Part shown: one piece after another, positions 1 through 36,371 of the stretch | Layout of the letters: each line of letters starts with the position of its first letter | Position numbering within the stretch: position 1 is the first letter of the stretch | Source of the DNA: a virus | Virus record (IMG/VR): IMGVR_UViG_3300009686_000009 | Span: 1-36,371 of that record | Reading direction: 5' to 3' (one strand) | Length of the DNA: 36,371 nucleotides | Notes under the pieces: model-generated | Seen by the model: only the letters and a program-made list of their open reading frames with translations | What the model was told of the DNA's origin: nothing | The model's database searches: none | Position numbers and translations under genes: made by a program

Positions 1-53
1 GCTTCAAAAAACGCACAGGAGATTTTGCAGGTGGGGTGTAGTTTGCAAGTGAG
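1..53. other. Left edge: possible cos / terminase-binding region
   Basis: This non-coding stretch lies between the end of the window and the small terminase start. It contains CGCACAGGAG and a G-rich GGTGGGG. Together with the last ~40 bases of the window (CCCCCC then AT-rich), it lies between an HNH nuclease gene and the terminase genes. In HNH-containing cos phages the cohesive end site lies in that position. The cos assignment is inference; no cut site can be read directly. Confidence 0.35.
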
Positions 54-440
54 GTGAGAAAGACGAATAATAAAAACACAAGATTGGAAGAGATAGTTAA
101 ACAACAAGAGATTAAGAAAGAGATACTTAAAATTAGCAAACTATTCAAGGACATGGACCCTAAGATAAAAAAGTCCATTCAATCAGTAATTGACAATGCA
201 GCTTTCATGGCAGTCACCTTAAGAGAGCTCCAAGAATACCTGATTAAAAATGGGTTGACTGTAGAATACCAAAATGGTGAGAATCAATTTGGAGTAAAGA
301 AGTCACCAGAGATTGAAATTTATCTTACTATGAGTAAAAACTTTGTTTCTACAATGAAAGCTGTAACAGATTTATTACCAAAGGAAATTGCAAATAAAAT
401 CAAGGATGATGGATTTGACGATTTTGTGAATAACAGATGA
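54..440 (+). CDS. terS: Terminase small subunit (P27-like)
   Basis: 128 aa from a GTG start. It would recognise packaging-initiation DNA and deliver it to the large terminase at the portal. The middle and C-terminus carry the P27-type pattern: a predicted helix with LRELQEYLIKNGL, a YQNGENQFGVKKSPEI turn, and LTDLLPKE-like 'TDLLPKEIANK' near residue 108. Length is typical for the family. The stop codon overlaps the next start (ATGA), which indicates translational coupling to the large terminase. No strong Shine-Dalgarno is visible before the GTG, so the exact start is less sure than the identity. Confidence 0.85.
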   Translation: MRKTNNKNTRLEEIVKQQEIKKEILKISKLFKDMDPKIKKSIQSVIDNAAFMAVTLRELQEYLIKNGLTVEYQNGENQFGVKKSPEIEIYLTMSKNFVSTMKAVTDLLPKEIANKIKDDGFDDFVNNR

Positions 441-2143
441 TTAGCGTAAGAGTTCAAAGAATTATTTATGAAGAAACATATAATCCTATTATTGAATACT
501 TTAACTGGATTAATAGCAATAGAAAGAAAGTATGTTTAAAAACATATAAGGTATACAAGGAATTAGTTAGATTAATTTATGAGAATAATTCCGAGTGGGA
601 ATATGATCCTAAGAAAGCAAACCATGCATTAGAGTTTATAGAAAATTATTGTAAACATTCTAAAGGCAAAATGGGTGGCAAACCTTTTATACTTGAGCTA
701 TGGCAAAAGGCTTTAGTTGCTGCAACATTTGGTATAGTACATAAGATTGATGCCACTAGAAAATATCAAGAAGTAATGTTAATAGTAGCTAGAAAAAATG
801 GGAAGTCGACTTTAGCAGCTGCAATAGGTTTATATCTACAAATAGCAGATGGAGAACCAGGAGCAGAAATATATGCTTGTGCTACAAAGAAAGACCAAGC
901 CAAGATAATATGGTTAGAAGCAAAAAGAATGGTTAGAAAATCACAAACACTCTTAAAAAGGATTAAAACTTTAGTTGGAGAGTTAGTGAGTGATTTTAAC
1001 GATTCTTTTTTTAAACCACTTGGAAGAGATTCGGACAGTTTAGACGGATTGAACGTTCATGGAGCGTTACTTGATGAAATACATGCATGGACAGACCAAA
1101 ACCTATATGACGTTATTGTTGATGGTACTTCAGCTAGAGAACAACCGCTAGTATTCATAACTACTACAGCAGGAACAATAAGAGAAAGTGTATATGACCG
1201 CAAATATGATGAAGCTGAAAGAGTTATAAATGGATATGAAGATTCTAACGGATATAAGAACGAAAGATTTCTTCCTGTTATATATGAACTTGATAATAGA
1301 AAAGAATGGATTAACAAAGAGTGCTGGTATAAGCCTAATCCAGGTCTAGAAAGTATTAAGAGAATAGATCAACTTGAAACCAAAGTTAATAAAGCAAAAG
1401 CTGATGCAAAGCTTGTAAAAAATTTATTATGCAAAGATTTTAATGTCAGGGAAACAAGTTCTGAAGCTTGGTTATCATTTGAGGAACTAAACAACCCAGC
1501 TACATTTGAATTATCTTTGCTAAAGCCTAAATATGGTATTGGTGGCGGTGACTTGTCCAGTACAACAGATTTAACTTGTGGAACTGTAATATTTATGGTG
1601 CCAGGAGACAATACGATTTATGTTAAGCAAATGTATTGGTTGCCAGAAGATTTATTAGAAATAAGAGTTGCAGAAGATAAAATTCCTTATGACACATGGA
1701 GAGATTTAGGGTATTTAAGAACTGTAGAAGGAAATAAAGTTCATCATAAGCATGTAACAGATTGGTTTTTAGAATTGCAATACACAGATAATATCTATAT
1801 TCCTTGGACAGGCTATGATGCATGGTCTGCGACTTACTGGGTTGAAGAAATGAAAAGCCATTTCGGTGCTGAGAGTATGGAAGCAGTTATCCAAGGTAAG
1901 AAAACACTTTCAGGGCCTATGAAAAACATGGGAGCAGACTTAGCAATTAAAAGAATTAATTATAATAACAATCCTATTCTTAAATGGTGTTTAAGCAACA
2001 CAGCTATAGAAACTGATAAGAATCTTAATATACAGCCTTGCAAGACTAAGAACCAAAGAAGAAGAATAGACGGTACTGCAAGTTTACTAGATGCCTATGT
2101 ATGTTTAGAAAGGCATTTAGAGGATTATACCAATATGATTTAG
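437..2143 (+). CDS. terL: Terminase large subunit
   Basis: 568 aa packaging motor with ATPase and nuclease halves. The Walker A motif ARKNGKST is at residues 118-125. Walker B is ALLDEIHA, with D213 and E214. A coupling-motif-like run FITTTAG follows. The RNase H-like nuclease half starts near GIGGGDLSSTTD (D372), and a late acidic residue D552 lies in DGTASLLDAY, as expected for the metal-binding Asp cluster. The length fits Terminase_1/HK97-type enzymes. The start overlaps the small terminase stop by 4 nt. I see no defect. Confidence 0.95.
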   Translation: MISVRVQRIIYEETYNPIIEYFNWINSNRKKVCLKTYKVYKELVRLIYENNSEWEYDPKKANHALEFIENYCKHSKGKMGGKPFILELWQKALVAATFGIVHKIDATRKYQEVMLIVARKNGKSTLAAAIGLYLQIADGEPGAEIYACATKKDQAKIIWLEAKRMVRKSQTLLKRIKTLVGELVSDFNDSFFKPLGRDSDSLDGLNVHGALLDEIHAWTDQNLYDVIVDGTSAREQPLVFITTTAGTIRESVYDRKYDEAERVINGYEDSNGYKNERFLPVIYELDNRKEWINKECWYKPNPGLESIKRIDQLETKVNKAKADAKLVKNLLCKDFNVRETSSEAWLSFEELNNPATFELSLLKPKYGIGGGDLSSTTDLTCGTVIFMVPGDNTIYVKQMYWLPEDLLEIRVAEDKIPYDTWRDLGYLRTVEGNKVHHKHVTDWFLELQYTDNIYIPWTGYDAWSATYWVEEMKSHFGAESMEAVIQGKKTLSGPMKNMGADLAIKRINYNNNPILKWCLSNTAIETDKNLNIQPCKTKNQRRRIDGTASLLDAYVCLERHLEDYTNMI

Positions 2144-2161
2144 GTGAGAGGAGGTGAAAAA

Positions 2162-3337
2162 GTGGGATTAATAAGTAAATTTTTTAATAAAAGTCCAACA
2201 ACTACAAAATTCGAGTTAATAACTGACAAAGGCAATGGGTTTTATAATTGGAATGGTAATTTGTATAAATCAGATGTTATAAGATCATGTATAAGACCTA
2301 AAGTTAAAGCAATAGGTAAATTAATGGCTAAACATATAAGGGAAACATTAACGACAGATGGAAAGATTGATTTAAAAGTTAATCCAGATGTTTATATGCG
2401 TTTTTTGCTAGAAGAACCTAATCCTTATATGACAGGACAATTACTTCAAGAAAAAGTAACTACTCAGTTACAACTTAACAATAATGCGTTTATTTATATA
2501 AATCGTGATGATAATGGGTATGCAAATGAACTATATCCTATACCTTGTGTAAGTGCTGAAGCTATTTATAATTCATCAGGAGATTTATTTTTAAAATGCA
2601 CTTTAAAAAATGGGAAAACAGTTACTTATCCATACCAAGATATAATACATTTGCGACAAGATTATAATGAAAATGATATTTTTGGAGAAAGTCCAAGAGA
2701 TGCATTATTGCCATTAATGGAAATTGTAAATACAACAGATCAAGGGATTGTAAAAGCGATAAAAAACTCAATGGTTATAAAATGGCTCATGAAATTTAAA
2801 AGTGTACTAAGGCCTGAAGATAGAGAAATGGAAGTTTCTAAATTTGTAGAAAATTTTCTAAGTATCGACAAAGGGAAGGGCGTTGCAGCAAGTGATCCTA
2901 AATATGATTTAGAGCAAGTAGAAGATAAGCCGTATGTTCCTAATGCAGCACAAATGGATAGGACCATAACAAGGCTTTATAATTTTTTTGGAACAAATGA
3001 AAAAATAGTTCAGTCAAAATATACAGAAGATGAATGGAATGCTTATTATGAATCAGAAGTAGAACCTTTAGGGCTTCAACTAAGTGGAGAATATACGAGG
3101 AAATTATTTAGCAGGAGAGAAAGAGGGTTTGGAAACTCAATAATCTTTGAAGCTTCTAACTTATCTTATGCGAGCATGTCAACAAAGCTTAATTTAGTTC
3201 AATTCGTTGACAGAGGAATGATGACACCAAATGAAGTCAGGCGAGTTATGAATCTAGGGCCTATAGATGGCGGTGATAGAGTGCTACTAAGAAAAGATAC
3301 TGGCGTTGTAGCAGGCGAAGGAGGTGAAAACAAATAA
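2162..3337 (+). CDS. Portal protein (HK97 family)
   Basis: 391 aa from the GTG at 2162, which sits about 7 nt after a GAGGAGGTG ribosome site. An in-frame GTG at 2144 lies upstream of that site and is unlikely to be used. The portal forms the ring through which DNA enters and leaves the capsid. Residues about 60-330 have the HK97 portal pattern (ending LFSRRERGFGN), and the C-terminal part has MMTPNEVRRVMNLGPIDGGD, the family's usual tail. The last base of its stop region overlaps the protease ATG by 1 nt. Confidence 0.93.
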   Translation: MGLISKFFNKSPTTTKFELITDKGNGFYNWNGNLYKSDVIRSCIRPKVKAIGKLMAKHIRETLTTDGKIDLKVNPDVYMRFLLEEPNPYMTGQLLQEKVTTQLQLNNNAFIYINRDDNGYANELYPIPCVSAEAIYNSSGDLFLKCTLKNGKTVTYPYQDIIHLRQDYNENDIFGESPRDALLPLMEIVNTTDQGIVKAIKNSMVIKWLMKFKSVLRPEDREMEVSKFVENFLSIDKGKGVAASDPKYDLEQVEDKPYVPNAAQMDRTITRLYNFFGTNEKIVQSKYTEDEWNAYYESEVEPLGLQLSGEYTRKLFSRRERGFGNSIIFEASNLSYASMSTKLNLVQFVDRGMMTPNEVRRVMNLGPIDGGDRVLLRKDTGVVAGEGGENK

Positions 3338-4011
3338 TGGCTAAGATAAATATTAAAGGCCCCATAATTTCAAGCCAACAACAATGGATTTATGATTATT
3401 TTGGGATTGAAGCAACATCCCCTAGCAAAGTCAATAAAATCTTAGATTCTATAATGACTAACGAAAATTTAGAAATTGAAATTAATTCTTCGGGTGGAGA
3501 CATCTCGGCTGGTAGTGAAATTTACACAGCTATAAGAGCATATAACAAAGGTAGTAAAAAAGCTAATATAGTTGGCAGTGCTTTTAGTGCTGGTTCAGTA
3601 ATTGCAATGGCTTGTGAATGTTATATGTCACCTACTGCAATGATGATGATACATAAAGTGTCAAGCGGAGCAGAGGGGAACAGTAATGATATGGACAAAA
3701 TGTCCAAAACATTGCAAATCGCAGACCAAACAGTAGCAAATGCTTATATTGGTAAATGTGGTATGAGCATGAAAGATGCTTTAAAAATGATGACAGAAGA
3801 AACTTGGTTAACAGCACAACAAGCTAAAGACAAAGGTTTAATTGATGGCATTATGTTTGAAGATACTGTACCTAAACAATTCAACAACTCATTTAGCAAT
3901 ATGATTCCAGAAGAAATCATTAATAAAATGCAAAATAAAAGATTAAATGATCTAAGCAAAGATAAATTACAAAACAAATTAAAATATTTAAAATTAATAG
4001 GAGGAATGTAA
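3337..4011 (+). CDS. Head maturation protease, ClpP-like
   Basis: 224 aa serine protease that trims the capsid scaffold domain during head assembly. The catalytic triad is readable: Ser84 in GSAFSAGS, His106 in MMIHKVS and Asp170 in GLIDG. SSGGDISAG (about residue 50) is the oxyanion-side ClpP motif. It lies between portal and capsid genes as in HK97-like phages and overlaps the portal stop by 1 nt. The C-terminal ~40 residues after the protease fold are charged and probably flexible. Confidence 0.93.
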   Translation: MAKINIKGPIISSQQQWIYDYFGIEATSPSKVNKILDSIMTNENLEIEINSSGGDISAGSEIYTAIRAYNKGSKKANIVGSAFSAGSVIAMACECYMSPTAMMMIHKVSSGAEGNSNDMDKMSKTLQIADQTVANAYIGKCGMSMKDALKMMTEETWLTAQQAKDKGLIDGIMFEDTVPKQFNNSFSNMIPEEIINKMQNKRLNDLSKDKLQNKLKYLKLIGGM

Positions 4012-4012
4012 A

Positions 4013-5233
4013 ATGAAATTTAAAAATAAACAAGATTATTCAGATCAAAGAGGAATACTTATGGCTGCTATTCAGGTAATGATGGAAAATTCAACTTCAG
4101 AAGAAATTTCAGCTAAAATGGAAGAAGTTGAAACAATGGACAATGCATGGGGAGAACAATCTAAGGATATGGCAAACAAAGTAGCTTTAGAAGATAAATT
4201 CAAAGTTCTTAATATTGAAAATAAAGGAGTGAATGTAGTGGGTAAAGTTTTAGATTCAACAAACAATATAGCAAACGAGGATATTTTTGCAAGTTTAGAC
4301 TATAGAAAAGCATTTATGAATAATGTCATTAGAGGTGCTGCAATGCCTAACGAATTTATGAATGTAGATGCAAGTACAACTACAGGAGAGGTTGGTTCAG
4401 TAATTCCAACAACTGTAATGGAAAAGATCATTGAAAAATTAGAATCAACAGGCATGATATTACCTTTAATAACTAGAACATCTTACAAAGGTGGATTAGC
4501 AATACCTACATCAACTGTTAAACCAGTTGCAACATGGGTATCACAAGGCGCTGGAAGTCCTTTACAAGAAAAATCAACTGCCAACATTACATTTACTTAC
4601 TTTAAACTTAGATGCGCGGTGTCAGTATCATTTGAAGTTGATAATATTACCCTACCAGTATTTGAAGCAACTATAATCAACAACATTGCAGCTGCTATGG
4701 TTAAGGCTTTAGAACAAGCAATTATATCAGGTGATGGAACTACTCAACCAAAAGGAATATTAACTGAAACACCTGCAAGTGGTCAAGCTCTAACAATTGC
4801 AAATGCAACAGCAATATCTTATGGCGATTTAATAGCAGCAGAAGCGGCTCTACCGCTTGAATATGAGCAAGATGCGGTTTGGTGTATGTCTAAAAAATCA
4901 TTTATGGCATTTATAGGAATGGTTGACAGCCAAAAGCAACCTATTGCAAGAGTTAACTATGGTATAGCTGGAAAACCTGAAAGAAGTTTATTAGGTAGAA
5001 CAGTAATTCTAAATAACTATGTAGGATCTTATCTTTCAACTGTAGCAGCAAATACAAAATTTGCTTTTTTATTCAATTTCAAAGACTATGTTTTAAATAC
5101 TAATTATCAAATGACTTTGAAAAAATATGAAGATAATGTAACTGATGATGTAGTTACAAAAGCTATTATGTTAGCAGATGGTAAGGTTGTAGATATAAAT
5201 TCATTAGTAACTTTAACTAAAACATTAGCTTAA
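4013..5233 (+). CDS. Major capsid protein (HK97 gp5-like)
   Basis: 406 aa with a strong ribosome site (AGGAGG at about 4001). The first ~100 residues are charged and predicted helical and fit the delta/scaffold domain removed by the upstream protease. From about residue 105 the HK97 fold begins (ASTTTGEVGSVIPTTV, then GGLAIPTST, then AIISGDGTTQPKGIL). The end (VDINSLVTLTKTLA) is also typical. It is followed by an SD-covering hairpin before the connector genes, which may lower their expression relative to capsid. Confidence 0.95.
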   Translation: MKFKNKQDYSDQRGILMAAIQVMMENSTSEEISAKMEEVETMDNAWGEQSKDMANKVALEDKFKVLNIENKGVNVVGKVLDSTNNIANEDIFASLDYRKAFMNNVIRGAAMPNEFMNVDASTTTGEVGSVIPTTVMEKIIEKLESTGMILPLITRTSYKGGLAIPTSTVKPVATWVSQGAGSPLQEKSTANITFTYFKLRCAVSVSFEVDNITLPVFEATIINNIAAAMVKALEQAIISGDGTTQPKGILTETPASGQALTIANATAISYGDLIAAEAALPLEYEQDAVWCMSKKSFMAFIGMVDSQKQPIARVNYGIAGKPERSLLGRTVILNNYVGSYLSTVAANTKFAFLFNFKDYVLNTNYQMTLKKYEDNVTDDVVTKAIMLADGKVVDINSLVTLTKTLA

Positions 5234-5240
5234 TATTTGG

Positions 5241-5280
5241 GGAGGTTAATTCCTTCCCTTACTTTTTATATAAGGGAGGA
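5241..5280 (+). promoter_or_regulatory. Hairpin masking the connector-gene ribosome site
   Basis: CCTTCCCTTA at 5252-5261 can pair with TAAGGGAGG at 5271-5279, which contains the ribosome site of the gene starting at 5288. GGGGAGG at about 5239-5245 can instead pair imperfectly with CCTTCCC, giving a mutually exclusive fold. There is no U-run after it, so it is not an obvious intrinsic terminator. Lowering connector synthesis relative to the abundant capsid protein is an inferred role. Confidence 0.5.
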
Positions 5281-5287
5281 ATAAAAC

Positions 5288-5572
5288 ATGATTGGAACAG
5301 TAAAATTAGCACTTAGAATAAGCAATAATGCCTATGATGCTGAAATATCAGATTTAATAGAAGAAGCTAAAGCAGATTTAAAATTATGTGGACTAATAGA
5401 TGCTAAAATAGTTGACACTGATGTGTTAATTAAGAGAGCTATAGTAACTTATTGCAAAGCTAATTTTGGCTTAAATAATGCAGATAGTGAAAAGTTACAA
5501 CGAAGTTATGAAGCTATTAGAAATCATTTAACTATGTCTATTGACTATAATGGTGGTGTTGTAGTTGTTTAA
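5288..5572 (+). CDS. Head-tail connector (gp6-like)
   Basis: 94 aa, mostly helical. The DLIEEAKADLKLCGL, then RAIVTYCKANFGL, then LQRSYEAIRNHL pattern is typical of HK97 gp6-like adaptor proteins that bind under the portal. It is placed directly after capsid, as expected. Ribosome site GGGAGGA is 7 nt upstream and lies in a hairpin. Its end overlaps the next gene by 8 nt. Confidence 0.85.
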   Translation: MIGTVKLALRISNNAYDAEISDLIEEAKADLKLCGLIDAKIVDTDVLIKRAIVTYCKANFGLNNADSEKLQRSYEAIRNHLTMSIDYNGGVVVV

Positions 5573-5873
5573 AGATGTAATAACATTGATAAGTACAACA
5601 GATAGTGAAAATGATATGGGTGATCCTATTAAAATTTTAGTTAGGCGAGAAAATATATTTGCAGAAAAGAAAAGTATAAAACAAAGTGAATTTTATCAAG
5701 CTGCAGCTGTAGGATTAAAGCCAGAGATAACATTCATAATAAGAACTATAGAATACGAGCAAGAAACGTTGCTTGAATATAACCTTAAAGCATTTACCAT
5801 TATAAGGACATATGAGAAAGAGGATGAATTTACAGCGCTTATATGCCAAGGTATTGTTAATGGGGTGATGTAA
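5565..5873 (+). CDS. Head-tail adaptor / head closure protein
   Basis: 102 aa, TTG start inside the end of the previous gene. The sequence is beta-rich and has the phage head-tail joining pattern (KDVITLIST, then DMGDPI, then REIFAEKKSIKQSEFYQAA-like, then LKAFTIIRTYEKEDE). Such proteins plug the connector after packaging. No good ribosome site precedes the TTG, so translation probably depends on coupling with the upstream gene. Its stop overlaps the next ATG. Confidence 0.8.
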   Translation: MFKDVITLISTTDSENDMGDPIKILVRRENIFAEKKSIKQSEFYQAAAVGLKPEITFIIRTIEYEQETLLEYNLKAFTIIRTYEKEDEFTALICQGIVNGVM

Positions 5874-6310
5874 TGCCACTACCTAAGAGTAACATGAAAA
5901 TTAATAGGAGTGGGGTACAATATACCTCTAATATTGATAGGGCCTCTTATACAATAAAGGAATTAAGCCGAGCAGCATTAAGAGATGTAGCTAGGCTTAT
6001 TAAATTTAGCATAAGACAAGAATTTAATAAACTTCAAGGAATGAGAAAACAATCAGGCAGATTTAAAGGAGCATACCAACATTGGCTAAGGTCTAAAGAA
6101 GGGGATCTTCAAATAGGGATTAAAGCTAATACCTGGTATGGAGTTCAGCAGGAGCTTGGGGATAGAAATCAGCCTAAAAGAGATCTAGTAAGAAATGCTG
6201 TAATGAATAACCTTGATAAAATAAGAGAAATTGAAGGACAGTATTTATCAGCTATAGAGGATGAAAACGCAGCATTAGCATTAATAAATGAGGAGGAAGA
6301 GATTGAATGA
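5873..6310 (+). CDS. HK97 gp10-like tail/neck component
   Basis: 145 aa. The basic sequence with ALRDVARLIKFSIRQEFNK, then WYGVQQELGDRNQPKRDLVRNAV matches the HK97 gp10-like family, which sits at the head-tail junction or helps tail completion. The C-terminal end is acidic (NEEEEIE). It overlaps both neighbours by a few bases, in tight operon order between head closure and tail terminator. Confidence 0.82.
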   Translation: MPLPKSNMKINRSGVQYTSNIDRASYTIKELSRAALRDVARLIKFSIRQEFNKLQGMRKQSGRFKGAYQHWLRSKEGDLQIGIKANTWYGVQQELGDRNQPKRDLVRNAVMNNLDKIREIEGQYLSAIEDENAALALINEEEEIE

Positions 6311-6702
6311 TAGAAGTCAGAAAAGCTATAAACTCATTTTTAAAATTACTCCATCCTAATGTAATTATAGATGGAAAAACTAAATCAAGAGTGTTTTTTC
6401 AACAGGCCCCAGAAAATGCAATATTCCCTTATATTGTTTATGACCTTCCTAATTCATTTAGCGATGGTGAGGGTGGAGAAATAATCTCCTTAGATATTGA
6501 TGGATGGGATTCTAATATTGATAGGGATACTACAGTAATTGAAAATCTAATGAAAACAATAAATGCCATAGATAAAAAAACATTAACTACTACAGAAATA
6601 GCTTTAACATTATTTTTAGATAATAAAATACCGCTATTGGATGATGATAAATCAATACACAGAAGGAAATATATTTACTCAGGTAGATTAATAAGAAGAT
6701 AA
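6307..6702 (+). CDS. Tail terminator-like protein
   Basis: 131 aa. Order in the operon (after gp10-like, before the major tail protein) and the pattern FQQAPENAIFPYIVYDLPNS with a later KIPLLDDDKSIHRRKY fit tail completion/terminator proteins (DUF3168-like minor tail family). It would cap the growing tail tube. The family call rests partly on synteny. Confidence 0.7.
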   Translation: MIEVRKAINSFLKLLHPNVIIDGKTKSRVFFQQAPENAIFPYIVYDLPNSFSDGEGGEIISLDIDGWDSNIDRDTTVIENLMKTINAIDKKTLTTTEIALTLFLDNKIPLLDDDKSIHRRKYIYSGRLIRR

Positions 6703-6714
6703 GGAGGTAACACA

Positions 6715-7278
6715 ATGCCATTAACAACAGCACAAATTGAAAATATACAAATTGATTATGGGATAGTTTATACTAACTATGGCGAAACTGATTCCAAAAA
6801 AATAGGGCCTAGTAGAGGTGGTGGAGAGTTCTCCGCAGACCAAAAGATTCGAGACATTGATTTTGATGGTATGTTAGGCAAAACAAAAGGTATGCAAGTA
6901 GTAGAAGAAATAAACGCAAGTTTAAAAGTTACTATTTTAGATATGTCTATATCAATGTTAGCATTAGCTATGCCATATGCAACATTGGCAGGTGATGGAA
7001 CTACAACACCTTATAGTTTAACTTGCAAAAGCACAGATGTAGCAATATTAGATAGTACAAGTTACTTAAAAAATGTTACTATGTTTTGTAAAACAGTAAA
7101 AGGTGCTTATAAGAAAATTACTCTTTATAATGCAATGAGCGAGGGTAAATTTGGATTTAAAGCAAAACCTAAAAACGAAGGTGAAGTTGAACTTGAATTT
7201 AATGCTCATTGGGATCCTACAGACGATACAAAAGATTTATTTAAAATTGAGGATGTAGCAACTATAGCAACACCATAA
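6715..7278 (+). CDS. Major tail tube protein
   Basis: 187 aa with a strong AAGGAGG site. The sequence is beta-rich (IQIDYGIVYTNYGETDS, then FSADQKIRDIDFDGMLGKTKG, then EVELEFNAHWDPTDDTKDLF), matching phage tail tube proteins of clostridial siphoviruses. Position just before the chaperone pair and tape measure supports this. It is followed by a partial terminator hairpin, common after this highly expressed gene. Confidence 0.85.
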   Translation: MPLTTAQIENIQIDYGIVYTNYGETDSKKIGPSRGGGEFSADQKIRDIDFDGMLGKTKGMQVVEEINASLKVTILDMSISMLALAMPYATLAGDGTTTPYSLTCKSTDVAILDSTSYLKNVTMFCKTVKGAYKKITLYNAMSEGKFGFKAKPKNEGEVELEFNAHWDPTDDTKDLFKIEDVATIATP

Positions 7279-7282
7279 CAAA

Positions 7283-7314
7283 AGGGTAGATTAAGTTCTA
7301 CCTTATTTTTTTAG
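7283..7314 (+). terminator. Intrinsic terminator/attenuator after the tail tube gene
   Basis: AAAGGGTAGA, loop TTAAGT, then TCTACCTTATTTTTTT. The stem has one bulged G and is followed by seven T. Downstream tail genes lack another visible promoter, so it probably only attenuates transcription. Confidence 0.7.
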
Positions 7315-7323
7315 GAGGTATTT

Positions 7324-7599
7324 ATGAACATCAAACAAAGCATGAAATTAAGTGCAATAGTAGATAAAATGGGGTTAAAAATAACTAATCCAAAAGCAAG
7401 TCAGGAAGAAGTAGGCGCAGACCTCATAATTCAAGCAGTTAGTAAAATATATAAAGCAGAAAAAGAAGTATATAGTTTTGTTGCAGATTTAAAGAAAATA
7501 TCAGTTAAGGATGCCGAAGAAGTTGACCTAGTAGAATTTATTAAAGATTTAAAAGAGGTAAGCGGATTGCAAAGTTTTTTTACATCACTAGCCAAGTAA
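7324..7599 (+). CDS. Tail assembly chaperone (gpG analogue)
   Basis: 91 aa, strong ribosome site AGGAGG. Predicted helical (IVDKMGLKITNPKASQEEVGADLIIQAV). Its position between tail tube and tape measure is that of gpG-type chaperones that coat the tape measure during assembly. It ends just after a seven-T slippery site (7575-7581), from which ribosomes can shift -1 to make the longer GT-type product annotated separately. Confidence 0.8.
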   Translation: MNIKQSMKLSAIVDKMGLKITNPKASQEEVGADLIIQAVSKIYKAEKEVYSFVADLKKISVKDAEEVDLVEFIKDLKEVSGLQSFFTSLAK

Positions 7600-7880
7600 A
7601 GCAACCAAAGCTACTTGAAATATTAAATAAAATATATGGTTATAGTGTCATGGGAATGGATTTTAGTATTGATTTATTTCTCCATGCAATAGAAAAAAAC
7701 AGAGAGAATGACTTATGGGAAACATGGGCATTACACTATCCACGAATGGACAAGGAAAATTTTATTAGTTTCGAAGATTATAAGAAAAAATCAATAACTC
7801 AAGCTGTTACAAAAATAAGCTTTGAGGATATAGAAAAAGAGATGGAACAAGTAGTAAAAGCCTTTGAAGAAAGGAGGTAA
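7324..7880 (+). CDS. Tail assembly chaperone, -1 frameshift product (gpGT analogue)
   Basis: The reading frame of the 91-aa chaperone meets T TTT TTT at 7575-7581. A -1 slip there continues in an open frame (YITSQVKQPKLLEILNKIYG, and so on) to the stop at 7878-7880, giving about 185 aa. The distal part has a WETWALHYPRMDKENFISFEDY motif, as in T-domains. An ATG at 7650 within this frame has no ribosome site, so a stand-alone 76-aa gene is unlikely. Programmed frameshift at this locus is well established for long-tailed phages; its use here is inferred from the slippery site and frame arrangement. Confidence 0.8.
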
Positions 7881-7885
7881 TTAAT

Positions 7886-9523
7886 ATCGAATTATTTAAA
7901 CTGTTTGGATCTATATTAATTAATTCTGATGATGCAGATAAAAGTTTGCAGAAAACAGATGAAAAAGCAGAAAAAGTAGGCGGAAGTCTATCTAAAGGGA
8001 TTGGAACCGCTGCAAAGTTTGGGTTAGGATTAGCAGCGGCAGGAGTAGCAGGAGCAGGAGCATTAATAGGTATAGCATTAAATGCAAGTGAAGCAGCTGC
8101 AAGTATAGATGACGTAGCACAAAGAACTGGATTAAGTGCCAAGACACTACAAGAGTTCAAACACGCTGCGGAAATGTCAGGCACAAGTATGGAAGTAGTA
8201 GAAAAGTCAGCAGTAAAATTAACCTCTACTATGGGGAAGTATGCAACTGGTAACAAAGAAACAGTTGAAGCATTTAAGCAACTTGGTGTAAGCGCTACAG
8301 ATAGTAAGGGTAAATTAAAAAGCACAGATGAAGTATTTCCAGAACTTATACAAAAATTAGCAGGAATGACAAACGAAACTGAAAGAAATGCTTTATCTAT
8401 GAAGTTATTAGGTAAAGGCGCAGTTGAATTAGGCCCACTATTAAATGAAGGTGCAGCAGGAGTAACAGCCTTGAAAGACGAAGCACATGCAATGGGTTTG
8501 GTAATGGGTGACGAACAAGTCAAGGCAGGAGCAAAATTTGATGATACATTAACAGTAGTAAAGGCTGCAATGGGGGCAATGGTAGCAAAAATAGGGAATG
8601 AAGTGTTACCAATAGTACAAAAAATGCTAGAGTGGATAATGGCACACATGCCACAAATACAAGCTATAGCAGGCAAAGCATTTGATATTATTAGTACCGC
8701 AGTAACCGCATTAGGTAAATTTGTTTCTGACGTTCTCTTACCAGCATTTACTAAGTTTTGGAATTGGGTAGAGCCTTACATACCAAAACTAAAACAAGTA
8801 ATAACAGAAGCGTTTAACAATATAAAAAATGCTATAAAATTAGCATATGATTATATTAAACCAAGTTTTGACAACTTAGTAAAAGTTATAAAAGACAGTG
8901 TAATGCCTATTATTATGGGAATGTGGGATACTGTAAAAAAAGCAATGCCAGGCATCAAAGGAATTTTTGAAATTGTGATGCCTTTAATAGTAGTTGCAGT
9001 AAAGTTAGTCATAGATATAATTGCGGTTATAATAAAAACAGTTAAAAGTATATATGACTTCATAAAACCCTCCTTAGATTCAGTTGCAAATATTTTTAGT
9101 ACGGTTTTTGGCGGAATTAAAAAAGCAATAGAGGGTGTTCAAAAAGTATTGGACTTTTTTAATGGAACTAAATTAAAAGATAAAAATGCAACTGTAACAA
9201 CTAATTATAAAGATACAGGTAATCCATCCTCCTTTAGTAATATAGGGAAAAATGCTAATGGAACAGATAACTGGAGAGGTGGCTTAAGTTGGGTAGGAGA
9301 AAGAGGACCTGAGATTGTTAATTTACCAAAAGGAAGTCAAGTATTTGATAATAATAAAAGTATGCAGATGACTAATTCAAATAGTGGAAATTCTAAAACA
9401 CCAGTAACAGTGCAATTAGTGTTACAAAATGGCAAAGCAATAGCTGAATTTTTGCTTGATGATTTAGATAGCTTAATGGGTAATAAAAATAAGATTAATG
9501 GAAGAGGTGTAGGGATAGCATGA
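7886..9523 (+). CDS. Tape measure protein
   Basis: About 545 aa if started at the ATC codon at 7886. That codon lies 8 nt after AAGGAGG (7871-7877) and begins ELFKLFGSILINSDDADKS, the usual N-terminal pattern of Firmicute tape measures. The first conventional start (TTG 7946) has no ribosome site and would cut this conserved part off. Glycine/alanine-rich residues (about 45-70) form a membrane-like segment. Hydrophobic helical blocks with repeated Y(I/D)xxxKPS motifs follow at about residues 280-400. At the C-terminus, RGGLSWVGERGPEIVNLPKGSQVF is typical. By the usual length rule it predicts a short tail, about 80 nm. It ends overlapping the next gene by 4 nt. Confidence 0.88.
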   Translation: MELFKLFGSILINSDDADKSLQKTDEKAEKVGGSLSKGIGTAAKFGLGLAAAGVAGAGALIGIALNASEAAASIDDVAQRTGLSAKTLQEFKHAAEMSGTSMEVVEKSAVKLTSTMGKYATGNKETVEAFKQLGVSATDSKGKLKSTDEVFPELIQKLAGMTNETERNALSMKLLGKGAVELGPLLNEGAAGVTALKDEAHAMGLVMGDEQVKAGAKFDDTLTVVKAAMGAMVAKIGNEVLPIVQKMLEWIMAHMPQIQAIAGKAFDIISTAVTALGKFVSDVLLPAFTKFWNWVEPYIPKLKQVITEAFNNIKNAIKLAYDYIKPSFDNLVKVIKDSVMPIIMGMWDTVKKAMPGIKGIFEIVMPLIVVAVKLVIDIIAVIIKTVKSIYDFIKPSLDSVANIFSTVFGGIKKAIEGVQKVLDFFNGTKLKDKNATVTTNYKDTGNPSSFSNIGKNANGTDNWRGGLSWVGERGPEIVNLPKGSQVFDNNKSMQMTNSNSGNSKTPVTVQLVLQNGKAIAEFLLDDLDSLMGNKNKINGRGVGIA

Positions 9524-10221
9524 AAGGAATAACTTTTAATTTCAAACATTCCTACGCTGATTTTAATTTAATACTTAACAGTAAAAAAATAGGAACACCA
9601 TCAAAGAAAAAAATAACAATTCCCATGCCTTTTATGAATGGCACTTATGATTTTAGTACAGTAGGTAGTAATGGAGAAATAACATACAATCAAAGGGCCA
9701 TAGAAGTTAAATTTACACTTATATCTACTAGCAAGGCTAAATTACACATAGAACTCACAAAAGTAGCTTCATGGCTTCAAGACGTATCACAAAATCAATT
9801 AATTTTTGATGATATAAAAGATTATTACTTTTTAGCAGAGATAGAAGATAGCTTGGAAATAAACGAAAAAAATAATATAGCAGAAATAACGGCTAAGTTT
9901 ATTGCAGATCCATTTAAAATAGGGATAGATTATGCAGCTAATAACATTTGGGATACATTTAATTTTGAAGAAGATTACTTACAAAGTAGTGGGTATGATG
10001 TGGTTGGCACTAAAACAATTACTTTATATAACCCAGGGCGATTAGTAGCTCCTATAATAAATTGTAGTACAGCTATGACATTAACATATAATAGCATGTC
10101 TTATAATCTTGTCATAGGTGAAAATAAACTTTATGGGTTAAGGCTTATAAATGGTGCTAATAGTATAGTAATTAATGGTACAGGAAACATAGAATTCTTA
10201 TTTAGGAAGGTGAATTTATAA
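9520..10221 (+). CDS. Distal tail protein (Dit-like)
   Basis: 233 aa. GITFNFKHSYADFNLILNSK at the start, IPMPFMNGTYDFS near residue 30, and a C-terminal beta domain (NPGRLVAPIINCS) match Dit/gp19.1-like baseplate hub proteins, which form the ring at the tail tip and connect tape measure, tail tube and receptor-binding parts. It overlaps the tape measure stop (ATGA) and its own stop overlaps the next ATG. Confidence 0.87.
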   Translation: MKGITFNFKHSYADFNLILNSKKIGTPSKKKITIPMPFMNGTYDFSTVGSNGEITYNQRAIEVKFTLISTSKAKLHIELTKVASWLQDVSQNQLIFDDIKDYYFLAEIEDSLEINEKNNIAEITAKFIADPFKIGIDYAANNIWDTFNFEEDYLQSSGYDVVGTKTITLYNPGRLVAPIINCSTAMTLTYNSMSYNLVIGENKLYGLRLINGANSIVINGTGNIEFLFRKVNL

Positions 10222-11996
10222 TGTATAGTGTAGGTATTTTCAACAACAACATAGAAACAATTATACATTATCCAAATACAGATAAAGAAGCCCCACACTT
10301 GGACAAATTGCCATTGAAAGAAGGATTATCTATTGTTGATAGTCTTTCTTTTGTTTTATACCCTAACAACCCTGGATATAATGGTTTATTTGAGTTAACT
10401 ACAAAAGTAAAAGTTATAGATACAAGGGATAACACAACAAGAGTTGTAGGTCGTGTGATTGATGTAAATGAGAAGATGGATAATAATGGACTATTTTACA
10501 AAGAAGTGTTGTGTGAGGGCGCATTGAGTTATTTAAATGATAGCAAACAACGTGCTAATGCTTTTGCAACAACTAATGTAACAACATTTTTAACACAAAT
10601 ATTAGCCATCCATAATAGCAAAGTAGATGCTAGTAAACAAATACAAGTTGGCAATGTAGATGTTGCAGGTTCAGTTGCTCATAGTTGTGATTTCAAAAGC
10701 ACTTTAGCAGAAATACTGGCAGTTAAAGAGAAAATAGGTGGAAACATAAAGATAAGAGAAACTGAGGGTATATTATATATGGATTGGTTACAAAGCTTTA
10801 GCATAACCACTATAGATGTTAATCTTGGTGGAAATATGAAAGATATGATTAAGGGCAAAGATGTAACTTCTCTGGGAACTAGAATTATACCTCTAGGAGC
10901 TAACAACTTAACTATAGCATCTGTCAATGGTGGACTTGATTATATAGAAGATACAGCAGCAGTAATCATTTATGGAGTTATTGAAAAAACTGTAGAATAC
11001 AAAGATATTATAAGCGCAACAGAGTTAAAAAATACTTGCCTAGCTGATTTAATTAAGTATACTCAACCTTTATTATTATTAGAAAGCAATGCACTTGATT
11101 TAAGTTACTTGACAGATAACAAGGCAGAACAATTTGCATTGGGTACTAATTTACATTTAGTTAATCCAGTAATGGCTATTGATAGCATTTATAAAGTAGT
11201 ACAAATAGATTTAGATTTATTAAAGGCATATGATCCTAAACTAACTATAGCAAATTTTCCTTTAAAATTAAGTAATTCCATTAATGATTTAAGGAAATCC
11301 AGTATACAAAAAGAAAGCGTGAGCAATGGTGTGCAAATAGGTGAAGCTTTTGGGATTAGGATTGTTAGTACAGATGGTAAAACTGTAACAACTCTTAATG
11401 CTACAGAAGGTATAAGCATAGAGGACAAAAACAGGAATATTAAAGTTTTTTATGTTGATGTTAATGGGAATATTGTTCACGATGGGAAACAGCAGGTTAC
11501 GAGCAATGGAAAGATATTAATCGAAAATTTTAAAAATGCTAATGGTGGAACAAGCAAATTGTATGATAATAATGGTAATTTAAATGTGAAAATTGGAAGC
11601 GAAAATGGTGATGCAGATAATGTAGGGGGATCATTACTGCTATACAATGACAGTCCAAGCGAAGAAGCTGCTATTTTGGCATTGTACCAAAGAGTTGCGT
11701 TAGGAATATCGAAAAATTCAGATTGTGGAATAATGCAACTTTTAGATCATACTGGATACTCAAATATAAGAATGTCAGCTAGTAATGATATTCAAAATAA
11801 AGGTGCTGAGATTTATATAATTGATGATAATGGAATAACGTCAATTAAAAGTGATTCAATAATAGTAGGTAGCGAATCGGTAGCAACTCAAACGTGGGTA
11901 AATAATCAATCATATGCGAGTGACTCAGATTTAAATACTTTATATGGGATTTTAGGAACTTTAGAAGGAAGAATAGCAGCACTAGAAACACCATAA
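10221..11996 (+). CDS. Tail-associated baseplate protein (Tal/gp27-like)
   Basis: 591 aa. Residues 1 to about 370 show the prophage tail-hub pattern (VDSLSFVLYPNNPGYN, then TRVVGRVIDVNEKM, then EVLCEGALSYLNDSKQ). The remaining ~220 residues are Asn/Gly-rich beta repeats (DGKTVTTLNATEGISI, DNNGNLNVKIGSENGD) ending in a helix LYGILGTLEGRIAALE that probably trimerises. No peptidase motif is obvious, so the endopeptidase activity found in some relatives is not supported. It lies directly after Dit, as expected. Confidence 0.8.
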   Translation: MYSVGIFNNNIETIIHYPNTDKEAPHLDKLPLKEGLSIVDSLSFVLYPNNPGYNGLFELTTKVKVIDTRDNTTRVVGRVIDVNEKMDNNGLFYKEVLCEGALSYLNDSKQRANAFATTNVTTFLTQILAIHNSKVDASKQIQVGNVDVAGSVAHSCDFKSTLAEILAVKEKIGGNIKIRETEGILYMDWLQSFSITTIDVNLGGNMKDMIKGKDVTSLGTRIIPLGANNLTIASVNGGLDYIEDTAAVIIYGVIEKTVEYKDIISATELKNTCLADLIKYTQPLLLLESNALDLSYLTDNKAEQFALGTNLHLVNPVMAIDSIYKVVQIDLDLLKAYDPKLTIANFPLKLSNSINDLRKSSIQKESVSNGVQIGEAFGIRIVSTDGKTVTTLNATEGISIEDKNRNIKVFYVDVNGNIVHDGKQQVTSNGKILIENFKNANGGTSKLYDNNGNLNVKIGSENGDADNVGGSLLLYNDSPSEEAAILALYQRVALGISKNSDCGIMQLLDHTGYSNIRMSASNDIQNKGAEIYIIDDNGITSIKSDSIIVGSESVATQTWVNNQSYASDSDLNTLYGILGTLEGRIAALETP

Positions 11997-12009
11997 AGGA
12001 GGATTTTGA

Positions 12010-13785
12010 ATGGCAGATATAATAGCAAAAATAGCGGCTATAAGAGCGGCAATATTCGGAAAAGACGTAAGAGAAAACATTGCAAGTGGTATCGAAAGTA
12101 TTAATGCTGAAGTAATTAATACTACAACAAGGCAAGGAACAGTAGAAGGGAAACAAGCTACATTAGAAACAACTTTTAATGGACTGGTTATTAATGCTGG
12201 TAGTAGCAATGCGGAAATAGTTGCAGCAAGAAATGGTGAGGTAAGCTTACCAGTAAGATTAGCCAAGGTTGATACGCAATTGGCAGATATGGCGATAAAT
12301 GTTAAAAATTTCGGTGCAAAAGGTGATGGAGTAACAGACGATACACAAGCATTTAAAAACTCTCTAATTTTTGCTAGTTGGAAATGTGGAAATGTATTTG
12401 TACCCCCAAGTGATAAAGGATATTTATTAAGTGGTGATAATATAAATATACCCGAAGGTGTTACTCTTTATGGAGTTAGTAATGGTCATAATGGTGTTTG
12501 GACAGGCAAAGTAGCGGGTTCAACTTTACTCATAACAGGCAATGCTACACTAGAAAACGGAAACCCAGTTTTTATTATGAATATGGGTTCAGAATTTAAA
12601 GGGTTATCAATAGTTTATCCTAACCAAACAGAAACAAATCCACCAATTGCATATCCTTTTTTAATTCGTGGATTGACTTCAAATTGTAATGATATCTTAA
12701 TAGAAAATATATTTTTATATAACTGCTTTCAGTTCGCAGATTTTTCAATGGCACATCAGAGAGTTGCAATTAAAAATATTTATGGTGATGTTTTGAAGAA
12801 AGGCATAATAATTGATAATTGTTGGGATGTTGACAGAATACAAGATATTCATTTTTGGGGGTATTTCAGTGATGGGAAAACTACAGAACAACAAAATGCA
12901 TTATCAATATATAGGGCAAACAATTCAGTTGGTATAACATTAGGTAAAGCTGATGGTATTCAAGGTGACAATATATTTATGTATGGTCTTAATATAGGAT
13001 TGTTATTAGGAATAGAAGGCCGAGGATGCTACGGACAAATAACAAATTTAAGTTTAGATATTTGTACAAGTGGCATAAGAGCATTAGCTATTGGCGGTCA
13101 AGGATTAACGATTAATGGCTATGAATATGCAATGAATCCAACACTCCAAATTGCAAACGGAACCGCGTACACTTATCCAATTGTTGCAGACTATCCAAGC
13201 GGATTATTACAAATAAACAATATAAATAGTTGGGGCGGTGGAAGCACTTTCTTGTATGTTACATCAACATTTGGAGTCAGCTCAGGCATAGTATTAAACG
13301 ATATACAAATAAATGACTTAGCTGATGATCAACTTATCGTAAATAATGGACTAGGAAAAATAATAGTTGCAAATTTAAGGTGCATTTTAAATAAGAATTT
13401 AGTCAATAGTGCTAGCAATGCTTCACAAGTTATTTTTGAAAATCCCGATGTTTTCAAAGAAACATATTTAGGGTTAGTTTCTCCTATAATTAAAAAATAT
13501 GCTGATACTAGGTTAGCAACAATACCATCATCATTCAGTATTAATATTGGCAAATCAAAAATAATAAAATTAACTGGTACAGCTACAGTTGAAAACATAA
13601 TCCATTCTGCTAGTATCGGTGATGAACTTACTATAATTGTAACAAACAGTATAATTTTTGCAAACTCATTGATTTATAATTTAAGGTTATTTCAACAGTT
13701 CAATGCAACTGCAAATGACACTTTAACATTGATTTTTGATGGAACAAATTGGCTTGAAAAGTGTAGAAGTGTTAATATTCAATAA
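12010..13785 (+). CDS. Receptor-binding / tailspike protein with pectate-lyase-like beta-helix
   Basis: 591 aa, strong AAAGGAGG site. Residues 1 to about 95 are a helical anchor (DIIAKIAAIRAAIFGKDVRE) like baseplate-attached fibres. From V98, VKNFGAKGDGVTDDTQAF is the hallmark start of pectate-lyase superfamily tailspikes. Right-handed beta-helix repeats (GLSIVYP, IENIFLYNC, IKNIYGDV, LQINNINSW) run to about residue 480, then a C-terminal beta domain follows. It probably binds, and possibly degrades, a surface polysaccharide. Catalytic residues cannot be assigned by eye. Confidence 0.78.
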   Translation: MADIIAKIAAIRAAIFGKDVRENIASGIESINAEVINTTTRQGTVEGKQATLETTFNGLVINAGSSNAEIVAARNGEVSLPVRLAKVDTQLADMAINVKNFGAKGDGVTDDTQAFKNSLIFASWKCGNVFVPPSDKGYLLSGDNINIPEGVTLYGVSNGHNGVWTGKVAGSTLLITGNATLENGNPVFIMNMGSEFKGLSIVYPNQTETNPPIAYPFLIRGLTSNCNDILIENIFLYNCFQFADFSMAHQRVAIKNIYGDVLKKGIIIDNCWDVDRIQDIHFWGYFSDGKTTEQQNALSIYRANNSVGITLGKADGIQGDNIFMYGLNIGLLLGIEGRGCYGQITNLSLDICTSGIRALAIGGQGLTINGYEYAMNPTLQIANGTAYTYPIVADYPSGLLQINNINSWGGGSTFLYVTSTFGVSSGIVLNDIQINDLADDQLIVNNGLGKIIVANLRCILNKNLVNSASNASQVIFENPDVFKETYLGLVSPIIKKYADTRLATIPSSFSINIGKSKIIKLTGTATVENIIHSASIGDELTIIVTNSIIFANSLIYNLRLFQQFNATANDTLTLIFDGTNWLEKCRSVNIQ

Positions 13786-13813
13786 CATAATAGGAAAATA
13801 GTGCGACACAACT

Positions 13814-13838
13814 AGAGGACTTTAATAGTCCTCTTTTT
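13814..13838 (+). terminator. Intrinsic terminator after the tail operon
   Basis: AGAGGACT, loop TTAAT, AGTCCTCT followed by a T run. This is a perfect 8-bp stem 28 nt after the tailspike stop and closes the structural operon before lysis. Confidence 0.9.
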
Positions 13839-13859
13839 AATGCCAAAAAACAATAAAAT

Positions 13860-13892
13860 GCAGCGATTAAGATACGTTAATATCATCGCTGC
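13860..13892. repeat. Strong GC-rich hairpin upstream of the lysis genes
   Basis: GCAGCGAT (13860-13867) pairs perfectly with ATCGCTGC (13885-13892), and GATA/TATC extends the stem after a three-base bulge. There is no U-run on the + strand; on the minus strand it is followed by a T-rich stretch. A second hairpin, TAGAGG/CCTCTA (13915-13920 and 13936-13941), sits just before the holin ribosome site. Confidence 0.55.
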
Positions 13893-13974
13893 AAATTACT
13901 TACCCGCTACAATGTAGAGGATGAATATATAATAACCTCTATTTAATTTAAAAACAATAGGAGGTAATTAACAA

Positions 13975-14337
13975 ATGGATATAGCAACTTTAATCAATAG
14001 TTTTGGATTTCCAGTAGCAGCAGTGGTGGTTTTAGCTTATTGGACAAGTTTACAAAGCAAACAAGCTAGAGAGGATGGCAATAAAAGAGAGGTTTCTTTA
14101 TTGGAATCCAATGAACTTATAAGAAAAGATAGTGCAGATAGAGAAAAAGTATTAATGGAAGCCAATAAAGAATTTGCTTATGCACTTAATAAAGCATCAG
14201 ATGCAATATCGGAAAATGGTAAGTTATCTCTTGCACTTTATGAACGTATGCACACAGTAGAATGTAAAATAGATACTGTAAATGTCAAAATAGATGGTTT
14301 AAAAATAACTTTAGCTCAGGCGGTGGAAGAACAATGA
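13975..14337 (+). CDS. Holin (BhlA/UviB-like)
   Basis: 120 aa. One N-terminal transmembrane segment (residues about 5-25: LINSFGFPVAAVVVLAYW) is followed by a long charged helical tail. This is the topology of BhlA/bacteriocin-UviB-like holins, which permeabilise the membrane for lysis. It has a strong AGGAGG site after a ~190-nt leader with hairpins. Its stop overlaps the amidase ATG, a standard holin-endolysin pair. Confidence 0.78.
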   Translation: MDIATLINSFGFPVAAVVVLAYWTSLQSKQAREDGNKREVSLLESNELIRKDSADREKVLMEANKEFAYALNKASDAISENGKLSLALYERMHTVECKIDTVNVKIDGLKITLAQAVEEQ

Positions 14338-15014
14338 AAATAGCTGATAGGGGCGGTCATAATCCACAAAGCCAGGGTGCTAATGGTATTGTAAATGAAA
14401 TTATAGAAGATAGAAAAATCCTTGCTAGTACAAATAAATGGCTCAAAATAGATAATCAAGAAGTTACAGATGTTACACCAGGTAATTGTGTCAGTGCCGA
14501 AGATTTAAAGTATGGAGTAGACCAAGCTAAACTACATAAAGCTGATATATTTGCTAGTATACATTTGAATGCAGGTGGTGGCAAAGGAACGGAAGTATTG
14601 TACTCGCTAGCAAGTACCCAAGGCAAAGAATTAGCAACAAGGGTAAGTAATTCTATAGCCAAACTAGGGTTTGTAAACAGAGGTGCTAAAATTGACAGTA
14701 GAGGGCTATATGAATTAAGAAGAACTCCTATGCCTGCAATAATTATAGAATGTTTTTTCTGTGACAGTAAAATTGATGTAGAGTTATATAACAAAGTCGG
14801 TGCAGATAAATTAGGAAAGGCTATTGCAGAGGGAATTGTAGGTCATGAAATAAAAGAACCTGTAATTGAGCCTAAAATAAATTATGTGCTTGAAACACAA
14901 AAATTCTTAAATAAACTAGGAATAACAGATTACGATAATAAAAAACTAATTGAAGATGGGTTTACTGGCACTAGAACAAGAACCGCATTAAACAAATTAG
15001 TACTAAAATTATAG
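14334..15014 (+). CDS. Endolysin: N-acetylmuramoyl-L-alanine amidase (Amidase_3) with peptidoglycan-binding tail
   Basis: 226 aa. The zinc-site pattern of Amidase_3 is visible: H9 in DRGGHNPQSQG, a Glu-containing NEIIEDRKIL helix, H77 in ASIHLNAGGGKGTEV, and the catalytic-type E139 in PAIIIECFFCD. After about residue 175 a short C-terminal domain (YVLETQKFLNKLGI, then DGFTGTRTRTALNKLV) resembles a peptidoglycan-binding repeat. It cuts the bond between MurNAc and the stem peptide for lysis. There is no signal peptide, consistent with holin-dependent release. Confidence 0.92.
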   Translation: MKIADRGGHNPQSQGANGIVNEIIEDRKILASTNKWLKIDNQEVTDVTPGNCVSAEDLKYGVDQAKLHKADIFASIHLNAGGGKGTEVLYSLASTQGKELATRVSNSIAKLGFVNRGAKIDSRGLYELRRTPMPAIIIECFFCDSKIDVELYNKVGADKLGKAIAEGIVGHEIKEPVIEPKINYVLETQKFLNKLGITDYDNKKLIEDGFTGTRTRTALNKLVLKL

Positions 15015-15027
15015 GAGGTTTATTAAT

Positions 15028-15207
15028 ATGACAAATAAAAAATGGTATTTGAGCAAAATAATTTGGGTCAATGCAATAGCTTTAATTGGTGTAACAGCTC
15101 AAACAATAACAGGTAAAGAAATCCTTACACCTGAGTTTCAAGTTTTAGGATTAAGTTTAATTAACTTATTCTTAAGAACCATAACAAAAGAGAATATAAT
15201 TTGGTAA
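15028..15207 (+). CDS. Small membrane protein of the lysis cassette
   Basis: 59 aa with a strong ribosome site (AGGAGG, 15013-15018). WYLSKIIWVNAIALIGVTAQ and EFQVLGLSLINLFLRTITKE suggest two hydrophobic helices. This matches a family of ~60-aa proteins found with phage lysis genes (KW-[YL]-S-K-x-[IVT]-W start, LR-x-[IV]-TK end). A holin-accessory or second-holin role is inferred from position. It is followed by a terminator. Confidence 0.7.
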   Translation: MTNKKWYLSKIIWVNAIALIGVTAQTITGKEILTPEFQVLGLSLINLFLRTITKENIIW

Positions 15208-15213
15208 TTTTTT

Positions 15214-15246
15214 AGAGCTTAACTTAATTGTTAGGCTCTTTTTTTA
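15214..15246 (+). terminator. Intrinsic terminator after the lysis genes
   Basis: AGAGCTTAAC pairs with GTTAGGCTCT (one G-U pair) across a short loop and is followed by a long T run. It marks the end of the late (structural/lysis) transcript and separates it from the accessory region. Confidence 0.9.
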
Positions 15247-15331
15247 TTTTTTTGTGTATTTTTATTTAAGTAGTAACACTTTTACACAAGATTACATACT
15301 ATAAATTATAAGCAACAAGGGAGGTAATGTA

Positions 15332-15487
15332 ATGGGTAATAACAATTTAAGGACTAACTTCAGCTACAGAAACGATGATAGAGATTATAAAATATACGCT
15401 TACTTACAAACTAAAAGAGATAAATCTAGCTTTATAAAAGACTTGATTGAAAGAGAAATGTTAAAAGAACAGTCCAAAACACAATAA
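15332..15487 (+). CDS. Small ribbon-helix-helix-like protein
   Basis: 51 aa, strong GGGAGG site. The core DYKIYAYLQTKRDKSSFIKDL plus IEREM looks like a minimal CopG/Arc-type RHH: a beta strand, then two helices, as in plasmid copy-control, partition or antitoxin proteins. It is the first gene after the lysis terminator, so it begins the accessory region. It converges with a minus-strand mini-gene and shares its terminator region. Function is not assignable; DNA binding is inferred from the fold pattern. Confidence 0.55.
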   Translation: MGNNNLRTNFSYRNDDRDYKIYAYLQTKRDKSSFIKDLIEREMLKEQSKTQ

Positions 15488-15490
15488 AAT

Positions 15491-15515
15491 AAGCCTACCC
15501 AATAAGGATAGACTT
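15491..15515 (-). terminator. Intrinsic terminator for the minus-strand mini-gene
   Basis: Read on the minus strand, AAGTCTATCC pairs along its whole length with GGGTAGGCTT-type sequence (two G-U pairs) and is followed by ATTTTATT. On the + strand the same positions give two A-C mismatches. The terminator therefore appears to serve the minus-strand transcript. Confidence 0.6.
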
Positions 15516-15636
15516 TAACTATGTCGCTTTAGTTACTACTTGCTACGCTTCATAGCACACTATAGCTTATGCATACCACTATTAGAATGTGCTACTTTTA
15601 ACTATATTTTAAAAGCTATTAACGCAATGTTAACAT

Positions 15637-15711
15637 TTATATTATTGTTGTAAGTCCAATTATAAAAGTAACTACGATATAACCTATTGTTATTGCAAAT
15701 GGTATTGTCAT
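15637..15711 (-). CDS. 24-aa hydrophobic peptide (possible type I toxin or small membrane peptide)
   Basis: ATG 7 nt after GAGGTG on the minus strand. The product begins MTIPFAITIGYIVVTFIIG and is one continuous membrane-spanning segment with no charged residues. A TATAAT lies about 20 nt upstream of its start on the same strand, and a minus-strand terminator lies at 15491-15515, so a transcript of about 200-240 nt is predicted. Small hydrophobic ORF, good ribosome site and long structured 3' region resemble type I toxins of Gram-positive bacteria. It could alternatively be a relic of a transporter N-terminus. Function is not established. Confidence 0.4.
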   Translation of the reverse strand: MTIPFAITIGYIVVTFIIGLTTII

Positions 15712-15770
15712 ATTAATCACCTCTTAAATTATAGTATGTTCAACTCTTTAATAATTATACGGAGGTTTCT

Positions 15771-16184
15771 ATGGATATATTAATTATAAATAATAGAAAA
15801 ACTATACTTGATTGGGATAGTAAATTATCAAAACAAAAATATATTAGCAACATGGAAGCAGTTGCTAAAAAGATAAATTCAACTTCAAATTTTAAGAAAG
15901 TATTTATAATTGTGGCTGGTAGTTTTATGTTCTTTGAAACTGTTATGGCCGCTACTGGGAATCCTCTTAGTCAAGCAGAAGTGCTTGGTAAAACAATTTT
16001 TTCAATAGCTATGAAAATAGGTAAATATTTAGTATTAACGATGGCGGCAGTAGATATTACAAAGTCACTCATGCAATCAGATACAAAAAGTGTACCTAAA
16101 ATCATGATACATTACGTTTTTGCCTATGCAGCTTTAAAATCTTTACCATGGTTCATAGATTTTATTGATACTATGTTTAAGTAA
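15771..16184 (+). CDS. VirB2/TrbC-like pilin-type membrane protein
   Basis: 137 aa, ribosome site CGGAGG 6 nt upstream. A basic N-terminus (about 1-42) precedes a signal-like segment FKKVFIIVAGSFMFFETVMA ending in AxxA/MAA near residue 61. A likely mature part of about 75 aa follows, with two hydrophobic helices (GKYLVLTMAAVDITKSL and MIHYVFAYAALKSLPWF) separated by a short polar loop QSDTKSVPK. This long leader and two-helix layout is that of VirB2/TrbC pilins. It is the first gene of a three-gene operon ending in a large ATPase, matching virB2-B3-B4 order. The pilin call is inference from topology and context. Confidence 0.5.
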   Translation: MDILIINNRKTILDWDSKLSKQKYISNMEAVAKKINSTSNFKKVFIIVAGSFMFFETVMAATGNPLSQAEVLGKTIFSIAMKIGKYLVLTMAAVDITKSLMQSDTKSVPKIMIHYVFAYAALKSLPWFIDFIDTMFK

Positions 16185-16197
16185 AGGGGGTATATAT

Positions 16198-16641
16198 ATG
16201 TTTTTTAGCAAACTGCTATTAGCAGCACCAACCGAAATAGAAAAAATGCTATTAGAGCAACAAGATACTTTAAGAAAATTAGATATATTAAGCAGAGAAG
16301 TAAAAAAAATAAAAGATAATCCAACACCTGAAGTAATAAAAAATATGTATGATGCTCCAAATACTTTGCAAAATCCTATATTTGATTTATCTAACAATAC
16401 AATAGTAGAAAAAGCTGGAAGATTCTTTGATTATATGGATTCAACAATGAATTATTTAACACACCCAGTATTAATATTTAATGCAATTGCTGGAGCAAGT
16501 TATTGGATATGTGGGATAATTGCAATTGCTGGAGTACTATATTATATTATAGGGCATAAGAATGGCTTAAAATGGACAGGAGGAAGTCTACTAGGATATA
16601 CACTTATTCAAGCAATTAATTATGGGTTGAATTTATTATGA
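16198..16641 (+). CDS. Small membrane protein, VirB3-position
   Basis: 147 aa from ATG 16198, chosen because AAAGGGGG lies 8 nt upstream. The first ~60 residues are a charged, coiled-coil-like helix (EIEKMLLEQQDTLRKLDILS). Two transmembrane helices follow (about 100-120, YWICGIIAIAGVLYYIIG; and about 128-146, GGSLLGYTLIQAINYGLNLL). It sits between the pilin-like gene and the ATPase and overlaps the ATPase start by 4 nt (ATGA), so the two are probably made together. Sequence identity to VirB3 cannot be judged by eye. Confidence 0.5.
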   Translation: MFFSKLLLAAPTEIEKMLLEQQDTLRKLDILSREVKKIKDNPTPEVIKNMYDAPNTLQNPIFDLSNNTIVEKAGRFFDYMDSTMNYLTHPVLIFNAIAGASYWICGIIAIAGVLYYIIGHKNGLKWTGGSLLGYTLIQAINYGLNLL

Positions 16642-18986
16642 AAATATTGCAGAAAATAAACCCAATTTATACTTATTTAAAGTTGACACCAGACACTTCA
16701 ATTAGAAATTATGATAGCAGCAACATTGCTCGCACTATAGCAAAGATGTATAAAACCATTACCGAACAAATAAGGAGAGAGGAAAATAATAAACATTGGT
16801 ATAATTTTAAATTTGTGATTGAAACTTCTGTTAAGTGTAGTTATTTAATAGATATAACTAAAGACAATGTATACTTTTACTTCATAGTACCAAGCAAATA
16901 TGTAAATAATATAAGAGAGAAGATCACCGCCACATGGAAAAAAGTATCTATAGAGGAAGTTACTGAAATTAAAGATTTTTCACAAGATGCTCTAAAATAT
17001 CAATTGAATTATAAAAAAGAAGATGCTTTTAGTCTAGCAATTAATAAGACTAGCAATGAACCACTAAATTCAATATTCAGCGTAATTGATGTAATGCAAG
17101 ATAGTGACCGCATAGGCATATTCTACAACTTTATACCATGTAGCCAATTACCCTTTAAAAAAGAATATGAGGATACTATGAAAAAGGTTAAAGACAATAA
17201 GCCTATTGATAAAGAAAAGTTAAATAAAAAATATATATTTAAAATGTCGATACTTTATTTATTAGACTTTTTAGACATAATTAAAGAGGTGCTAGTGGAC
17301 TTTACTGGTGGATTAGTTAATGCACCTAACAAAGATTTAAGCTTATTAGAGGTAGCAGCAGAGTTATTAAGCAATAACAAAAAACTATCTTTAGCAACTA
17401 AAAAGAAAAAGGAAACAATTATAATAAATACACAAATGCTAGTCCTGTCTGAAAGCATAGATACGTCTAGAAAGAGTAGTAATGCTATAAGTGTATGTCA
17501 ATCTTATAAAGCCTTGGAAGAAGATAAGGATGAGGGAAATGAATTATTATATAAAAAAGTAAAAGCTAATAATGTTTTTTATATAAATGATTTAAAGGTG
17601 GCTGGAGTAGATATAAACAAAGTGAGCGTAGAGGAATGCCAAAACTTTATCCAACTCCCAGGTAGAGATTTACTAAATCAATATAAAATTAAAAAAATTG
17701 ATACGTTAGAATCATTGGTACCAACAGAACTACAAGCAGGAGTTATGTGTCTGGGAAATGTAACTTATAAAGGGATGGCGGCTAGAGCATTTCTAAGTAA
17801 TGATAAAGAATTTAAAAATCTTACTTTATGCTTAATAGGTCCTACTAGGTCAGGGAAAACTACTTTAATATCTAATCTATCAAGGGATAGTATAATGGCT
17901 GGAGAATGTACCATATTATTTGATTTTTGTGGCAACTGTGAATTAAGCAATGATGTAAGTAAGGTTTTTGAAAATGTACTAGACATAGATTGTAGCAATG
18001 AATTGACCTTACAAGGGCTAGGATATAACGAAATAGTTCCTAGCACAAATACAGTCTTTGAAGTATATCGTTGTGCTAAAGCTAAAACAAGTCAGTTAAT
18101 GACATTAGTGAATACATTAAGTGATGATGAAGAATTAAAAGCGAGAATGGAAAGATATTTAGAAGCTGCAGCTATAATAACATTTATTGAAAATGGAGCT
18201 ATTAAAGATGTATTCAAGTTATTACAAGATCACATGTTAAGAAAACAATTTATTGATAATGTACCTAAAAATCAATTTGAAAATTTAGAAGAATATATTT
18301 TAGCACTAGAAGAATTAGACGAGTGGAGCAAAGCAACCAAAGATAAACCAGCAGAACTAATAGGAACTAAACTAAGTTTTGTACAAGGAATATTAAATAG
18401 AGTTAATAGACTTAAAAGTAATACTTATATGGAACTAATGTTAAAAAAAGATTGCAGTAACAATATAAATTTAGTTGATGAAATACAGAAAGCACAATTA
18501 ATTTGTATAAGAATGCCTGAAATAATGTTTTCTACAGAACAGGAGAAAGACATATATTGCACATATTGGATTACTAAAATTTGGGGAGCTTTGCAAGTAA
18601 GAAAGTGGAATATTCCAGATGCTAAAGATAGGATAAAACTTAATATAGTATTTGATGAATTATATCAGGTGCCATCATGCCAAAGCTTTTTAAAATCTAA
18701 ATTAAGCCAAATTGCTAAGTTTGGAGGTAAACCAATAATATCATGCCATTATTTGGGGCAGATATCGAATATAAGAAATGAATTGAAAGCAGCTAATAGT
18801 AGTTATATGTTATTGCAAGGATGCGACAAGGATAATTTCAAGGAGTTAAAAGAGGAACTAAGTCCATACGAATTAGAGGACCTATTAAATCTTAAAAGAT
18901 ATGAAAGTCTTAATTTGATAAAATATGAAAATGGATGGAGTAAATTTATAAGCAAGTTGCCACCACCAATTAAAACAAGCAAATAA
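16638..18986 (+). CDS. HerA/FtsK-superfamily ATPase of type IV secretion type (VirB4/VirD4-like)
   Basis: 782 aa. Residues 1 to about 330 form an N-terminal region with a conserved-looking stretch (KFVIETSVKCSYLIDITKDN, then FIVPSKYVNNIREKI) seen in conjugation-type ATPases. Walker A is LIGPTRSGKTT (G401-T408, K407). Walker B is LNIVFDELYQ (D673, E674). A Gln-type sensor run IISCHYLGQISNIRNEL follows. The C-terminus (LNLKRYESLNLIKYENGWSK, then KLPPP) resembles the end of coupling-protein/TraD-like ATPases. There is no transmembrane helix at the N-terminus, so membrane docking would depend on the preceding two small membrane proteins. It probably powers movement of DNA or protein across the envelope. 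No relaxase is visible nearby. Confidence 0.75.
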   Translation: MKILQKINPIYTYLKLTPDTSIRNYDSSNIARTIAKMYKTITEQIRREENNKHWYNFKFVIETSVKCSYLIDITKDNVYFYFIVPSKYVNNIREKITATWKKVSIEEVTEIKDFSQDALKYQLNYKKEDAFSLAINKTSNEPLNSIFSVIDVMQDSDRIGIFYNFIPCSQLPFKKEYEDTMKKVKDNKPIDKEKLNKKYIFKMSILYLLDFLDIIKEVLVDFTGGLVNAPNKDLSLLEVAAELLSNNKKLSLATKKKKETIIINTQMLVLSESIDTSRKSSNAISVCQSYKALEEDKDEGNELLYKKVKANNVFYINDLKVAGVDINKVSVEECQNFIQLPGRDLLNQYKIKKIDTLESLVPTELQAGVMCLGNVTYKGMAARAFLSNDKEFKNLTLCLIGPTRSGKTTLISNLSRDSIMAGECTILFDFCGNCELSNDVSKVFENVLDIDCSNELTLQGLGYNEIVPSTNTVFEVYRCAKAKTSQLMTLVNTLSDDEELKARMERYLEAAAIITFIENGAIKDVFKLLQDHMLRKQFIDNVPKNQFENLEEYILALEELDEWSKATKDKPAELIGTKLSFVQGILNRVNRLKSNTYMELMLKKDCSNNINLVDEIQKAQLICIRMPEIMFSTEQEKDIYCTYWITKIWGALQVRKWNIPDAKDRIKLNIVFDELYQVPSCQSFLKSKLSQIAKFGGKPIISCHYLGQISNIRNELKAANSSYMLLQGCDKDNFKELKEELSPYELEDLLNLKRYESLNLIKYENGWSKFISKLPPPIKTSK

Positions 18987-18998
18987 ATATCAATTTAA

Positions 18999-19033
18999 AA
19001 GGCACTTAGAGTAAATTCTAGGCGCCTTATTTC
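18999..19033 (+). terminator. Terminator after the secretion-like operon
   Basis: AAGGCACTTAGA and TCTAGGCGCCTT form a 12-bp stem with one mismatch and one wobble, followed by ATTT. The U-tract is short, so efficiency may be moderate. Confidence 0.6.
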
Positions 19034-19065
19034 ATTCGATATAATAAGTGTTATATTGAATGAAA
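19030..19065. repeat. dif-like 15-bp inverted repeat (11-6-11 core)
   Basis: Arms of 15 bp with a single G-U-type mismatch flank the 6-base centre TAAGTG. The inner part reads ATTCGATATAA (19034-19044), TAAGTG, TTATATTGAAT (19051-19061). This is the 11-6-11 geometry of Xer/dif sites. The right arm matches the classic XerD half-site TTATGTTAAAT at 9 of 11 positions, and the left arm ends in ATAA as dif does. It could be a site for Xer-mediated integration or multimer resolution, or a regulator's operator. No U-run follows. Confidence 0.5.
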
Positions 19066-19179
19066 GTGTTAAAAGGTACAATCACAAGGGGGATATATAA
19101 AGACAAGCCTTATAGGTCAAATTTGAGCGTTGAGTGTTTATAATTAGAAAAAATTTTAGTTTTACATTGAAAATACATA

Positions 19180-19232
19180 CATATTACAAATATATTAATG
19201 TTATACTATTATAAACATATTACAAATATATT
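19180..19232. repeat. Two promoter-proximal copies of a 17-bp repeat
   Basis: CATATTACAAATATATT occurs at 19180-19196 and again at 19216-19232 (36 nt start to start). An extended -10 (TG-T-TATACT, TATACT at 19202-19207) lies between them, and the second copy runs up to the ribosome site of the HTH-RHH gene. Diverged copies occur inside that gene at 19440-19462 and 19497-19519. Autoregulatory operators or a partition-type centromere are the likely roles. Confidence 0.65.
19199..19207 (+). promoter_or_regulatory. Extended -10 promoter of the HTH-RHH regulator
   Basis: TG at 19199-19200, one base, then TATACT at 19202-19207. The -35 region is occupied by the first repeat copy and has no clear TTGACA. 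The ribosome site GAGGTG follows at about 19235. Repeat copies on both sides suggest repression by the encoded protein. Confidence 0.5.
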
Positions 19233-19244
19233 CGTGAGGTGTAA

Positions 19245-19808
19245 ATGATGGAGAGAGTACAATTTGATAAACTGGAAATTGCAGAGCAGCTGCAGTATAT
19301 AAATCAGAATTTAAAAACAAGCACACTAACAAACATATGTGAGGAAATTGGAATAGGTAGGACCACAATAAGGGATAGATTTTACAAAGAATCGTATATA
19401 TTTGATAAATACTTGAAGCAGTATATAAAAGATAGTGAATATAAACATAATACAAGTGTATTACAAGTTGCTGCAACCAAGTTACCGCCAGGAGAATATA
19501 AACGTAATACAAGTATATTCAACTCAAAAGATGCCCAAAATAAGATTTTAGATATATTAGAAAAACATGATAACATACATGAAATGTTGGAATGGTTTAA
19601 CAAGCAAAAAAACGTCATAGAAGTAGATCTAAATGAATTGAAAATTGATAATGCTAATCTTCAGGGAGAAATAAAAGTTACTACTGTAAGATTATATAAT
19701 GATGTTTGGGAGCAATTTAGAACTTTTATGGGCGAATATAGTGAATTTAAAAGTATGGATTTAATAAGTATGGCATTGTTAGAATATATGCACAAATATA
19801 AAAAATAA
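19245..19808 (+). CDS. HTH plus ribbon-helix-helix DNA-binding protein
   Basis: 187 aa. The N-terminal part (about 15-47, TLTNICEEIGIGRTTIRDRF) is a helix-turn-helix. The C-terminal part (about 140-185, EIKVTTVRLYNDVWEQFRTF, then MDLISMALLEYMHKY) is a CopG-like strand-helix-helix. Between them two peptide repeats EYKHNTSVL (Y66) and EYKRNTSIF (Y85) are encoded by the DNA repeats at 19440-19462 and 19497-19519. Such HTH-RHH fusions are plausible plasmid partition, copy-control or transfer-regulator proteins. GAGGTG lies upstream of the start; an adjacent ATG one codon later is equally possible. Autoregulation is inferred from its repeats. Confidence 0.65.
   Translation: MMERVQFDKLEIAEQLQYINQNLKTSTLTNICEEIGIGRTTIRDRFYKESYIFDKYLKQYIKDSEYKHNTSVLQVAATKLPPGEYKRNTSIFNSKDAQNKILDILEKHDNIHEMLEWFNKQKNVIEVDLNELKIDNANLQGEIKVTTVRLYNDVWEQFRTFMGEYSEFKSMDLISMALLEYMHKYKK
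19440..19519. repeat. Two intragenic copies of the regulator's DNA repeat
   Basis: The copies at 19440-19462 and 19497-19519 share TATAAAC(A/G)TAATACAAG and lie 57 nt apart (19 codons). The first contains a perfect inverted repeat TAATACA-AG-TGTATTA (19448-19463). They are recognisable versions of the promoter repeats at 19180 and 19216, so four related sites spread over about 340 nt. Confidence 0.6.
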
Positions 19809-19864
19809 GGAGAAAAAAGTCTATTATATGGGTTATAATCAAAAATGTGTGATAAAATAATAAA

Positions 19865-19883
19865 AGAGTGCTGTTAACACTCT
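19865..19883 (-). terminator. Possible minus-strand terminator hairpin
   Basis: AGAGTG (19865-19870) and CACTCT (19878-19883) enclose CTGTTAA. On the minus strand the stem is followed by TTTTATTATTTT. No minus-strand gene ends here, so this may instead be a structured leader element. Confidence 0.3.
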
Positions 19884-19933
19884 AAAAATGGGGTTGCTAT
19901 TCATTCATATACATATAGTATAAACGATAGTGG

Positions 19934-19955
19934 CCCTCTTATGCAATAAGGAGGG
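19934..19955 (+). promoter_or_regulatory. Hairpin hiding the ribosome site of the Rep-like gene
   Basis: CCCTCTTAT (19934-19942), loop GCA, ATAAGGAGGG (19946-19955) form a stem with one bulged base. The right arm is the ribosome site of the gene starting at 19966. This could limit synthesis of a replication initiator or make it responsive to an antisense RNA. The role is inference. Confidence 0.5.
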
Positions 19956-19965
19956 ATAAATTAAA

Positions 19966-20388
19966 ATGGATGATGAAGTTAAGCAATTTAAAAGCCTAGT
20001 TGAAAGTGGCTTATCAGGAGTTTACAAGAAAACATTCTTTGTAATGGCTGAAAATAACTTTATAAAAAATCCTAAATACACAACTAATCAAAAAATGGTT
20101 TATTTATGCCTATGTACATATGCTGGAGCAGTTAGCAGTTGTTTCCCAAGCAAAGAAACTATATCAAAAGATTTAAATCTTACAACTAAAACAGTTTATA
20201 CAATATTAAAGCAACTAGAAGAATTACGAGCAATAATAATAGTTAACCAGATAACCGAAAATAATAGAATGACTAGCAATTTGTATATTTTATCTGATAT
20301 TGATAAGAATACTGGTGACTTTATTCCTGAAAGCATTGAAAAGTTTAAAGAATTATCTAATGGTTTTGTTAGGGTTAAAGGTAAATAG
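19966..20388 (+). CDS. Winged-helix replication-initiator-like protein
   Basis: 140 aa with ribosome site AAGGAGGG. The core (about 40-110) YTTNQKMVYLCLCTYAGAVS, then SCFPSKETISKDLNLTTKTV, then YTILKQLEELRAII is the helix-turn-helix_36 type found in phage and plasmid replication proteins. The ORF ends in RVKGK exactly where an array of iteron-like repeats starts; the first repeat shares the last base of the stop codon. In the same frame past the stop, four stops (TAG then three TAA) alternate with open sequence, so the tail may be truncated. Initiator function is inferred from fold and repeats; it could also be only a transcription regulator. Confidence 0.6.
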   Translation: MDDEVKQFKSLVESGLSGVYKKTFFVMAENNFIKNPKYTTNQKMVYLCLCTYAGAVSSCFPSKETISKDLNLTTKTVYTILKQLEELRAIIIVNQITENNRMTSNLYILSDIDKNTGDFIPESIEKFKELSNGFVRVKGK

Positions 20389-20479
20389 GGTATCGGTAAA
20401 TTTTACCGAGGGTATAAGTAAAATTTACCGATAGGGTATAAGTAAAATTTACCGATAGGGTATAAGTAAAATTTACCGA
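20388..20479. repeat. Four iteron-like direct repeats (possible plasmid origin)
   Basis: Units start at 20388, 20410, 20434 and 20458 with spacing 22-24 bp (about two helical turns). Units 2-4 are identical and contain GTATAAGTAAAATTTACCGA. Unit 1 differs slightly and contains the 8-bp inverted repeat TCGGTAAA-T-TTTACCGA. The array abuts the stop codon of the Rep-like gene, and an A+T-rich stretch follows. This is the usual layout of iteron-type origins, although origin activity cannot be proved from sequence. Confidence 0.65.
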
Positions 20480-20484
20480 CTAAT

Positions 20485-20535
20485 TATATTCAAAGAAGAA
20501 CTATATTTAAAGAAGAAGTATATCCAAAGAAGAAG
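20485..20535. repeat. Three 17-bp direct repeats
   Basis: TATAT(T/C)(C/T)AAAGAAGAA(C/G) is repeated at 20485, 20502 and 20519 with a 17-nt period. The period is not a multiple of three, so these are unlikely to be peptide repeats. They follow the iterons directly and may be part of the same origin or a second protein-binding site. Confidence 0.6.
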
Positions 20536-20566
20536 ATACAAAAACCTTGCCGTTTCATCCCATTTT

Positions 20567-20605
20567 AAAAGAGCTATAATCTATTTTATAGTTCTTTTAT
20601 TTATT
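20567..20605 (+). terminator. Terminator after the repeat region
   Basis: AAAAGAGCTATAA (20567-20579) pairs with TTATAGTTCTTTT (20586-20598), 13 bp with one wobble, then ATTTATTTT. It would end transcripts from the Rep-like gene. Confidence 0.75.
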
Positions 20606-20815
20606 TTATAAAAGCTTACAATATCCCTCTTAAAAACAATAAAAATAACGTATTTGATTTAAAAGACTATAGTAAACATTAATTTAATATACTTTTTTTA
20701 ATTAAATTAAACTTAAATGATAAAAATATCTAGTTACTTGTAAATATGTATCGAACATCTGTATATACATTTAATAAATTGTTTTATAAAAGCGATAAAA
20801 AGGGTATGTCTATAT
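20606..20815. other. A+T-rich gene-free stretch
   Basis: About 210 bases of very A+T-rich DNA with no supported ORF in either strand. It contains many AATTTAA-like and TTTTTTAATT runs and a lone CGAACATCTGT that resembles half of a Firmicute LexA box. It follows the iteron-like repeats and could be an unwinding region, but no functional element is proven here. Confidence 0.4.
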
Positions 20816-20835
20816 AATTACAACCCACTAAAATA

Positions 20836-20844
20836 TGTTATAAT
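20836..20844 (+). promoter_or_regulatory. Extended -10 promoter for the 38-aa ORF
   Basis: TG at 20836-20837, one base, TATAAT at 20839-20844. No good -35 is present, as expected for an extended -10. The ribosome site AAAGGGGG and a GTG start follow about 30 nt downstream. Confidence 0.55.
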
Positions 20845-20882
20845 ATAAGCGAACTGACATTCTTATTAAAGGGGGTCTATTA

Positions 20883-20999
20883 GTGACAGATTTAGAAATT
20901 AAACTACTGACATTTAAAAATAAAACAGAAATTGACCTTACAAATGTTTCAATAATTAATATTATCGATTACATAAAAAAAGAGACTATAATTACTTAG
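20883..20999 (+). CDS. 38-aa hypothetical protein convergent with the repressor
   Basis: GTG start after AAAGGGGG with a good promoter upstream. The product is MTDLEIKLLTFKNKTEIDLT followed by a hydrophobic-charged helix (VSIINIIDYIKKET). It ends inside the bidirectional terminator it shares with the minus-strand repressor gene. The transcript would run head-on into repressor mRNA. No family is recognised. Confidence 0.4.
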   Translation: MTDLEIKLLTFKNKTEIDLTNVSIINIIDYIKKETIIT

Positions 21000-21010
21000 T
21001 CTCTTTTTTA
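20975..21010. terminator. Bidirectional terminator between the 38-aa ORF and the repressor
   Basis: AAAAAAAGAGACTA (20975-20988) and TAGTCTCTTTTTTA (20997-21010) form a 14-bp A/T-flanked stem with an 8-base loop. Each arm supplies the U-run for one direction. The stop codons of both convergent genes lie inside it. Confidence 0.85.
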
Positions 21011-21387
21011 TTTTTCAGATCATGTTTTAATGCTGCTATAATCATATCTGTTATTTCAATTGGTATATTATTAATATCATTAATAATACCCTCTTTTAGC
21101 AATTCATTTACTAATTTCACAGTAAAGCTATGCACCTCGTCAGTATTATCTTTTATATTATTATCATGTATCAATGGGTTTCTAGTATCACTTACACCTA
21201 TCATATAATCTATAGAAACATCGAAGTATTCAGCTAACTGTTTCAATACATCCTGTGATGGTTCTCTTGTCTCGTTTTCCCAGCTGCTTATAGTGCTTTT
21301 ACTAAAATTAAATTTTTTACCCAATTCTATACCATTTAAATTGTGTTCTAATCTTAGAAGTTTTAATCTATTACCAAATGTATTCAT
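20992..21387 (-). CDS. CI-like XRE-family repressor
   Basis: 131 aa on the minus strand, ribosome site AGAGGTG. The N-terminal XRE HTH (residues about 5-60) includes NRLKLLRLEHNLNGIELGKK, FSKSTISSWENETREPSQD and LAEYFDVSIDYMIG. The C-terminal ~70 residues are helical (VKLVNELLKEGIINDI) and contain no S24 peptidase Ser-Lys dyad. RecA-driven self-cleavage is therefore not expected; induction may rely on an antirepressor such as the Rha/ORF6C protein. It is divergent from a Cro-like gene across an operator region. Confidence 0.88.
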   Translation of the reverse strand: MNTFGNRLKLLRLEHNLNGIELGKKFNFSKSTISSWENETREPSQDVLKQLAEYFDVSIDYMIGVSDTRNPLIHDNNIKDNTDEVHSFTVKLVNELLKEGIINDINNIPIEITDMIIAALKHDLKNKKETK

Positions 21388-21412
21388 TTCACACCTCTTT
21401 CACAACTCTTTT

Positions 21413-21440
21413 ATTATATAGTATATGCAATAAAATGAAA
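21413..21440 (-). promoter_or_regulatory. Probable repressor promoter
   Basis: On the minus strand, -35 TTTCAT (21435-21440), 16-base spacer, -10 TATAAT (21413-21418). The -35 is weak. Two operator-like sites lie just upstream at 21449-21480, suited to repressor autoregulation. Confidence 0.5.
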
Positions 21441-21448
21441 TCCTATTC

Positions 21449-21519
21449 TACAAAATGAAATAAAGTTTACAATATGTAAAAAAAAGTTTTAAAAACATGT
21501 TGACAGTATACAAAATGTA
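21449..21519. promoter_or_regulatory. CI/Cro operator sites
   Basis: There are three related palindromic sites. TACAAAATGAA is at 21449-21459. TTTACAATATGTAAA, a perfect 5-5-5 palindrome, is at 21466-21480. TACAAAATGTA is at 21509-21519, inside the -35/-10 spacer of the early promoter. A fourth identical TACAAAATGTA is at 21860-21870 between the cro-like and rha-like genes. The consensus is TACA-N3-TGTA. Confidence 0.75.
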
Positions 21520-21528
21520 GATTATACT
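21500..21528 (+). promoter_or_regulatory. Early (lytic) promoter
   Basis: A consensus -35 TTGACA (21500-21505), exactly 17-base spacer, and TATACT (21523-21528). An operator copy occupies the spacer, so bound repressor would directly block RNA polymerase. It drives the Cro-like, Rha-like and downstream early genes after a ~120-nt leader. Confidence 0.85.
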
Positions 21529-21650
21529 ATGAATATAGCAAGTCGACAAATACACAACTTAACAGTATATGCATAAATACAACGCAGTATACCAAACACT
21601 TCAAATAAATATACCGCAATGGTATAAAAAATAACACAAGGAGGAAAAAC

Positions 21651-21857
21651 ATGAATTACAATTTAATAGGATATAGAAATATGTTAAGACTATCCCAAGA
21701 AGCTATGGGAGCTAAGATAGGCATGTGTAGAGATAGTTATCAAAAGAAAGAAAATGGAAAACTAGATTTCACACAAACTGAAATAGAAAACATTATGAAG
21801 ATATTAAAAGAAAAAAAACCATTATTAACAATAGAAGAAGTTTTTTTAAGAGAATAG
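21651..21857 (+). CDS. Cro-like XRE-family regulator
   Basis: 68 aa, ribosome site AAGGAGG. The sequence is a bare HTH domain: YRNMLRLSQEAMGAKIGMCR, DSYQKKENGKLDF, TEIENIMKILKEK. Divergent from the repressor and downstream of the main early promoter, it has the position and size of Cro. It would compete for the TACA-N3-TGTA sites. Confidence 0.8.
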   Translation: MNYNLIGYRNMLRLSQEAMGAKIGMCRDSYQKKENGKLDFTQTEIENIMKILKEKKPLLTIEEVFLRE

Positions 21858-21859
21858 TC

Positions 21860-21870
21860 TACAAAATGTA
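21860..21870. promoter_or_regulatory. Operator-like site between the cro-like and rha-like genes
   Basis: TACAAAATGTA, identical to the site in the early promoter spacer, begins right after the Cro-like stop codon and just before the ribosome site of the antirepressor gene. A roadblock or additional regulator site is inferred. Confidence 0.6.
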
Positions 21871-21896
21871 AACTTAAATTAAAGGAGAGTAGATTT

Positions 21897-22616
21897 ATGA
21901 ATAATTTACAAATACTAAATCAAAATGGACAACTTGTAGTAAGCAGCAGAACGGTAGCGGAAAACTTTGAAAGAGAACACAAAACAGTATTAAGATCTAT
22001 TGAAGATATTAAAAATCAATTAGGCACAGCACAAAATTACGCCATGCTTTTTATAGAAAATGAATATGAAAATTTAAACAATAGACAATACAAAGAATAT
22101 TTACTAACTAGAGATGGATTTTCATTACTGGTGATGGGGTTTACAGGACCAAAGGCTCTTAACTGGAAACTAAAATATATTCAAGCATTTAATGAAATGG
22201 AGCAAACACTAAAAAATGGACAAGTTAAGTTATCTAAAGAACTTCAAGCAATAATAATGTTAGATCAAAAAAACACCGAAACAAATAATAGAATGGATAA
22301 ATTAGAAAATGACATGCCATTGTTTAATATTGAATGTAAAGAGCTACAAGCACTAGTAAGAAAGATAGGTATAAAATCACTAGGAGGATATAAAACACCT
22401 GCATACAAAGACAATTCATTAAGAACTAAGGTATATAAAGATATTCAAGGACAACTTAAAAGACAGTTTGGCATCAACAGATATGAAGCAATTAAAAGAG
22501 TGCAAATAGATCCAGCAATAGAAACATTAGAAAATTATAAACTACCACTGTTTTTACAAGATGATATTACATTATTAAATAATCAACTAGAAATACCATT
22601 CAGTGATTTAAATTAA
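21897..22616 (+). CDS. Rha-type antirepressor with ORF6C domain
   Basis: 239 aa. Residues about 1-105 are a Rha domain (VVSSRTVAENFEREHKTVLR, then YKEYLLTRDGFSLLVMGFTG, then WKLKYIQAFNEME). Residues about 120-235 match the ORF6C/phage antirepressor C-terminal part (LQALVRKIGIKSLGGY, then YKDIQGQLKRQFGINRYEAI). Such proteins are made early and counteract the repressor or alter host regulation. This fits a repressor without a self-cleavage domain. Ribosome site AAAGGAGAG. Confidence 0.9.
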   Translation: MNNLQILNQNGQLVVSSRTVAENFEREHKTVLRSIEDIKNQLGTAQNYAMLFIENEYENLNNRQYKEYLLTRDGFSLLVMGFTGPKALNWKLKYIQAFNEMEQTLKNGQVKLSKELQAIIMLDQKNTETNNRMDKLENDMPLFNIECKELQALVRKIGIKSLGGYKTPAYKDNSLRTKVYKDIQGQLKRQFGINRYEAIKRVQIDPAIETLENYKLPLFLQDDITLLNNQLEIPFSDLN

Positions 22617-22633
22617 AAAGGAGGAACTTAAGA

Positions 22634-22774
22634 ATGAAAAGTCTGCAAGTAGTTATTATTATACCATTTGAAAATGAAGTAGAAAAGAAATGGCTCAAGA
22701 GAAAACATAAAAACTGTAAGCAGCAGAAAGTAGAAGTATTTGAGAATTATATAGTAGTTGAAAAACTATGTTAG
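22634..22774 (+). CDS. 46-aa basic hypothetical protein
   Basis: ATG after AGGAGG. A beta-like start MKSLQVVIIIPFENEVE leads to a lysine-rich middle (KKWLKRKHKNCKQQK) and EVFENYIVVEKLC. No family recognised. It is the first of three tightly packed small ORFs in the early operon. Confidence 0.5.
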   Translation: MKSLQVVIIIPFENEVEKKWLKRKHKNCKQQKVEVFENYIVVEKLC

Positions 22775-22785
22775 GAGTTGGGAAT

Positions 22786-22863
22786 ATGGAATATGTAGCA
22801 ATAGTAACAGCTAGTTTTATATTTTTATTATTAGGACTAGCAAAGTTAATGGGAGTTGAATAA
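22786..22863 (+). CDS. 25-aa single-pass membrane peptide
   Basis: ATG after TAGGAG. Almost all of the product is one hydrophobic helix (VAIVTASFIFLLLGLAKL). Its stop codon is directly followed by the next ATG, so it is part of the operon. Function unknown. Confidence 0.45.
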   Translation: MEYVAIVTASFIFLLLGLAKLMGVE

Positions 22864-23160
22864 ATGTTAGTTATTACAGATGCACCATTAAAATATGACA
22901 AGTATGGTAGGTTGCTATACAATGCAATGTTCCATGAAAAAAGCGGAACACCTTGGGCATATGATGACGAATGTTATTTAAAAGAATGGTATTACATTAT
23001 AGGTCCAGAGGAAATGAGTTATGCACTTGAAAGGACTATGTCATCCATTATGGGTAAAGTAGCAAAATTAAATCAAGAAGGGATTATGGCAACTCCTTCA
23101 AGTAAAGTTAGAAAAAACAGAATAAAAAAGAACCCTTTACAGAGGGTCCAAGCTAAATAA
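22864..23160 (+). CDS. Myb/SANT-like helical DNA-binding protein (putative)
   Basis: 98 aa. TPWAYDDECYLKEWYYIIGP, then EEMSYALERTMSSIMGKVAK is a tryptophan-containing three-helix pattern like the SANT/homeodomain-like proteins common in early phage operons. The basic C-terminus (KVRKNRIKKNPLQR) fits DNA binding. The start immediately follows the previous stop, with GGGAG 8 nt upstream. Confidence 0.6.
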   Translation: MLVITDAPLKYDKYGRLLYNAMFHEKSGTPWAYDDECYLKEWYYIIGPEEMSYALERTMSSIMGKVAKLNQEGIMATPSSKVRKNRIKKNPLQRVQAK

Positions 23161-23198
23161 TTCAATTACATTATATCACAAAAAAACGGAGGTAAACT

Positions 23199-23570
23199 AT
23201 GAAAAAAGAAATAATTGCCTATATAACTGCTTTGTTAGATGTTTGTAATCACACAGTAAATATACCTATAACAGAGTGCCTAGATAACTTAATTGATTTC
23301 ATAGAAGATATACCAGAAGAAAAAGAACAATCAATAAAAACCTTCAATATTGTATTAGAAAATCAGGATTTAAAACAAAGCAATGAAGAGCTGCTAAGCA
23401 GAATAACAGAATTAAATCAATTAGAAGAAGCTAATGAGTATCTGAAAAATATAAATGAAAACCTTTATAAGAAAGTTGAAAACCTAGAGATAGCTTTAAG
23501 TTTATCTAGAAGTGGAATGGATCCTATATTCAAAGAAAACTTAAAAAAAGTATTCGCAAGAATTAAATAA
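23199..23570 (+). CDS. Coiled-coil hypothetical protein
   Basis: 123 aa, ribosome site CGGAGG. Helical throughout, with a heptad-rich middle (QSNEELLSRITELNQLEEAN, then LKNINENLYKKVENLEI). No catalytic motif is visible. Function unknown; it lies between a DNA-binding and a zinc-ribbon protein. Confidence 0.6.
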   Translation: MKKEIIAYITALLDVCNHTVNIPITECLDNLIDFIEDIPEEKEQSIKTFNIVLENQDLKQSNEELLSRITELNQLEEANEYLKNINENLYKKVENLEIALSLSRSGMDPIFKENLKKVFARIK

Positions 23571-23594
23571 ATATTATAAGGAGGTACAAACATA

Positions 23595-23756
23595 ATGCAA
23601 AAGAGAATATGCCCTCAGTGTTTTACAAAATGGTTTTCTTCTGATACTTCAAAAGTTTGGAAGTGTGAAAGTTGTGGCCATGATATTCCAGTACCTAAAG
23701 AAAATGATTTAGGGAATAAATGCATATCACTTAATGAAAAGAGTAGTACGGAATAG
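23595..23756 (+). CDS. 53-aa zinc-ribbon protein
   Basis: ATG after GGAGG. CPQC near residue 6 and CESC near residue 24 form a two-knuckle zinc ribbon; a short acidic tail follows with one more Cys. Probably a small nucleic-acid or protein-binding factor. No specific function is known. Confidence 0.6.
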   Translation: MQKRICPQCFTKWFSSDTSKVWKCESCGHDIPVPKENDLGNKCISLNEKSSTE

Positions 23757-23789
23757 ATAAAAAGTGCGAAGCAAATTGGAGGTTAATCC

Positions 23790-24218
23790 ATGGTAAAAGA
23801 AATTATTAATGATTATAAATATACTGTGATAATAAGCCAATATTATCATGACCGACACTATGTAGTAGTTGAATTTAACAAAGAAACATTTATAAAGCAA
23901 ATGCAAAATTGCACTAAAGAATTAGATATGTATAAAAGCAATTTCCTTGGAAACATGAAAGATATAGAGAAAAGTGATCCCTGGTATTCAGCACATCATG
24001 AAATAAGAAGTAGATATAACGTTAATTCTCATGGTGATATATATTTTTTAAATACATTCTTTGCTAATAGATCCCAAGAGCTTATACAGAAGGATATCAG
24101 AGACAGTAACTACGGTAGACAGGGATATAAAAAGAAAAAAGTTTTAGAGGATATAAGAAGTAATCATAGTTATAAAACGGTATTCGAAATAATTGAGAAG
24201 CATTTTAAAATAGCATAG
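23790..24218 (+). CDS. Hypothetical early protein
   Basis: 142 aa, ribosome site TTGGAGG preceded by an AAAGTGCGAA leader motif also seen at 32409. Notable are HDRHYVVVEFNKETFIKQM and DPWYSAHHEIRSRYNVNSHG with several His residues, and a basic helix QGYKKKKVLEDIRSNH. The family is not recognised. Confidence 0.55.
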   Translation: MVKEIINDYKYTVIISQYYHDRHYVVVEFNKETFIKQMQNCTKELDMYKSNFLGNMKDIEKSDPWYSAHHEIRSRYNVNSHGDIYFLNTFFANRSQELIQKDIRDSNYGRQGYKKKKVLEDIRSNHSYKTVFEIIEKHFKIA

Positions 24219-24227
24219 GAGGTAATT

Positions 24228-24473
24228 ATGAATTTAAAAGATTTAGAAAAAGGTAAAGAAATACAATTAGGTATTAAAATATGCAATGAAAAATTAAAAC
24301 AGTATAACCGACTTGAAGCAGCAAAAGAAATCTATATATGTGACAACGATATTGGCACACCTCTCAACACACTTTATCTAACAGGAGATAAAAAAAAGGT
24401 AGTAATTAAAGCTGTTAAAGATATGGAATTAATAAAACTAAATGAATATATAGTTGAATTTGACAAGCTTTAG
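24228..24473 (+). CDS. 81-aa hypothetical protein
   Basis: ATG after AGGAGG. An alternating charged helix (LEKGKEIQLGIKICNEKLKQ) is followed by a strand-rich second half (LTGDKKKVVIKAVKDMELIK). No motif is recognised. The short gap to its neighbours indicates one transcript. Confidence 0.5.
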   Translation: MNLKDLEKGKEIQLGIKICNEKLKQYNRLEAAKEIYICDNDIGTPLNTLYLTGDKKKVVIKAVKDMELIKLNEYIVEFDKL

Positions 24474-24520
24474 CTACTACAAAATATGAATATATTATGA
24501 CTTTAGAAAGGAGATAAATT

Positions 24521-24739
24521 ATGTTATATAAATTAAAATTACGATTATTAAAACTTATATTTAGTGATTTAGAAATAAAATTAATATTTAGTTCTTTGTA
24601 TCAAACGGAAGATAAATACAGAGATAAGTATAATGACATATCCAACGAGCAACATTATCATAACAAAACAACTGATAAAAATATAAAAATACTAACTAAT
24701 ATTAGAGATATGTTTAATAAAGCCATTAGTCTTAAATAG
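24521..24739 (+). CDS. 72-aa hypothetical protein
   Basis: ATG after AAAGGAG. Helical, Lys/Leu-rich (LKLRLLKLIFSDLEIKLIFS), with a His-containing middle. Its stop codon is the first part of TAGTCGCAATG, an 11-nt sequence that also overlaps the stop codon at 32174. Function unknown. Confidence 0.45.
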   Translation: MLYKLKLRLLKLIFSDLEIKLIFSSLYQTEDKYRDKYNDISNEQHYHNKTTDKNIKILTNIRDMFNKAISLK

Positions 24740-24777
24740 TCGCAATGCAAAAAAATAATCAACCAGGAGGGCAATAA

Positions 24778-25641
24778 ATGAGCGATAGTAAAAAATATTA
24801 TTACTTAAAGCTTAAAGATAACTTTTATGATAGTGAAGAAATAAAAATTCTTGAGGGTATGGAAAATGGTTATAAATATACCACATTACTTTTAAAACTT
24901 TACCTCAGATCCTTAAAGCGTGAGGGTATGTTAAGAATAAATGAATTTATACCGTATGACGATAGAATGATTTCTTCTGTAACTGGTGTTGATTTAGACA
25001 CTGTAAGAGTAGCAATTTCAATATTTGAAAAATTAAAGTTAATTGAGATATTGGAAGATGGCACCATTTACTTATTAAACATACAAAATTATATAGGTGA
25101 AAGCAGCACTGAAGCCGATAGGATAAGGAAATACAGAAATACTATTTTAGAAAATAAACAGTTATTACTTGAAGAAAATAACATAAACGTACAAATGTAC
25201 GACAAACGTACACCAGAGATAGAGTTAGAGATAGAGAAAGAGTTAGAGATAGATTTAAAGATAGAGAAAAAAACAACAAAAAAAGGCTTTGATTCCATAA
25301 TACATGATTATACCAACAATGAAGTTTTAATAAAAACAATATTAGAATTTATTAAAATGAGAAAGGCGATTAAATCAACACTAACGGATTTTGGGTTACA
25401 AAAAATATTAATTAAACTAAATTCATTGACTGATGATGAAAGCAAAAAAGTAAGCATTTTAGAACAAAGTATTATGAATAGCTGGAAAGGTATATTCCCA
25501 ATAAAAAAAGAGGGTGCTAATACAAATGGATACTTTAAGCCGAATACTTCAGAGGGTAAAGGAAAATGGGCAGATTATAAGCCAGGAGAATCAAACTCAA
25601 AACTTACAGATGCAGAAATGTCAGAACTTGACCTCATATAA
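24778..25641 (+). CDS. Phage replisome organizer (DnaD-like)
   Basis: 287 aa. The N-terminal domain (1 to about 120) is the Rep_Org_N winged helix: KYYYLKLKDNFYDSEEIKIL, LLLKLYLRSLKREGMLRI, LDTVRVAISIFEKLKLI. A Glu/Lys-rich linker (IELEIEKELEIDLKIEKK) follows, then a DnaD-like C-terminal region (ILEFIKMRKAIKSTLTDFGL). It would bind the phage lytic origin and recruit the helicase with the DnaC-like loader next door. A strong ribosome site (AGGAGGG) is present, and the end overlaps the loader gene. Confidence 0.88.
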   Translation: MSDSKKYYYLKLKDNFYDSEEIKILEGMENGYKYTTLLLKLYLRSLKREGMLRINEFIPYDDRMISSVTGVDLDTVRVAISIFEKLKLIEILEDGTIYLLNIQNYIGESSTEADRIRKYRNTILENKQLLLEENNINVQMYDKRTPEIELEIEKELEIDLKIEKKTTKKGFDSIIHDYTNNEVLIKTILEFIKMRKAIKSTLTDFGLQKILIKLNSLTDDESKKVSILEQSIMNSWKGIFPIKKEGANTNGYFKPNTSEGKGKWADYKPGESNSKLTDAEMSELDLI

Positions 25642-26335
25642 TTGCGATGAATGTAAGGATACAACTTTTATTATGAAAGAAAGTGAAGGTAGTCAATTAA
25701 TTGCAACTAGGTGTAAATGCTATGAAGTTGATAAAGCTAAAAGATTGTGGGATGCAGCTGGTATAGATACAGAGCAAGCAAAACAAACATTTACTTCATT
25801 TATAACTTGGAATGCATCGTCAGTAAAGGCAAAGGAAACTGCAGCTATGTATTATAAAAAATTTGAAAATATAAAAGCACAGAGAAGTAACAGCATAGCA
25901 TTTATAGGACAAGTAGGATCAGGCAAAACACATTTAAGCATAGCTCTGGCAGTAAACTTTTTAAAGAAAGATGTATCGGTAGTGTACATGCCTTTCAGGG
26001 ATGTAATAACAAAAATAAAACAAAATATGCTGGATGAAGAATACTACCAAAAGGAATTAAGCAAATATAAAAATGCAAAGGTGCTGCTTATAGATGATCT
26101 ATTCAAAGGCAAAGTTACTGAGAGCGACATAAATATAATGTTTGAAATAATAAACCATAGATATTTAAATCACTTACCTATTATAGTTTCAAGCGAATTT
26201 GTAGCAGACAAGCTCTTAGATGTTGACGAAGCGGTTGGAAGTAGAATACTTCAGATGTGTAAAGAGTATACGGTCCAGATAGAGGGCAGAGAAAACAACT
26301 ACAGGCTAAAGGGAATAGTTAAAAATGGACAATAA
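25610..26335 (+). CDS. DnaC-like helicase loader ATPase
   Basis: 241 aa from ATG 25610, which overlaps the organizer by 32 nt. Longer in-frame starts would add an unrelated N-terminus that overlaps coding sequence. An N-terminal zinc knuckle (CDEC then RCKC) precedes the AAA+ core with Walker A GQVGSGKT (G100-T107) and Walker B VLLIDDLFKG. VSSEFVADKLLDVDEAVGSR matches sensor I/Arg-finger parts of DnaC/DnaI. No clear ribosome site, so translation is probably coupled. Confidence 0.88.
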   Translation: MQKCQNLTSYNCDECKDTTFIMKESEGSQLIATRCKCYEVDKAKRLWDAAGIDTEQAKQTFTSFITWNASSVKAKETAAMYYKKFENIKAQRSNSIAFIGQVGSGKTHLSIALAVNFLKKDVSVVYMPFRDVITKIKQNMLDEEYYQKELSKYKNAKVLLIDDLFKGKVTESDINIMFEIINHRYLNHLPIIVSSEFVADKLLDVDEAVGSRILQMCKEYTVQIEGRENNYRLKGIVKNGQ

Positions 26336-26492
26336 AGCAATATGGACAAACGAAGAAATTGCAAAAGAAGTAAACAAGCTAATTAGTTACGCACAGGAAA
26401 TGAAAGGCTTAACTAAATATACAGGTGGAGAAGTACCAAAGTTTCAAATGTTAAGTTTATGGGCCTATTACACTTTAAAAGAAAGAGAGTGA
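26325..26492 (+). CDS. 55-aa hypothetical protein
   Basis: ATG within the last codons of the DnaC-like gene (11-nt overlap). MDNKAIWTNEEIAKEVNKLI with a later SLWAYYTLKERE; helical and charged. Many phages have a small ORF in this spot, but function is unknown. Confidence 0.5.
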   Translation: MDNKAIWTNEEIAKEVNKLISYAQEMKGLTKYTGGEVPKFQMLSLWAYYTLKERE

Positions 26493-26496
26493 GAAC

Positions 26497-26685
26497 ATGG
26501 AATTTTCAGAGTTAACCAGCCATGAAAAAGCTAAATACACTTTCAATGAAATTAAAAAGAAAAAGGCATCCACGAAAGCAGCAATCATAAAAGGACAAAA
26601 GGATGCAGATAACTTTACCTCAGATAATTATCATAGGATTAAAGCTAGACTTAGAGGATTTAAAAAAGTAAGTATAAAAGACTAG
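26497..26685 (+). CDS. 62-aa basic hypothetical protein
   Basis: ATG preceded by a GAGAGTGAG ribosome site. Lys-rich (FNEIKKKKASTKAAIIKGQK), helical, ending RLRGFKKVSIKD. It might bind nucleic acid. No family recognised. Confidence 0.5.
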   Translation: MEFSELTSHEKAKYTFNEIKKKKASTKAAIIKGQKDADNFTSDNYHRIKARLRGFKKVSIKD

Positions 26686-26695
26686 GAGGGTGTAA

Positions 26696-27055
26696 ATGAG
26701 TGAAATAAAAGATAGTGGAGAAAGAACAAAATTTACAACTGGAGCAGTAAGGGATATGCACACAGGCAAAGGAAGATATGACCTATTGCCATGGAATGCA
26801 ATACATGAACTAGCACAACATTGCGAGAATGGGGCCATTAAATATGGTGAGCGTAACTGCGAAAAAGGAATACTAATACACAGCTTAATAGACAGTGGAG
26901 TTAGGCACCTTAGCTGCTACTTAAGAGGACAGAAAGACGAGAATCATTTAAGGGCTGCAATGTGGAATATAGCCTTTGCTATAGAAATGGAATTAAATCA
27001 TAAGGAAATGCAAGACATACCAGCGAGATTGGAGGACAAGCATGAAGCAGAATAA
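26696..27055 (+). CDS. dATP/dGTP diphosphohydrolase-like protein (DUF5664)
   Basis: 119 aa, ribosome site TAGGAGG. The family signature is clear: KFTTGAVRDMHTGKGRYDLL, PWNAIHELAQHCENGAIKYG, and SGVRHLSCYLRGQKDENHLR, AAMWNIAFAIEMEL. These proteins are linked to (d)NTP pyrophosphate hydrolysis through a MazG-like helical bundle. It may adjust nucleotide pools during replication. It overlaps the next small ORF. Confidence 0.82.
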   Translation: MSEIKDSGERTKFTTGAVRDMHTGKGRYDLLPWNAIHELAQHCENGAIKYGERNCEKGILIHSLIDSGVRHLSCYLRGQKDENHLRAAMWNIAFAIEMELNHKEMQDIPARLEDKHEAE

Positions 27056-27221
27056 GATACTCATAGAAGTTTGTGAGGGTAGCACACTTTATAAAGTAGA
27101 TATAGCAGAAGCTACGCAGGCCGAACGTTTTGATTACTATAATAAAATCACCAAAGGACAAATAATAATTATGCTAGAGAAATTAGGAAATTTTAATAAA
27201 ACAACAGGAGGCAATATATGA
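27042..27221 (+). CDS. 59-aa hypothetical protein
   Basis: ATG after TTGGAGG, overlapping the upstream gene by 14 nt and the SSB gene by 4 nt (ATGA). ILIEVCEGSTLYKVDIAEAT then FDYYNKITKGQIII. No family recognised; coupling with SSB is evident. Confidence 0.55.
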   Translation: MKQNKILIEVCEGSTLYKVDIAEATQAERFDYYNKITKGQIIIMLEKLGNFNKTTGGNI

Positions 27222-27607
27222 ATAAAGCAGTAATAGTAGGTAGATTAACAAAGGATCCTGAGCTAAAGTTTGCGCAAGGAACTGGAACAGCGGTAACAAC
27301 ATTTACGGTAGCAGTAAATAGAAGATATAAAAGAGAAGGACAACCAGAAGCGGATTTTATACCAGTAGTTGTATTTGGTAAAATTGCTGAAGCGTGTGCA
27401 AACTACACTGCAAAAGGAAAGTTAATAAGTGTTTCAGGAAGTATTCAAACTAGGAACTATGATGCCAAGGATGGTACTAAAAGATATGTTACTGAAATAA
27501 TAGCTGATGAAGTTGATTTCATAGAATGGGCCAGTAAAAAGAATGAAGCAGCACCAGTAGAACCAAGTGAATTGACACCTATAACAGATGGTGAAATTCC
27601 GTTCTAG
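27218..27607 (+). CDS. ssb: Single-stranded DNA-binding protein
   Basis: 129 aa. A typical OB fold (MNKAVIVGRLTKDPELKF, then TTFTVAVNRRYKREGQPEAD, then FIPVVVFGKIAEACANY, then KLISVSGSIQTRNYDAKDGT). A short linker leads to the acidic tip DGEIPF used to bind partners. It protects single strands during phage replication together with the organizer and loader. Confidence 0.95.
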   Translation: MNKAVIVGRLTKDPELKFAQGTGTAVTTFTVAVNRRYKREGQPEADFIPVVVFGKIAEACANYTAKGKLISVSGSIQTRNYDAKDGTKRYVTEIIADEVDFIEWASKKNEAAPVEPSELTPITDGEIPF

Positions 27608-27655
27608 TTAAGTCGTAATTGCTAAATATTATGAAGTAAATTGGAGGAATACAAA

Positions 27656-27814
27656 GTGAAAGTTAGGGACCTTAAAATCATTTTAGAAGAACTTGATGAT
27701 GAAGTAGAAGTTATATTAGAGACTGAAAATAATGAATTATACGATTGCTACGCAGAGATAAAGAACTTTATTGTTGGTGAAAAGTTACCTTACTTAGTAT
27801 TAGCAAAGGAATAG
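27656..27814 (+). CDS. 52-aa acidic hypothetical protein
   Basis: GTG start after TTGGAGG. MKVRDLKIILEELDDEVEVI then IKNFIVGEKLPYLVLAKE. Small acidic proteins of this pattern are frequent in Firmicute phages, but their role is unknown. The leader contains AGTCGTAATT, a motif found at other small genes here. Confidence 0.6.
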   Translation: MKVRDLKIILEELDDEVEVILETENNELYDCYAEIKNFIVGEKLPYLVLAKE

Positions 27815-27825
27815 GGGGAGAAATT

Positions 27826-28182
27826 ATGTTAAACAAAGCAATAGAAAAAATAAAAACTGAAATAGATGGAAACAAGAATAATCATTACATTAAGGTGGTG
27901 GGGGAATTTCTTCTCCAACACCTTCAGGTCAACCCTAATGATTCAGAAAAAATTGTTCAAGAAGGAAAGAGCATAAGTAAAAGTTTTGATGAAATGAGAA
28001 AAGTTGCAGAAAAAAGACAAATTAATAAATGTGGGATGATAGATCCTACAGATGTTTTAAAGTATTTCGGGATTGAAGAAACTACAACCGCAGGTATAAC
28101 AAAATCAGTAGTGGTTGGTCAAACACCTATAGCCCAGGAGAAGAAACTAGATATTGAATTTAATATTGAACTTGATTTTTAA
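27826..28182 (+). CDS. PcfK-like protein (AcrIIA9-related family)
   Basis: 118 aa, ribosome site GGGGGAG. The start MLNKAIEKIKTEIDGNKNNH, then GEFLLQHLQVNPNDSEKIVQ, SISKSFDEMRKVAEKRQ, and DVLKYFGI matches the PcfK family of conjugative elements and phages. One member of this family is the Cas9 inhibitor AcrIIA9. The acidic end (DIEFNIELDF) is also typical. It sits directly before PcfJ, the usual partner. Anti-CRISPR activity is possible by family only; I cannot tell from sequence. Confidence 0.75.
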   Translation: MLNKAIEKIKTEIDGNKNNHYIKVVGEFLLQHLQVNPNDSEKIVQEGKSISKSFDEMRKVAEKRQINKCGMIDPTDVLKYFGIEETTTAGITKSVVVGQTPIAQEKKLDIEFNIELDF

Positions 28183-28196
28183 AGGGAGTGTAAAGG

Positions 28197-29732
28197 ATGT
28201 ATGAAGATTATTTAAAACATGTAAATCTGAATATAACTGAACCAATAATGGAATTTGTTAATGAAGAGGTATTTGGAGATTCAGAATATCTATTTATAAA
28301 AAAAGAAGAGGGAATAAATAAAGCTTATTGTAGTAAGTGCAAAAATGAATTTGATGTTGAAGATATAAAACATAATGAGGATGGAAGATGTCCATCATGT
28401 GGGGCTATTGTAAGGGCTAAACTACTCAGATATGGTAGAAAGAAATGTACTAATGATAGCTGCTTTTATTACTTTGAAAAATCAGTTATAGACCCTGATG
28501 TGGTAATTTGCAAAGGATATTACACAGTAAAAAATTATAATACAGATTACAAAAACCCCAAATTAACATGTAATTTATATGCAATTTATATTTTTGAAAA
28601 CAAAAAATCCACTATGTTTAAAAAAAATTACTGGAATAATTGCTGGGATATGACGAGTTCTATATTTGATTTTAATCAAGGTTGGATGGCATCTAAAATG
28701 TGTTATTGCTCTTTTGAAAGTATAGAAGAATCTATTAGAGGTACAAAATTTCAACACATACCACATAAACCATTTCAACAACATTTTAGTATGGTAAAGC
28801 TCTTTGGAGAGTATTCAGTACATCCGTCTATTGAGTATCTAGTAAAAGAAGGGTTTGAAGATTTAGTTGCTAGCAAGTTAAGAGGGTACGCAACGCATAA
28901 ATCTATAAACTGGAATGGCAAAAACATATTTAAAATTCTAAAAATAAACAAATTGGAGTTAAGAGAAATAAAAGCTAAAAACATAAATGTTACTTTTCAA
29001 TTTTTAAAAGTATTTCAGGATGCTAAAAAGCAAAAATGGGGAATTACAATAGAAGAATCTATAAAAATTGCTACGACATATTCGTCTTATTTTGAGGAAC
29101 TAAAAAAGATAACAGAGTATAGCTCTATAAGAAAAATCTTAAAGTATTTATCCAAGCAACTTATTAAATTTAACGGCTCAGAGAAAGATAAACATTATTG
29201 CAGGGAAGATAGTGTGCTTATTAAACTAAAAGATTATATAGCAGATTGTAAATTGCTTGGAATGGATATTAACAGAGAACAAGTACTATTTCCAAAGGAC
29301 CTGTACACTATGCATCAAAACACCATTAAGCAAATTAAAATAAATAAAAATGAAAAGTTTGATACAGGTATTAAAAATAGAGTTAAATACTTAGAAAAAT
29401 ATATATTTGAATATAATGATCTTATTATAAGACCGGCCATGAGTTCAACAGAAATGGTAGAAGAGAGTGAGGCATTAAGTCACTGTCTTGCTAGTCACTA
29501 TACAGAATCTTATTCTAATGGAAAAACTAACATATTATTTGTTCGCAAAGTTTCTGAACCAGATAAGCCTTACTACACAATAGAGGTAAAAAAGGATATT
29601 GTAATCCAAGTTCATGGCAAGAATAATCGTTCCGCAAGTGATGATGTTAAAGAATTTATAAAAGTATTTACAGATGAAAAATTAGCCAAGAAAAAACGAA
29701 TAATCAAAAACAGAATATCAATTTCGGCTTAG
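28197..29732 (+). CDS. PcfJ-like protein
   Basis: 511 aa. An N-terminal zinc finger (CSKC then CPSCGAI, about residues 45-70) is followed by a long helical region and the PcfJ hallmark near residue 415: MSSTEMVEESEALSHCLASH then YYTIEVKKDIVIQVHGKNNR. PcfJ proteins occur with PcfK in conjugative plasmids and phages; the molecular role is unknown. Length is in the family range. AAAGGGAG ribosome site is before the ATG. Confidence 0.88.
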   Translation: MYEDYLKHVNLNITEPIMEFVNEEVFGDSEYLFIKKEEGINKAYCSKCKNEFDVEDIKHNEDGRCPSCGAIVRAKLLRYGRKKCTNDSCFYYFEKSVIDPDVVICKGYYTVKNYNTDYKNPKLTCNLYAIYIFENKKSTMFKKNYWNNCWDMTSSIFDFNQGWMASKMCYCSFESIEESIRGTKFQHIPHKPFQQHFSMVKLFGEYSVHPSIEYLVKEGFEDLVASKLRGYATHKSINWNGKNIFKILKINKLELREIKAKNINVTFQFLKVFQDAKKQKWGITIEESIKIATTYSSYFEELKKITEYSSIRKILKYLSKQLIKFNGSEKDKHYCREDSVLIKLKDYIADCKLLGMDINREQVLFPKDLYTMHQNTIKQIKINKNEKFDTGIKNRVKYLEKYIFEYNDLIIRPAMSSTEMVEESEALSHCLASHYTESYSNGKTNILFVRKVSEPDKPYYTIEVKKDIVIQVHGKNNRSASDDVKEFIKVFTDEKLAKKKRIIKNRISISA

Positions 29733-29749
29733 TTTAGGGAGGTAGTAAT

Positions 29750-30808
29750 ATGAAAGAACTTACTAATATCAATACAACGCGTATAGCAAGAACAGCTGAT
29801 TTAATAGCAGCTGAAATAACCAATATAAAAGAACAAACTAAAAAGATGGTGATTTATAACTCAATTGAGATTGGAAGGAGACTTATCGAAGCAAAGGAAA
29901 TGATTAGTCATGGTGATTGGGGAAAATGGCTAGAAAACTCAGTTAGTTATTCTCAAAGCACAGCAAATAATCTGATGAAGATATTCAATGAATATGGTGC
30001 AGATCAACTTACATTTTTCAACGAAAATGCAAAATCCCAAGCGCTTGGGAATTTGAGCTATACGCAGGCAGTTGCACTACTTGGAATACCTGCAGACGCT
30101 AGAGAAGAATTTGTACAAAACAATGATATTGACTCTATGTCAACAAGAGAATTACAGAAAGTCATAAAGGAAAAACAAGATTTAGAAGAAAAATTAAAAG
30201 ATTCAATAGAATTTAATAAAAAAGCTCATGAATTAGCGAGTCTAAGGGGAGAGGAAAGAGACGAAGCTCTTAAAACTTTAGAATCTGCACAGAAAGCTGC
30301 AATTGAAAAATCAAATCAAGTTAAAAGTTTAAATGATGCTCTTCAATTAGCAAAGGATAAACTAGAAAAGGAAAAAGAAAACTCCAAAGAAGAAATTGCA
30401 AAGCTTCAGACCTTCATTGGAGAAGCTAAAAGCGTTGGGGATGATGAAGAGGTTGAAAGATTGAAAACATCACTCCAGGAGTTACAAGACGATGTAGATA
30501 GTTCAGCATTGAAGATTGATGAACTTGAAGCTCAGTTAAAGGCCAAGCCTGTTGATGTAACAGAAACAATTATCGAAAAGATACCTGAGGAAGTTGAGAA
30601 AGAACTCCAAGAGCTTAGAAAAAAGGCTAACCAAAGCAGTGATCAGTCAGTTATAAAATTCAAAATATACCATAAGGAACTTCAAGAAAAGTTTATAGAG
30701 CAATTAGGATTACTGGAAGAAATTAAAAAGACTAGTCCTGAACTTCATGGAAAGTGTAAAAATGCTATTTCAGAACTTTTAAGCAAAATGGCAGAAAGAC
30801 TTCAATAA
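29750..30808 (+). CDS. DUF3102 protein with long coiled coil
   Basis: 352 aa. The N-terminal part (about 1-130) is the DUF3102 pattern: RTADLIAAEITNIKEQTKKM, EIGRRLIEAKEMISHGDWGK, WLENSVSYSQSTANNLMKIF, with the following LSYTQAVALLGIP. A coiled coil of about 150 residues follows (about 135-300), then a helical end. It is common on Firmicute phages and plasmids and probably binds DNA or acts as a ParB/KilA-like accessory, but this is not established. Confidence 0.85.
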   Translation: MKELTNINTTRIARTADLIAAEITNIKEQTKKMVIYNSIEIGRRLIEAKEMISHGDWGKWLENSVSYSQSTANNLMKIFNEYGADQLTFFNENAKSQALGNLSYTQAVALLGIPADAREEFVQNNDIDSMSTRELQKVIKEKQDLEEKLKDSIEFNKKAHELASLRGEERDEALKTLESAQKAAIEKSNQVKSLNDALQLAKDKLEKEKENSKEEIAKLQTFIGEAKSVGDDEEVERLKTSLQELQDDVDSSALKIDELEAQLKAKPVDVTETIIEKIPEEVEKELQELRKKANQSSDQSVIKFKIYHKELQEKFIEQLGLLEEIKKTSPELHGKCKNAISELLSKMAERLQ

Positions 30809-30821
30809 AAAATATATTATG

Positions 30822-30848
30822 CAGTAGTCAAGCAATCCTTGACTACTG
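30822..30848 (+). promoter_or_regulatory. Perfect 11-bp hairpin before the Cys-rich gene
   Basis: CAGTAGTCAAG, loop CAATC, CTTGACTACTG. It lies just before ribosome site AAAGGGG with no U-run, so it is not a canonical terminator. It may stabilise or process the mRNA or regulate translation. Confidence 0.6.
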
Positions 30849-30864
30849 AAAGGGGATAAAATCT

Positions 30865-31212
30865 ATGGCTTATAAATGGAATGAAGATTTAATTGAAGAT
30901 TGCTATGATAATCATGTTTGCAATAATTGCAATAAGGCTTTCATAGTAGGGGAAGAACTTTCAAAAGGTTGTGAATTATCGTGTCCATACTGTAAATCCT
31001 CAAATATTGAATTACATTCAGGTATGGATGCAGAATGGATAGAAGATACAGGCGGGTTGTGCTGCGGTGGGATATATGTTAAATGTGGACCAAACGAAAA
31101 GTGTGAGTGGTCAGAAAGTGGTAAATGTTATCAATCAGATTCCCAAGGGAAGTTATGTTGTAATGGTACAGAATTAGAAATGTCAAAATGCATGTGTTAT
31201 TCAGAAATGTGA
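30865..31212 (+). CDS. Cysteine-rich zinc-binding protein
   Basis: 115 aa with about 15 Cys. CNNC (about 20), CPYC (about 42), CCGG (about 68) and later CSE/CYQ/CCNG/CMC clusters. The first two pairs form a clear zinc ribbon. Function unknown; it may be a metal-dependent regulator. It follows a stable hairpin. Confidence 0.6.
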   Translation: MAYKWNEDLIEDCYDNHVCNNCNKAFIVGEELSKGCELSCPYCKSSNIELHSGMDAEWIEDTGGLCCGGIYVKCGPNEKCEWSESGKCYQSDSQGKLCCNGTELEMSKCMCYSEM

Positions 31213-31259
31213 TAATACAGATTCTGATAATATTGTGACCTTAATTAGGAGGTGTAACA

Positions 31260-31544
31260 GTGCAAATAATAAGTAAATTATCTGATAAATGTAAAAAATG
31301 CCTACACGTTAATAGTTGTGATAATAAAAGAATGGTAGCATGTGCTATGAGAGAAATGAAACCCAATATAGCTGGTGCCATAGTTCATATGCCAATGCCA
31401 CTTTCACAGCCAATATCGAGGATAGGTCACCCAATAACGATTAACATGGGTGAATACGGGACAATAAACACTTCACTTGAAGAAATAGCAGAGAAGTTAA
31501 AGAAAGATTTTTATAAAAGTTTCAATTGTTCATTTAATAAATAA
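31260..31544 (+). CDS. 94-aa hypothetical protein with N-terminal Cys cluster
   Basis: GTG start after AGGAGGTG. CKKC-LHVNSC-DNKRMVAC near residues 12-30 could bind a metal or Fe-S cluster. The rest has no recognised family. It is one of a series of small Cys-containing proteins in this part of the operon. Confidence 0.55.
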   Translation: MQIISKLSDKCKKCLHVNSCDNKRMVACAMREMKPNIAGAIVHMPMPLSQPISRIGHPITINMGEYGTINTSLEEIAEKLKKDFYKSFNCSFNK

Positions 31545-31597
31545 TTAAAGTATATGAGAAAAGTATTCAACAAAATAAATTAAAGAGAGGTAACAAT

Positions 31598-31996
31598 ATG
31601 AAAGATAAAATTATAGAATTGCTTCATGGTTTAGAAAATGAGGATGCTTTAGCAATAATCAGTGAAGTATTAGCAGAAGAATTTGATTTACAATTTGCAA
31701 GTAAAATAGTCCTTAATGGTTATGAACCATGTATTACAAAAGATAGTTTAAATGAATGTTTGTATAGTGAGGGCAATGAGGAGAAGGGTTGTATAGAGTT
31801 AAGTCCAATATTGAAATTAGCAGAGGAAATATTAAATTTAGATGATGAATATGGTGACGTAGAGTTTGAATATTTTGTTAGATTTGAGAATGAGGAAGAA
31901 GCAAAAGAAGCAGAGCATGACAATGATTGTATGTGGCTTGTTAAAAACAATGATGTAGAAATAAAAGATTTGAAACTTCAATTTGACATGGGCTAG
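31598..31996 (+). CDS. Acidic hypothetical protein
   Basis: 132 aa, ribosome site GAGAGG. Strongly acidic (LLHGLENEDALAIISEVLAE, then FENEEEAKEAEHDNDCMW). Acidic early phage proteins sometimes mimic DNA or bind host enzymes, but no family is recognised. Confidence 0.55.
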   Translation: MKDKIIELLHGLENEDALAIISEVLAEEFDLQFASKIVLNGYEPCITKDSLNECLYSEGNEEKGCIELSPILKLAEEILNLDDEYGDVEFEYFVRFENEEEAKEAEHDNDCMWLVKNNDVEIKDLKLQFDMG

Positions 31997-32026
31997 GTTC
32001 ACACTTCAAATATCGGAGGGGTTAGG

Positions 32027-32176
32027 GTGAATTATGTTGATGGTGTATGTCAGTGGAAAAACTGCAAAGTCAGTGAAATAACAGAAAGCGAAATGGATGA
32101 ATGTAGTTTCAACAATGATTGTGAAAATTGTGGAATGAATACTAAAAGTGATAGTTACGATAACAATAATGATTAG
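32027..32176 (+). CDS. 49-aa Cys-containing hypothetical protein
   Basis: GTG after CGGAGGGG. VCQWKNCKV, DECSF and CENCG give a possible zinc site. Its stop TAG starts the TAGTCGCAATG motif repeated at 24737. Function unknown. Confidence 0.5.
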   Translation: MNYVDGVCQWKNCKVSEITESEMDECSFNNDCENCGMNTKSDSYDNNND

Positions 32177-32201
32177 TCGCAATGTAAGAAAAGGAGAAAT
32201 T

Positions 32202-32393
32202 ATGGCAATTAAAAAGTTAAGGAAAGTTGAAAAATGCAGTTATTGTGGGAAAGAATCAAGAGAACTTATTAAGGTTGGCCCCACATTAAGGTATTGTGAT
32301 TATCCTAATTGCTATGCAAAAGCGTGTTATGCACAGGGAGGAATATTAGCAGAAATGATTGTTAGAATGTATCCCGAAGTTGCAAGACATTAG
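32202..32393 (+). CDS. 63-aa zinc-finger protein
   Basis: ATG 32202 after AAGGAG; an upstream in-frame ATG at 32148 lies in the preceding ORF and has no ribosome site. CSYCGKE and a CDYPNC pair form a zinc finger, followed by CYAQGG. Likely nucleic-acid binding; specific role unknown. Confidence 0.6.
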   Translation: MAIKKLRKVEKCSYCGKESRELIKVGPTLRYCDYPNCYAKACYAQGGILAEMIVRMYPEVARH

Positions 32394-32439
32394 GTCGTAA
32401 TTCAAAAAAAGTGCGAAATTAATTTAAGGAGGTAATCTT

Positions 32440-32725
32440 GTGTATATAAAAAATTTCAAAGTAGAGAATTGTATATTTAATAATCTTAAAGGTTATGTGT
32501 GTAATAGATAAAGATAAAATAACAGGAGGGTTTGCACCTGAATTAGCAACAACAATCATTGAAATTTTAAAGAAATATGGTGTTGAAAAGGCTAATATCA
32601 AATTGAAGTTTCAAGATGATTATCTATCAATCAATGATAGTAGATTTGAAGGAAGCGAATCCAATAGAGAATTTAGTGGTGGAATCCATTGTTCTTTTCA
32701 AGCTGACAAATTAACAAATAAATGA
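32440..32725 (+). pseudogene. Small gene with apparent frameshift (or leader-coupled pair)
   Basis: A strong ribosome site (AAGGAGG) leads to GTG 32440 (TTG 32438 is an out-of-frame alternative). This frame gives MYIKNFKVENCIFNNLKGYV and stops at 32509-32511. A second frame, open from ATG 32495 to 32725 (76 aa, CVIDKDKITGGFAPELATTI and so on), has only a weak site. The frames overlap at ATGTGTGTAA, a short TG repeat prone to slippage. The two parts may be one gene broken by an indel or sequence error, or a leader peptide coupled to the 76-aa protein. Confidence 0.45.
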
Positions 32726-32742
32726 TTCACAATAAAAGAATT

Positions 32743-32790
32743 ATGGCGCAGGGGAATATAGGAGGGGAAACCCTCCAAGGAGGTAAATAA
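32743..32790 (+). CDS. 15-codon leader ORF with hairpin
   Basis: ATG with a weak site encodes MAQGNIGGETLQGGK and its stop abuts the next gene's GTG. Inside it, GGAGGG-GAAA-CCCTCC (32761-32776) is a GNRA-capped hairpin placed just before the ribosome site AAGGAGG. The CCCTCC arm could also pair with that site. Translation of the leader could decide access to the downstream ribosome site. Whether it is translated is not known. Confidence 0.35.
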   Translation: MAQGNIGGETLQGGK

Positions 32791-33744
32791 GTGAATAGAG
32801 CAGAGCGCAGGCGAAATGAAATTAACTTAAAAAAGAATACACAGATAATTAATAAACTTACACCAGAGCAAGCAAAATTAATGGATAAAATAGCAGAAGA
32901 AAAAGCAAACAAAATGAGTAATAAATATATAGATAAGTTTGGAGATTTAATAGATAGAAGTATGACCGCAGCACTATTGGATTTTGGGTTAGAACTTGAA
33001 GAAGCTGAATTAATACAAAAAAACATGAGTGAGTTATTCCAGGAAGATTCAATTAAAATTGAAAAATTAGAGGGGGAAAATATAGATATGACAAAAACTG
33101 AAATTGATGTAACTGCAGCAATAAAAGAATTATTAAAAGCTGGGAATGATAAGAAAGAGGATATGAAAACATTAGAATATAAATTTTCTAATCTAAGTAA
33201 GAGTATGTTATTAAATGCTTATGCAAAAGTGAGAAAAGAAGTTATATATGAGAATTTTAAAAAAAATGAATTAAAACTTAACGGTGAAGAAATGGTTCGA
33301 AATGTAATGGCTAAGTTTAAAATCACAGAAACCAACGCTAAAATTTATTACTCTAAGTGGAAAAAAGAGTACATGGAAGATAAAACAAGCGTTGATCCTT
33401 TACTACCAAAGAAACCAACCATAGAAACTGCGACACAAAAGGAAATAGAAGATAATGCTAAAAAGATAATAGAAACAGCTAAAGAAATACAATGTGTACC
33501 AGTAATAGTACAAGCAGTAGAGTCAATAAATAATGTGGAGGTAGCAGAAGTGAAAGGATTAAAAGTTATAGAGGAAAAAGTAATAAAAACAATTAAGGTA
33601 GAGGGAGAAAACGGAGTATATGCAGCAACAACAGGCAAGGGAATAACATTAACTAAGAACGATATGACTATTGGATTTGAGAATGAAGAACAGTTGAATG
33701 AGTGGATTACAGAGATTAAAGCAGTATTTGCGATGGTGGGATAG
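32791..33744 (+). CDS. Helical hypothetical protein
   Basis: 317 aa, GTG start after AAGGAGG. It begins MNRAERRRNEINLKKNTQII, a start common to an early phage family. Mostly helical to about residue 200, including a KVRKEVIYENFKKNELKLNG part and NAKIYYSKWKKEYMEDK, then a valine/glutamate-rich stretch and a beta-like C-terminus (TGKGITLTKNDMTIGFENEE). The function is not recognised. It overlaps nothing and is followed directly by a membrane-protein gene. Confidence 0.65.
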   Translation: MNRAERRRNEINLKKNTQIINKLTPEQAKLMDKIAEEKANKMSNKYIDKFGDLIDRSMTAALLDFGLELEEAELIQKNMSELFQEDSIKIEKLEGENIDMTKTEIDVTAAIKELLKAGNDKKEDMKTLEYKFSNLSKSMLLNAYAKVRKEVIYENFKKNELKLNGEEMVRNVMAKFKITETNAKIYYSKWKKEYMEDKTSVDPLLPKKPTIETATQKEIEDNAKKIIETAKEIQCVPVIVQAVESINNVEVAEVKGLKVIEEKVIKTIKVEGENGVYAATTGKGITLTKNDMTIGFENEEQLNEWITEIKAVFAMVG

Positions 33745-33942
33745 ATGACAGAAAAATTAGGTTTTATATGTTTAGGAATATTAATAGCATTTATAATAAG
33801 TGCTGCAGCAACATTACTTTACTGTATAGTAGTCGACAAACAAGAAAATAAAGTTATTAAAAAATCAAAAGAATTACAAAGACCTAACCTAATCCAATTT
33901 AATTCAATACAAAAAATAAAAAAAGGCCGCTCGTCTAGATAA
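33745..33942 (+). CDS. Small single-pass membrane protein
   Basis: 65 aa starting immediately after the previous stop. One transmembrane helix (about 6-28, GFICLGILIAFIISAAATLL) and a basic cytoplasmic tail (KIKKGRSSR). Last gene of the early operon. Role unknown; possible superinfection or membrane anchor protein. Confidence 0.6.
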   Translation: MTEKLGFICLGILIAFIISAAATLLYCIVVDKQENKVIKKSKELQRPNLIQFNSIQKIKKGRSSR

Positions 33943-33961
33943 CATCAGCCCTTTAAATCTC

Positions 33962-34001
33962 AACTAAGAGATATTAATATTATAACACATATCTCTTAGT
34001 T
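33962..34001. repeat. Perfect 13-bp inverted repeat
   Basis: AACTAAGAGATAT (33962-33974) and ATATCTCTTAGTT (33989-34001) separated by 14 bases. No long T run follows, so it may be a weak terminator, a regulator site or a recombination site between the early and late-regulator genes. Confidence 0.6.
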
Positions 34002-34041
34002 AGCAAATAAAATCTAAATTAAATTTCTAGGGGGAATTAAC

Positions 34042-34503
34042 ATATATACTATAAAAACATATAGAGACATTGAAGAACTTATAAAAAGTGGAGAAACAGT
34101 AAAAGAAGAATTGTTAGCAGGGTTACAAGATATTAGGGATTACTTAGAAAGCCAAGGGAAACCAAAAGGATATAGTAAAGGAACTTCTTATGAAGATTTT
34201 GACACAATACATGGTTCTAGGAGTGAATTACATGCAGACCAATATCAACAAATATTAAAAGAAGCTTCACAATTAGAGAGTATGTTAGTTTTACAAGAAA
34301 GTTGTTTGGAAAGATATTATAAAATTAAAAAAGAAGTTGATGATTGCTTAAATAACAATATGGGCATTACTAATAAAGTTAGAATACTAAGAGAAAAATT
34401 TACACAAGAACAAGTTGCCGAGCTAACCCAAAGAGATGTAAGGACTATACAAAGAATAGATAAAAAAAACAAAGAAAATATGATAATTTCTAAATTAAAA
34501 TAA
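34042..34503 (+). CDS. HTH late-gene regulator (ArpU/sigma-like), non-canonical ATA start
   Basis: About 153 aa. The frame is open upstream to ATA 34042, which lies 7 nt after AGGGGG (34029-34034). The first normal start, TTG 34111, has no ribosome site and would delete YTIKTYRDIEELIKSGETVK. The C-terminal HTH is KVRILREKFTQEQVAELTQR then DVRTIQRIDKKNK; the middle is helical. Proteins of this sort (ArpU/DUF1492-like) control late transcription in Firmicute phages, which fits its position before the packaging genes. Confidence 0.65.
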   Translation: MYTIKTYRDIEELIKSGETVKEELLAGLQDIRDYLESQGKPKGYSKGTSYEDFDTIHGSRSELHADQYQQILKEASQLESMLVLQESCLERYYKIKKEVDDCLNNNMGITNKVRILREKFTQEQVAELTQRDVRTIQRIDKKNKENMIISKLK

Positions 34504-34577
34504 ATGTCGCCTTAAATGACGTGTTTTTAAAAAAACAAACAATATATAATCATATTATTAGAAGTATATGGAAACAC

Positions 34578-34615
34578 AAAGAACCTTAAGCACAGAGCTA
34601 AAGGTTCTTTTTTTA
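34578..34615 (+). terminator. Intrinsic terminator after the late regulator
   Basis: AAAGAACCTT (34578-34587), 13-base loop, AAGGTTCTTT (34601-34610), then further T. A perfect 10-bp stem and strong U-run. Confidence 0.9.
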
Positions 34616-34647
34616 TATTTAAAAAATAGGAGGTGAGAACTTAAATT

Positions 34648-35253
34648 ATGCAGAAAAAAAGACCAGCAAAACCAATTAAGGATCTTCAATTAGTACTAGA
34701 TTTTCAAGATTATTTAAAGCATAAGAATGAAAGAGACTATATGATGTTTTGTCTTGGTATAGTAACAGGATATAGAGCTGGAGACTTAGTTACTTTAAAA
34801 ATAAGGGATGTAGCAATGGCATTAAGAAATGGTTATTTTTTAATTTTAGAGGGTAAAAAAGTTAATACAAGAAACATAAGAAAAGAAAATATAAAACCTC
34901 GTGAAGTTGTAATAGTATCCAAGCTTAGTAAAATGTTAAAAGATTACATTAAAGATAAAAATGATTATGAATATATGTTTGTAAGTAGAAAAGGTGAAAA
35001 TCAACACATTGCGGTAAGTCATGTAAGTAGAATACTTGGAGAAGCTGGTAAGGTTTTTGGCCTAAGTAATATAAGCGCTCATTCCATGAGGAAAACGTAT
35101 GCTTATACAATATACGTTACAAGCAAGTTTGATATTGTAGCAGTAAAAGAAATGTTAGGACATTCTAGTATAGAAATAACAAAGAGATATTTAGGCCTAG
35201 ATCGTGAGACATATGATAAATATTCAGAACCTTTAAATGACCTACTAAGATAG
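34648..35253 (+). CDS. Short tyrosine recombinase (catalytic domain only)
   Basis: 201 aa. All catalytic positions are present: R43 in GYRAGDL, K70/K71 in LEGKKVN, H145 and R148 in HSMRKT, H172 in LGHSSIEITKRY, and the nucleophile Y181. The N-terminal core- and arm-binding domains of phage integrases are lacking. Recombinases like this are often found just before HNH and terminase genes in Firmicute phages. It may resolve multimers or act on a Xer-like site rather than drive classical integration. Its substrate is not known; the dif-like repeat at 19030 is one candidate. Confidence 0.85.
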   Translation: MQKKRPAKPIKDLQLVLDFQDYLKHKNERDYMMFCLGIVTGYRAGDLVTLKIRDVAMALRNGYFLILEGKKVNTRNIRKENIKPREVVIVSKLSKMLKDYIKDKNDYEYMFVSRKGENQHIAVSHVSRILGEAGKVFGLSNISAHSMRKTYAYTIYVTSKFDIVAVKEMLGHSSIEITKRYLGLDRETYDKYSEPLNDLLR

Positions 35254-35343
35254 GTTTTATATTTTTTATTAACGAATGTTTCATTTTAAGCAATGTTAAT
35301 ATTCAATTGTAAAAAACGGATATATATATTAGAGATAAAATTT

Positions 35344-35430
35344 ATATATGAATGTGTGATTCTATATACAAATAGCACATTCCACAGAGAAAATACGAAC
35401 GATAAATAGAACAAATAGATTAATGTTCGT
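35344..35430. repeat. Two widely spaced inverted repeats in the gap after the recombinase
   Basis: GAATGTG (35350-35356) pairs with CACATTC (35376-35382), and ACGAAC (35395-35400) pairs with GTTCGT (35425-35430). Both lie in the 228-nt non-coding gap before the zinc-ribbon mini-gene. They might be regulator or recombinase sites, or part of the late promoter region. Confidence 0.35.
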
Positions 35431-35481
35431 GTATATTATTAAAGGTTTTTGTATAGAAAATTATAGAGGAAGTGAAAGAAC

Positions 35482-35550
35482 ATGTGTCCTAGATGTGGTT
35501 CACAGATGCAAGGTAACAGATGCATATATTGCGGATACTGTGAAGATTGA
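35482..35550 (+). CDS. 22-aa zinc-ribbon mini-protein
   Basis: ATG after AGAGGAAGTG. The product MCPRCGSQMQGNRCIYCGYC(ED) has two CxxC pairs spaced for a zinc ribbon and nothing else. It is at the start of the late operon. Translation is plausible but not certain. Confidence 0.45.
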   Translation: MCPRCGSQMQGNRCIYCGYCED

Positions 35551-35609
35551 GGTGGATGATATAGGATAGTTTATCCTTAAGCATTATCAAATAAGGCGAG
35601 GTGAAAGTA

Positions 35610-35804
35610 TTGATAATAAAACTATTAACATATTGGAAAGATGGAGTATTAGAGTGTACATGTCCAACTAAAAACAAATGCAACAGGCAAGGATTAAAAT
35701 GTGAAGAGTTAGATTTTACGCTTAATCCTTATGCCGATGTACATGAGTGCATGAAGCATGATAGCCATATTAGAGTTAACGGTAGAGTACAACAGAGAAG
35801 GTGA
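35610..35804 (+). CDS. 64-aa Cys-containing hypothetical protein
   Basis: TTG 35610 is preferred because GAGGTG (35599-35604) gives a good ribosome site; GTG 35601 lies inside that site. MIIKLLTYWKDGVLECTCPT, with CTC, NKCNRQGLKC and a late HECMKHD, suggests metal binding. It precedes the HNH gene. Function unknown. Confidence 0.55.
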   Translation: MIIKLLTYWKDGVLECTCPTKNKCNRQGLKCEELDFTLNPYADVHECMKHDSHIRVNGRVQQRR

Positions 35805-35808
35805 GCGT

Positions 35809-36111
35809 ATGGCTAAAGAGTTTGCTATTAAGTTCTATAAGAGTAAGGCATGGCTAGATTGTAGAGAAGGATTTATTCAATCAGTATATGGATTGTGTAA
35901 TAGATGTGAGGGTCCAGGCTTTATAGTACATCATAAGATATTGTTAACACCTATCAATATAAATAATATGGATGTAACACTTAACTGGAATGAGTTAGAG
36001 TACTTATGTTTAGATTGCCATAACAAGGAACACATGAGTAGTCATAAGGAAGTTATAAGAGAAGGCTTAAGATTCAATGATAAGGGTGAGGTGATTAAGG
36101 ATGAAACCTAA
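35809..36111 (+). CDS. HNH endonuclease (packaging-associated)
   Basis: 100 aa from ATG 35809, after GAAGGTG; upstream in-frame starts lie in the previous gene. AIKFYKSKAWLDCREGFIQS, CNRCEG, GFIVHHKILLTP, and LEYLCLDCHNKEHMS give the beta-beta-alpha metal fold with its two Cys pairs and catalytic HH. HNH enzymes beside the terminase help cut cos DNA during packaging in many phages. Confidence 0.9.
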   Translation: MAKEFAIKFYKSKAWLDCREGFIQSVYGLCNRCEGPGFIVHHKILLTPININNMDVTLNWNELEYLCLDCHNKEHMSSHKEVIREGLRFNDKGEVIKDET

Positions 36112-36328
36112 AGGCATAACAATAGGAATCAATATAGATATGCAAGAGTTCTATGATGACTTAGTGTTATATAGAAAGTCTATAGATGCACAAATTAATG
36201 TATTAGAAGATAGCCCAAGCATATGTACTCATAAGAAAGTAGAAGATATTGCAAATGGTGTTAAGATATGTGCTAATAAGTTCTGTAATAAGATAATTGA
36301 TAAAGGCATACATGATTGGGTTAAATAG
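36101..36328 (+). CDS. 75-aa hypothetical protein
   Basis: Overlaps the HNH gene by 11 nt, ATG after AAGGATG-type sequence. GINIDMQEFYDDLVLYRKSI then CTHKKVEDIANGVKICANKF, CNKIIDKG contains three Cys. It may be a packaging accessory, by position only. After its stop only about 43 bases of non-coding DNA remain. Confidence 0.6.
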   Translation: MKPKGITIGINIDMQEFYDDLVLYRKSIDAQINVLEDSPSICTHKKVEDIANGVKICANKFCNKIIDKGIHDWVK

Positions 36329-36371
36329 TATAGCCCCCCTTAAAAAAGTGCTTAAAAAATATCTAAAGGAC

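Follow-up and report, generated by a model that had tools for sequence, protein, structure and literature searches.

A Xer-type palindrome in a probable plasmid prophage and its counterpart in the terminus half of Clostridiaceae chromosomes

Introduction

What does a near-perfect palindrome do between two genes of a tailed double-stranded DNA phage? The question is raised by a virus record of 36,371 bases (called the window, by which the whole analysed stretch is meant), in which a first-pass annotation had picked out a dif-like Xer site and had offered it as an attachment or resolution site. Our answer is tentative and is held at a probability of about 0.45: the palindrome may be a Xer-type site for a recombinase of the host, probably keeping a plasmid prophage monomeric.

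Results

The palindrome in the window

The repeat is intergenic, with a 782-aa gene ending at 18986 on one side and a 187-aa gene on the other, and separates the lysis/cargo block from the repressor block. The features concerned are as follows.

19030-19065, plus strand: 15-6-15 inverted repeat, the main feature
19034-19061, plus strand: 28-bp Xer-type core ATTCGATATAA TAAGTG TTATATTGAAT, arranged 11-6-11, in which the spacer (TAANNG) sets the orientation
18999-19030, plus strand: separate GC-richer hairpin 3' of the 782-aa gene, resembling a terminator that lacks a T run
19062-19125, plus strand: non-coding stretch common to the window and the relative G002 (two sequences only), a possible accessory region
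19171-19232, plus strand: two copies of the repeat CATATTACAAATATATT directly before the 187-aa gene, a possible operator or centromere
19245-19808, plus strand: 187-aa gene, phrog_2727, with an HTH-like N-terminus and an RHH-like C-terminus (a guess from the sequence)
34648-35253, plus strand: 201-aa short tyrosine recombinase consisting of the catalytic domain only, a candidate enzyme (PF00589, E 5.9e-23)

The sequence at 19030-19065 reads TTTCATTCGATATAA TAAGTG TTATATTGAATGAAA, and 14 of its 15 arm pairs are complementary; the near-perfect 15-bp inverted repeat with a 6-bp centre and an 11-6-11 core, as originally described, was thus found again. The right arm does match 9 of the 11 positions of the E. 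coli XerD half-site (in the form that we take to be its sequence), the complement of the left arm matches 8 of 11, and the left arm ends in ATAA as had been stated. With a length of 28 bp, two inverted 11-bp half-sites, a 6-bp centre, ATAA/TTAT inner ends and conservation as a unit in relatives, the core has the make-up of a dif/Xer site. Across the window it is the sole repeat with 15-bp arms, a spacer of 6 and at most one mismatch, a kind of repeat that appeared in 2 of 200 dinucleotide-preserving shuffles of the window. At up to 3 mismatches the 28-bp core occurs once in the window and in none of 100 shuffles. BLAST with 701 or 66 bases around the site returned nothing relevant among phages or plasmids.

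Three consecutive genes upstream (15771-18986) encode two small proteins with hydrophobic stretches and the 782-aa P-loop protein, which shows weak TraD/TrwB similarity (phrog_5156) and has relatives in SPO1-like phages, TP-84 and the Terrisporobacter phage TPDSL_ph2; together they look like a module for secretion or conjugation carried by a phage. An oriT was considered on account of what we take to be a resemblance of the site to a MOBV-type nic region, and was rejected because family members share TAANNG but not the spacer's GTG, and because G002 is without secretion-like genes.

The phage, its 187-aa gene and its short recombinase

About 430 bases precede TerL in the window, and several close relatives start in the same way. 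It encodes a portal, a Clp-type protease, a phage capsid, tail genes, an endolysin, a repressor and Rha, and further a replisome organiser, an IstB/DnaA-like ATPase and an SSB; the early/replication region also holds DUF3102 and PcfJ-like genes (29750-30808 and 28197-29732). A Pfam scan of 33 distinct window ORFs matched PF00589 in the 201-aa gene alone, in agreement with the earlier claim that a short tyrosine recombinase is the sole one in this genome, and the window has no full-length integrase, as would be expected of a phage-plasmid. The nearest relatives of the 201-aa enzyme (62-63%) belong to C. difficile phages, several of them with annotated ParA, and phiCD38-2 is named in the annotation of one such record.

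Relatives of the 187-aa protein were found in 68 of 72,556 plasmid records and in 6 large clostridial phages, phiCDIF1296T among them. All of these plasmids, including pCD630, come from Clostridioides, Paraclostridium, Terrisporobacter or Clostridiaceae, so that the window carries a putative maintenance gene of the plasmid type, another trait of phage-plasmids. Further relatives are encoded on the plasmid-like stretches L297, L300, L303, L305 and L311. In viral_contigs, a single-protein scan found none and an alignment scan found G002 only, while the alignment scan of genome_contigs gave none. The structure model of the 187-aa protein was unusable (mean pLDDT 37). According to a published account, phiCD38-2 is maintained as an extrachromosomal plasmid and phiCDIF1296T is kept extrachromosomally in lysogens (PMC6127314). 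On these grounds the window phage is likely a plasmid prophage.

Copies of the site in other phages

Among 13 records reached via TerL, a direct search for the site gave weak matches only. The relative G002 (34,192 bases) carries CATTCAACATAA TAAAAG TTATATGGAATC ahead of its copy of the 187-aa gene (64% identity) and behind a hairpin similar to that at 18999-19030. The gene farther upstream is unrelated to that of the window, although the site and the 187-aa gene are kept. Between the two phages 23 of 28 core positions are identical, about the same as in the aligned flanking non-coding DNA (81%). The core is no better kept than its flanks; hence this pair alone does not single it out, which counts against core-specific conservation. 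In the TerL relative G013, arms of ATTCAACATAA and TTATGTTGAAT with a 10-bp spacer lie within a longer near-perfect hairpin (L112:724-755).

The pattern ATTCNANATAAN6TTATNTNGAAT matched 30 stretches in viral_contigs, versus 12 for a control with C and G swapped, both lists containing near-duplicate contigs (e.g. L128/L129, L134/L151, L127/L152 and L143/L153, and L160/L168 in the control). The spacer TAANNG, on either strand, was present in 13 of the 30 real sites and in 0 of the 12 control sites. Sites in phages are mostly intergenic and often fall in packaging or head regions, i.e. TerS-TerL, TerL-portal or a split minor-capsid gene (genes named by eye). L142 and L145 have the site at the same TerL-portal gap, and L155 and L156 are 97% identical over 34 bases within surroundings that otherwise do not align.

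In L129, L132 and L150 a minor-capsid gene is apparently split in two with a Xer-type site in the gap, and in L132 a GIY-YIG-like endonuclease gene follows the split gene. Copies located in a split minor-capsid gene, or beside GIY-YIG/zinc-ribbon homing-type endonucleases (assigned by eye), had brought a group I intron or structured RNA into consideration, a candidate that was rejected; Rfam gave no gathering-score match in 14 sources and only chance-level matches in 351 bases of the window.

Could the palindrome instead work as a hairpin, of RNA or of extruded single-stranded DNA, and be a processing or termination signal, for instance? The window site folds well (-15.5 kcal/mol, z -6.4), as does the chromosomal copy described below (-23.5 kcal/mol, z -9.5), and in chromosomes the 4-6 bases flanking the core on either side can mostly pair. 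However, one phage copy folds at just -8.5 kcal/mol, so that hairpin formation is strong in certain copies and weak in others; besides the lack of an Rfam match, a terminator scan accepted nothing at the site or at the hairpin at about 18999-19030. Core positions 5 and 7, which the search pattern leaves free, vary without compensation in most phage copies (the remaining arm positions are dictated by the pattern), as expected of protein half-sites. The outcome named in advance as damaging to a Xer reading, namely relatives that keep only a hairpin while the arms change, was therefore not seen. Moreover, the gene upstream of the chromosomal site varies between species and stands in either orientation, which means that transcription is not always alike and favours an element acting as DNA over one acting as RNA. 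On balance a role as a hairpin is improbable.

The 201-aa enzyme was matched in just 2 of 15 site-bearing viral records, many of which are fragments, and was for this reason rejected as the sole enzyme for the site. In the prophage G017 (49,954 bases), a PF00589 gene with a 417-aa frame, i.e. a full-length integrase, lies at the left end, and the site lies mid-prophage between TerL and portal. It follows that phages with another way of integrating make use of the site or at least retain it; judging from this arrangement, the site does not act as attP in G017.

The chromosomal counterpart and its RHH gene

With the spacer fixed as TAANNG, 18 stretches were obtained from genome_contigs, one from a cyanobacterial MAG and the remainder from Clostridium, Clostridiaceae or Oceanirhabdus. 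In 16 of them the site is followed, about 110-410 bp downstream and in the same orientation, by the start of a protein of about 295 aa that combines a long coiled coil with an RHH motif at its N-terminus; the exceptions are L174 and L180, the latter being a second C. lacusfryxellense site. This RHH plus coiled-coil protein (L171:3816-4709 and orthologs) is encoded in the terminus half of Clostridiaceae chromosomes. Within the genus of G029 the ortholog is present in 16 of 17 genomes, and a perfect ATTCAATATAA TAAAAG TTATATTGAAT precedes it in 16/16. Across Clostridiaceae genomes the strict pattern was found in 22 of 206, versus 3 of 206 for the reversed pattern. The window core is identical to the common chromosomal form in these genomes at 25 of 28 positions. 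Because the same kind of site is found in the terminus half of Clostridiaceae chromosomes, the phage site may mimic a host site or share ancestry with one. Together with the geometry, the ATAA/TTAT ends and the conserved orienting spacer, this match bears out the designation of the repeat as a dif-like Xer site.

A chance palindrome is very improbable. The sequence is AT-rich and the control arms also matched 12 stretches, but conservation next to orthologous genes, rarity in shuffles, and the spacer and genome counts relative to the controls all contradict it.

Family-wide, 30 RHH loci were read, of which 27 are at least 49% identical. An 11-6-11 palindrome lies 186-432 bp upstream of the RHH gene in 24 of these 27 orthologous loci; of the remaining three, L353 has a weaker palindrome at 542 bp, L356 has one at 1,362 bp, and L357 has none. 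No upstream palindrome was found at the three more distant RHH loci (34-36% identity). In the RHH loci the two arms change together (ATTCA/TGAAT, ACTCA/TGAGT, ACTAG/CTAGT).

Given so tight a chromosomal tie, it is a serious though less likely alternative that the RHH protein binds the site and no recombination takes place. The site would then be an operator, a centromere or a terminus anchor, and phages and plasmids would carry it to use or disturb the protein of about 295 aa, or would encode an equivalent such as the 187-aa protein. Apart from the 24 of 27 orthologs, the co-varying arms and the 16/16 closest loci, this is favoured by plasmid G040:C2 and contig G043:C113, each of which combines the site with an RHH paralog, and by the window itself, where the site also precedes a gene of DNA-binding type. 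Against it, a home-made profile finds no such RHH gene in the window, G002, G017, G021 or G023, just 2 clear sites and one weak one were seen beside 11 distant RHH paralogs, and an operator would not usually have a fixed and asymmetric 6-bp spacer. The plasmid pCALKR01, which has an RHH relative, was found to lack such a site.

The chromosomal counterpart also bears on phage attachment, in which Xer recombination would insert the phage at the chromosomal copy, in the manner of CTXphi or LME-1 at dif. The 25 of 28 common bases are in its favour, as are the location between the lysis/cargo and repressor blocks, the usual place of attP, and a lysin and a holin-like gene abutting the chromosomal site in the MAG stretch L176. 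Yet chromosomal TAAAAG copies number one per genome, the window spacer TAAGTG differs from TAAAAG at two of six positions, and L176 shows an apparently ordinary chromosomal gene about 3 kb on (judged by eye) rather than a whole prophage. Among the orthologous chromosomal loci that were read, no prophage is flanked by two copies of the site, and G017 combines an integrase of its own at one end with an internal site. Use for attachment therefore has little probability, and of the two roles first proposed this one found no support. The other, resolution, stays plausible in view of the plasmid-type 187-aa gene and the lack of a full-length integrase.

Terminus position and a second palindrome

In all five complete chromosomes the site lies in the terminus half, at 44-52% of the chromosome from dnaA: 50.2% in G028 and 51.8% in G039 (both computed), and 52.4% in G038, 48.3% in G040 and 43.9% in G041 (all three by arithmetic). 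The GC-skew shift, where a dif would be expected, is 60-145 kb off in the two chromosomes sampled. In G039 the flip falls between the 5-kb bins starting at 2,972 and 2,977 kb, 145 kb from the site, and in G028 near 3.39-3.40 Mb, about 60 kb from it. Dimer resolution thus probably has its main site elsewhere than at the RHH-linked chromosomal copy. This copy had been considered as the main dif until finer GC-skew sampling put the flip at a recombinase gene with another palindrome.

At the flips of G039 and G028 there is indeed a XerC/D-like tyrosine-recombinase gene; XerD-like genes occur in 5/5 genomes, all below the curated cut-off. In G038, G039, G040 and G041 a perfect palindrome, GTCGTGAAA-TGTAAG-TTTCACGAC, stands beside a 332-aa tyrosine-recombinase gene, and no palindrome like it was seen at the recombinase gene of G028. 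The dif sites of XerS and XerH are linked to their recombinase genes, and by the same linkage this palindrome may be the main dif in these Clostridium genomes. The stretches L237, L239, L240 and L241 show it beside the recombinase, and the G039 copy (C1:2,978,023) is exactly at the GC-skew flip. A dif of the kind that we take as B. subtilis-like, searched at up to 3 mismatches, was absent in 10/10 site-carrying genomes tried.

In phages L134/L151, L137 and L156 a copy of the second palindrome accompanies the first kind of site at a distance of about 115-155 bp, near terminase genes. The window has no copy of it near its site.

Sites on plasmids

In G038, G040 and G041, at up to 2 mismatches, 5 sites were found on non-chromosomal contigs versus 17 on 13.8 Mb of chromosome, the total plasmid length being inexact since non-chromosomal contigs without matches are unlisted. 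Plasmid G040:C2 has two sites 68 bp apart near its RHH paralog and a recombinase of about 204 aa. L304, L305, L306 and L307, all from G032, have pairs at the same 68-bp spacing with different spacers. Taken with L296, these are Xer-type pairs exactly 68 bp apart, of two spacer types, on plasmid-like or chromosomal Clostridium stretches.

Discussion

Two inverted 11-bp half-sites that are alike, a 6-bp spacer that gives direction, a single site and a plasmid-type neighbour gene together fit monomerisation by a host enzyme. The phage would most likely persist as a circular plasmid prophage, and a Xer-family tyrosine recombinase of the host (less likely the phage's own 201-aa enzyme) would act on the site, recombining the two directly repeated copies of a dimer into monomers before division. 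It is this recombination, the identity of its enzyme and the monomeric outcome that we infer, whereas the site and its family, the conserved spacer, the chromosomal counterpart and the neighbouring gene of plasmid type are observed. Several findings speak against monomerisation: G017 is an integrase-bearing prophage that has the site and no obvious need for plasmid monomerisation, 12 loci of plasmids or phages where the 187-aa family is encoded showed no such site, and the 201-aa enzyme is scarce in site-bearing records.

For the chromosomes, a further view is possible but doubtful. The 28-bp Xer-type palindrome tied to the RHH/coiled-coil gene may be a second terminus-region element beside the recombinase-linked dif, where it would organise or process the terminus by serving as an anchor, for SMC off-loading or as a second Xer site; copies would be spread over diverse phages and plasmids, some phages having mimics of both sites within about 155 bp.

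The window site resembles the bacterial dif of XerC/XerD in its 28 bp, its 11-6-11 layout, its ATAA...TTAT inner ends and the terminus-half position of the chromosomal copy. It differs from dif in that both arms are alike, that the chromosomal copy lies before an RHH gene and away from the GC-skew flip, and that the ten carrying genomes tried lack the B. subtilis-like form at up to 3 mismatches. Archaeal dif has the core GATATAA-N6-TTATATC, very similar to the window site. A single recombinase, as with XerS, XerH, XerL or archaeal XerA, would explain equal arms; in these Clostridium genomes, however, the recombinase-linked site is the other palindrome, GTCGTGAAA-N6-TTTCACGAC, and the enzyme for the window site is putative. 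Archaeal dif/XerA is treated in PMC2958812. The single-recombinase dif of Legionella XerL was revealed by a mobile element, LME-1, which carries a dif mimic and integrates there (PMC9765430). Like such integrating elements (CTXphi and TLCphi besides LME-1), the window phage carries a mimic of a host Xer-type site; unlike them, it is a tailed double-stranded DNA phage, and no integration at the site was seen.

Plasmid cer/psi and the Acinetobacter pdif are Xer-type sites on plasmids, at one or few per replicon. Some Clostridium contigs have comparable tandem pairs at a 68-bp spacing, accessory proteins or modules being putative here. MatP/matS and XerD-dependent SMC unloading act at the terminus; by description they are alike in having an RHH/coiled-coil protein or a Xer site in the terminus region, and unlike in that there is one site here.

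In the part of the dif/Xer literature on Clostridium, phages and phage-plasmids that was covered (including PMC5357621, and with subscription papers mostly outside it), the site is undescribed, which is weak evidence of absence. One dif survey failed for C. perfringens and C. beijerinckii (PMC3025954). For the chromosomal counterpart and its RHH gene, in our view the most interesting part of the results, no description was found in the literature searched.

Resolution and segregation of clostridial chromosomes and plasmid prophages are little described. The sequence comparisons suggest that the phage borrows a chromosome-handling system of its host, and its site points to a testable chromosomal element with a linked gene. 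It also led to a candidate main dif next to a recombinase gene of its own, and to phages in which copies of both sites occur, and it could serve as a marker for clostridial phage-plasmids.

Follow-up and report, generated by a model that had tools for sequence, protein, structure and literature searches.

Matched DNA sites in the promoter and coding sequence of a phage gene from a family of putative plasmid-maintenance proteins

Introduction

Why would a gene carry the same short DNA element both ahead of its start codon and within the bases that encode its own protein? Among initiators and operators there are known cases of a protein whose binding sites lie within its own gene: the lambda O and RepA_N initiator genes have the origin within them, and in B. 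subtilis a parS site lies inside spo0J. Here we analyse a candidate for such a case in a 36,371-bp sequence of a clostridial phage (IMG/VR record IMGVR_UViG_3300009686_000009; this whole stretch is called the window below), where an initial annotation had read a set of repeats in and around the gene of a 187-aa protein as a sign of autoregulation, looping or a centromere partly built from coding DNA. We ask whether the repeats act as DNA or as peptide, whether relatives of the gene share them, and what they might be for.

Results

Four copies of one site in and upstream of the gene

A repeat search without prior input returned one family, at 19171-19196, 19207-19232, 19437-19462 and 19494-19519, which corresponds to a 22-23-bp element present exactly four times in the window, with one pair of copies around the promoter and another pair in coding sequence (Table 1). 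The initial annotation had placed four related copies there, and their number is far from chance: the 22-mer ATAAACATAWTACAARTATATT with up to three mismatches matches the 36,371-bp window at 19175, 19211, 19441 and 19498 only, against a mean of 0.04 and a maximum of 1 match in 100 dinucleotide shuffles. With a weight matrix built from the four sites, these score 28-29.5 bits, and no other position in the window exceeds 13.5. Two details reported at the outset are also present, namely a perfect 7-2-7 palindrome in one copy (TAATACA-AG-TGTATTA, 19448-19463) and a peptide repeat EYK(H/R)NTS(V/I) created by the intragenic copies (EYKHNTSV at residues 65-72, EYKRNTSI at residues 84-91). A candidate fifth, degenerate copy in the second linker of the protein (around 19610, 14/16 relative to the fourth copy) was rejected, being unranked in the weight-matrix scan and coding for a conserved peptide, NVIEV. 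Since the window has no other copies, the target of a protein that reads them would be its own locus. Promoter-like hexamers overlap the upstream copies, which fits autoregulation; this is a weak indicator, and such matches are no more numerous in the region than in shuffles.

Table 1. Coordinates of the sites, the gene and neighbouring features in the window.
Feature	Position	Strand	Sequence	Basis or remark
Promoter copy 1	19174..19196	+	TACATACATATTACAAATATATT	Repeat search, 22-mer search, weight matrix
Promoter copy 2	19210..19232	+	TATAAACATATTACAAATATATT	Repeat search, 22-mer search, weight matrix
Coding copy 1	19440..19462	+	TATAAACATAATACAAGTGTATT	Residues YKHNTSV; includes most of palindrome 19448-19463
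Coding copy 2	19497..19519	+	TATAAACGTAATACAAGTATATT	Residues YKRNTSI
Best promoter-like hexamer pair	19167..19196	+	TTGAAA-18-TATATT	Overlaps promoter copy 1; consensus match only
Second promoter-like hexamer pair	19183..19212	+	ATTACA-18-TATTAT	Overlaps promoter copies 1 and 2; consensus match only
Ribosome-binding-like sequence	19236..19241	+	GAGGTG	3 bp before ATG; read from sequence
187-aa DNA-binding protein, phrog_2727	19245..19808	+		Profile match, AlphaFold2
Rep-like winged-HTH gene (HTH_36)	19966..20388	+		Probable replication gene of the element; directly after the 187-aa gene
Four 24-bp iteron-like tandem repeats	20387..20480	.	AGGGTATAAGTAAAATTTACCGAT	Unrelated in sequence to the site

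The coding copies are selected as DNA

The recurring peptide could itself be the selected feature, duplicated because the protein needs it, with the likeness to the promoter a coincidence in DNA that is indeed AT-rich. Against this, the promoter copies match although they are non-coding, and two non-coding copies imply that the element is selected as DNA. Codon choice also goes beyond chance: when the peptides are kept constant and codons are sampled at the frequencies the phage uses, the joint probability that both coding copies reach their 20/23 match to a promoter copy is 5e-5, and the probability that they resemble each other as observed is 3e-4. The match between upstream region and coding sequence in the window has p=0.003, the floor of a test with 300 shuffles, whether compared with synonymous-codon shuffles or with dinucleotide-shuffled upstream regions. 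These tests support the view that the four copies in the window are DNA elements and not only a peptide repeat, and in this respect the original reading of the layout held.

A nameless family with a winged HTH and a putative RHH

The protein matches the profile of phrog_2727, a family without known function, over its full length (E=1.7e-41, residues 2-187 against positions 1-176 of 176). Its order of domains is an N-terminal winged HTH, a disordered linker, helices, a second linker and a putative C-terminal RHH. The HTH of the initial annotation is borne out by a confident AlphaFold2 model from residue 1 or 4 to residue 62 (pLDDT about 90, three helices and a hairpin), followed by disordered stretches at residues 68-154 (pLDDT <50), within which there are two helices at 95-120. 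The RHH of the same annotation is plausible from the sequence pattern; the AlphaFold2 monomer has two low-confidence C-terminal helices with the RHH strand not modelled, structural matches of CopG/NikR/HicB-like type are weak (Z about 3), the best PDB sequence match of the C-terminus, omega, is non-significant (E=0.087), and a Foldseek search with the C-terminal model returned nothing. Pfam and NCBIfam searches of the protein gave no match to a ParB signature, and Pfam none to the DUF536/amphipathic-helix module.

The phrog_2727 family is nearly confined to C. difficile and its relatives, where plasmids and phage-plasmids carry it. At 22-40% identity homologues are found on plasmids of Clostridioides, Paraclostridium and Terrisporobacter, including pCD630 and pCD-WTSI1, and they also occur on C. 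difficile phage-plasmids of about 130 kb such as phiCDIF1296T; the closest homologue of the window protein is only about 40% identical to it. Among 394 genomes of the C. difficile order there are 51 carriers, mostly with the gene on small contigs and in several cases with four to nine copies of it, and none of the 14 control genomes has a homologue. Scans for related loci in genome contigs (query A2) and in viral contigs (single-protein query) gave nothing. Near the gene, a serine resolvase is encoded at 14 of 61 loci, ParM at four, ParA at two and a Rep protein at some. Because some carriers already have ParM/ParR or ParA, the gene is not always the sole partition system; an apparent ParA association on CP026601 was discarded, the AAA protein there not being ParA. 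The window gene most likely belongs to a plasmid and phage-plasmid maintenance family, an assignment absent from the initial annotation. A mostly chromosomal relative (loci L119, L121, L122, L124, L127 and L130) has lysine/serine-rich linkers and a conserved motif INITQEDLDKLCEVYDWY; no own-site repeats were found in these genes, and their neighbours (a lipoprotein-like gene) gave no functional clue.

Sites and genes have diversified together

If the repeats form a self-binding operator or centromere array, homologues are predicted to carry their own internally matched versions. We compared 61 homologues at <80% identity, of which 53 belong to the plasmid/phage type and 8 are distant and mostly chromosomal, scoring for each the best ungapped match, on either strand, of the coding sequence to the 150 bp that precede it. 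The upstream region of a plasmid/phage homologue matches its own coding sequence better than shuffled upstream regions do at p<=0.05 in 24 of 53 cases (Fisher 1e-23), 17 of which reach about 0.01 or less, and the synonymous-shuffle version of the test gives Fisher 1.9e-8 over the same 53. The match is absent from the distant relatives (0/8, Fisher 0.57), a small control that includes two divergent members on small contigs. About half of the plasmid/phage homologues miss p<=0.05, so the pattern is not demonstrated in every one, and since the statistic is insensitive to short or direct-repeat motifs, the 29 above this threshold are no proof of absence.

The motif is wholly different between subclades (GGAGGACAGTTGTCCTCC, AAGCTTACTGTAAGC, TGATGACAATTGTCATCA, TGACAAAGGTATGACAA, ACTACTTTAGTAGT, GGATGCTCTAAAGCATCC and TAATACAAATGTATTAC), and the linker peptides change along with it because they spell it. 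As a control that needs no assumptions, upstream regions were swapped among homologues; own pairs scored above swapped pairs (P=5e-14), and the strong cross-matches that remained were mostly between close relatives within subclades. Of 23 clear cases, 21 have the coding match in one of the two linkers, after the HTH or before the C-terminal domain, whereas shuffles place 34% there (P=1.3e-8); the linker limits were set after the model and alignment had been seen. A dip in synonymous rate at the sites is visible in a large group of C. difficile phages and is too small to lean on. As a guide to which domain reads the site, similarity of the motif across homologues was compared with similarity of the HTH (partial rho 0.17, p=0.017) and of the putative RHH strand (partial rho 0.12, p=0.08), and the relation is weak for both.

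A self-targeting array, with a protein's putative sites in both the promoter and the coding sequence of its own gene, is thus a trait of the plasmid/phage-type family. Homologues do not lack repeats, as would be the case if the original reading were wrong, and instead carry different, internally matched versions of their own at equivalent places. A motif that differs from relative to relative and yet is matched at the same places suggests that the gene is probably a landing pad for its own protein. The homologues also bear on the peptide as the selected feature, because unrelated linker peptides spell the promoter motif of their own gene and the swap control ties each promoter to its partner; we strongly disfavour that explanation and regard it as very improbable.

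Sites on other elements

On most elements inspected the sites stay close to the gene. In a 7,356-bp P. sordellii plasmid all of them lie within the gene or just upstream, and in a 31-kb contig (G175:C3) they are confined to the gene and its upstream region. The 52.5-kb P. sordellii plasmid NZ_CP124275 has perfect copies in the promoter (17665) and inside the gene (18058), an intragenic copy with mismatches (17937), and further perfect copies after the gene's stop codon (18279), after the next gene (19172) and, as a single extra, in a convergent non-promoter gap beside a parA operon (14458). The 135-kb plasmid CP026601 has the window's type of site at about 14 scattered places, against 2-3 for a reversed-pattern control, which suggests something more like a wider regulator there; the record shows the family gene of this plasmid broken into two reading frames.

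These distributions bear on the possibility that the promoter and coding copies are only operators of a looped repression complex, for which galO_I and lacO2 are the models, with no role in segregation or replication. Operators inside coding sequences are known, two of the window copies overlap promoter-like hexamers, and the scattered sites of CP026601 point to regulation of other genes on that plasmid. In the window and two other elements, however, sites were found only at the gene, and such a protein would regulate nothing but itself; coding copies also fall in the second linker, and NZ_CP124275 has copies after a stop codon and in a convergent gap that holds no promoter. We consider autoregulation as the sole function to be unlikely. 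With recognisable sites only in and around the gene itself there is no obvious regulon, and the array is probably the output, as a centromere or an origin.

A separate, probable replication gene in the window

Downstream of the gene the window has its own rep-like gene, whose product has homologues on 42-49-kb C. difficile plasmids, and directly after it a set of iteron-like repeats (Table 1) that form the probable origin of the phage-plasmid. The 24-bp repeats have internal palindromes (GTAAAATTTAC) and are followed by three 17-bp tandem repeats up to 20535. The only integrase-like gene in the window encodes a short 201-aa Xer-like tyrosine recombinase (34648-35253), which is not a full phage integrase and resembles plasmid multimer-resolution recombinases. 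The rep-like gene, the iterons and the lack of any integrase-like gene beyond this one suggest a plasmid prophage whose replication gene adjoins the 187-aa locus. The region between the lysis amidase and the 187-aa gene (15771-18986) encodes a VirB4/TrwB-like ATPase of 782 aa (phrog_5156, with a weak TrwB_AAD_bind match) together with two small proteins of membrane type, a conjugation-like module in a tailed-phage genome.

The main rival to a maintenance role is that the product is a replication initiator whose origin lies inside its own gene, the sites being iterons that it binds to start replication. Initiator sites embedded in coding sequence have precedents, and the Terrisporobacter plasmid pTPELB2 (5,657 bp) carries the family gene, metabolic genes and a Pre recombinase, with no replication-protein candidate besides the family gene and only that gene and Pre as candidates for replication or maintenance. 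A published survey (PMC6807378) left some C. difficile plasmids with no predicted initiator, which also counts for this role. In an arrangement of the lambda O or RepA_N type the gene would be the sole candidate initiator of its replicon, which holds for pTPELB2 as an exception: the window carries iterons of 24 bp next to its rep-like gene, and several other carriers encode a Rep besides the family protein. No DnaA-box-like site was found near the array. We think an initiator improbable, and the separate rep gene and iterons in the window favour a centromere-like stability function.

Discussion

The reading we prefer, to which we give an even chance, is that the gene encodes an autoregulated plasmid-maintenance protein and that its array is probably centromere-like and partly made of coding DNA. 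The sequence relationships strongly imply that the protein binds these sites, and on any reading the two promoter copies are likely to serve autorepression; binding, autorepression, dimers and a role in partition or stability are all things that we infer. The gene would be a self-contained maintenance locus of the phage-plasmid. Its product would bind imperfect palindromes of about 16 bp, probably as a dimer, and binding at the two promoter sites would repress transcription. Further sites would have been written into the coding stretches for unstructured linkers, in which nearly any amino acids may be tolerated. The array of roughly 350 bp would then stabilise the element in cis by forming a centromere-like nucleoprotein complex, and autorepression would be a side effect. 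Pairs of protein and sites would have diverged from plasmid to plasmid, each to its own specificity, and several such plasmids could share one cell. The reading is made less certain by the carriers that also encode ParMR or ParA, and by pTPELB2 with its single Rep candidate.

Parts of this arrangement resemble known systems. The staphylococcal pSK1 Par protein is a single-protein partition system with an N-terminal winged HTH and a helical middle and without a partner NTPase (PMC11500499). Compared by described architecture, the 187-aa protein is similar in its winged HTH, helices and low-complexity linkers, but pSK1 Par ends in a DUF536/amphipathic-helix module and the phrog_2727-type family in a putative RHH, and we found no coding-embedded array of this kind described for pSK1 Par. 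With the RHH proteins of centromere binding and copy control (omega of pSM19035, ParG, ParR and CopG) the family shares the putative C-terminal RHH and palindromic or repeated sites upstream of its own gene; it differs from them in the extra N-terminal winged HTH, the long linkers, the sites in its own coding sequence and the lack of an obligatory partner ATPase gene. As in lambda O and the RepA_N initiators, a DNA-binding protein has its putative sites in the part of its coding sequence that separates two domains, whereas here the copies in the promoter are just as prominent and a separate rep gene is present in many carriers, the window phage among them. In structure the N-terminal HTH weakly resembles KorB and Spo0J of the ParB family (Z 4.6 and 3.8), from which the family is set apart by the lack of a CTPase/ParB N-domain, by unrelated sequence, and by sites that are not spread across most elements. 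In the literature we searched, with most subscription papers outside it, we found no description of the phrog_2727-type family, nor of a family-wide, co-diversifying, coding-embedded array.

More broadly, and tentatively, this may be a family of maintenance proteins that use their own gene as a centromere, in which the motif that a protein reads dictates its linkers, protein and sites change specificity together, and many distinct segregation systems have arisen within one bacterial family. The analysis offers a hypothesis of function for a nameless family that many plasmids and phage-plasmids of C. difficile carry, elements for whose maintenance there is as yet little explanation, and it provides a clear case in which a DNA signal has shaped the amino acids encoded by the same bases. 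With their many diverged and matched protein-site pairs, the homologues are a natural data set on how specificity of DNA binding and compatibility of plasmids evolve, and they could be a source of compatible modules, for replication or partition, in clostridial vectors.
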